From IMG/VR virus record IMGVR_UViG_3300010354_000277, positions 1-34,991 of that record: DNA of 34,991 nt, one strand, 5' to 3'. This document shows, piece by piece, positions 1 through 34,991 of the stretch. The first letter of the stretch is position 1. The number at the start of each line of letters is the position of its first letter. The position numbers and the translations under genes are program-made. The notes beneath the pieces were generated by a model. It did not search any database. It was given only the letters and a program-made list of their open reading frames with translations, and was not told where the DNA came from. The DNA is from a virus.

Positions 1-234
1 GCTGGAAAAGGTATGGGTTGCGCCACTCGTGGCGGCGGTGCCGTGATGAGCGGTCCTGCAAACAAGATGTTGTCCGAGACCAGCAAGAAAACTGGCCCTG
101 TGATGATGAAAAAAGGTGGCATGGCCAACAAGGGCAACATGAATGAGCACAAGCGCATGGCCATGGGCAAGCCCATCGGCAAAATGGGCGGTGGCATGAT
201 GGCCAAGGGCTACAAAAAAGGCGGCATGTGCTAA
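1..234 (+). CDS. Gly/Met/Lys-rich small protein, 5' end outside window
   Basis: The frame is open from base 1, so the protein probably begins upstream; the first ATG in view is at 13. The visible part is almost entirely Gly, Met and Lys, with recurrent MKKGG, MAKG and KKGG strings and no predicted fold. The stop codon directly abuts the ATG of the adaptor-like gene at 235. Its place just before the adaptor genes suggests a virion protein or the C-terminal tail of one. Similar MA-x-GG strings recur in the large ejection-like proteins at 12.7, 14.2 and 17.1 kb. I do not recognise a named family. Confidence 0.6.
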   Translation, partial: AGKGMGCATRGGGAVMSGPANKMLSETSKKTGPVMMKKGGMANKGNMNEHKRMAMGKPIGKMGGGMMAKGYKKGGMC

Positions 235-900
235 ATGGCCACCTCGGGCACAACCACATTCAACCTGTCGATTGATGACTTAATCGAAGAGGCATTTGAG
301 CGCTGCGGCATGCGGCCGACGAGTGGCTATCAGCTCACGTCGGCACGCCGCTCGCTCAATTTGCTGTTCCTCGATTGGGCCAATCGCGGGCTGAACCTGT
401 GGACCATTGAGCAGGCCACTTACCCGCTGACAGCGGGCATCAATGAAATCTCATTGGACGCATCCGTTGTCAACGTGCTCGAGGCCGTCATTCGCCAAAA
501 CAACCAAGGTATCAACACCGACGTTTACATTGAGCGAATCAGCCGTGAAGACTGGCTCAACGTGCCTGACAAAACAACTCAGGCGCGCCCTGCACAGTTT
601 TACGTGCAGCGCACCAATATTCCCAAGGTGTTTTTCTATCCCGCAGCGGATCAGAACTACACCTTCGTGTATTACCGCATCCGTCGCATCCAAGACGCAG
701 GCGCATACACAAACGATGCTGATGTCAACTTCCGCTTCTTGCCCTGTTTGACGTCAGGCCTGGCGTACTACCTGTCGCTCAAGTTCGCTGCTGACCGCGC
801 TTCGGCGCTCAAGGCGATCTACGAGGAGGACTTCCTCCGCGCAGCGATGGAGGATCGAGACACTGCCAGCGTGCAGTTCGTACCGGACCTGGGGGTATGA
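235..900 (+). CDS. Head-tail adaptor / tail tubular protein A-like
   Basis: This 221-residue protein has the layout of podovirus adaptor proteins (T7 gp11 or P22 gp4 type). A helical N-terminal half covers residues 10-50 (IDDLIEEAFERCG, then a second helix with LLFLDWANRGLNLW). A beta-rich middle follows, containing YIERISREDW and PKVFFYPAAD, and the C-terminus is helical. In such phages this protein joins the portal ring to the tail nozzle. The start at 235 follows the preceding stop without a gap. A second adaptor-like protein at 1249 supports a two-ring connector. The assignment rests on recalled family patterns, not an alignment. Confidence 0.6.
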   Translation: MATSGTTTFNLSIDDLIEEAFERCGMRPTSGYQLTSARRSLNLLFLDWANRGLNLWTIEQATYPLTAGINEISLDASVVNVLEAVIRQNNQGINTDVYIERISREDWLNVPDKTTQARPAQFYVQRTNIPKVFFYPAADQNYTFVYYRIRRIQDAGAYTNDADVNFRFLPCLTSGLAYYLSLKFAADRASALKAIYEEDFLRAAMEDRDTASVQFVPDLGV

Positions 901-901
901 C

Positions 902-1252
902 ATGGCCTTTGCGACTGGCAAGTTTTCATACGGACTGTGCGACTACTGCGGACAGCGGTACAAGTACAACACCCTGCGCAAAAACTGGCGCGGATTTATG
1001 GTGTGCCCGGACGATTACGAGCCGAAAGAGCCGCAGCTCGAGCCCCTTCGCTACAGAGGGGATGCGATTGCACTGCGCGATCCGCGTCCCGACCGCATCG
1101 AGCCTGTGTCCGTCTATGTGGGCGCACCAGGCTTTACCGCATTTCAAAGCTACGGCAGCGTGCAGGGCGGCACTAACATGCAGCCGTATGTGCAGGACCA
1201 GGCGCTCATCGCGCAAGGCGTTGTCGGCTCAGTGACTGTGAGTATCACATGA
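902..1252 (+). CDS. Small virion-module protein with Cys-rich N-terminus
   Basis: This 116-residue protein carries C13-x2-C16 and C35, a partial zinc-ribbon pattern in which a fourth ligand is not obvious. An Arg/Pro-rich segment follows (PRPDRIEP), then a Gly/Tyr/Gln-rich C-terminus. It sits between two adaptor-like genes and overlaps the next one by 4 bases (ATGA), so it is probably cotranslated with the connector genes. It is likely a minor structural or assembly protein. No enzyme signature is visible and I cannot name a family. Confidence 0.6.
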   Translation: MAFATGKFSYGLCDYCGQRYKYNTLRKNWRGFMVCPDDYEPKEPQLEPLRYRGDAIALRDPRPDRIEPVSVYVGAPGFTAFQSYGSVQGGTNMQPYVQDQALIAQGVVGSVTVSIT

Positions 1253-1908
1253 CCTACGACGAACTTGTCACCAACATCCGAAACTACACCGAGGTGAACA
1301 GCAACGTGTTCACCGCGCCGGTGATCAACACGTTCATCACTATGGCGGAGAACCAGATTCTTCGCGAAATTGACCTGGATGTGTTCAAGCTGGAGGTCAC
1401 GGGCAACATGACCCAGGGCAACAAGTTCCTGGCCGCCCCTGCTGACCTTTTGACGCACCGCTACATGATTCTGACGCCCGCCAGTGGCGAGCAGATTTTC
1501 TTGGACTTCCGCGACACCTCCTTCATGAAGGAGTATTGGGCCAACGGCACCACGCAGGGCACGCCCAAGTACTACTCTGTGTGGGACCAGAACACCTTCT
1601 ACATTGCACCCACGCCAAACCAGAATTACAGCGTGGAGCTGGGGTACATCTATCGTCCAACACAGCTGTCGTCGACCAATCCGACCACCTGGATCAGCAA
1701 TAATGCGCCTGAGGCGTTGTTGTACGCATGCCTGATTCAAGCCTACAGCTACACGAAGGGACCTGCTGAAATGATGCAGTACTTCCGTGGGGCTTACAAA
1801 GAGGCTATTCAAGGTCTGGGCGCAGAACAACAGGGCCGTCGCCGCCGTGACGAGTATCGTGACGGCATGCTTCGCATACCACTTAAATCGGATTCACCTG
1901 GACCATGA
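1249..1908 (+). CDS. Phage adaptor protein (SU10-adaptor-like)
   Basis: This 219-residue protein starts MTYDELVTNIRNYTEV, and residues 22-48 hold a FTAPVINTFITMAENQILREIDLDVF-type helix pair cut by short loops. This is the pattern I associate with podovirus adaptor proteins related to that of phage SU10. The middle is beta-rich (PKYYSVWDQNTFYIAP, then SVELGYIYRP) and the C-terminus is a basic helix (QQGRRRRDEYRDG). Such proteins form a dodecameric ring below the portal. The start overlaps the previous stop (ATGA), and its own stop overlaps the following ATG. Confidence 0.65.
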   Translation: MTYDELVTNIRNYTEVNSNVFTAPVINTFITMAENQILREIDLDVFKLEVTGNMTQGNKFLAAPADLLTHRYMILTPASGEQIFLDFRDTSFMKEYWANGTTQGTPKYYSVWDQNTFYIAPTPNQNYSVELGYIYRPTQLSSTNPTTWISNNAPEALLYACLIQAYSYTKGPAEMMQYFRGAYKEAIQGLGAEQQGRRRRDEYRDGMLRIPLKSDSPGP

Positions 1909-2192
1909 TGACAGCACCTTTACCCGGGAACGTAGGCAGCGTCTTCGTCGAGACCACGCAAAAGCGTGGCTGGACGCCCGAAGAGCTGGCTGCGCGCGCG
2001 GCCGACAAGATCATCTATGTCGGCGATCAGTCGCACCCGGCGGTGCAGGCCCAGGCCAGAGCTTTCAAAGAGAGCGTCAAGCAAGTCGTGGCGTTTTACC
2101 TGAGAGAGGCGGTTGAACAGGACCGAGCAACTATCGCCTTGCGCCTGCGCGAGGCAGGTCACCCCGACTTGGTTCATTTGTTAGGAGATTAA
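1905..2192 (+). CDS. Hypothetical helical protein in connector operon
   Basis: This 95-residue protein has adjacent ATG codons at 1905 and 1908; the first overlaps the preceding stop and is taken as the start. Residues 25-95 look like two or three amphipathic helices rich in Ala, Glu and Arg (EELAARAADKI, QARAFKESVKQ, REAVEQDRATIALRLREAGH). There is no signal peptide or membrane segment. Its place among connector genes suggests a virion or assembly role. Function unknown. Confidence 0.6.
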   Translation: MMTAPLPGNVGSVFVETTQKRGWTPEELAARAADKIIYVGDQSHPAVQAQARAFKESVKQVVAFYLREAVEQDRATIALRLREAGHPDLVHLLGD

Positions 2193-2194
2193 AA

Positions 2195-2632
2195 ATGGCA
2201 TTTTCAGGCAATTACATGTGCACCAGCTTCAAAGTGGAGCTGATGAAAGGTGTACACAACTTCACGACCGGCACGGGCAATGAGTTCAAGCTGGCCCTGT
2301 ACGACAACAGTGCTTCGTTCACTGCAGCGACGACCGCCTACACGGCCACCAACGAGGTGTCTGCGTCTGGTTCGTACTCTGCTGGCGGCGGCGTGCTGAC
2401 CAATGTCACGCCCACGTCCAGCGGCACGACTGCGTTCACGGACTTTGCTGACCTGTCGTTCACCAGCGCGACCATCACCGCCTACGGCGCGATGATCTAC
2501 AACAACACGGCTGCGGGCGACCCATCCGTCTGTATTTTGGACTTTGGCGGTGCAAAGACGTCCACCAGTGGCACGTTCACCATCATCTTCCCGACTGCTG
2601 ACGCTACAAGCGCCATCATCCGAATCGCCTAA
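2195..2632 (+). CDS. Beta-rich minor virion protein
   Basis: This 145-residue protein is rich in Thr, Ser, Ala and Gly, with alternating short beta segments, as in phage decoration or tail proteins. The start at 2195 follows a good ribosome site (TTAGGAG). Its opening residues (FSGNYMCTSFKVELMKGVHNF) resemble the start of the tail fibre at 3557, which carries SSNLKIELMTTGENSG. Both may therefore share an N-terminal anchoring motif. It sits two genes before the tail fibre. A structural role is inferred from composition and context. Confidence 0.6.
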   Translation: MAFSGNYMCTSFKVELMKGVHNFTTGTGNEFKLALYDNSASFTAATTAYTATNEVSASGSYSAGGGVLTNVTPTSSGTTAFTDFADLSFTSATITAYGAMIYNNTAAGDPSVCILDFGGAKTSTSGTFTIIFPTADATSAIIRIA

Positions 2633-2643
2633 CAGGCGGTGAT

Positions 2644-3546
2644 GTGGCAGATGCGACCGTTGCCTTTACTGGCTGGAATGCCTCTGTAGGCTGGGGCCAG
2701 TCCACCTGGGGAAACGCTCAACCCGAGCTTCCCCTGGGGACGGGCGCGGTCGGTTCTGTCGCAGTTTCTGCTGATGCCAACGTCACGCTGACGGGGGTCT
2801 CGGCAACAGGCTTTGTTGGCCAGGTTACGGTACAGGCCAATGCGGACGTCAATGTCACTGGCGTGGCCGCAACAGGCTCCGTGGGCAGCGTTGCTGTCAC
2901 TGGCGACGCCAATGTGCTCCCCACGGGAGTCAGCGCAACTGGGGCCATTGGCGACGTCACGATCGCCGCAGACGCCAACGTCAATGTCACGGGCGTCTCA
3001 GCCACCGCCTTCCTTGGCCAGGTCACGGTCACCGCCAACGCAGATGTCGATGTCACCGGTGTAAGCGCCACGGGCCAGGTTGGCCAGGTCGCCGTTACCG
3101 CCGACGCCAATGTGCAGCTCACGGGAGTGCAGGGCACGATGGCCCTGGGCAACGTCACGGTGGCCGCCAACGCGGACGTGTTCGTCACTGGCGTGCAGGC
3201 TATTGGCGAGGTAGGCAGTGTTGACCACCAGGCCGACGCTAATGTTTATGTCACCGGGGTTGCGGCCACGGGTGCCATTGGTGATGTCAGTATTGACGCA
3301 AGTGGAAATGTTCCTGTCACAGGTCTACAGGCCACAGGATCGGTTGGCAGTGTCACGGTCGCTGCCAACTCAGATGTCTTCGTCACGGGCGTTTCTGCCC
3401 AGGGGCAAGTCGGTTCCGTGCTTGTCTGGGGTGTAGTAGATGACAACCAGACGCCCAACTGGCAAAATGTGGATGATTCACAGTCAGGAAATTGGGTTAT
3501 TGTCAATGACGGAAACACAGTGACTTGGACCCAGGTCCTAACGTAA
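2644..3546 (+). CDS. Repeat-rich virion protein, ten 22-residue repeats
   Basis: The frame opens with GTG at 2644; the nearby ATG at 2642 is in another frame. Residues 9-23 hold W-G-x-x-x-W-G motifs (GWGQSTWGN) that recur in the nozzle protein at 9345. Residues 50-269 are ten consecutive units of exactly 22 residues, of the form TGV-x-ATG-x-[VI]-G-x-V-x-V-x-A-x-[AS]-[DN]-V-x-[VL]; the last unit decays. The final 31 residues contain two NW-x-x-V repeats and end TWTQVLT. The strict period and alternating Val suggest a beta-solenoid or stacked-sheet shaft. It is probably a tail appendage, lying directly before the tail fibre. Confidence 0.65.
   Translation: MADATVAFTGWNASVGWGQSTWGNAQPELPLGTGAVGSVAVSADANVTLTGVSATGFVGQVTVQANADVNVTGVAATGSVGSVAVTGDANVLPTGVSATGAIGDVTIAADANVNVTGVSATAFLGQVTVTANADVDVTGVSATGQVGQVAVTADANVQLTGVQGTMALGNVTVAANADVFVTGVQAIGEVGSVDHQADANVYVTGVAATGAIGDVSIDASGNVPVTGLQATGSVGSVTVAANSDVFVTGVSAQGQVGSVLVWGVVDDNQTPNWQNVDDSQSGNWVIVNDGNTVTWTQVLT
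2791..3450 (+). repeat. Ten 66-bp tandem coding repeats
   Basis: These bases encode the ten 22-residue units of the protein at 2644. The unit length is constant at 66 bases. The copies are diverged in DNA but keep TGV/TGL, the central Gly and the alternating Val pattern, so protein structure rather than recent duplication seems to maintain them. Confidence 0.75.
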
Positions 3547-3556
3547 AGGAAATAAC

Positions 3557-6500
3557 ATGGCAGGAAGCACCTACTCCAGCAACCTCAAGATTGAGCTGAT
3601 GACCACGGGTGAGAACTCGGGCACTTGGGGCGACATCACAAACACGAACTTGGGCACAGCCCTTGAGCAGGCTATCGTCGGCTACGGCAATCCTGATTAC
3701 GTTTCTGATGCCAACCTGACCATTAGTATCACCAACAGCAACGCGGCTCAAGCAGCGCGCGCCCTGGTGCTGAATGTGACCTCGGTGTTTGGATCGCTGA
3801 CCGCGACTCGCGAGCTGGTGGTTCCCACAATCCAGAAGCAGTACATCGTCCAGAACAACACGACTGGTGGCCAAAGCATCACCGTGAAGACCTCTGCCGG
3901 TACTGGTATCACTGTTCCCAACGGTCGCAAGGCGCACCTGTATGTGGACGGCACGAACGTCATCCAGATGTTTGACTTCGTCGACATCAACGGCGGCACG
4001 ATCGACGGTACAGCCATTGGTGGCTCTTCTGCAGCGGCCGGTGCGTTCACCACGCTGGCAGCTTCTGGCGCGACCACGCTGAACGGTGCAGTGACCCTGG
4101 GCGACGCAGCTGGTGACAACATCACCTTCAACGGAACTGTCACCTCTCACCTGCTGTTCACCGACAACACCTACGACATTGGCGCGTCGGGTGCGACACG
4201 TCCTCGCAACCTGTTCCTGGCCGGCGCTGCCACCATTGGCGGCAACCTGTCTGTTGGCGGCACGTTGACCTTGACCGGTGGCGTGAACCTGAACGGCAAC
4301 GTGACCGTGGGCGACAGCGCTGCAGACACGCTGACCATCAACAGTACGATCACCAGCAACCTGCTGTTCACCGACAACACCTACGACATTGGCGCGTCGG
4401 GTGCGACACGTCCTCGCAACCTGTTCCTGGCCGGCAACATCACCGCTGGCGGCAATCAGACGCTGACCGGCACGCTGACCGTGGACAGCACGACTGACTC
4501 CAGCAGCACGACCACTGGCTCCATCCAGACGGACGGCGGCGTTGGCATCGCCAAGAAGTTGTTCGTCGGCCTGGACGCCAACATCTACGGACTCACCGTA
4601 GGCCGTGGCGCAGGTGCTGTGTCCACCAACACTGCGGTGGGCGCGAGTGCGTTGGCGGCTAATACGACAGGTGCGGCAAACACGGCGGTTGGCAACCAAG
4701 CGGGGTATACAAACACCACTGGAAACTACAACTCCTCGTTTGGTCATTTTGCAAATAAGCTCAACACAGGTTCTCTGAATTCTGCCTTTGGAGCGCTTGC
4801 GTTTGCATCCAGTGGAGCGGGCCAGTACAACTCTGCTTTTGGCTACACCGCGCTTAACGGAAATACAAGCGGTAATGCAAACACAGCTTTTGGTGGGGGT
4901 GACGGAGCAACATACAACGGCGCTCTTGGCGTAAACACGACTGGCTCAAACAACGTGGCTGTCGGTAACGGTGCACTCCAAGCCAACACCACCGCTTCTA
5001 ACAACACGGCAGTGGGTTATCAGGCTGGGTATAGCAACACAACCGGAACAAATAACACCGCTGTCGGTGCGGGCTCCCTGTACACAAACACCACCGCGAT
5101 CCATAACACGGCGCTTGGCTATTACACGCTCCGAAACACAACTGGTGCTGGTAACACGGCACTCGGAAGTCAAGCTGGCTTCAACAACACCACTGGTTAC
5201 GACAACGTGTTTGTTGGTGCGCAAGCCACCGGCTACGCCGCAGGCCTTGCAAACACAGCCGGTTACCAGAACGTGTTTATTGGATCGTATTCTGGTTATC
5301 AAAACACCACAGGGTATTCAAACGTGGCCGTTGGCTGGGGGTCTCTTGCAAGCAATGTGACTTCATACGGAAACATTGGAATTGGCCTTAATGCTGGGAG
5401 GTCTAACACCAACAGTGGTGGGGTCACTGCTGTCGGTTACCAGTCTGCATATTCAAACACCACAGGGTCTATTGATGCCTTTGGTTTCGAGGCTGGGTAC
5501 GCAAACACCACCGGCGGCAACAACGTGGCTATTGGCCTGTACTCGCTACGAGCCAACACCACTGGATCAAACCTGACTGCGATTGGCAACGGCGCTCTTT
5601 ACAGCAATACCACTGCATCGAGCAATGTGGCGGTTGGTTATCGTTCCGCGTACAGCACAACCACTGGCAACAACAACACTTCTGTTGGGCCATCTTCGTT
5701 GTACACAAACACCACTGGCTCGTACAACGTGGCCATGGGCAACTCGGCTTTGTTTTCGAACATTGATGGCGTGAACAACACCGCCATTGGTGGCGGCGGA
5801 GTCATGTACAGCAATACGTCTGGTTCTAGCAACTCGGCGTATGGTTTTGAGGCATTGTTTTACAACACCACAGGGGCAAGCAATACGGCGATTGGCACAC
5901 AGTCACTTCGCTCCAACACCACCGCATCTAACAACACTGCTGTTGGTTATCGGGCCGCATACAGCACAACCTCTGGGTATGGGCTTACCGCGATTGGTAA
6001 CACCGCACTTTACAACGTCACCACGGGCACTCGCCACACGGCTGTTGGCTTTGAAGCTGGATACAGCATTGCGGGAGGCGATCCAAGCAACGGTGCCTTG
6101 GTCGCTGTGGGCTATCAAGCCGCTCGCTCATACACCGCTACGGGTACTGGCTCAGAGTTTTATGGTTCTGTCCACGTTGGTAGCTATGCGGGGTATACAA
6201 ACACCTCTGGTCAGGGCAACGTAAGCGTCGGTGGCTTTGCATTCTTCTCTAACACCACCGGCAACTCAAACACTGCCGTTGGTAGTGGTTCGCTGTATAA
6301 CAACACCACTGGTGGAAACAATACCGCCCTTGGTTACCAAGCGTTGTCCAACAGCTCCACAGGAAGTCAAAACACGGCCATTGGTGTGGCCGCTTTGACA
6401 AGCAACACCACCGCCTCCTACAACACGGCTGTTGGATTCCAAGCGCTTCAAGCCAATACAACAGGTACAGAGAACACTGCTCTCGGACGAGTTGCAGGTT

Positions 6501-7285
6501 TTACAAACACCACGGGGAGTTACAACGCCTTTTTAGGCCACGACTCGGGATACAACGCCACAGGTTCATACAACACGTTTGTTGGGCATTTGGCTGGATA
6601 TAACGTCACCACGGGTGCTAAGAACACCATCCTTGGTCGCTACAACGGCAATCAAGGTAGCCTCGACATCCGCACTGCCAGCAACTACATCGTGCTGTCT
6701 GATGGGGATGGGAATCCACGGCTATATTCCAACGGAAATGGGCATTGGGGCGCTGGAGTTGCGCCAGACGGAGTTGGTGGAGCGGGGGCGGCTCGTTTCT
6801 CCGCTCTTGACACCTCAAGTGGGCAGTTTGCGGCGGCATTTTCTGGTTGGTACGGCGTTGGCATCAATGCTATTACAAACACTGGCGACTTGATGTACTT
6901 CTATTACAACGGCGGCGGTAGCCCTGTTGGTCGCATTTCAACAAACGGCTCCACCACAACTTACGGCACATCTTCTGATGCTCGACTGAAAATTGACAAA
7001 GGTATTGCCACTGACACATCTGTCATTGACGCAACTGAAGTCCATGACTTTGAGTGGAAAACAAACGGTCAATCAGATAGGGGTGTATTTGCTCAAGATG
7101 CCCATAAAGTCAAGCCTTCAGCAGTAATTGTGGGCGATGACGAAGTAGACAGTAATGGCGACCTCAAGCACCCTTGGGGCGTTGATTACTCTGTGTACGT
7201 TCCAGACATAATTGTCTATTGCCAACAACTTCGTAAAGAACTCGACTCGGTGAAAGCCGAACTTGCAACTCTGAAAGGAAACTGA
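3557..7285 (+). CDS. Tail fibre with YadA-like repeats and S74 chaperone
   Basis: This 1242-residue protein is preceded by AAAGGA. Residues 1-140 look like a virion-anchoring domain. Residues 150-350 are Gly/Thr/Asn-rich beta repeats, including a duplicated block (LLFTDNTYDIGASG). Roughly residues 355-1040 hold about 40 units, mostly 17 residues, of the type NTAVGYQA-x-x-x-NTTG, matching trimeric-autotransporter YadA-head repeats. The C-terminus from about S1140 (SSDARLK) to residue 1242 is a peptidase S74 chaperone, which in phage fibres and tailspikes guides trimerisation and cleaves itself off at this Ser. It ends in a coiled-coil-like stretch (LRKELDSVKAELATL). It is the likely receptor-binding fibre. 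Third codon positions in the repeats look more AT-rich than in flanking genes. Confidence 0.85.
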   Translation: MAGSTYSSNLKIELMTTGENSGTWGDITNTNLGTALEQAIVGYGNPDYVSDANLTISITNSNAAQAARALVLNVTSVFGSLTATRELVVPTIQKQYIVQNNTTGGQSITVKTSAGTGITVPNGRKAHLYVDGTNVIQMFDFVDINGGTIDGTAIGGSSAAAGAFTTLAASGATTLNGAVTLGDAAGDNITFNGTVTSHLLFTDNTYDIGASGATRPRNLFLAGAATIGGNLSVGGTLTLTGGVNLNGNVTVGDSAADTLTINSTITSNLLFTDNTYDIGASGATRPRNLFLAGNITAGGNQTLTGTLTVDSTTDSSSTTTGSIQTDGGVGIAKKLFVGLDANIYGLTVGRGAGAVSTNTAVGASALAANTTGAANTAVGNQAGYTNTTGNYNSSFGHFANKLNTGSLNSAFGALAFASSGAGQYNSAFGYTALNGNTSGNANTAFGGGDGATYNGALGVNTTGSNNVAVGNGALQANTTASNNTAVGYQAGYSNTTGTNNTAVGAGSLYTNTTAIHNTALGYYTLRNTTGAGNTALGSQAGFNNTTGYDNVFVGAQATGYAAGLANTAGYQNVFIGSYSGYQNTTGYSNVAVGWGSLASNVTSYGNIGIGLNAGRSNTNSGGVTAVGYQSAYSNTTGSIDAFGFEAGYANTTGGNNVAIGLYSLRANTTGSNLTAIGNGALYSNTTASSNVAVGYRSAYSTTTGNNNTSVGPSSLYTNTTGSYNVAMGNSALFSNIDGVNNTAIGGGGVMYSNTSGSSNSAYGFEALFYNTTGASNTAIGTQSLRSNTTASNNTAVGYRAAYSTTSGYGLTAIGNTALYNVTTGTRHTAVGFEAGYSIAGGDPSNGALVAVGYQAARSYTATGTGSEFYGSVHVGSYAGYTNTSGQGNVSVGGFAFFSNTTGNSNTAVGSGSLYNNTTGGNNTALGYQALSNSSTGSQNTAIGVAALTSNTTASYNTAVGFQALQANTTGTENTALGRVAGFTNTTGSYNAFLGHDSGYNATGSYNTFVGHLAGYNVTTGAKNTILGRYNGNQGSLDIRTASNYIVLSDGDGNPRLYSNGNGHWGAGVAPDGVGGAGAARFSALDTSSGQFAAAFSGWYGVGINAITNTGDLMYFYYNGGGSPVGRISTNGSTTTYGTSSDARLKIDKGIATDTSVIDATEVHDFEWKTNGQSDRGVFAQDAHKVKPSAVIVGDDEVDSNGDLKHPWGVDYSVYVPDIIVYCQQLRKELDSVKAELATLKGN
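4149..4435 (+). repeat. Exact 77-bp direct repeat in tail fibre
   Basis: Bases 4149-4225 and 4359-4435 are identical over 77 bases, 210 bases apart start to start. They encode the repeated LLFTDNTYDIGASG block ending in NLFLAG. Because even synonymous positions match, this is a recent duplication or gene conversion, unlike the diverged YadA-type repeats further on. Confidence 0.85.
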
Positions 7286-7287
7286 AA

Positions 7288-7602
7288 ATGACAACCTTCA
7301 CCACCACCATCAACGCGATGTACACCCTCGACACTCCCGATCCTGGGTTCGTGGTCAACGTCTTGTGGACTGTGACCGGCGTAGATGGCAGCAACACTGC
7401 TTCTATCGACGGCAACAGCACCTTCACCGTGCAAGAGGGCACGTTCACCCCTTACGACCAACTGACTCAAGCCCAGGTCATTGGCTGGATTCCTGAGCAG
7501 GAAATCGCCAGCGCACAAGCCTGTGTGCAGGGTCAGATTGATTCCATGATCACACCCCCTGTGTCGCCACAAAACACGCCACTGCCCTGGGCTACGGCAT
7601 AA
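7288..7602 (+). CDS. Hypothetical protein after tail fibre (DUF7936-like)
   Basis: This 104-residue protein follows the tail fibre by 2 bases and uses the AAAGGAAAC inside the end of that gene as its ribosome site. Residues 1-50 are beta-rich (FVVNVLWTVTGVDG). Then come FTPYDQLTQAQVIGWIPEQE and a C-terminal helix ending in QNTPLPWA. The pattern Tyr-x-x-Leu-Thr-x-Ala-Gln-Val-Ile-Gly-Trp, with a terminal Leu-Pro-Trp, is common in small phage proteins next to fibre genes; from memory it is catalogued as DUF7936. A role as fibre partner or assembly factor is possible but unproven. Confidence 0.6.
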   Translation: MTTFTTTINAMYTLDTPDPGFVVNVLWTVTGVDGSNTASIDGNSTFTVQEGTFTPYDQLTQAQVIGWIPEQEIASAQACVQGQIDSMITPPVSPQNTPLPWATA

Positions 7603-7616
7603 TGTTTATGGGGTTT

Positions 7617-7640
7617 CATCGCTGCCCCATTTCAGCGATG
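7617..7640 (+). other. Inverted repeat between genes
   Basis: CATCGCTG at 7617-7624 and CAGCGATG at 7633-7640 form a perfect 8-bp stem with an 8-base loop in the 54-base gap before the small gene at 7657. No T-run follows, so it is not a classic intrinsic terminator. It could be an mRNA-stabilising or processing hairpin just upstream of the ribosome site (TTTGGAG). Confidence 0.5.
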
Positions 7641-7656
7641 CTTTGGAGAAAAATCC

Positions 7657-7842
7657 ATGAATGATGAAGTCAAAATCAGCCTGCAACTCGTGAACGGCAT
7701 CCTGCAATACCTGGGTACTCGCCCCTACGGCGAAGTGTTCCAGATCGTCAATGCCATCCATGGTGAAGTGCAGCCCCAAATCCCAATGCCCGAGATGGCA
7801 AAGACCGATGAAGCTGCAAAGCCCGTCACGGACGCTGCCTGA
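7657..7842 (+). CDS. Small hypothetical protein before lysis genes
   Basis: This 61-residue protein starts at an ATG preceded by TTTGGAGAAAA. Residues 1-35 look like a compact alpha/beta segment (VKISLQLVNGILQYLGTRPY, then VFQIVNAIHGEV). The tail is rich in Pro, Ala and Lys. The C-terminal coding part overlaps the probable start of the zinc-ribbon gene at 7808 by 35 bases. No family recognised. Confidence 0.5.
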   Translation: MNDEVKISLQLVNGILQYLGTRPYGEVFQIVNAIHGEVQPQIPMPEMAKTDEAAKPVTDAA

Positions 7843-8020
7843 CGGCAGCATCGAGCCCGCACACACCGTAGAAGTCTACTGCGGTGCGTGCGGCTACGAC
7901 CTGGATCAGTCCGAAATCGACGCAGACACCTGCGCCGATTGCGGCCAACCACTGAACTTGCAACAGTCAGTGGCGATCGAGATCACGACGGTCCCTGCTG
8001 CATCGGGAGCGACTATGTAA
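7808..8020 (+). CDS. Small double-CxxC zinc-ribbon protein
   Basis: The frame is open from upstream (ATG at 7751), but the recognisable protein begins at the ATG at 7808, giving 70 residues. This start overlaps the previous gene and has only a weak ribosome site. C25-x2-C28 and C42-x2-C45 form a classic four-Cys zinc ribbon separated by an acidic loop (YDLDQSEIDADT). The remainder is a short beta segment. It lies just ahead of the lysis genes. Such mini-ribbons bind nucleic acid or protein; the target is unknown. Confidence 0.6.
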   Translation: MKLQSPSRTLPDGSIEPAHTVEVYCGACGYDLDQSEIDADTCADCGQPLNLQQSVAIEITTVPAASGATM

Positions 8021-8029
8021 GGAACAGAG

Positions 8030-8299
8030 ATGAATTGGTCAGACGCACTCAAAGCGGTTATCCCCATCGTGGTCATGTCCCTGGCATGGCTGCTAGGTCA
8101 AGTCAACAGCTTTTCTGAGCGCCTGACCAAGATCGAAGGCCAAATGCCGGCCTTGATCACCAAAGAGGGCGTCCCTACGGACAGCCCTATCTCTGCCGAG
8201 CGCAGGGCACTTCAAAAAGAGCAGTTGATGACCCACATCAACGAGCTGCAAGTCAAAGTCAGGCTCCTCGAAGAGCGTGAAAAACTGGGGAAAAAATAA
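8030..8299 (+). CDS. Membrane-anchored coiled-coil protein, possible i-spanin
   Basis: This 89-residue protein has one hydrophobic segment near the N-terminus (about residues 8-25, IPIVVMSLAWLLGQV) and a charged, mostly helical remainder ending in a coiled coil (QVKVRLLEEREKL). That topology and the position beside the holin and endolysin fit an inner-membrane spanin (Rz-like) or a lysis accessory protein. No outer-membrane lipoprotein partner is visible. Its stop overlaps the next ATG by one base (TAATG). The function is inferred from topology and context. Confidence 0.5.
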   Translation: MNWSDALKAVIPIVVMSLAWLLGQVNSFSERLTKIEGQMPALITKEGVPTDSPISAERRALQKEQLMTHINELQVKVRLLEEREKLGKK

Positions 8300-8826
8300 T
8301 GATCCCAGCACTTCTTGCACCCCTCCTGTCCCAGGGCCTGAGCCTGATTGGCAATGCCGTCATGGCCAAGGGCAAAGACTGGGTTGAGGAAAAGACCGGC
8401 GTCAAGCTCGAGCCCAACATGTCCGACAAGGACCTTCTCACACTCAAGCAGTATGAGATGGACCACGAGGAAGAGCTGCTGCGCCTTCGCATCGAGGACA
8501 ACAAGCTCGACCTGGAAGCCTTCAAGGAAGAGGTCAAAGACCGCGACAGCGCCCGCGAGCGCGATGTCGAGTTTATCAAGCGCGGCATGACCAACAACCG
8601 CGCCAACCTGATGTTCTTCCTGGCTGTTGTGATGGTCGGCGCAATGGTCTGGATTGTCTGGAAAGACCAGAGCATCAACGAATACGTCAAAGGCATCTTC
8701 ACCCTGGTCCTGGGCCGCTTCCTGGGCTATCTGGACAACATCTACTCCTTCGAGTTTGGCACCACACGCGGCTCCAAAGAGAAGGATGAGACCATCAAAC
8801 AGCTGACGAATGGAGGCACCAAATGA
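8299..8826 (+). CDS. Putative holin (three-TM type)
   Basis: This 175-residue protein has a weakly hydrophobic N-terminus (residues 3-22), a long charged helix (about 40-95, many Glu, Arg and Lys) and two membrane segments near the C-terminus (about 104-122, NLMFFLAVVMVGAMVWIVW, and about 128-145). A conserved-looking stretch, FLGYLDNIYSFEFGTTRGS, follows. This matches phage holins of the three-TM class, which make the inner-membrane lesion that releases endolysin. It overlaps the endolysin gene by 4 bases (ATGA), so the two are probably translationally coupled. Confidence 0.65.
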   Translation: MIPALLAPLLSQGLSLIGNAVMAKGKDWVEEKTGVKLEPNMSDKDLLTLKQYEMDHEEELLRLRIEDNKLDLEAFKEEVKDRDSARERDVEFIKRGMTNNRANLMFFLAVVMVGAMVWIVWKDQSINEYVKGIFTLVLGRFLGYLDNIYSFEFGTTRGSKEKDETIKQLTNGGTK

Positions 8827-9188
8827 GCCTGGTCCGTGAGCAATGTGCCTTTCTGCGCGACGTTGGCAAACTGGTCGAGTTCGCCTGCTCTCAGGGTTTC
8901 CTGGTGACCGCCGGCGAGCTCTACCGCACCCCCGAGCAGCAGCAGATTTACGTCAAGACCGGCCGCAGCCAGACGATGAATTCGCTGCACTTGAAGCGCC
9001 TGGCGGTGGACTTCAACTTCTTCCTGGACGGCAAGTTGGTCTACGACAAGAAGGTCCTGGCCCCGCTTGGCGCTTACTGGGAATCGCTGCATCCGCTCAA
9101 TTCTTGGGGCGGAAATGGCATCAAATTGGTCGACACGCCGCACTTCAGCCGAGGTGATGGCAAGCCTGAATGGAGACGTGTAACATGA
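8823..9188 (+). CDS. Endolysin, M15-family peptidase
   Basis: This 121-residue single-domain protein carries the M15 (VanY / L-alanyl-D-glutamate peptidase) zinc motifs: S54-x-H56 with D63 in SLHLKRLAVDF, and D104-x-x-H107 in VDTPHF. W86 and W95 flank the active site region. H56, D63 and H107 are the expected zinc ligands. The enzyme should cut the peptidoglycan peptide stem. There is no signal peptide, so release through the adjacent holin is expected. It is a typical length for phage M15 endolysins. Start and stop both overlap neighbouring genes (ATGA). Confidence 0.85.
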   Translation: MSLVREQCAFLRDVGKLVEFACSQGFLVTAGELYRTPEQQQIYVKTGRSQTMNSLHLKRLAVDFNFFLDGKLVYDKKVLAPLGAYWESLHPLNSWGGNGIKLVDTPHFSRGDGKPEWRRVT

Positions 9189-9343
9189 AAAATACCCCCG
9201 TATGGGACAAAAAGCGCCCCAAGAACCTGGGAAAACCCAAGGCTTTGACGCCTGCAAAGAAGGCTGCCGCCAAGCGCGCAGCCAAGAAAGCTGGCCGTCC
9301 GTACCCCAATTTGGTCGACAACATGCGCGCTGCAAAGGGCTGA
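9185..9343 (+). CDS. Very basic 52-residue protein
   Basis: A short ORF beginning at the ATG that overlaps the endolysin stop (ATGA) and ending one base before the nozzle gene. It encodes 52 residues dominated by Lys, Ala, Arg and Pro, with an Ala/Lys-rich middle (PAKKAAAKRAAKKAGRP) like a histone H1 tail, then PYPNLVDNMRAAKG. The tight overlaps and full use of the gap support it as real. It could bind DNA in the virion or act as a small assembly factor; neither can be shown from sequence. Confidence 0.6.
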   Translation: MKNTPVWDKKRPKNLGKPKALTPAKKAAAKRAAKKAGRPYPNLVDNMRAAKG

Positions 9344-9344
9344 T

Positions 9345-11195
9345 ATGGCACTCTTGAGACTGTTCCTCAAGCCAGGTGTTGACAAGCAGAACACCGAATA
9401 CGGCGCTGAAGGCGGCTGGGTGGACAGCGACTACGTGCGCTTTCGCTATGGCCTGCCCGAGAAGATGGGCGGCTGGACGCAATTCGGCAACACGCAGGTG
9501 AATTTTGTCGGCTCTGTCAGCGACATCTTCACCTGGAACGGTCTGGATGGCTCGCCCTACGCGGCCCTCGGAACAAACCGCAAGGTCTATGTGTTCTACG
9601 GCGGTGCGTGGGCCGACATCACACCTATTCGAGCCACTGGTGCGTGCACCTTCACCACCACCAATGGCAGCACGACAGTGGTTGTCAACGACGCGGCTCA
9701 CGGGGCCGTGGAAGGCGACTTTGTCACATTCAGCAGCGTCACAGGCAATCCTGGAGGTATTCCGAATGCTGATCTTACAAATGAGTTTGAGATTCAAGCA
9801 GTACTTAGTGATGGCACATACACCATCCTCTCACCGACCCAAGCGACCTCAACGGCAGCAGCGGCCGGCGCGGCCACAGCGACCTACCAGATCAACGTCG
9901 GAAGCGACATCAGCTTTGTGGACTTTGGCTGGGGCACTGGCACTTGGGGCTTGAGCACCTGGGGCACGCCCCGTCCTGCTTCAGCCTCATTGTCCTTGTA
10001 CTCCAGGGTCTGGCAGTTTGACAACTACGGCCAGGTCCTCATCTTGCAACTGGTGGATGGCGGCATCTACGAGTGGGACCCAACCTCGGGCATTGGAACG
10101 CGGGCCACGGCCATTGCAGGCGCGCCCACCAAGAGCAAATTTGCACTGGTCTCCACTCCCGACAGGCACTTGATTTGCTTTGGCACTGAGTCCACGCTTG
10201 GCGATCCAAGCACCCAGGACCCGATGTATGTGCGCTTCTCCGACCAGGAAGACATTGGCGACTTTGTGGCCACTGCAACCAACACGGCTGGTGGACAACG
10301 GCTCACGGACGGAAACGAAATTGTCTCAGCACTGCGTTCACGCGGTCAGATTTTGATCTGGACAGACACGTCAATTCATGGCCAGCAGTATCTTGGGCCG
10401 CCGTATACCTTTGGTTTCCAGCAGCTGGGTGCCAACTGCGGCATCATTGGTCCCCACGCGTCTGCTGACGTGAATGGTGTGGCGTACTGGATGAGCAAGG
10501 ACGCGTTCTTTGTGTTTGACGGCTCTGTCAAGAAGATTCCTTGCACTGTGCAGGACTACGTCTTTGAGGACTTGAACATTGCACAGGCCACTGCCGTAAA
10601 CGTGGGTATCAACACCCAGTTCAACGAGGTGACGTGGTTCTATCCGTCTCTGAGCAGCGACTACATCAACCGCTTTGTGACGTACAACTACATGGAAAAC
10701 GTGTGGTCTATCGGCTCCATGGCGCGCACTGCATGGACAGATATTGGTACGTTTGAGAAACCCTTGGCGGCAAAGTACGACCCGCTGGACACCGAGGCCA
10801 CTATCACCACAATCTATGGTCTCACAGCAGGCCGCAGCCACTTGTACAACCAAGAGGACGGTGTGGACGCCAATGGCGAGGCAATTGACGCCTATGTGTA
10901 CTCTGGCTACTTTGACATCGGTGACGGTGACCAGATGATGCTGATGCAGAAGTTCATCCCCGACTTCAAGCGCCAGGTCGGCGGCATTGTTGTGCACCTG
11001 CGTTTGCGCCCCTATCCACAGGCTTCTGCTGTGCCGAGTTCCTTGGACCCTTATCCAATCACACCAACAACGCAGTTTGTCAGCACGCGTGCGCGCGGTC
11101 GCCAGATTCAGTTGCGTATCGAGAGCGATGAGTTGGGCGGCTGGTGGCGCTTTGGAACCATGCGCGTTGACATCCAGCCGGACGGCATGCGATGA
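9345..11195 (+). CDS. Tail nozzle / DNA-stabilisation protein (P22 gp10 or T7 gp12-like)
   Basis: This 616-residue protein begins with a motif typical of this group (LRLFLKPGVDKQNTEYGAEGG, then VDSDYVRFRYGLPEKMGGW). The rest is beta-rich, with repeated blade-like units such as VLILQLVDGGIYEWDP, ILIWTDTSIHGQQYLGP and GVAYWMSKDAFFVFDG. A W-G-x-x-x-W-G motif lies at about residues 194-207, shared with the protein at 2644. These features fit the beta-propeller-containing nozzle or hub proteins that plug the podovirus tail. The length is somewhat above P22 gp10. The gene overlaps the next by 4 bases. Confidence 0.65.
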   Translation: MALLRLFLKPGVDKQNTEYGAEGGWVDSDYVRFRYGLPEKMGGWTQFGNTQVNFVGSVSDIFTWNGLDGSPYAALGTNRKVYVFYGGAWADITPIRATGACTFTTTNGSTTVVVNDAAHGAVEGDFVTFSSVTGNPGGIPNADLTNEFEIQAVLSDGTYTILSPTQATSTAAAAGAATATYQINVGSDISFVDFGWGTGTWGLSTWGTPRPASASLSLYSRVWQFDNYGQVLILQLVDGGIYEWDPTSGIGTRATAIAGAPTKSKFALVSTPDRHLICFGTESTLGDPSTQDPMYVRFSDQEDIGDFVATATNTAGGQRLTDGNEIVSALRSRGQILIWTDTSIHGQQYLGPPYTFGFQQLGANCGIIGPHASADVNGVAYWMSKDAFFVFDGSVKKIPCTVQDYVFEDLNIAQATAVNVGINTQFNEVTWFYPSLSSDYINRFVTYNYMENVWSIGSMARTAWTDIGTFEKPLAAKYDPLDTEATITTIYGLTAGRSHLYNQEDGVDANGEAIDAYVYSGYFDIGDGDQMMLMQKFIPDFKRQVGGIVVHLRLRPYPQASAVPSSLDPYPITPTTQFVSTRARGRQIQLRIESDELGGWWRFGTMRVDIQPDGMR

Positions 11196-11860
11196 GCAAA
11201 ATCAACAACGTCCGTCTGCCCAACGCGTCGCCGTCGGGCTACGATCCAGCGCAGTTCAACCAGCTGGTGCGTTCGCTTGAGCAAATTGTTTTTCAGCTGA
11301 ACAACACCTACACGCCCACCACCAGCGACAACGTCAACCAGGCGGTGTCGTTCTACGAGGGCGGCGGCAACAATGCAGCGGTGAACGTGGGACAGAACAC
11401 ACTGCTGCCAAACGGCTCGTTCTACAGCACGGTTAGTCAGTATGCGGCGGTCATCAACACGGCCTACGCCGTGACGTTTAGCAACACGGTGACTGCTTAC
11501 GCAACATACGTAGGAACACCTACCTCGCGTGTTTATGTTGACGTGGCGGGCGTCTACAACTTTGAGTTTTCCTTGCAGCTGGACAAGACATCGGGGTCTA
11601 GTGGAAACATTTGGATATGGCCCAGGGTCAATGGTACTGACATCCCAAACAGTGCAACAAGGCTTGCTATTCAAGGTACTTCAGCTGAGGTCGTAGCAGC
11701 GTGGAACTTCCTGTTGGACGTCAATGCGGGGGATTATTTTGAGTTGATGTGGGCAGTGGATGACATCAATACCCATATTTCAGCTGAGGCGGCCACTGCG
11801 TTTTGCCCAGCGATTCCGTCAGCGATTTTGACGGCAACCTACGAATCCGCATTGAGGTAA
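11192..11860 (+). CDS. Virion protein with jelly-roll-like C-terminal domain
   Basis: This 222-residue protein starts at an ATGA overlap with the nozzle gene. Residues 1-60 are a helical attachment region (YDPAQFNQLVRSLEQIVFQL). Residues about 85-222 show alternating beta strands (VYVDVAGVYNFEFSLQLDK, IWIWPRVNGTDI, DYFELMWAV) and end in ILTATYE. This resembles C1q/TNF-type jelly rolls used by phages as trimeric tail-tip or appendage heads. A structural role next to the nozzle is likely; receptor binding is only possible. Confidence 0.6.
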   Translation: MSKINNVRLPNASPSGYDPAQFNQLVRSLEQIVFQLNNTYTPTTSDNVNQAVSFYEGGGNNAAVNVGQNTLLPNGSFYSTVSQYAAVINTAYAVTFSNTVTAYATYVGTPTSRVYVDVAGVYNFEFSLQLDKTSGSSGNIWIWPRVNGTDIPNSATRLAIQGTSAEVVAAWNFLLDVNAGDYFELMWAVDDINTHISAEAATAFCPAIPSAILTATYESALR

Positions 11861-11862
11861 TC

Positions 11863-12195
11863 ATGGCCAATAAATATTTTCGAAAAGCGCTGATCCCAAG
11901 TGCTGCCACAGAGACAACGATCTACACCGTTCCTGAAGGGAACATGACAATCGCAAAGTCGCTGCGCATCACCAATGTCAACGCATCACGGGCCTTGATC
12001 ACTGTGTCGCAATACGACGAAGGTGCGGGCTCAGAACATTTCCTGTTGAAGTCGTACATCCTGGCTCCAAACGCCACGATTGACGTTTTCAACGGCGTTC
12101 CCCTGGTGTTGCAAGGCCTGGATACCCTACGGGTCGAGGCCAGCGTCACCACTGTGCACTTTTATCTGTCCTATCTTGAGATTGATAGAGCGTAA
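11863..12195 (+). CDS. Small beta-sandwich virion protein
   Basis: The start at 11863 (MANKYFRK) is chosen over an upstream in-frame ATG at 11803 because GAGG lies just upstream and the earlier region belongs to the previous gene. The 110 residues alternate strands throughout (ETTIYTVPEGNMTIAKSLRI, SRALITVSQY, TLRVEASVTTVHFYLSYLEI), typical of small phage decoration or head-fibre proteins. It ends the operon section before a 108-base gap with a promoter candidate. No enzyme motif; family not named. Confidence 0.6.
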   Translation: MANKYFRKALIPSAATETTIYTVPEGNMTIAKSLRITNVNASRALITVSQYDEGAGSEHFLLKSYILAPNATIDVFNGVPLVLQGLDTLRVEASVTTVHFYLSYLEIDRA

Positions 12196-12199
12196 TGAG

Positions 12200-12229
12200 T
12201 GGACAAAACTTGACTTTTTGTTGGATAAT
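12200..12229 (+). promoter_or_regulatory. Sigma70-like promoter candidate before ejection-protein genes
   Basis: TGGACA at 12200-12205 and GATAAT at 12224-12229 are separated by 18 bases, each differing from consensus at one position. They lie in the 12196-12303 gap, one of few in this gene array, and point toward the large internal-protein genes. The rest of the gap holds a good ribosome site (GGAAAGGA) and nothing else I can identify. Confidence 0.45.
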
Positions 12230-12303
12230 TTCAGCCATTAACGCGTCCTTTCCCGGCGCGCAGCCCACCATGAGGCTCTTGGCAAAAATTGGAAAGGACT
12301 ACC

Positions 12304-13233
12304 ATGGCAAATGAAGGAATCATGGCCCTGCCTCAAGGCATGGGCATGCAGGGCGAAGAAGCCCAACAACCGACCGTCACGAGCGCTGACTCGTATGACG
12401 CCGCGCAAACTGCGCTTGGCATGGTCAACCCTGGCGAGCAGGCCGCTCTGAAGGAAGCCATTCGCCAAAACATCGGTGACCTTCAACTCACGCCTGAGCA
12501 GATCGACCTGCTCATCCAGATTTTTGAGTACGTCAGCCAAAACCCTGGCGACTACAAGAACCTCTTGCAAAAGATGCTCGAGGCAGGTGCCCTGGACGAA
12601 GGGGACATGCCCGAAGAATACGACCCTGAGTTCATCGGTGCGATGCTTGCAGTGCTCAATGAGATGCAGCAAATGCAAGGCGCTGGTGCTCAGGAGCCGA
12701 TGGACCTGTCTCCTGTTGTCGAAGGCCTGCAACCAATGGCCATGGCCCAGGGCGGCTTGGCAGATGTCGGCCAGTACCTTGCAGCCAAGGGTCGCGGTGG
12801 CGACAGTATCTTGGCACACATCACTCCCGAAGAAGCCGAGATGCTCAAGCGTCGCGGCGGCTCCGGCACGATCAACCCGGCCACCGGCCTGCCTGAGTTC
12901 AAGGGCGGCGTTGTGGGCAAGGTGGTTGGCGCGGTCAAGTCCGTGGTCAAGTCCGTCACCAGCGTCGTTAAGAAAGTGCTCCAGAGTCCTGTTGGACGTG
13001 TCTTGGGCACCATTGCACTGGCCACGGTCCTCGGACCAGCAGGCGTGGGCCTGTCCATGGGCACGGCCGCTGGCCTGGCTGGCGCAGGCACGACCCTTAT
13101 GGCTGGTGGCTCCATCAAGGAGGCTTTGATCTCCGGTGCGATGGGCACATCGGCGGTGGCGGCACGATCATGGGCGCAAGCCCTGTTGCCTCTCTTGGCC
13201 AATACTTGCCAGGTGCAGCTGGTGGTGCGTTGA
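12304..13233 (+). CDS. Ejection-like virion protein, N-terminal part (frame broken)
   Basis: The start at 12304 follows GGAAAGGACTACC and is preferred over TTG at 12289. Residues 1-160 are helical and acidic (PEQIDLLIQIFEYVSQNP). Then come MAMAQGG, GDSILAHITPEEAEMLKRRGG and INPATGLPEFKGG, motifs I associate with large phage virion proteins, then a hydrophobic Ala/Gly stretch (residues 215-275). The last 30 residues after about 280 do not fit. Reading one base back near 13143-13146 continues smoothly as GHIGGGGTIMGA into the next ORF, so this is probably the front of one protein of about 708 residues ending at 14429. Confidence 0.65.
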   Translation: MANEGIMALPQGMGMQGEEAQQPTVTSADSYDAAQTALGMVNPGEQAALKEAIRQNIGDLQLTPEQIDLLIQIFEYVSQNPGDYKNLLQKMLEAGALDEGDMPEEYDPEFIGAMLAVLNEMQQMQGAGAQEPMDLSPVVEGLQPMAMAQGGLADVGQYLAAKGRGGDSILAHITPEEAEMLKRRGGSGTINPATGLPEFKGGVVGKVVGAVKSVVKSVTSVVKKVLQSPVGRVLGTIALATVLGPAGVGLSMGTAAGLAGAGTTLMAGGSIKEALISGAMGTSAVAARSWAQALLPLLANTCQVQLVVR

Positions 13234-14429
13234 ACACAGGCCTGTCCACAGGCTTGATCGGCGCAGGCATTGGCAAACTGGGCGGCATGAGCACCCAAGA
13301 CGCCTTGAGAATGGGCCTGACTTCCGGTGCGACCGCTGCCGCTCTCCAGGGCTTGAAAAACAACACCACGCTGATGGACAAGGGCGTAACGCGAGAGGAC
13401 CTTGTCAACCAAGCCCGTGCCGAGGGCACCCCCGCTCAAGGTACTGGGCGTTTCACCGGTATCAACGAGGCCGGCCCTGCGGGACAAATTGGTACAACCG
13501 GAACTGCGCAAGACCTCTTACAACTGAAGGTGGACGGTCGTCCAATTCAAATCCTTGATAACGGGCGATACGTCTTTACAGATGGTGGCGCGGGCTCCTC
13601 CCTTCAGCTTCCCCCTGGTGCAGCTCCCGAGCCTGGCTACACCGTGGCGGGCGCAGCGGCTCCAGGCACAGCACCCATCAACCCCAACGCTCCGTTGCAG
13701 CTTCCCCCTGGTGCAGCTCCCGAAGCAGGGTACGCCGTGGCGGGCGCAGAGAACCAAGGCTTCTTTGACAAGATGGCCACTGGTGCCAAGAACCTGTACA
13801 ACGAGTACCTCTCGCCCAGCCGCGCTGGTTTGCCAGCGGATGCAGGCATTCTCCAAAAATACGGCCCCTTGGCGTTGGCCGGCACGGCCGCTGTTGCAGC
13901 CACTGGCGGCATGCAAGGCGAGCCTGCCAACCAAAACCCTGCGTTCAACCGCGCATACACTGGCTCTGACTACATGCGGGATAACCCTGATCGCTTCAGC
14001 GGTGGTCTCAGCACTTACACCCGCCCTGACCAGCCGTCCAACCCGATCGTGCCAACGCCTTCGTATGGCTCGATTCCGATTGGCCAGCCTGGTGTGGTGA
14101 TGCCCGGTGGCGTGACAATGAGTCCTGGTGGCGTGGCACAGCCCTACAACGTGGCAGGCCTGTATGGCGTGCCCATCATCTACGGTCCAGACGGTCAGCC
14201 CCGTCGCATGGCCAAGGGCGGTGACGCCAAGATGACGCATTTCCCTCGCCGCAATGGCCCGATCTCGGGACCTGGCACGGGGACTTCGGATGACATCCCG
14301 GCGATGCTGTCTGACGGTGAGTTCGTGTTCACGGCCAAGGCCGTGCGCAACGCCGGAGGGGGCAGTCGTCGCAAAGGCGCGGCTCGCATGTATAAATTGA
14401 TGAAGAAGCTCGAAGGCGGCCCAGTTTAA
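13170..14429 (+). CDS. Ejection-like virion protein, C-terminal part
   Basis: As an independent gene this would start at the ATG at 13170 (419 residues), but no good ribosome site precedes it, and the frame is open upstream to the point where it joins the 12304 frame. It has Gly/Ala-rich hydrophobic segments, a duplicated LPPGAAPE-x-GY unit, and a distinctive C-terminus with MAKGGDAKM, GTGTSDDIPAMLSDGEFVF and a basic helix (RRKGAARMYKLMKKLE). That C-terminal block is recurrent in virion proteins of marine and freshwater podoviruses. Together with the upstream ORF it probably forms one internal or ejection protein. Confidence 0.65.
   Translation: MGASPVASLGQYLPGAAGGALNTGLSTGLIGAGIGKLGGMSTQDALRMGLTSGATAAALQGLKNNTTLMDKGVTREDLVNQARAEGTPAQGTGRFTGINEAGPAGQIGTTGTAQDLLQLKVDGRPIQILDNGRYVFTDGGAGSSLQLPPGAAPEPGYTVAGAAAPGTAPINPNAPLQLPPGAAPEAGYAVAGAENQGFFDKMATGAKNLYNEYLSPSRAGLPADAGILQKYGPLALAGTAAVAATGGMQGEPANQNPAFNRAYTGSDYMRDNPDRFSGGLSTYTRPDQPSNPIVPTPSYGSIPIGQPGVVMPGGVTMSPGGVAQPYNVAGLYGVPIIYGPDGQPRRMAKGGDAKMTHFPRRNGPISGPGTGTSDDIPAMLSDGEFVFTAKAVRNAGGGSRRKGAARMYKLMKKLEGGPV
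13605..13749 (+). repeat. 93-bp-spaced direct repeat in ejection-like gene
   Basis: Bases 13605-13656 and 13698-13749 repeat with only a few differences; the first 26 bases of each copy are identical. They encode two copies of QLPPGAAPE-x-GY-x-VAGA, 31 residues apart. The near identity suggests recent duplication inside the gene. Confidence 0.75.
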
Positions 14430-14439
14430 GGGGAAATAA

Positions 14440-16533
14440 ATGGCAGACGAAACAGTCACCCAACAGATAGTCCGGGAAGCCCCGGAGATTGAAGCGTACA
14501 AGCTCAAGCTACTACAAGAAGCCCAGAAGCTGGCCTTCAACCAAGGTGGTGGCCAGACGCTTGCCCAGCAGCTGCCTGGTTACCAGGTAGCCGGCTTCTC
14601 CCCTGCACAGCAAGCGGCCATTGCCGCTACCGAAAAGCAGGGCGTAGGTGCTTTCACGCCTTACATGACCGCTGCCAACCAGGCACTGGGCGGCGCGTAT
14701 GCCACCACCGGTGAAGCAGCTGACATCTTGCGCGGTGCTGACACCCGTAGGCAATTCACCGACGCTCAAACGGCCATGGGCCAAGCAGGTGCAGCCACCG
14801 GCAACATCACTTCCGGCATTGGCCAAATCAACCAGGGCCTGGGCTACCTTGACTTGGCCGCGCAGCGTGCAGCAGCATCCGACACCACCGGCCAGTTCGG
14901 CGCGGCGCGTCAAGACATTGGCACGGGCCTCGGATCACTGGCCACGGCCCAGAACATGGCTGCCATGTCCAGCCAGGCCAACCTGCAGCCTGCAACGGCA
15001 GCGATTGCTCAAGGCATTGGCGGCTTGACTCAAGCGCAGCAGATGGCCCTTGGCTCTGGCGGCGCGGACTTCAGTGGCTCTCAAGCCCTGATGCGACAAG
15101 CAGCTGGTCAGCTTCAAGGTGCACAGCCTCAGTTTGGCCAAGCGCAGCAATTGATGCAGCAAGGCCTCGGCCAAGGCCAGCAGGCTGTTGGCATGGCCGC
15201 GCAAGCGGCTCGCCAGCCTGGTTTTGGCATGGCCCAGGGCGCGCTCCAAGCAGGTATCGGCACCATCGCAGGCGCAGCAGGCGGATATGACCCGACTGCT
15301 GCACAAGCCTTCATGGACCCCTATCGTCAGCAAGTCATCGACGAGACGATGAAGCAGATGAATCGCCAAAGCGCGATTGCCGGCCAAGGCTTGGCAGCGC
15401 AGGCGGTGAAGTCTGGTGCGTTTGGCGGTGAGCGTGAAGGTGTTCAGCGTGCTGAGATGCAGCGCAACCTGATGGACCAGAAGGCGGCAACGATTGCCAA
15501 CCTTTTGTCTCAGGGCTACAGCCAGGCTCAGGCTCAGGCCATGTCTGCTTTTGAGCAGCAGCAGGCTCGCCAAATGCAGGCTGGTCAAGGCATTGGCCAA
15601 CTTGGCTCACAGCAGGCTCAAGTCGCCGCTCAACAAGCAGGTTTGCAGCAGCAAGCCGCTCAGTTGGCCGCGCAGCAAGCTGGTCTGGGCGTTCAAGCAG
15701 GCTCACAGGTGGGCGCTTTGGAGGCACAGCGTGCGCAACTCGGTCAAGCAGGTGCTGGCCAGTTGGCCAACATCGGCCAACAAGTGGGTGCACAGGCCGC
15801 ACAGCAAGCACAGTTGGGCCAGGCAGCAGCAGGTCTTTACGGCAATCTGGCGCAGCAGCAAGTGGCTGCTGGCCAAGGCCTCGGTCAGCTCGGCGTGCAA
15901 CAAGCCCAGTTGGGCCAGGGCGCAGCAAACATCTACAGCCAGGCTGCCCAGCAGTATGGCAACTTGGCTTCTCAGGGCGGCGCTTTGGCTGGCCAAGAGG
16001 CTTCGATCAACCAGAACATTGCCAACCTGATGATGCAGCAGGCCCAGTCCCGCAACCAGGCCGCTCAAACGGCAGCAGGCATCTACGGCCAGCAAGCCCA
16101 GCAGTTCCAAAGCCTTGGCCAAGGTATCGGTCAGTTGGCAACGCAGCAGTTTGGCATTGGCCAGCAGCAAGCACAGGGCCTCGGTCAGTTGGCAGGTCAG
16201 CTGGGTCAGCTCGGCGTGCAGCAAGGTGCCTTGGGCCAAACGGCTCAGGCTTTGCAGCAAGGCGACATCAACTTCCTGTACAACGTGGGTCAGGCCCAGC
16301 AGGCATTCAACCAGCAGACACTGGATGCACAGCGCGCCAGCGAGCTGCAAAAGGTCTACGCACCTTATCAACAGGCAGGTTTCTTGTCCGACATCTACAA
16401 GGGCGCACCGTCCAGCCAGATGTCGACGCAGGTTGCAAGCCAGCCGTCAGCAAGCCCGTTCCAGCAGGCCGTGGGCATTGGCTTGGGAGCGATCTCCACT
16501 GCTGCTGGCGCGAAAAAGGCTGGTCTTTTCTAA
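14440..16533 (+). CDS. Gln/Ala/Gly-rich internal virion protein
   Basis: This 697-residue protein is preceded by AAGGGGAAATAA. Residues 1-60 are a helical opening (EIEAYKLKLLQEAQKLAF). About residues 60-640 are low-complexity helical sequence dominated by Gln, Ala and Gly, with loose GQLG, AQQAG and GLGQ repeats. Embedded around residues 285-340 is a conserved-looking segment (DPYRQQVIDETMKQMNRQSA, then SGAFGGEREGVQRAEM) of the type found in phage internal proteins. The sequence would form long helical bundles, consistent with a protein ejected with DNA or lining the internal core. No lytic or enzymatic motif is seen. Confidence 0.6.
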   Translation: MADETVTQQIVREAPEIEAYKLKLLQEAQKLAFNQGGGQTLAQQLPGYQVAGFSPAQQAAIAATEKQGVGAFTPYMTAANQALGGAYATTGEAADILRGADTRRQFTDAQTAMGQAGAATGNITSGIGQINQGLGYLDLAAQRAAASDTTGQFGAARQDIGTGLGSLATAQNMAAMSSQANLQPATAAIAQGIGGLTQAQQMALGSGGADFSGSQALMRQAAGQLQGAQPQFGQAQQLMQQGLGQGQQAVGMAAQAARQPGFGMAQGALQAGIGTIAGAAGGYDPTAAQAFMDPYRQQVIDETMKQMNRQSAIAGQGLAAQAVKSGAFGGEREGVQRAEMQRNLMDQKAATIANLLSQGYSQAQAQAMSAFEQQQARQMQAGQGIGQLGSQQAQVAAQQAGLQQQAAQLAAQQAGLGVQAGSQVGALEAQRAQLGQAGAGQLANIGQQVGAQAAQQAQLGQAAAGLYGNLAQQQVAAGQGLGQLGVQQAQLGQGAANIYSQAAQQYGNLASQGGALAGQEASINQNIANLMMQQAQSRNQAAQTAAGIYGQQAQQFQSLGQGIGQLATQQFGIGQQQAQGLGQLAGQLGQLGVQQGALGQTAQALQQGDINFLYNVGQAQQAFNQQTLDAQRASELQKVYAPYQQAGFLSDIYKGAPSSQMSTQVASQPSASPFQQAVGIGLGAISTAAGAKKAGLF

Positions 16534-16542
16534 GAGGTCAAT

Positions 16543-18630
16543 ATGAACAAAAAGATGATGAGCGAAGACGACGACATCGAAAACGTCGGAATCATGCAAG
16601 GCTTCATGGACTCCATGGACGATGAAGGTGACGACGAGGGCGGTGAAGACCCGGAAATGATGATGGAGCGTCGTCCTGACTCTCCTGAAATCCTGATGAA
16701 CAACCTGCGGGGCGACATGCGCTCTGTTGACGCTCGTCGTGATGAACTGGCTGACCTCGTTGGATACAAAGCCGCAACCGAGACGCCTGAGCAGGTGCTG
16801 GCAATGCTGCAGCCGATCCTTGCACAGCAAGGCGGTGGCGGCATTGGCGCGCTGCCCCAATCACAGCCCATGGCCCAAGGACCACAGCCCCCGATGATGG
16901 GTGGCGCTCCAGGCATGCCGCCTCCCGGTATGCCCCCGATGCCTCCTGAAGCGGCTGCTCCTCCGCCTCCCGACCAGGGCGGCATTGCCGCTTTGATGGC
17001 AAGCATGGGCGGTGGCGCTCCTGGTGGTGCACCGGGCGGCGCTCCTGCAATGCCTCCAAGTGACCAGCCCCCTATTGCCATGGCACGCGGCGGGTATGTC
17101 CAAAATTTTCAAGTAGGGTCTAGCCCGGCGGGTGTGACCCCTACAGGAGAAGAATCTGGCGCTTCCGACAAGGAATTGCTGGTGTACCCGCCTGAACTCG
17201 TGTCCGCTGCCAAGGCGCAGCTGGGCAGTTTGTTGACCAAACAACCTGAAACTGTGCCGACCCTCAGCCAGCTGATGCAAAAGCGTTTGCCTGAATACCA
17301 GGCATTGCTTGGCACCGACAAGGGACGTGGCAACGCAGAGGCCCAAATGTTGTTTGAGTTGGGCCAGCGTGCGTTCAACTTTGCTGCCAACACTGACGAA
17401 GCAGGCCGTCCACTGCGTGGTGGCTTCTTCAGCCGTCTGGCCGGCGCTGCCAAGACACTGCCTGGGGCCATCGGCAAGCACGTCTCTGCCATGAACGAGA
17501 TTGACTTGAAGCTCAAGACGCTGGCACTGCAAGCGTCTGAGAAGGATCAGGACCAGGTGGTCGCACAGAACACCAAGCTGCTGGATACCAAGTCCCGCGT
17601 CTTTGGCGACATCTTGAAGGCGAGCGCTCGTGTCGAGGCCGAAAAGCTCAAAGGCCTGGGTGGCAGCATCTTCGGCAAAGGCGATTGGGAATGGAACGTG
17701 GTCAACATGCCGGGCCTCATGGAGCGTTACGCTGCAGGCCAGACACAGCCAGAGGAAGACAAGCTCATCTCGTCTGCCATCACCAAGTTCAAGACGCCTC
17801 GCTTTGAGACGCGCTTTGACCCCGTCACTCGTGAGCCGTTCACCGTGCAAATGCCGGTCATGCTGCCTGACTTTGTCACGCAAGCCGAGGCTGCTCGTAA
17901 GAAGGCAGGCTTCAGCGTGTCACCGACACCTTCTTTGGTGCCAAGTGGCAACCCCACTCGCATTCCAGGTGGCCCGACAGCAGCGGCCCCTGGTGCAGCG
18001 GCTGCGCCTGGCGCGGCTCCAGCGGCAGGGACCACGGACCAAGGAGCAGTTGTCACGCCTCCTGATGGCGCGGCAGCCGCCGCTCCCGTGGCTGCGGCGG
18101 CCCCTGCGACCACTGGCAAGTCGACGCTGTGGAACGACCGCTTCAAGATTGCAGGCCCTGCCTCGGCAGCCATTGGCTTTGTATCCAGCATCCCGGGTCT
18201 TGGTGACCCCGCTGCGCAGATTACTTTGGCACGTCAAAACGCCGAGCTGGAAGCAGAGCGCCTGATTGAAGCCATGCTCAAGAGCACGCAAGGCAGTGTG
18301 AACGAACAGAAGCGTTTGGAGAAAGTGCTCAACATTCGTCCCTCGACCTGGAACGATCCCGATGCCTACGGCACGCGCTTGATCGCGCTTGGCAACGCCC
18401 TTCAGTCCGGCATCAAAGAATTTGATCAGCAGGGCAGCAGCACCTCACCCTTGTCCCCTGAGGCCAAGGCCAAGGCTCGCCAAAAGGCCATGGAGTACCG
18501 CAAGTTTTACACTGAGCTGGGGCTTCCACCTGCTGTATTTTCAGAGGCGGATTTGAGAAAATATCCTCCTGGTACAGAGGTTCTGTGGCAAGGCACGACG
18601 CCCGCCAAGGTCAGACCCCGTTCTCAATAA
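16543..18630 (+). CDS. Internal virion / ejection-like protein with Pro-rich linker
   Basis: This 695-residue protein is preceded by AAGAGG. Residues 1-45 are very acidic and Met-rich. Residues 105-180 are a Pro/Gly/Met-rich flexible region (GMPPPGMPPMPP). MARGGYVQNFQVGSS follows at about residue 180. Residues 205-450 form a mostly helical domain, about 470-525 is a second Ala/Pro linker, and the C-terminus is again helical. It lies between two other large virion-type proteins, with short spacers on both sides. A structural or ejection role is inferred; no enzyme motif is recognised. Confidence 0.6.
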   Translation: MNKKMMSEDDDIENVGIMQGFMDSMDDEGDDEGGEDPEMMMERRPDSPEILMNNLRGDMRSVDARRDELADLVGYKAATETPEQVLAMLQPILAQQGGGGIGALPQSQPMAQGPQPPMMGGAPGMPPPGMPPMPPEAAAPPPPDQGGIAALMASMGGGAPGGAPGGAPAMPPSDQPPIAMARGGYVQNFQVGSSPAGVTPTGEESGASDKELLVYPPELVSAAKAQLGSLLTKQPETVPTLSQLMQKRLPEYQALLGTDKGRGNAEAQMLFELGQRAFNFAANTDEAGRPLRGGFFSRLAGAAKTLPGAIGKHVSAMNEIDLKLKTLALQASEKDQDQVVAQNTKLLDTKSRVFGDILKASARVEAEKLKGLGGSIFGKGDWEWNVVNMPGLMERYAAGQTQPEEDKLISSAITKFKTPRFETRFDPVTREPFTVQMPVMLPDFVTQAEAARKKAGFSVSPTPSLVPSGNPTRIPGGPTAAAPGAAAAPGAAPAAGTTDQGAVVTPPDGAAAAAPVAAAAPATTGKSTLWNDRFKIAGPASAAIGFVSSIPGLGDPAAQITLARQNAELEAERLIEAMLKSTQGSVNEQKRLEKVLNIRPSTWNDPDAYGTRLIALGNALQSGIKEFDQQGSSTSPLSPEAKAKARQKAMEYRKFYTELGLPPAVFSEADLRKYPPGTEVLWQGTTPAKVRPRSQ

Positions 18631-18639
18631 GGCAAAAAC

Positions 18640-21600
18640 ATGGCAGACCCAAAAGACAAGAAAGCGGCCGACACAGGGCTCCCACCTGGGCTTGAGCCCG
18701 TTGGAGGTGCGCCGAGTACGCGCATGTTCTCAGAGCCTTTTGGGGATACCTCCGCAGCCAGCAGCTTGCCCGAGGGCCTTGAGGCTTCGCGCCCGACCCT
18801 TGGCCAACGGGCCACGGAAGTCGGCATTGGAGCCGTGCAAGGTGCAGCGCGTGACACGCCTGTTGTAGCTGGCGCAGTGACTGGCCTGCGCCTTGGTATG
18901 CCTTTGGCTGCAGGTGCAGCCCCTGTTTTAGGACCATGGGCCGGGGCTATTCCTGTGGCAACCACGATTCTTGGCGCAGGTGCAGGCATGCTGTTCGGCA
19001 GCGAGCTGGATCGCTGGTTCCCTGCTGTTGAGCGTGAAGACCTGGTGCCTTACCGCGAAGGCGGCAAGACGTTTGGCTCTTCAATTGCCACGGCCCCCGC
19101 AGCATTCAGCCTGCCTGTGATGACCGGCAACCGCGTGTCGCGCTTCCTGTCCCTGTACGGCGAGGCAGCTCGACGCAGCCCCGTTGCATTCATGGGCACC
19201 GAGGCCGTTACGGCCGGAACGATGGGCGTGGCAGGTGGTGTGTCCGAATCCTATTTCCCTGGCCAGCAAGGCGTGCGCTTTGGTGCCGAACTGGGCGCGG
19301 GCGTGCTGACCCCTACCAAGCTGCTAGTCAGCGGCCTGGACTTGGCCAAGGGTGGCTTGAAGCAGATGAAGACGGCCTACGCAGGCCGCGCCAACTCACT
19401 GGAGCTGAAGTCGGCCAACATCCTCTTGGATGCGCTTGACAAAGCCGGAGAAGACCCTGTTGCATTGGCCAAGGCCCTGCGTCAGCAGCTGCCCGGCGGC
19501 GTGCCCACTCCGACCTCTGGCCAGAAGACCGGCAGCCAGGCGCTGATGGACCTGGAAACTGCGCTGGGCGAGCACCACGCTCAGTTTGGTGGTGAGACGC
19601 GCCAGCAGGCAATCAACTCCATGCGCGCCTACCAGGCGCTTATTGACAATCTGCAGCGGATTGGCAATCCCGAGGCGTTGAAGATCGCTGCGCAGCTGCG
19701 TCAGCAGAACTTCGACAACATGCTCAACACGCGTCTGTCGGCAGCTGATGCCAACGCCGCGAAGAAGATTGCCACGATCAGCAAGGACACTCCTGCTGCA
19801 CGCGCCGCGATCGGCGACATCGTCAAGACCGAGACAGAGTTGGCCCTGCGCCAGGCTCGCGACTACGAGAGCGAGCTGTGGACTGCTGCGGTCAATGACA
19901 TGACCAAGCCTGTTGCTGGCGTGCGCAAGAGCCAGGTGCCCATGGAAGGCATCGAAGCCCAGCGCATCTACGATCGAACCGGCAAGTGGCCGATGATCAC
20001 GATCAATCAGCCCACGCTCAAGGCCCCTGTCATCAAGCCCCAGGCCACTGTCGACATCTTCCTGAACCGCGCTGCAAACGTGGGCGAGGCGCTGTACGAC
20101 GATGCCATCCCCGCGCCCGTGCGCCGGATCATGGAATCGCTGCGCGTGAACAAGGACGCTGTGCAGCAGTTCAAGGCCGGCAAGGCAACACAAGAATATC
20201 TGGACACCAAGCAGGTGCCCTACGGCTTCAAGCCCAACCCCAGCGAGATCGGTGTTGACGAGCTGGTGAACTACCGCTCCACGCTCTTGAAGATGGCGCG
20301 TGAGGCTGCTGGCCGTGGTGAGGTAAGCAATGCTGACTTCTACGGCTCGCTGGCCGAGGGCATGCTCAGTGACCTGAACACACTGAAGAATCCCATCTTC
20401 GATCAGGCACGCCAGTACTCCAAGAGCCTGAACGACGTCTTCACCCGCACCTTTGCCAAGACCGCGTCCATCACCGGTGACACCACCCGTGCTGGCGCAG
20501 AACGCCTGGCTCCTGAGTTGCTCGTGCAGCGCGCCTTTGGCACGAATGCCGACGTCACTGCGCTGCGCATGGAGCAGATCGAAGACGCTGTGAAGTTTGG
20601 CCGCACGCAATACGACGAGGCCGTGGCCAAGTTTGGCAAGAACAGCCAGCAGGCCCGGAACCTCAAGCCCATGGCAGACTTGTCAGACACGCAAGTCGTG
20701 TCGATCCAGGATGCACAAAACCGTGTGTTGCGCCTGCTTGCGAACGAAGCAGTGACCACGGTCTACGACCAGGCCAAGGGCACGTATGTGCAGAAGCTCA
20801 ACACCGCCAAGCTGACCAAGTTTGCGCAGCAAAACGCACCGATGCTCGAGAAGCTGGGCATCATGGACGACCTGCGCGACGCTGCGCACGCCAGCAACCT
20901 GCTCACCCAGGTGGCCAACCAGAACAGTGCCCTGAACAAGGCCGTCAAGAACCAGACAGCCTTTGCCCAGGTGCTGGCTGTGGAGAACCCCAGCCGCGCG
21001 ATCAACGACGCGCTGGCAAGTAAGTTCCCCGTCAAGAACATCACCAATATCGCCAAACTGGCCCGGGCCGGGGGCGGGGACTCGGTCGACGGCATGAAGT
21101 CGGCCCTGTACGACTACGCCTACACCAAGGCAGGCGGCAACTCTGGCAAGTTCAACATCCAGGCCTACGAAGACGCGCTCTTCAAGCCGATTGCACAGAA
21201 CCAGCCATCACTCGTGAACATCATGCGCTCGAGCGGCCTGATGACGCTCACCGAAGTCAAGGACCTGCGCCGCTTGATCAACCCCATGGTGCGCATTGAG
21301 ACAGCGGTGAAGAACAACATCCCGCTGGATGATGTGATCCAGGGCGCGGATGCCGTCACTGACCTGGCTCTGCGCGTCGTGGGTGCACGAATCGGTACGG
21401 CTGCGGCCCCTGGTGGCCCAGGCTCCCTGATCGCCGCTTCTGCGGGCTCCAAGGCCGTGCGCCAAATCTTTGACCAGCTGCCCAGCGCCACTGTGCGTCA
21501 AATCCTGGAGAACGCGGTCAAGGACCCTGAGGCCATGGCCATCCTTCTGGACAAGGGCCGCACGCAAAAGCAGCAGATTGACATCGCCAACCGCTTGCTC

Positions 21601-21948
21601 AACTACTTGGGCAGCCTGGGCGTGTCAGTGGGCAGAACGGCTGTCACGCCAGCGCTGAACTACATCGCGGCTGAAGAGCCACGGCCCGCGCAACTGCGTG
21701 AAACGCCGCAGCCTCCGTTCACCCCTGAAGGCCAGGCCGCGCGCCAGCTGCGCAACCTGCCTAAGGCACCGAGCACGCGTGGTGTGCCAGGGCTCACGGA
21801 CCTCGCGCCAAAGCCTCCTGGCCAAGGTGGCGCACCCTCTGGTGCACCGACCAACGCCAACGCCCGTTCGATGTTCCAGTCGCTGTTCCCGTTTGACACC
21901 GTCAGTCCGATGGTGGGAGCGCAGCAGCAGCAACCTCCGAGGCAGTAA
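18640..21948 (+). CDS. Largest internal virion / ejection-like protein
   Basis: This 1102-residue protein has an ATG preceded by AAGG. Residues 70-125 contain Ala/Gly-rich hydrophobic stretches (VVAGAVTGLRLGMPLAAGAA, then PWAGAIPVATTILGAGAGML) that could insert in a membrane. From about residue 240 to 1000 it is long helical sequence rich in Ala, Leu, Lys and Gln. The last 100 residues are Pro-rich and end in a Gln/Pro tail. Size and composition match the largest podovirus ejection proteins, though no transglycosylase motif is visible. Its 3' end overlaps the convergent exonuclease gene by 47 bases, with no room for a terminator. Confidence 0.6.
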   Translation: MADPKDKKAADTGLPPGLEPVGGAPSTRMFSEPFGDTSAASSLPEGLEASRPTLGQRATEVGIGAVQGAARDTPVVAGAVTGLRLGMPLAAGAAPVLGPWAGAIPVATTILGAGAGMLFGSELDRWFPAVEREDLVPYREGGKTFGSSIATAPAAFSLPVMTGNRVSRFLSLYGEAARRSPVAFMGTEAVTAGTMGVAGGVSESYFPGQQGVRFGAELGAGVLTPTKLLVSGLDLAKGGLKQMKTAYAGRANSLELKSANILLDALDKAGEDPVALAKALRQQLPGGVPTPTSGQKTGSQALMDLETALGEHHAQFGGETRQQAINSMRAYQALIDNLQRIGNPEALKIAAQLRQQNFDNMLNTRLSAADANAAKKIATISKDTPAARAAIGDIVKTETELALRQARDYESELWTAAVNDMTKPVAGVRKSQVPMEGIEAQRIYDRTGKWPMITINQPTLKAPVIKPQATVDIFLNRAANVGEALYDDAIPAPVRRIMESLRVNKDAVQQFKAGKATQEYLDTKQVPYGFKPNPSEIGVDELVNYRSTLLKMAREAAGRGEVSNADFYGSLAEGMLSDLNTLKNPIFDQARQYSKSLNDVFTRTFAKTASITGDTTRAGAERLAPELLVQRAFGTNADVTALRMEQIEDAVKFGRTQYDEAVAKFGKNSQQARNLKPMADLSDTQVVSIQDAQNRVLRLLANEAVTTVYDQAKGTYVQKLNTAKLTKFAQQNAPMLEKLGIMDDLRDAAHASNLLTQVANQNSALNKAVKNQTAFAQVLAVENPSRAINDALASKFPVKNITNIAKLARAGGGDSVDGMKSALYDYAYTKAGGNSGKFNIQAYEDALFKPIAQNQPSLVNIMRSSGLMTLTEVKDLRRLINPMVRIETAVKNNIPLDDVIQGADAVTDLALRVVGARIGTAAAPGGPGSLIAASAGSKAVRQIFDQLPSATVRQILENAVKDPEAMAILLDKGRTQKQQIDIANRLLNYLGSLGVSVGRTAVTPALNYIAAEEPRPAQLRETPQPPFTPEGQAARQLRNLPKAPSTRGVPGLTDLAPKPPGQGGAPSGAPTNANARSMFQSLFPFDTVSPMVGAQQQQPPRQ

Positions 21949-22606
21949 GCCGATCCATCCACTGGTCCTTGAATTGTTGAAATTCTCGGCCGGTGGTGGT
22001 GAACTCCTGCGTCGTCCCATCCTGCACAGCGATCAGCACAGCGGCATAGTCGATTGACGTGCCATGCAGCCAGTCGTGCGCCACCGCGTAGGCAGCGAGC
22101 TGGTGGAAGTAGTCCGTGATGAATTCATGCCGTTTGGGCTTGACGGACTGCTTGAAGTCGACGATGGCCAGCTTGCCACGGTACGTGGCCACCAGGTCAG
22201 TCGTGCCAGCGTAGCGACCCTGGTAGTGCAGGGCCACTTCGGAGCCATGGATTTCAGAAAGCGCGCCGAAATATCGGTTGGCCAAGGTGAGCGCCATCAG
22301 GTGCCCCTTCATGGCCAGCCAGTCCGTGCCAAAGCGCAGCATGTCGCCGTTGATGATGCACTCAAGCGTGAGGTGCATGTGCGTGCCGATGTAGGCCGCC
22401 TGCTCCTTTTGCCGGATGGCTTCCTCCTGGCCCACGCGATCGGCCCACTCCTTGAGCCCGGTCTTGTCCTTTGTGCGGTCGAGCACTGTTGTCACCGACG
22501 GGACATGTGTGCCGCTGGGCAAAAGATACCTACGTCCATCAGGCGTGTCGATCCGCTCGAGTTTTTCGTACACGAAGCGGTTGGACCAGGGGATCAGATG
22601 AGCCAT
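21902..22606 (-). CDS. PD-(D/E)XK exonuclease, RecB/MGME1-like
   Basis: This 234-residue protein has all the expected motifs. VPSVTTVLDRTKD lies near residue 35, GTHMH at 74-78 with E82, and D137 in AGTTDLVATY. D150-x-K152 lies in AIVDFKQS, and Q169-x-x-x-Y173 in HQLAAYAVAH. D137, D150 and K152 would bind metal and catalyse cleavage, and the Q-x-x-x-Y motif is typical of RecB-type nucleases. It should degrade or trim DNA ends during replication or recombination. It follows the SNF2-like helicase gene with a 13-base overlap, so the two are a leftward operon and likely partners. Confidence 0.8.
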   Translation of the reverse strand: MAHLIPWSNRFVYEKLERIDTPDGRRYLLPSGTHVPSVTTVLDRTKDKTGLKEWADRVGQEEAIRQKEQAAYIGTHMHLTLECIINGDMLRFGTDWLAMKGHLMALTLANRYFGALSEIHGSEVALHYQGRYAGTTDLVATYRGKLAIVDFKQSVKPKRHEFITDYFHQLAAYAVAHDWLHGTSIDYAAVLIAVQDGTTQEFTTTGREFQQFKDQWMDRLTASEVAAAALPPSD

Positions 22607-24045
22607 GCTTTGATTTCCTCTCCCAGAACCTGGGTTGCGATGTCGATCTTTGCACGCAGCGCCTTGACGATCTTTTCGTCCACGGTGCCCACGGCGATCA
22701 GGTCAATGTAGGTGACGTTCTTGGTCTGGCCAATGCGGTGTGCACGGTCCTCGGACTGCAGGCGCTTTTCCAGGTCAAAGCTGTTGCTGTAGTAGACCAT
22801 CGTGCTGGCCGCCGTGAGCGTCAAGCCGTAGCCGCCCGTGCTGGGGTTGCCGACGAAGAAGCGCAGCTCGCTGTCAGGCTTTTGAAAGTCATTGACGATG
22901 CGCTGGCGCTCCTCTGACTCGGTGTCCCCGTAGTAAGTGGCCACGCTGTTCATGCCGTACTCTTTGGCCAAGGCCAGCTTGATGGCCTCGATGTCGTGCC
23001 GGTAGTTGGCCCAGATGATGATCTTGCCGTCCGTCTCCTCGACAATGGCCAGCAGCTCGTCCATGCGTTTGTTGGGCAGCTCCACCACGGTGCCGTCATC
23101 GAGCTTCACGTGGCCGCAGACGATCTGATGCAGCCGCATGATCTGCGTGAGCGCGTTCACAGTGCTCACAATGCCGCCGTCAATCTGCGCCAGGGCCAGC
23201 GCCTTCATCTCGTTGTACGCCTTGGTCTGCTCTGGTGTCAGGTCCACCTCGCGCTTGACATAGAGCTTGTCTGGCAGGTCCAGGCACTCCTCCTTCTTCA
23301 CGCGAAACGCGAAGCGATCGAGCTTTTCCTTGAGCTCGTCCAAGCGACGGTAGCCCACAATCTGCTTGAAGCTGTGCGTGTTGAGCTGGCGCTCCACGGT
23401 CACAGCGTAGCGCGCCTGGAACACGTAGTAGCTGCTCACATTCAGGCAGCCGTCAGACAAGAATGCACACTGCTGGTACAGGTCCATCGGGCTCTTGGTG
23501 ACCGGGGAGCCTGTGAGGATGCGCCTGAACCGCGCACCACGGCCCACCTTCTCGGTGTTCTTACTGCGCGCTGACGACGGCGTCTTGATGGTGGTGCTCT
23601 CGTCGACGGCCATCATGGCGTTGTGCACAAGCAAGAAGCGCTTGGCGTAGGCCGTGCCCTTGGCAGTGCTGAATGCCTCGACGTTCATCACCAGGATTTT
23701 GAGGTCCTCTGTGACGGTGAACAGCTCGTCCATCGCCTTTTGCTCGGCCTTGCGTGGCGTGGGCGACCAGATGGCCATGCGATAGACGATGTGGTCGGGA
23801 AGATGCTTAGGGATTTCGGTGTCGAACCAGTTGCGGTAGACACCCTTTGGCGCTACGATCAAAAACCCGTTGATCTTGCCCTTGTCATAGAGCATGGCCA
23901 CGTTGTTGATCAGCATGAAACTCTTGCCTGTGCCCATGTCGGCAAAGAGGGCTGCTACTGGGTACTCCCAGAAGCGCTGAAGGTAAGCCTGCTGATGTAC
24001 GAAGGGCTTGTTCTTGAAGGGGTAGGTCGATAAAAATTGGTCCAT
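22594..24045 (-). CDS. SNF2-family helicase / ATPase
   Basis: This 483-residue protein starts at 24045 (MDQFLSTYPF), preceded by GAAAGAGAG on the minus strand; an upstream TTG at 24075 would add ten residues but lacks a better site. Motif I ADMGTGKS is at residues 35-42 and motif II DEST at 148-151, a variant of DEAH/DExx. Motif III LTGSP is at 177-181; motif V (GGYGLTLTAAS) and motif VI (QSEDRAHRIGQT) are near the C-terminus. This is a minimal two-lobe SF2 Snf2 motor without accessory domains. In phages such proteins probably remodel protein-DNA complexes or migrate branches. It is paired with the downstream exonuclease. Confidence 0.85.
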   Translation of the reverse strand: MDQFLSTYPFKNKPFVHQQAYLQRFWEYPVAALFADMGTGKSFMLINNVAMLYDKGKINGFLIVAPKGVYRNWFDTEIPKHLPDHIVYRMAIWSPTPRKAEQKAMDELFTVTEDLKILVMNVEAFSTAKGTAYAKRFLLVHNAMMAVDESTTIKTPSSARSKNTEKVGRGARFRRILTGSPVTKSPMDLYQQCAFLSDGCLNVSSYYVFQARYAVTVERQLNTHSFKQIVGYRRLDELKEKLDRFAFRVKKEECLDLPDKLYVKREVDLTPEQTKAYNEMKALALAQIDGGIVSTVNALTQIMRLHQIVCGHVKLDDGTVVELPNKRMDELLAIVEETDGKIIIWANYRHDIEAIKLALAKEYGMNSVATYYGDTESEERQRIVNDFQKPDSELRFFVGNPSTGGYGLTLTAASTMVYYSNSFDLEKRLQSEDRAHRIGQTKNVTYIDLIAVGTVDEKIVKALRAKIDIATQVLGEEIKAWLI

Positions 24046-24130
24046 GTGTTCTCTCTTTCTTGCAGGGGGTTGCAACCACCTGAAAAGATAGTGTACACTG
24101 GTCGCTCGAATTCAGAAAGGAGAAATTCAC
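24046..24130. promoter_or_regulatory. Divergent control region with two palindromes
   Basis: This 85-base gap separates the leftward helicase operon from the rightward replication genes. Rightward, TTGCAA (24070-24075) and TACACT (24094-24099) are 18 bases apart. CAGAAAGGAGAA follows at 24113-24124, serving as the ribosome site for the GTG at 24131. Two perfect 10-bp palindromes overlap these boxes: GGTTGCAACC (24068-24077) on the -35 and AGTGTACACT (24090-24099) on the -10. Because the second is symmetric, TACACT also reads leftward. The palindromes are plausible operators for a dimeric regulator. Confidence 0.5.
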
Positions 24131-24475
24131 GTGCCAAAGGTTTACGTCGTCTCTGAGACTACGCAACACAACATAGCAAGCGCTCTGGACTATGGCCAGA
24201 TCGAAACCATTCTGCCGCCCAACGCGCAGATTGCTTTCTCAGTTGTACCGACAGTCCGCCGCATCCAGCGCAAGCTGGAAAAATTTACCGATGAGGACTT
24301 CTTGCTTCTCATTGGTGACCCCTCTGCTATAGGCATTGCCTGTGCAGTAGCTGCCGCGAAGAATCACGGCCGCTTCAAGTGCCTCAAGTGGGACAAGCGT
24401 GAAAGACGCTACATTCCATTGGAGGTTGATCTTTTCAAGAAAGGAGAAATCGATGAGTCTTACGAATTTATTTGA
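24131..24475 (+). CDS. Conserved-type phage hypothetical protein, replication module
   Basis: This 114-residue protein starts with GTG at 24131, supported by a strong ribosome site (AAAGGAG). It reads as a compact alpha/beta protein: KVYVVSET, then ILPPNAQIAFSVVPTVRRIQRKL, then FLLLIGDPSAIGIACAVAAA, then FKCLKWDKRERRYIPLEVD. The GDP-x-A-I-G-I-A motif and the KWDK-x-E-R-x-Y-x-P ending are ones I associate with small uncharacterised phage proteins. It opens the rightward replication operon and overlaps the next gene by 23 bases. Function unknown. Confidence 0.65.
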   Translation: MPKVYVVSETTQHNIASALDYGQIETILPPNAQIAFSVVPTVRRIQRKLEKFTDEDFLLLIGDPSAIGIACAVAAAKNHGRFKCLKWDKRERRYIPLEVDLFKKGEIDESYEFI

Positions 24476-25007
24476 GGATGACGCAGGTGCGTTGAAGGTA
24501 TCAGACGACCAGGTATCTGGTATCGCTGGTCTCGCGAAACGCGCCAAGATGCTCGAGAAGGAAATCGCCGACATGGAGCAGGTCCTTGCCGAGCGAAACG
24601 AGCAGTACCGCAAACTGACAGAACAGACCATCCCCGAGGCCATGGCCGAGACCGGGATGAAAAAGTTTGTCATGGAAGATGGCAGTAGCATTGACATCAA
24701 GCCGTTCTACGGAGCGAGCATTCCAAAGGCCCGTCAAGCAGAAGCGTACCAGTGGCTGCGCGATCACGGCTTTGACGACATCATCAAGAACACCATCAGC
24801 GTCCGCTTCGGTCGCGGTGAAGACGAGCTGTCTGCTCGTCTACTGAATCTCCTGGGCGCGCAAGGCTACCCTGCCGAGCAAGCACAGAAGATAGAGCCCC
24901 AGACCCTCAAGGCCTGGGTTAAGGAACGTGTCGAAAAGGGTGAAACCGTCGACACAGAGCTTTTTGGCGTATTCATTGGCCAAAAGGCTGTCATCAAATC
25001 AAACTAA
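24453..25007 (+). CDS. Coiled-coil protein of replication module
   Basis: The start at 24453 (MSLTNLFEDD) follows AGAAAGGAGAA; an upstream in-frame ATG at 24399 lies within the previous gene. Residues 20-65 form a coiled coil (LAKRAKMLEKEIADMEQVL, then RNEQYRKLTEQTIPEAM). A beta-rich core follows (KKFVMEDGSSIDIKPFYGA), then helices to residue 184. The arrangement is reminiscent of small phage replication accessory proteins placed just before the single-strand binding gene. A role as accessory or recombination factor is inferred from context only. Confidence 0.6.
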   Translation: MSLTNLFEDDAGALKVSDDQVSGIAGLAKRAKMLEKEIADMEQVLAERNEQYRKLTEQTIPEAMAETGMKKFVMEDGSSIDIKPFYGASIPKARQAEAYQWLRDHGFDDIIKNTISVRFGRGEDELSARLLNLLGAQGYPAEQAQKIEPQTLKAWVKERVEKGETVDTELFGVFIGQKAVIKSN

Positions 25008-25023
25008 ACAAGGAACACGAATC

Positions 25024-25800
25024 ATGGCTAAGAACGAAATCGCGGAACAGAAAGCCAGCACCGCACTGGCGATCATGAGCGACCTGGAACAGGACGCTGG
25101 AGCCGGCTTTGACGGCATGACGCAGGAAGACTATGCACTGCCTTTCCTGCGCTTGCTCACCAGCACCAGCCCTGAAGTTGGCGAAGTTGATGGTGCCCTC
25201 CCAGGCATGATCCTCAACTCCGTCACAGGTGAACTGTTTGACGGCAAGAAAGGCATCGCCGTTGTACCTTGCGCCTATGTGCGCCAGTACATCGAGTGGG
25301 CCCCACGCGGTCAAGGCAGTGGTGCACCTGTGCATATCTACCCTGCTACCAGCGACATCCTGTCACAGACCCACAAGGAACCTGGCGACAACAAGGACTA
25401 CCTGGACAACGGCAACTACATCGAGAACACCGCTAACTACTATGTGATGGTGGTGAGCGACACGGGCATCCCTGAGCCGGCCCTGATCACCATGAAGTCT
25501 ACGCAGCTCAAGAAGAGCCGCAAGTGGAACTCCATGATGCAGTCGGTCAAGATGACTGGCAAGAACGGCTTGTTCACGCCTCCGATGTACAGCCAGATGT
25601 ACAAACTCTCCACCGTTGCCGAGTCGAACGACAAGGGCAAATGGTTTGGCTGGGAAATCGAGCGTACCGGCCCTGTCGAGTCTGCCGATGTGTACAACGC
25701 TGCCAAGGCATTCGCACAGTCGGTCAGTGCGGGTGACGTGAAAGTTAAGCACGAAAGTGCGGAGGGCGCTGAGTCAAGCAACGGACCAGCTCCATTCTGA
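25024..25800 (+). CDS. Putative single-stranded DNA-binding protein
   Basis: The start at 25024 (MAKNEIAEQK) follows AGGAACACG; upstream in-frame ATGs lie in the preceding gene. The 258-residue protein has a beta-rich core from about residue 40 to 220. It contains YALPFLRLLTS, GIAVVPCAYVRQYIEWAPRG, NYYVMVVSDTG, STQLKKSRKWNSMM and KWFGWEIERTGPV, rich in aromatic and basic residues that could contact DNA. The tail (ESAEGAESSNGPAPF) is acidic and ends in Pro-Phe, as in many SSB tips. It lies directly before the primase gene. The SSB call comes from context and the tail; the core family itself I cannot name. Confidence 0.5.
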   Translation: MAKNEIAEQKASTALAIMSDLEQDAGAGFDGMTQEDYALPFLRLLTSTSPEVGEVDGALPGMILNSVTGELFDGKKGIAVVPCAYVRQYIEWAPRGQGSGAPVHIYPATSDILSQTHKEPGDNKDYLDNGNYIENTANYYVMVVSDTGIPEPALITMKSTQLKKSRKWNSMMQSVKMTGKNGLFTPPMYSQMYKLSTVAESNDKGKWFGWEIERTGPVESADVYNAAKAFAQSVSAGDVKVKHESAEGAESSNGPAPF

Positions 25801-25805
25801 GTTTT

Positions 25806-25935
25806 GGGGGACTCATGCGGCTCGTCGGACCACCCGGGTTTAGCATCGGTCTAACCTTGTCCAAAGCGGAAAGCCAGGGGATTTGCAATTACCCTGGTAG
25901 CAAGAGGATAGTAAACCGCATCGGGTCCCCCACCA
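25806..25935 (+). ncRNA. Candidate structured RNA before primase gene
   Basis: The 151-base gap at 25801-25951 folds into a closed multibranch structure. P1 is GGGGGAC (25806-25812) with GTCCCCC (25925-25931). Stacked on it, ATGCGG (25815-25820) pairs with CCGCAT (25916-25921). With the T-G and C-G pairs between them, this makes about 15 pairs with one bulged C. Inside are GGAC/GTCC (25827-25830 with 25859-25862), a bulged hairpin GGTTTAG/CTAACC (25837-25843 with 25851-25856), and a perfect hairpin CCAGGG/CCCTGG (25874-25879 with 25892-25897). The 3' strand is followed by ACCA, as in a tRNA acceptor, but there is no T-arm. It could be a cis-acting leader or a free RNA. I cannot match a known class. 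Confidence 0.55.
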
Positions 25936-25951
25936 TCACTAGAAAGAAGAA

Positions 25952-27484
25952 ATGACCGACATCACCAGGTTCAAAGCGATTTTTTCCGGCCTGGACATCG
26001 CCTATGGAACATACAAAATTGAATCATCCCGAGGAGACGGGAAACAGGCAGGCAAGGCCGTCGTGGTGCGCAAGCCACCGACTGACGACCTGTGGGTCAA
26101 ACACCTCGAGGGCGTTGAGCCGAGTTTGGGCATTATCCCAATCAGGGCGGATAACACCTGCGTGTGGGGCTGTATTGACATTGACCAGTATCCACTGGAC
26201 CACGTTGGCCTCATAAAGAAGGTCAGAAGCCTCGAGCTTCCAATGGTTGTGTGCCGCAGCAAGTCTGGCGGCGCGCACGTTTTCCTGTTCGTCCAAGAAC
26301 CCATCCCCGCTGCTGAGATGCAGCGGTTTCTCAAGGCCTGTGCTGCGCTCCTGGGCGAGGCGGGCCGTGAGATATTTCCCAAGCAAGCTGAAATCCTGGT
26401 TGACCGTGGCGACACAGGCAACTTCCTGAACCTGCCGTACTTCGGTGGGGACCAGACAATGCGCTACGCCATCAAGGACGATGGCACGGCAGCTACCCTG
26501 GAAGAGTTCTATGGCCTGTATGACCAATGGGTACAGCCCCCAGAGCTCAAATATCCAGAGGAGCCCAAAGAGCCGGATCACCCGATTAAAGACGGCCCTC
26601 CTTGCCTGCAAGCACTTTGTGCCCAGGGCGTGCCAGAAGGCACACGCAACAACGCACTCTTCAACATCGGCATCTACCTCAAGAAGGTCATCCCCATACA
26701 CTGGGACGACGCCCTGGTAGAGCACAACCTCAAGTACGTAGCGCCGCCGCTGCCCAACAACGAAGTCCAGATTCTGGTCAAGCAGCTGCACAAGAAAGAC
26801 TATCGCTACAAGTGCAAGGACGCACCGCTCAACAGCTTTTGCAACAGCGGCCTTTGCAGGACACGCAAACACGGGATCGGGGCCCACGGGCCTGACTCAC
26901 CACAGATGTCATCGCTGTCCAAGTACAACTCCGAGCCACCGCTGTGGTTCCTCGACATCAACGGCAAGCGCATCGAACTGGACACCGAGAGCCTGTTCGC
27001 ACAAGCCGCTTTCCAAAAGGCCTGCGTCGAAAAACTCAACCTCCTGCCGCCCACACTGCGCAAGCAAGACTGGGAACAGCTGCTCAATGCGCTGCTCAAG
27101 GAGATGGTTGAGACCGAACAGATCACAGAGGCCAGCGAAGACACCAGCATCACCGGCCGCTTCAACGACCTGCTCGAAGAGTTCTGCACACACTTGCAGC
27201 AGGCAATGGATCGCGACGAAATCCTCATGGGCCGCCCATGGACGGACGAAGACGAGGCCAAGACCTACTTCCGCATGAAGGACCTGGAAGCGCACCTGGT
27301 GCGCAACAACTTCAAGGGCATGACGCATCCGAAGATGGCGCAACGCATTCGCGATCTGGGTGGCGAGCCCATCAGTTTATTTCTCAAGAACCGCGCAGCA
27401 CGGTGCTGGCGCATCCCACGCTTCAACCGCCAGGACGCGCCGTTTGAAACACCCGAGCAACGCACACACAGGAGCCCGTTCTGA
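25952..27484 (+). CDS. Archaeo-eukaryotic-type primase (PrimPol / TOTE-like)
   Basis: This 510-residue protein has a ribosome site AGAAAGAAG just upstream. The primase core shows D76-x-D78 in WGCIDIDQYPLD (metal-binding acidic pair), S103-x-S105 through H109 in SKSGGAHVFLF (nucleotide-binding motif), and N160-L-P-Y-F. This order is the signature of archaeo-eukaryotic primases, close to those of TOTE-type systems. After about residue 215, RNNALFNIGIYLKK looks like a primase C-terminal helical domain. C288, C297 and C302 (with C218 and C223) could bind zinc. The C-terminal 180 residues are helical and basic. It should synthesise primers for the family A polymerase encoded three genes later. Confidence 0.8.
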   Translation: MTDITRFKAIFSGLDIAYGTYKIESSRGDGKQAGKAVVVRKPPTDDLWVKHLEGVEPSLGIIPIRADNTCVWGCIDIDQYPLDHVGLIKKVRSLELPMVVCRSKSGGAHVFLFVQEPIPAAEMQRFLKACAALLGEAGREIFPKQAEILVDRGDTGNFLNLPYFGGDQTMRYAIKDDGTAATLEEFYGLYDQWVQPPELKYPEEPKEPDHPIKDGPPCLQALCAQGVPEGTRNNALFNIGIYLKKVIPIHWDDALVEHNLKYVAPPLPNNEVQILVKQLHKKDYRYKCKDAPLNSFCNSGLCRTRKHGIGAHGPDSPQMSSLSKYNSEPPLWFLDINGKRIELDTESLFAQAAFQKACVEKLNLLPPTLRKQDWEQLLNALLKEMVETEQITEASEDTSITGRFNDLLEEFCTHLQQAMDRDEILMGRPWTDEDEAKTYFRMKDLEAHLVRNNFKGMTHPKMAQRIRDLGGEPISLFLKNRAARCWRIPRFNRQDAPFETPEQRTHRSPF

Positions 27485-27726
27485 TGCTAAAAATTGAAGG
27501 ACACGACGACGCGATCATCGGACCTGCAATGGTCTGGACTGAAGACGGCAACCTGCGTGATGTGCTAGTGTATGACGCGGAAAAGATTCGCGAGAAGCTG
27601 ATGAAGCGTGACGGCATGACTGCTGAAGAGGCGCGCGAGTACATTGAGTTCAACATCGAAGGCGCATACATGGGGCCACACACGGCCATCGTGGTTTGGC
27701 CAAATGACGAGTGGGACACAGAATGA
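27484..27726 (+). CDS. Small conserved-type hypothetical protein
   Basis: This 80-residue protein has its ATG overlapping the primase stop (TGATG). The pattern HDDAIIGPAMVW, LVYDAEKIREKLMKRDGM, TAEEAREYIEFNIEGAYMGP and TAIVVWP is one I recognise as a recurrent uncharacterised protein of phages and bacteria. It is acidic, alpha/beta and without membrane segments. It overlaps the helicase gene by 4 bases (ATGA), so it is cotranslated with replication proteins. Function unknown. Confidence 0.7.
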   Translation: MLKIEGHDDAIIGPAMVWTEDGNLRDVLVYDAEKIREKLMKRDGMTAEEAREYIEFNIEGAYMGPHTAIVVWPNDEWDTE

Positions 27727-29222
27727 ACATCACCAAAGTGTTCGGCCCACCAGGGTCAGGCAAAACAACCTACCTCCTGAGCATTGTTGAAACCGAGCTG
27801 GCCAACAACGTGCACCCGATGAAGATCGGCTACTTTGCTTTCACCAAGAAGGCGGCCACCGAAGCGCGCGACAGGGCCATCCAGAAGTTCCCGCATCTAA
27901 ACCCCGACACCGACTTCCCGTTCTTTCGCACGCTGCACAGCCTGGCCTACCGGTGCCTTGGCATCAGCACCAAGGACATGATGTCGCCCGAGCACTACAA
28001 AGAGTTTGCCCTGGAGGCTGGCATCGAGCTGGCCATCGAGAGCGGCGACGAAGAGTTTGCAGTCAAGGCCGACAACCCTATCCTCAACGAGATCAACATC
28101 GCCCGCATTCGCGGCATGGACCTCAAGACCCACTACAACCAGTCCAAGATGGACATTGAGTGGTTTCATTTTGAGTATGTCGAGCGCGCCTACCGTCACT
28201 ACAAGACATCGCGCAACCTGTTGGACTTCACTGACCTGCTGGAGCATGTGTTGCTCGAGCCCGAGCGCCTGCCAAAGCTCGAAGCATTGATCATTGACGA
28301 GGCACAGGACTTGTCACGTTTGCAATGGAGGCTGGTCGAGCAACTCGCGTTGCGAGCCCAGCGCGCCTTTTTGGCAGGCGACGACGACCAGGCTGTCTAC
28401 ACCTGGGCGGGAGCCGATGTCGAGAGCTTCCTGGGGTTTACGGGTGATGTCAAAGTCCTTGATCAGTCCTACCGAGTTCCCTCCAAAATCCACGCCCTAG
28501 CCAACCGGGTGGTGACGCGCATCAAGCAGCGCCAGCCCAAGGTCTGGAAGGCGCGCGAAGAGGCCGGCAGCATCAGCTACTACAACGACTTCCAACAGGT
28601 CGACATCACGCATGGCAACTGGCTCATCCTGGCCAGCACAAACTACATGCTCACCGACATGCACGACTGGATCAAGAGCCAGGGCCTGCTGTTCGAGCGC
28701 CACGGACAACGCAGCGTCAGCGAGAACATCCTGATCGCGGTGCTGGGCTGGGAGAAGCTGCGCAAGGGCGGCGAGGTGCCGTTTCATGTGCTCAAGCTGA
28801 TTTACAAGTACATGGACAGCGAGAACATCAAGCACGGCCACAAGATGCTGCGCACGGCTGACCAGGCGGCCATGTACACGCTCGATCTCCTGAAAGAAAA
28901 GCACGGACTTCTTTCTACAGAAATCTGGCACAAGGCGCTGACCAAAATCAGCGAGGACCGCCGGGACTACCTGGTCTCGCTTTTGAGACGCAACACGAAG
29001 CTGACAGGCAATGTGCCCATCAAGCTCTCCACCATCCATGGTGCCAAAGGCGGCGAGGCAGACAACGTGCTGCTTCTGGCCGACCTGTCCACGCGCTTTG
29101 CGAAGGACTATGAAAAGAATTCGGACGACATCAATCGTCTGCTGTACGTGGGCATCACCCGCGCCAAACAAACGCTGCACATCGTGCTGCCAAAGAATGA
29201 ACAGAAAGGCTTCAGACTATGA
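27723..29222 (+). CDS. UvrD/Rep-like superfamily 1 DNA helicase
   Basis: This 499-residue protein starts at the ATGA overlap at 27723 rather than the upstream ATG at 27711. Motif I GPPGSGKTT is at residues 8-16, motif Ia around FAFTKKAA (38-45), and motif II IIDEAQD (D192, E193) at 190-196. Motif III AGDDDQAVYTWAGAD is at 218-232 and motif IV SYRVP at 249-253. Motif V TIHGAKGGEAD and motif VI YVGITRAK are near the C-terminus. It is shorter than UvrD (about 720), with reduced 1B/2B regions. It is probably the 3'-to-5' replicative or repair helicase of the phage. The gene overlaps the polymerase gene by 4 bases. Confidence 0.9.
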   Translation: MNITKVFGPPGSGKTTYLLSIVETELANNVHPMKIGYFAFTKKAATEARDRAIQKFPHLNPDTDFPFFRTLHSLAYRCLGISTKDMMSPEHYKEFALEAGIELAIESGDEEFAVKADNPILNEINIARIRGMDLKTHYNQSKMDIEWFHFEYVERAYRHYKTSRNLLDFTDLLEHVLLEPERLPKLEALIIDEAQDLSRLQWRLVEQLALRAQRAFLAGDDDQAVYTWAGADVESFLGFTGDVKVLDQSYRVPSKIHALANRVVTRIKQRQPKVWKAREEAGSISYYNDFQQVDITHGNWLILASTNYMLTDMHDWIKSQGLLFERHGQRSVSENILIAVLGWEKLRKGGEVPFHVLKLIYKYMDSENIKHGHKMLRTADQAAMYTLDLLKEKHGLLSTEIWHKALTKISEDRRDYLVSLLRRNTKLTGNVPIKLSTIHGAKGGEADNVLLLADLSTRFAKDYEKNSDDINRLLYVGITRAKQTLHIVLPKNEQKGFRL

Positions 29223-31096
29223 AGCGAGATACCAAGACCATGTCAATGTTCCCTCGGATTTCCGAGTGGCTGCCACCCCAAACATTTCCCAACCTCAGTG
29301 AAGCCAAGGAGATTGCAATTGACCTCGAGACCTGCGACCCCAACATGGAATCCCTGGGCCCAGGCTGGCCTCGTAACGACGGCTACATTGTTGGATATGC
29401 TGTTGCCGTTGACGGATGGGCAGGCTATTACCCTGTTGCTCATGGCGGCGGCGGCAACCTTGATCGTCGGATTGTGGAGCGATGGGTGGCCGATGTCCTT
29501 GCGACGCCGGCAGACAAAATCATGCACAACGCCGCCTACGACCTCGGCTGGCTCAGAGCCACCGGCTTCACGGTAAACGGCACGATCTACGACACCATGC
29601 TGGCCGCGCCAGTGCTGGACGAGAACCGCTTTGCTTACAGCTTGAACAGCCTGGGCTTTGACTACCTCAAGGAGATCAAGTCCGAGCAGGGCTTGAAGGA
29701 GTCTGCATCTGACTTCGGTGTGCACCCCAAGAAGGAGCTGTGGAAGCTGCCTGCCATGCACGTGGGCGATTACGCCGAGCAGGACGCGGCGCTGACCTTG
29801 AAGCTCTGGCATCACTTCAAAGCGCTCATGCGCAACGACGAGGTGGAGTCGGTGTTCAAGCTCGAGACCGAAGTGCTGCCTGTGCTGGTGGACATCACCT
29901 TGAAGGGCATCAACTTCGACCGCGCCAAGTGCGAGCGCCACATGGCTGACATGCGCAAGAAGGAAACCGAAATCCTGAAGTATTTGAAGGACCAGGCTGG
30001 CATGCAGGTGGACATCTGGGCTGCGCAGTCTATCGCCGCTGCGTTCGACCGCCTGGCCATCCAGTACCCTAAGACCGCTGCTGGCGCGCCGAGCTTTACC
30101 AAGAGCTTCCTGGACACCCATGAGCACCCCATGGCCAAGATGATCCTGGAGGCCCGTGAGCTGAACAAGACCCACGGCACGTTCCTGGAACCCTACCTCA
30201 AGCACAGCGCCAAGGACGGGCGCATCCACACCCACTTCAACCAGATGCGCAACGAGGAAGGCGGCACGGTCACAGGACGCCTGTCAGCCAGCAACCCCAA
30301 CCTCCAGCAAGTGCCCGCGCGCCACGAGATCATCGGCCCCATGGTGCGAGGCCTGTTCCTGCCCGAGGACGGTGAGATTTGGGCGGCAAACGACTTCTCC
30401 TCGCAGGAGCCGCGCTTATTGGTTCACTATGCCACACTCCTGGGCCTGCCGGGCGCGGAGAAGATGGCTCAGGCCTACCGCGACAACCCCGACACGGACT
30501 TCCACCAGATGGTCGCCGACATGGCCGGCATCAAGCGCAAGGCTGCCAAGACGATTGGCTTGGGCCTGATGTACGGCATGGGCAAAGCCAAGCTGGCCAA
30601 CCAGCTGGACCTGCCACTGGACGAGGCCAGCGAGCTGATCGCCACGTTCCACAGCAAGGTCCCGTTCCTCAAAGGCACCGTGGACGCTGTCATGAAGCGC
30701 ATTGAGCACCCAGCCTCTGGCGGGTCGATCCGCACGCTCCTGGGCCGCAAGTGCCGCTTCCCGCTGTGGGAGCCGGTGGAGTGGGGCGTGAACAAGGCGC
30801 TGCCGCGTGAGCAGGCCATCATGGAATACGGCTCACGGATCAAGCGTGCGGGCACCTACAAGGGCCTGAACCGGCTGATCCAGGGGTCAGCCGCAGACCA
30901 GACCAAAGCGGGCATGGTGGCGCTGCACAAGGCGGGTTTTAACCTGCTGCTGCAGGTGCACGATGAAGTAGCGCTGTCCGTCAAGAACATCGACGAGGCC
31001 CGCGCTGCAGCCGAGATCATGGCCAAGGCTGTGACGCTGGAAGTGCCCTCTCGCGTGGACGTTGAGACTGGACCAAGCTGGGGAGAAGCCGCATAA
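29219..31096 (+). CDS. Family A DNA polymerase with 3'-5' exonuclease
   Basis: This 625-residue protein has proofreading motifs Exo I D35-x-E37 (AIDLETCD), Exo II N104/D108 (HNAAYDLGWL) and Exo III Y185/D189 (YAEQDAALT). Polymerase motif A is D392 in NDFSSQEPRLL. Motif B is R440 to G453 (RKAAKTIGLGLMYG), with K444, Y452 and L448 at the place of E. coli Phe762. Motif C is H581-D582-E583. There is no 5'-3' exonuclease domain, as in T7 gp5. All catalytic residues are present, so it should be the active replicative polymerase. It ends the replication operon, followed by two intrinsic terminators. Confidence 0.95.
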   Translation: MKRDTKTMSMFPRISEWLPPQTFPNLSEAKEIAIDLETCDPNMESLGPGWPRNDGYIVGYAVAVDGWAGYYPVAHGGGGNLDRRIVERWVADVLATPADKIMHNAAYDLGWLRATGFTVNGTIYDTMLAAPVLDENRFAYSLNSLGFDYLKEIKSEQGLKESASDFGVHPKKELWKLPAMHVGDYAEQDAALTLKLWHHFKALMRNDEVESVFKLETEVLPVLVDITLKGINFDRAKCERHMADMRKKETEILKYLKDQAGMQVDIWAAQSIAAAFDRLAIQYPKTAAGAPSFTKSFLDTHEHPMAKMILEARELNKTHGTFLEPYLKHSAKDGRIHTHFNQMRNEEGGTVTGRLSASNPNLQQVPARHEIIGPMVRGLFLPEDGEIWAANDFSSQEPRLLVHYATLLGLPGAEKMAQAYRDNPDTDFHQMVADMAGIKRKAAKTIGLGLMYGMGKAKLANQLDLPLDEASELIATFHSKVPFLKGTVDAVMKRIEHPASGGSIRTLLGRKCRFPLWEPVEWGVNKALPREQAIMEYGSRIKRAGTYKGLNRLIQGSAADQTKAGMVALHKAGFNLLLQVHDEVALSVKNIDEARAAAEIMAKAVTLEVPSRVDVETGPSWGEAA

Positions 31097-31100
31097 TTGA

Positions 31101-31131
31101 CCTGGGGTTACTGCAGTTGCCCCGGGTTTTT
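31101..31131 (+). terminator. Intrinsic terminator 1 after DNA polymerase
   Basis: CCTGGGG (31101-31107) pairs with CCCCGGG (31120-31126), a 7-bp stem with one G-T pair. The 12-base loop holds the small palindrome ACTGCAGT, and five T follow at once. It starts 4 bases after the polymerase stop. Confidence 0.75.
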
Positions 31132-31147
31132 CATGAGTAGAGAGTTT

Positions 31148-31177
31148 GGGCCGGGGCTTGCTTCCGGCCCATTTTTT
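31148..31177 (+). terminator. Intrinsic terminator 2 after DNA polymerase
   Basis: GGGCCGG (31148-31154) pairs with CCGGCCC (31164-31170), extendable by two G-T pairs, and is followed by A and six T. It lies 16 bases after the first terminator, so the replication operon ends in a tandem pair. Its loop contains the -35 box of the next promoter candidate. Confidence 0.8.
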
Positions 31178-31209
31178 CCGATACACTGATAAATCCACAG
31201 AAAGGAGAA
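31158..31209 (+). promoter_or_regulatory. Promoter and leader candidate, accessory operon
   Basis: TTGCTT (31158-31163) and TACACT (31182-31187) are 18 bases apart, matching the spacing and -10 of the promoter candidate at 24070. CAGAAAGGAGAA follows at 31198-31209 and supplies the ribosome site for the ATG at 31214. The -35 lies inside the loop and stem of terminator 2. Confidence 0.5.
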
Positions 31210-31213
31210 TTTA

Positions 31214-31612
31214 ATGCCAATGCCTTTGAAGATCAGAGAACAGATTGTTCCTGCTCACCCAGAGCCCTACGCACGCCAATCGGTACGCGTAGCAGCGCGC
31301 AAACGAGGTCGCCCAAAGAAGAACGGCCGACCGAAAAAAGATAACTACGACAAGGTTCGTGCATCTCCATCCAAGCGCGCTGGGCAGCGCTGGATTACTG
31401 TCTCCCTACCTGAGGAGGCGTACTACATGCTCAAGGAACTCGCGGCCTTTTACAAGGTTGGGATGGGCAACTACATGTACAGCATCATCCTGCCTGCGTT
31501 TGAACACGCTTACCAAGAGTCGCTCACCTTGCAGCGCATCGCTGCCAACAAACAGAAAGCCAAAGATGAAATACAAAACCGAGATGACGTTCCCCGTAGA
31601 ACTCACTTTTGA
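31214..31612 (+). CDS. AT-hook plus ribbon-helix-helix-like DNA-binding protein
   Basis: This 132-residue protein starts at 31214; a second ATG two codons later is also possible. Residues 29-42 hold two AT-hook cores, GRP at 32-34 and 38-40, in a Lys/Arg-rich context (KRGRPKKNGRPKKD), which bind the minor groove of AT-rich DNA. Residues 59-105 (RWITVSLPEEAYYMLKELAA, then helices) fit a ribbon-helix-helix fold: one strand and two helices, normally a dimeric DNA binder. It is the first gene after the tandem terminators, the usual place for a regulator. A role as phage transcriptional regulator is inferred. Confidence 0.55.
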   Translation: MPMPLKIREQIVPAHPEPYARQSVRVAARKRGRPKKNGRPKKDNYDKVRASPSKRAGQRWITVSLPEEAYYMLKELAAFYKVGMGNYMYSIILPAFEHAYQESLTLQRIAANKQKAKDEIQNRDDVPRRTHF

Positions 31613-31805
31613 AGTGCTGCCACCCATGCTGGTGGAAGGCATTGAACTGCCTGCGCAGCTGGACATCACCAAGGTTCTGTTGACCATCACGGGCCCGAGT
31701 GGCAAGCCGCGCCAGGTCGACATCACCAACACTCTCACCGAAGAGCAGACCCTGTTTTTTGAAGACGAGATCGCGGAGAACTACAGTGAAAATCCTGCGC
31801 TTTGA
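31566..31805 (+). CDS. Small hypothetical protein, accessory region
   Basis: This 79-residue protein takes the ATG at 31566 (MKYKTEMTFPVEL), inside the end of the previous gene (47-base overlap), as its likely start. The frame is open further upstream but only as a shadow. It is beta-rich and acidic (ELTFEVLPPMLVEGIELPAQ, then ITKVLLTITGPSGK, then a C-terminal helix LTEEQTLFFEDEIAENY). The ribosome site is weak, so translational coupling is likely. No family recognised. Confidence 0.5.
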   Translation: MKYKTEMTFPVELTFEVLPPMLVEGIELPAQLDITKVLLTITGPSGKPRQVDITNTLTEEQTLFFEDEIAENYSENPAL

Positions 31806-32277
31806 ACGAAGTGCCGAGGCGGTGGCCTGGGCCAAGAAGATCATCGGCATCGAAGGCATGACAGGTGACGTCACGGCTGTGAGCCTGCTGGACGACGCAG
31901 GTGAATTCCTGGCCGTCACGGTGTTTTCTGCGTACACAGGGACCAACATTGACATGCACATCGCAGCACGGCCCAAGAGCCACTGGCTGTCACGTAGTTT
32001 TTTCAATGCGTCGTTTGAGTTGCCGTTCCTGGTGCTTGAAGTACCACGGGTCACGGGCCTCATTCGTGCAGAGAACTTAGACGCCCAGCGCTTTGTATCG
32101 CGCCTGGGCTTTCAGTATGAAGGGCGCATGCGCAAGGCTTTTCCTGATGGTGGAGACTTGATGCTGTATGGGCTGCTTCGTGAAGAATACTTAAAACATC
32201 CATGGAGTAAAAATGAAACTACAAGAGGAACTGCGCTCAGTCAAGGAGGTATTCCCGGCGATAGACCACCTGCTTGA
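31786..32277 (+). CDS. GNAT-like acetyltransferase
   Basis: This 163-residue protein uses GTG at 31786, preceded by GGAG at good spacing; the frame upstream is open but out of context. The C-terminal half has the GNAT pattern: a strand and helix in PRVTGLIRAENLDAQRFVSRLGF (cut at 90-109), then YEGRMRKAFPDGGDLMLYGLLREEY (cut at 111-135), as in RimJ/RimL-type enzymes. The N-terminal half is less typical. The substrate is unknown; phages may use such enzymes to modify host proteins. The last 20 residues run into the next gene and may be non-essential. Confidence 0.6.
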   Translation: MKILRFERSAEAVAWAKKIIGIEGMTGDVTAVSLLDDAGEFLAVTVFSAYTGTNIDMHIAARPKSHWLSRSFFNASFELPFLVLEVPRVTGLIRAENLDAQRFVSRLGFQYEGRMRKAFPDGGDLMLYGLLREEYLKHPWSKNETTRGTALSQGGIPGDRPPA

Positions 32278-32422
32278 AGCGGCCGCGCAGCGTATTGAAG
32301 ACCAACGACTCTGGCGTACCGCCTGGTTAAATGCAGAAAAAGAAGTTGAGTTGTTGACATGTGAACTAGATGTGCTACGATCGAGGCTCAGAAACAGAAA
32401 GGAGAAAGAGTGCAATGACTAA
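32213..32422 (+). CDS. Small helical hypothetical protein
   Basis: This 69-residue protein has an ATG preceded by GGAGTAAAA. It is almost wholly helical and charged (KLQEELRSVKEVF, then LLEAAAQRIEDQRLWRTAWL, then a coiled coil ELLTCELDVLRSRLRNRKEK). It overlaps the preceding GNAT frame by 65 bases and the next gene by 8. Its last 70 bases also carry a promoter candidate and the leader of the next gene. Function unknown. Confidence 0.5.
   Translation: MKLQEELRSVKEVFPAIDHLLEAAAQRIEDQRLWRTAWLNAEKEVELLTCELDVLRSRLRNRKEKECND
32354..32406 (+). promoter_or_regulatory. Sigma70-like promoter and leader inside a coding end
   Basis: A perfect TTGACA (32354-32359), 16 bases, then TACGAT (32376-32381), one mismatch from consensus. 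CAGAAAGGAGAA follows at 32395-32406, 13 bases after the -10, the same layout as at 24.1 kb. It would drive the gene at 32415 and those after it. Confidence 0.55.
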
Positions 32423-32669
32423 AAAACCTTTGACCCGAGAGCAGAAGGTGTACAAGGAACTTGCTGCAACAGGCAAGTACTTCAACACTGGCAAGGTACT
32501 CATCGGATTGACTTACCAGCGCAAGCCGCCTGAGATGACGCGAAGTGAAGAATTCATTCAAGGCGTCTTGTTGGGCCGGTATCGCCGCCTGGTCAGTGAC
32601 AGGACCATGGTGTACCTCACGGTCATTATGGTGGTGTGTGCAAGTCTTTTTGTGTCCTGCCGCGCATGA
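32415..32669 (+). CDS. Small protein with C-terminal membrane anchor
   Basis: The start at 32415 (MTKKPLTREQK) follows AAAGGAGAAAGAG; the earlier in-frame ATG at 32370 lies in the promoter region. The 84-residue protein has a basic soluble part (residues 1-60) and one hydrophobic C-terminal segment (about 62-80, MVYLTVIMVVCASLFV), so it is probably tail-anchored in the inner membrane, facing the cytoplasm. The first gene after a strong promoter candidate, it overlaps the next by 4 bases (ATGA). Function unknown. Confidence 0.5.
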   Translation: MTKKPLTREQKVYKELAATGKYFNTGKVLIGLTYQRKPPEMTRSEEFIQGVLLGRYRRLVSDRTMVYLTVIMVVCASLFVSCRA

Positions 32670-33154
32670 AAAAACGCAGCAAGTACCGCCCCCGGACTGT
32701 GCTCCAGAATCCACTGGAGTTTGTGCTGTCAGGCATGCGACCTGTTCGCGACCTGCCAGGTATCTACCTCGATGTCCAATTGAAGAACCGCTCTGCCCTG
32801 GAACAAATCCGCAAGGGCGTGGCGCGTAAAGAAGACATTGACATGCTCATCGGTGCATTCAACATCACCGAAGCACTGGCCATCATGGGCAAAGGCCATG
32901 ACTGGCTCGAAGAGATCAAGCAGGGGCAAGACGCGCTGCTTGAGTTGTCACGCAGGGGCGTGGCCAACAACATGAAGTTCATCATGACTGCCAAGCAGTG
33001 GGAGCTGCTCAAGCTGGTGATGGACCTGCATGAGGAGCAGCTGGCGAACGCCACTGTATATGACATCGAAAAGGCGCACGACTTTGTCCAGGCGGTCATC
33101 CGTCAGGGCAAGGCACGTGCAATCGTTCAAACTCAAAAGGACTCAACATCATGA
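32666..33154 (+). CDS. Hypothetical phage protein, helical
   Basis: The start at 32666 (MKKRSKYRPRTVLQNP) is at an ATGA overlap and is preferred to the ATG at 32636 in the previous gene. The 162-residue protein has a basic N-terminus and an all-helical body. That body contains LKNRSALEQIRKGVARKEDI, MLIGAFNITEALAIMGKGHD and WELLKLVMDLHEEQL. The opening K-K-R-S-K-Y-R-P and the NPL-x-FVLSG motif are familiar from uncharacterised Burkholderiales phage proteins. No catalytic motif. It overlaps the next gene by 4 bases. Confidence 0.6.
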   Translation: MKKRSKYRPRTVLQNPLEFVLSGMRPVRDLPGIYLDVQLKNRSALEQIRKGVARKEDIDMLIGAFNITEALAIMGKGHDWLEEIKQGQDALLELSRRGVANNMKFIMTAKQWELLKLVMDLHEEQLANATVYDIEKAHDFVQAVIRQGKARAIVQTQKDSTS

Positions 33155-33720
33155 ACAAGTCAGACAAAATCCGCGCGTATTTTCGCAAGCATCCCGATGC
33201 TGAAGTGGCCAAGGTGGCCGCGAAGTTTGAGGCACCCAAGCCCATGACCTACAAGCTGCGCAAGCAGGTGCAGGAGGAAGACTCCCTGGTCACCGCGCCT
33301 GCTGCGTCTGGTCGCAAGGTTACCGTCAGTGCCTCGCAGTTGGCCATCGCCGGCAAGCTGGGTATCAAGCCTGAGAAGTTTATTGAAGAAGGTTTGAAGG
33401 CTGGCGTCCTACAGTACGACGACGAGCGTGACATGACGGGCGAAGACACCGACATCGACGGCACGCTGGACGAGCGCGCCCAGGACTACGGTAAGTTCAA
33501 GGACGGCGCTGCACTGATGCAAGCCATCAAGCGCACGCTCGCGGACCACGCCCGCATGCACAACAAGACATTCAGCGACGACCAGTGGGAAGCCCTGGAG
33601 ATGATCGTTCACAAGATCGGCCGCATCGTCAACGGCAACCCCGACAAGGTCGACCACTGGGTGGACATCGCCGGCTACGCCAAGCTGGTCGCTGACCGCT
33701 TGCAGGGGAATGCACGATGA
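33151..33720 (+). CDS. DUF6378-like protein with N-terminal helical DNA-binding-like domain
   Basis: This 189-residue protein overlaps both neighbours by 4 bases. Residues 1-40 look like a small helix-turn-helix (KIRAYFRKHPDAEVAKVAAKF). A linker and a second helical segment follow (residues 55-80, SASQLAIAGKLGIKPEKFIE). Residues about 107-187 match what I know as DUF6378: ERAQDYGKFKDGA, then WEALEMIVHKIGRIVNGNP, then DHWVDIAGYAKLVAD. That domain is common in phages and uncharacterised; its conserved acidic and His residues suggest metal or nucleotide binding. A nucleotide-metabolism or regulatory role is conjecture. Confidence 0.65.
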   Translation: MNKSDKIRAYFRKHPDAEVAKVAAKFEAPKPMTYKLRKQVQEEDSLVTAPAASGRKVTVSASQLAIAGKLGIKPEKFIEEGLKAGVLQYDDERDMTGEDTDIDGTLDERAQDYGKFKDGAALMQAIKRTLADHARMHNKTFSDDQWEALEMIVHKIGRIVNGNPDKVDHWVDIAGYAKLVADRLQGNAR

Positions 33721-34193
33721 GTAACCTGCATGCACATGCCTTGATGGAGTTCAAGGCTGCTGGCTGGCTTGATGGGACGGGCGCGTATAGGGACGAAATG
33801 CAGGCCGCAATATGCGAGCATGTTTTGACCCTGCTGAAGGTGTTCGCCGACGAAGGCCACAGCGGTAGCACCGCGCCCTATGCGGTGAACATGTTTAAGA
33901 AGCTGGCCATGTTCGAGCCCCTGGTTCCGCTGACAGGCGAGGACTGGGAGTGGCACGAGGCCAGCGAAGGCGTCTTCCAAAACAAGCGCTGCAGCCGTGT
34001 GTTCAAGCAGGCCGACCGCTTCAACGGACAGGCCTACGACATCGACGGCCGTGTCTTTTACGAGTGGTACACCGACAAAGAGACCGGCGAAAAGTACAAG
34101 TCTCACTACACCAGTCGAGACAGCCTTGTGCCCGTCTCATTTCCATACACCCCATCGACAGAGTATGTCGAGCGTCCATCGGAGGCATCATGA
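33717..34193 (+). CDS. Conserved-type phage hypothetical protein
   Basis: This 158-residue protein starts at an ATGA overlap. It contains EFKAAGWLDG, DEMQAAICEHVLTLLKVFAD, EGHSGSTAPYAVNMFKKLA, PLTGEDWEWHEASEG, QNKRCSRVFKQ and SFPYTPSTEY. This order of motifs recurs in uncharacterised proteins from phages of both Gram-positive and Gram-negative hosts. The conserved His, Cys, Trp and Glu residues could form a functional site, but no reaction is known to me. It overlaps the next gene by 4 bases. Confidence 0.65.
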   Translation: MSNLHAHALMEFKAAGWLDGTGAYRDEMQAAICEHVLTLLKVFADEGHSGSTAPYAVNMFKKLAMFEPLVPLTGEDWEWHEASEGVFQNKRCSRVFKQADRFNGQAYDIDGRVFYEWYTDKETGEKYKSHYTSRDSLVPVSFPYTPSTEYVERPSEAS

Positions 34194-34357
34194 GCGAACT
34201 CTTTCCAATCCTCGTCGCTGGCTGGGTCATCCTGGCCTGGTTCACGCACGTCATCACCTGCCTCAAGACTGCCTCCTGGGGCTTCTTGATCGCAGGGGCC
34301 GTGTTCTTCCCCGTCGGCTGCGTGCATGGCACCGGCATTTGGTTCGGGTGGTTCTGA
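34190..34357 (+). CDS. Small two-segment membrane protein
   Basis: The start at 34190 is at an ATGA overlap, with GGAGG close upstream, giving 55 residues. Two hydrophobic segments (about residues 4-24, FPILVAGWVILAWFTHVITC, and 30-50, WGFLIAGAVFFPVGCVHGTG) are joined by a short polar turn, so it should be an inner-membrane hairpin. It is far from the lysis cassette, so a host-takeover or exclusion role is as likely as lysis. Function unknown. Confidence 0.55.
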   Translation: MSELFPILVAGWVILAWFTHVITCLKTASWGFLIAGAVFFPVGCVHGTGIWFGWF

Positions 34358-34991
34358 TGAAGTATCGAAATCTCCGAGTTCTTTTTGGTGATGGCGCGCG
34401 AGCTGACTATCTACAGGAAGTTCTGGAGCGGGCCCGCAAGGAAGCGCCTAAGGCTGTGGATAAAAACTATGGCACGCACCTCCTTGCAGGCATGTCTCGA
34501 TACATTGGAGACAATGAGGCAATCACCAAGATTATCTTGGACAACCCCATTCGAGTTGGCCAGGACGGCAGCTCACGTCTCATGGTCATGTTCCTGGGAT
34601 CAAACTTTGACGGGCACCAGAAAACCCCCATCTCTCCTGAGCACGTGTCATTGCGCGTGGATGTCCCATTGCATTACGCCTACGACAGAGAGCTGTTGAA
34701 GGAATACTCTGTCTACCACATCCGGTTCAAGGTCAGTTCGGAGGACAAGCGCTTCACAGAAGAATCCGTCAAGCCTTTGCACCATGGCTACATCGGCATC
34801 ACCAAGCGCGACATCATGACGCGGCTCAGGGAACACGGCTACAAGGCCGAGACCAACACCGGCTCACTGCTGCACTCCGTGTGGCATCAACTGGTGGGCC
34901 AGGGCATCGCCATGCACCCGGTGATTCAGATCAGCGGCACTGCCGACTCCCTCGGCAAGGTCTACGAGATGGAAGAGGAGGCCGTGGCCAA
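34357..34991 (+). CDS. GIY-YIG-like protein, 3' end outside window
   Basis: The ATG at 34357 overlaps the previous stop (TGATG), and the frame stays open to the window edge: 211 residues so far. Residues 1-110 are an unfamiliar N-terminal domain. Residues 118-124 (SVYHIRF) and 143-149 (HGYIGIT), followed by R156-x-R158 and H160, resemble the GIY and YIG strands and catalytic Arg of GIY-YIG nucleases. The first motif is VYH rather than GIY. The expected catalytic Glu may be E165 or lie among the acidic residues near 204-208. It could be a homing-type or restriction-like nuclease. Confidence 0.5.
   Translation, partial: MKYRNLRVLFGDGARADYLQEVLERARKEAPKAVDKNYGTHLLAGMSRYIGDNEAITKIILDNPIRVGQDGSSRLMVMFLGSNFDGHQKTPISPEHVSLRVDVPLHYAYDRELLKEYSVYHIRFKVSSEDKRFTEESVKPLHHGYIGITKRDIMTRLREHGYKAETNTGSLLHSVWHQLVGQGIAMHPVIQISGTADSLGKVYEMEEEAVA

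Follow-up and report, generated by a model that had tools for sequence, protein, structure and literature searches.

The window (the whole 34,991-base virus record that was analysed) contains a gap, 25801-25951, between a gp34-like gene (PF23977) and a primase gene, and the question that it raises is whether a functional RNA is encoded there and, if so, whether it serves the neighbouring primase or stands on its own. The original prediction proposed a closed multibranch RNA, whose sequence, coordinates and closing stem P1, with 15 pairs and one bulged C (25922), have been confirmed. The folding statistics of this one sequence are only modest evidence for an RNA (z -2.04, with 8 of 200 shuffles folding equally well). 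Examination of 80 primase loci, together with pattern scans, has provided seven further distinct sequences from the same gp34–primase gap, and these eight are each 126 nt long and align without gaps. L121, found by the P1 pattern, is coding-like and was set aside as a chance match. On the eight-sequence alignment the three-way junction has 94.4% of its cells paired, and the covariation that had been sought in homologous gaps is present, with eight pairs changed on both sides and a score of 0.269, against at most 0.095 in slid controls and a value that none of 500 shuffles reaches. RNAalifold returns P1, P3 and P4 identically on this alignment and extends P2. The closed multibranch RNA is therefore genuine. 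The inner hairpins of its minimum-energy fold are partly wrong, the comparative arms being P2, P3 and P4 (Table 1).

The paired columns hold 36 G-U cells versus 8 A-C cells, which means that the selected molecule is the + strand RNA. The same imbalance argues against a DNA-level hairpin, for instance a replication origin or a primase-loading site, that the position between the SSB-like and primase genes might suggest; copies of the element also exist far from this primase gene, and a role of this kind is very improbable. A small protein gene has to be weighed as well, since a 46-codon frame opens at ATG 25815, overlaps the primase start as ATGA and is open throughout the element in each of the eight homologues. 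Its variable columns are nevertheless spread as 17, 19 and 17 over the three codon positions, and its pN/pS is 0.79, compared with 0.085 in the primase; moreover, L012 stops early and the corresponding frame of L376 contains a stop. With no third-position bias and a pN/pS that is not low, the protein-coding reading is disfavoured and hardly credible. The comparison of homologues indicates instead that the gap holds a real folded + strand RNA, a three-way junction made of P1 and two arms, P2 and P3/P4.

Table 1. Positions of the RNA, its parts and the flanking genes in the window.
Feature	Position	Strand	Basis or remark
gp34-like gene, upstream	25024..25800	+	PF23977, Pfam 2.6e-67
Entire structured RNA, 126 nt in 8/8 gap homologues	25806..25931	+	gapless alignment A1, covariation, R3 match
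Closing stem P1, 5' strand	25806..25820	+	partner 25916-25931
Alternative helix, 5' strand	25810..25818	+	partner 25843-25851
GGCUCG junction strand	25819..25824	+	invariant in 15/15 sequences of alignment A5
Arm P2, 25824-25829/25850-25855	25824..25855	+	pair types CG, UA, UG / GC, GU, AU across homologues
Alternative helix, 3' strand, competitor of P1 and P2	25843..25851	+	pairing and folding predictions
Arm P3, 25857-25862/25906-25911	25857..25911	+	pair 25860-25908 seen as UA, GC, CG, UG
P3 internal loop, AAAGCGGAAA / UAGCAAGA	25863-25872 / 25898-25905	+	both strands kept in distant relatives
Arm P4, 25873-25879/25892-25898	25873..25898	+	pair 25877-25894 seen as AU, GC, UG, CG, UA
AGUAAAC junction strand	25910..25916	+	invariant in 15/15 sequences of A5
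P1, 3' strand of the closing stem, bulged C at 25922	25916..25931	+	covariation alignment
Presumed primase ribosome-binding region, AGAAAGAAG, outside the fold	25941..25949	+	sequence; kept in relatives
Archaeo-eukaryotic-type primase, downstream	25952..27484	+	PF22548 3.8e-14, phrog_21866 7.5e-98

The P2 loop holds a palindromic CCCGGG (25833-25838), which takes the forms UCCGGA and ACCGGU in homologues, and the 12-nt loop of P4 holds the palindrome UUGCAA (25883-25888), with UCUAGA or CCUAGG in this region of distant relatives. As for the gene upstream, the AlphaFold model of its product aligns 164 residues with the RB69/T4 gp32 core at Z 6.4-6.5, where a Z of 8 would be firm, and the gp34 homologues end in ...F, mostly PF. 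A ...PF tail is typical of bacterial SSB. The predicted fold and this tail make an SSB-like product likely, not proven, as the fold-comparison Z lies below the firm level.

The RNA has no counterpart in the known classes that were searched. Rfam 15 gives no match in the window at the gathering threshold, and none at E <= 10 in the gap or in the relative L376, which agrees with its description as unassigned. The 3' end had also been likened to a tRNA acceptor, but the comparison does not bear it out as a feature of tRNA: ACCA occurs in just two of the eight homologues (ACC being common), ARAGORN predicts no tRNA gene in the window and no Rfam tRNA model matches there. A CCA-type end on a 7-bp acceptor stem is likewise not what the family has, the length of P1 varying widely across it. 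No + strand terminator-like site is found at the element, whose tail is ACCAUCACUAG, without a U-run, and a promoter scan of the gap finds none on the + strand at the element.

Scanning for the 3' junction strand retrieved L370 and L371; L374/L377, L375, L376, L378 and L379 came from a further scan. These are seven distinct distant relatives (L374 and L377 counting as one); L372 and L373 look like chance matches. These relatives keep the core sequences GGCUCG, CCUUGYCCRAAGCGGAAA and GCAAGAGGRUAGUAAACC, and P1, P2 and P4 are mostly swapped for other complementary sequences, so that the junction strands are fixed across the family and the sequence of P1 is variable. The bulged C of P1 recurs in L370, L371 and L378, at the same or an adjacent position. 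In six distant relatives 12 pairs show double changes, with a covariation score of 0.474 versus at most 0.133 in slid controls. All stems covary, both in the gap homologues and in the distant relatives; support for P4 is weaker in A7, where 70.7% is paired, because the register of P4 differs between sequences. The covariance model R3, built from six distant relatives and from no gp34–primase gap sequence, gives the window a score of 64.5 bits (E 1.7e-14) and finds five further gp34–primase homologues at E < 1e-5, and this recovery is independent evidence for common descent, the window showing the three-way junction with the invariant GGCUCG, CCUUG and AGUAAAC strands. R3 misses L019 and finds L082 at just E 0.035, owing to a diverged inner loop of P3; both are found by model R1, which was trained with them, and the matches of R1 and R2 to their own training sequences are not independent evidence. 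There is one copy per record in the records searched. A blastn search of the family core against phage and plasmid records gives zero matches even at E 10, which places the family outside the searched sequenced phage records at that sensitivity. Taken together, these comparisons indicate that the RNA belongs to a previously uncatalogued RNA family, which occurs in the genomes of uncultivated phages.

The contexts of the relatives bear directly on the role that had been proposed at the primase. L370 and L375 lie behind other replication genes; in each case the gene before the RNA is of the MSN(x)TLF type, which in other phages precedes the shell RNA described below. L374 is located upstream of a polymerase gene, and L379 at the start of the region before genes that look like terminase genes, as judged from their sequence. 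In L376 the RNA precedes two tRNA genes by about 250 bases, and the next ~600 bases hold no + strand ORF of at least 45 codons. L378 is found a few bases behind a promoter-like TAGACA-17-AATAAT, alternatively read as an extended -10, TGTTATAAT; one such match beside a single copy is weak evidence. Of the distinct distant relatives, L370, L371, L374 and L375 (four of seven) sit among replication genes, and three of these (L370, L371 and L375) closely follow a stop codon. The relatives have no downstream gene in common, which counts against a riboswitch. Because the distant relatives, whose covariance model recovers the window, are spread over unrelated gene contexts, a primase-specific switch is unlikely to be the job of the family, and the same spread favours a free phage RNA: the element probably functions as an RNA in its own right and not merely as a switch of the neighbouring primase gene, with a primase regulator as the weaker rival. 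The original prediction is thus partly supported: its structure and its alternative pairing hold, whereas its focus on the primase was too narrow.

That alternative pairing had been proposed from the sequence GCATCGG, which is indeed present twice, and it is real and longer than first thought, joining 25810-25818 with 25843-25851. In the eight gap sequences 98.6% of its cells are paired, and it reaches 9 bp in relatives; the copy in the window carries one C-C mismatch, which weakens the helix. Partition-function folding of growing transcripts gives it a mean pair probability of 0.84-1.0 up to nucleotide 118 in all eight sequences; it is still probable in most of them at nucleotide 122, and P1 wins at full length only, so that a kinetic strand exchange is predicted for all eight. 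It has been considered on this basis that the alternative helix and P1/P2 could form a strand-exchange switch, set by ribosomes terminating on gp34 or by a protein such as gp34 itself, that tunes primase translation. The conservation of the 9-bp helix in eight homologues would fit such a switch, as would the predicted preference of incomplete transcripts for the alternative helix and of the full-length RNA for P1, and the joint change, in the window only, of positions 25813, 25848 and 25924, which would join both pairings; T4 gp32 offers a precedent for SSB control via a structured mRNA site (PMC535899). However, the helix is absent from the distant relatives and confined to the gp34–primase lineage, of which it is therefore a specific addition, it is mismatched in the window, and its covariation is reached by 70 of 500 shuffles and is not significant. 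As the ribosome-binding site of the primase is, in addition, exposed in both states and no terminator U-run is present, a switch of this type is unlikely.

The slot behind gp34 is seldom without a stem. One is found close behind the gp34 stop in 55 of 64 distinct gaps, versus 17.7 expected from shuffles, and it starts ~4-8 nt after the stop codon in most relatives. Its occupants are unrelated: the window RNA, a 95-nt RNA, a loop-E hairpin family and plain GC hairpins, which also fill the slot in the isolates DSL-LC04 and 023Pt_psg01. Since a stem is nearly always present and the occupants are unrelated, the role here may in part be a generic one, that of providing the gp34 message with a 3' hairpin. 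The 95-nt RNA (L002 3887-3981, with 20 more distinct sequences, from the gp34–primase gap of other relatives) combines a GAAA/GAGTA loop with a palindrome at its centre, GGGTACCC, changed to GGGCGCCC in L004. In L071 the gap at ~3874-4000 (127 nt) holds another closed multibranch candidate, GGGGGAGAGGGC...CCTCTCCTCC, unrelated in sequence. Directly behind the primase, L021 and L071 carry an int-alpA RNA (RF02996; 5544-5609 in both, 52.9 and 47.1 bits), where the window has no gap.

The loop-E hairpins form a second uncatalogued RNA family, in which a shell, GGCCGAAAGCGGATGCTG ... CAGACGCAGCGAGTAGGCC, with a loop-E-like GAAA/GAGTA encloses hypervariable cores. Copies are many among L122-L361 (e.g., L304, L128 and L275), and one lies in the phage record MW202879 (L369 1501-1577); two scans gave at least 120 stretches each, some chance matches included. 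Among the matches listed, the shell RNA is mostly located 5-10 nt after stop codons, and the upstream genes are often of the ssDNA-binding or annealing type (SSB, Enc34 ssDNA-binding, RecT, DUF669, gp34). Its inner stem covaries and its cores fall into at least 99 clusters; among the matches listed, the same core turns up after genes that are unrelated, and a single gene family can be followed by many different cores, a pattern that suggests exchange of cores. In L127 (1100-1172) and L175 (625-697) the core is tRNA-Thr-like, with anticodon TGT according to ARAGORN, and its acceptor stem is fused with the shell stem, L127 matching the Rfam tRNA model at 30.0 bits. The exact scanned pattern is found in one contig only among 84,980 species genomes, a Verrucomicrobiota MAG (L362 2936-3017). 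The shell RNA shares with the window RNA its site behind ssDNA-binding genes, and its arm CC-GAAA-GC-GGA.. / ..GC-GAGUA-GG resembles the CC-RAA-GC-GGAAA / UA-GC-AAGA-GG of the window family. It is, in contrast, a single hairpin with an exchangeable core, and its model R2 has no match in the window genome (G000), so that this is a resemblance only. Record G042 carries both the shell and a class-A RNA, which are thus not mutually exclusive.

It could be argued from this slot that the element is purely a cis intercistronic structure, i.e., a gp34 3' UTR that blocks exonucleases or partially uncouples the operon and thereby sets the gp34:primase ratio, its arms merely giving a compact, resistant fold. 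The short distance between stop codon and stem in most relatives is consistent with this proposal, as are the plain GC hairpins that fill the slot in other phages, and the unrelated shell family likewise hugs the stop codons of ssDNA-binding and annealing genes. On the other hand, the ~40 conserved core nucleotides would be unneeded for a barrier, and in L376, L378 and L379 the RNA does not directly follow the stop of a recognisable gene. A purely cis element is a possible explanation, less likely than the one preferred below.

Among described RNAs, STAXI (RF01728) is a structured motif that often neighbours genes of ssDNA-binding proteins and of other proteins that handle DNA (PMC2864571), and it is the nearest precedent for the neighbourhood of the window RNA; it consists, however, of tandem pseudoknots of Enterobacteriales, whereas the window element has no Rfam match. 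The L17 downstream element (RF01708) is a structured 3' UTR RNA whose direction was argued from G-U pairs (PMC2864571); it also lies 3' of a gene, but has other hosts, another gene and no covariance match. For a cis role involving an SSB the closest parallel is T4 gp32, which controls its own message (PMC535899). The T4/RB69 gene 32 translational operator is a structured RNA tied to the SSB gene in the replication module; it comprises an upstream pseudoknot and a less structured UUAAA leader, while the window RNA is a three-way junction downstream of an SSB-like gene.

Palindromic loops raise the further prospect of an oligomer-forming scaffold, in which the apical loops of P2 and P4 would make kissing contacts from one copy to another, like those of phi29 pRNA or the GOLLD/ROOL RNAs. 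The phi29 pRNA is a phage-encoded three-way junction that is closed by its paired ends, oligomerises through loop-loop contacts and binds the motor. The window RNA has the three-way junction in common with it, together with palindromic loops that could make such contacts, and has neither an Rfam match nor a gene-context link in the window. The 6-nt palindrome of P4 occurs in three forms (UUGCAA, UCUAGA and CCUAGG), the P2 loop is CCCGGG, UCCGGA or ACCGGU in the gp34–primase lineage and UGUACA in L378, and L379 adjoins the terminase-looking genes. The palindromes were, however, spotted post hoc, with a rough hand-estimated chance of ~1 in 1000 for the three P4 loops, the P2 loop is merely ACGU in most distant relatives, and the window has no packaging link, so that a scaffold is improbable. 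A broader and speculative proposal, which is also rather unlikely, is a new class of trans-acting RNA of ~100-130 nt, present once per genome and mobile between sites, with the 3' UTR of ssDNA-binding genes as its favoured landing place, that would form dimers or complexes through palindromic loops and manipulate a host or phage protein.

The fold, the + strand, the family and its presence in unrelated gene contexts are established by comparison. The explanation that is preferred, tentatively and at somewhat short of an even chance, is that this member of an undescribed phage RNA family is an autonomous domain that folds co-transcriptionally and binds a partner through its core, and that acts in addition as a local 3' hairpin. 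The function that we infer for it would proceed as follows. Transcribed as part of the gp34–primase operon, the RNA would first form the 25810-25818/25843-25851 hairpin and then, once the 3' strand has been made, exchange strands into P1. The compact closed RNA, protected by P1, would persist, whether processing sets it free or it stays on the gp34 message as a protected 3' end, and its invariant unpaired core would then bind a protein or another RNA; the RNA is probably stable and protein-binding. A second, generic role is likely, which unrelated hairpins fill in other phages: a stable hairpin directly behind the gp34 stop would allow the SSB-like product and the primase to be made at different levels. 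What counts against the preferred explanation is that four of the seven distant relatives sit among replication genes and three lie close behind a stop codon, which makes a cis role possible, and that the distant relatives lack the alternative helix.

The fold and the invariant core reach the customary comparative standard for a functional RNA, without a match to any Rfam family. That the same gene slot harbours several unrelated structured RNAs makes the region behind phage ssDNA-binding genes worth searching. As the core is short, direct testing by deletion, probing and pull-down would be possible. An RNA that occurs once per genome in varied neighbourhoods, both within operons and in apparently separate units, points to a task in infection that these phages share.
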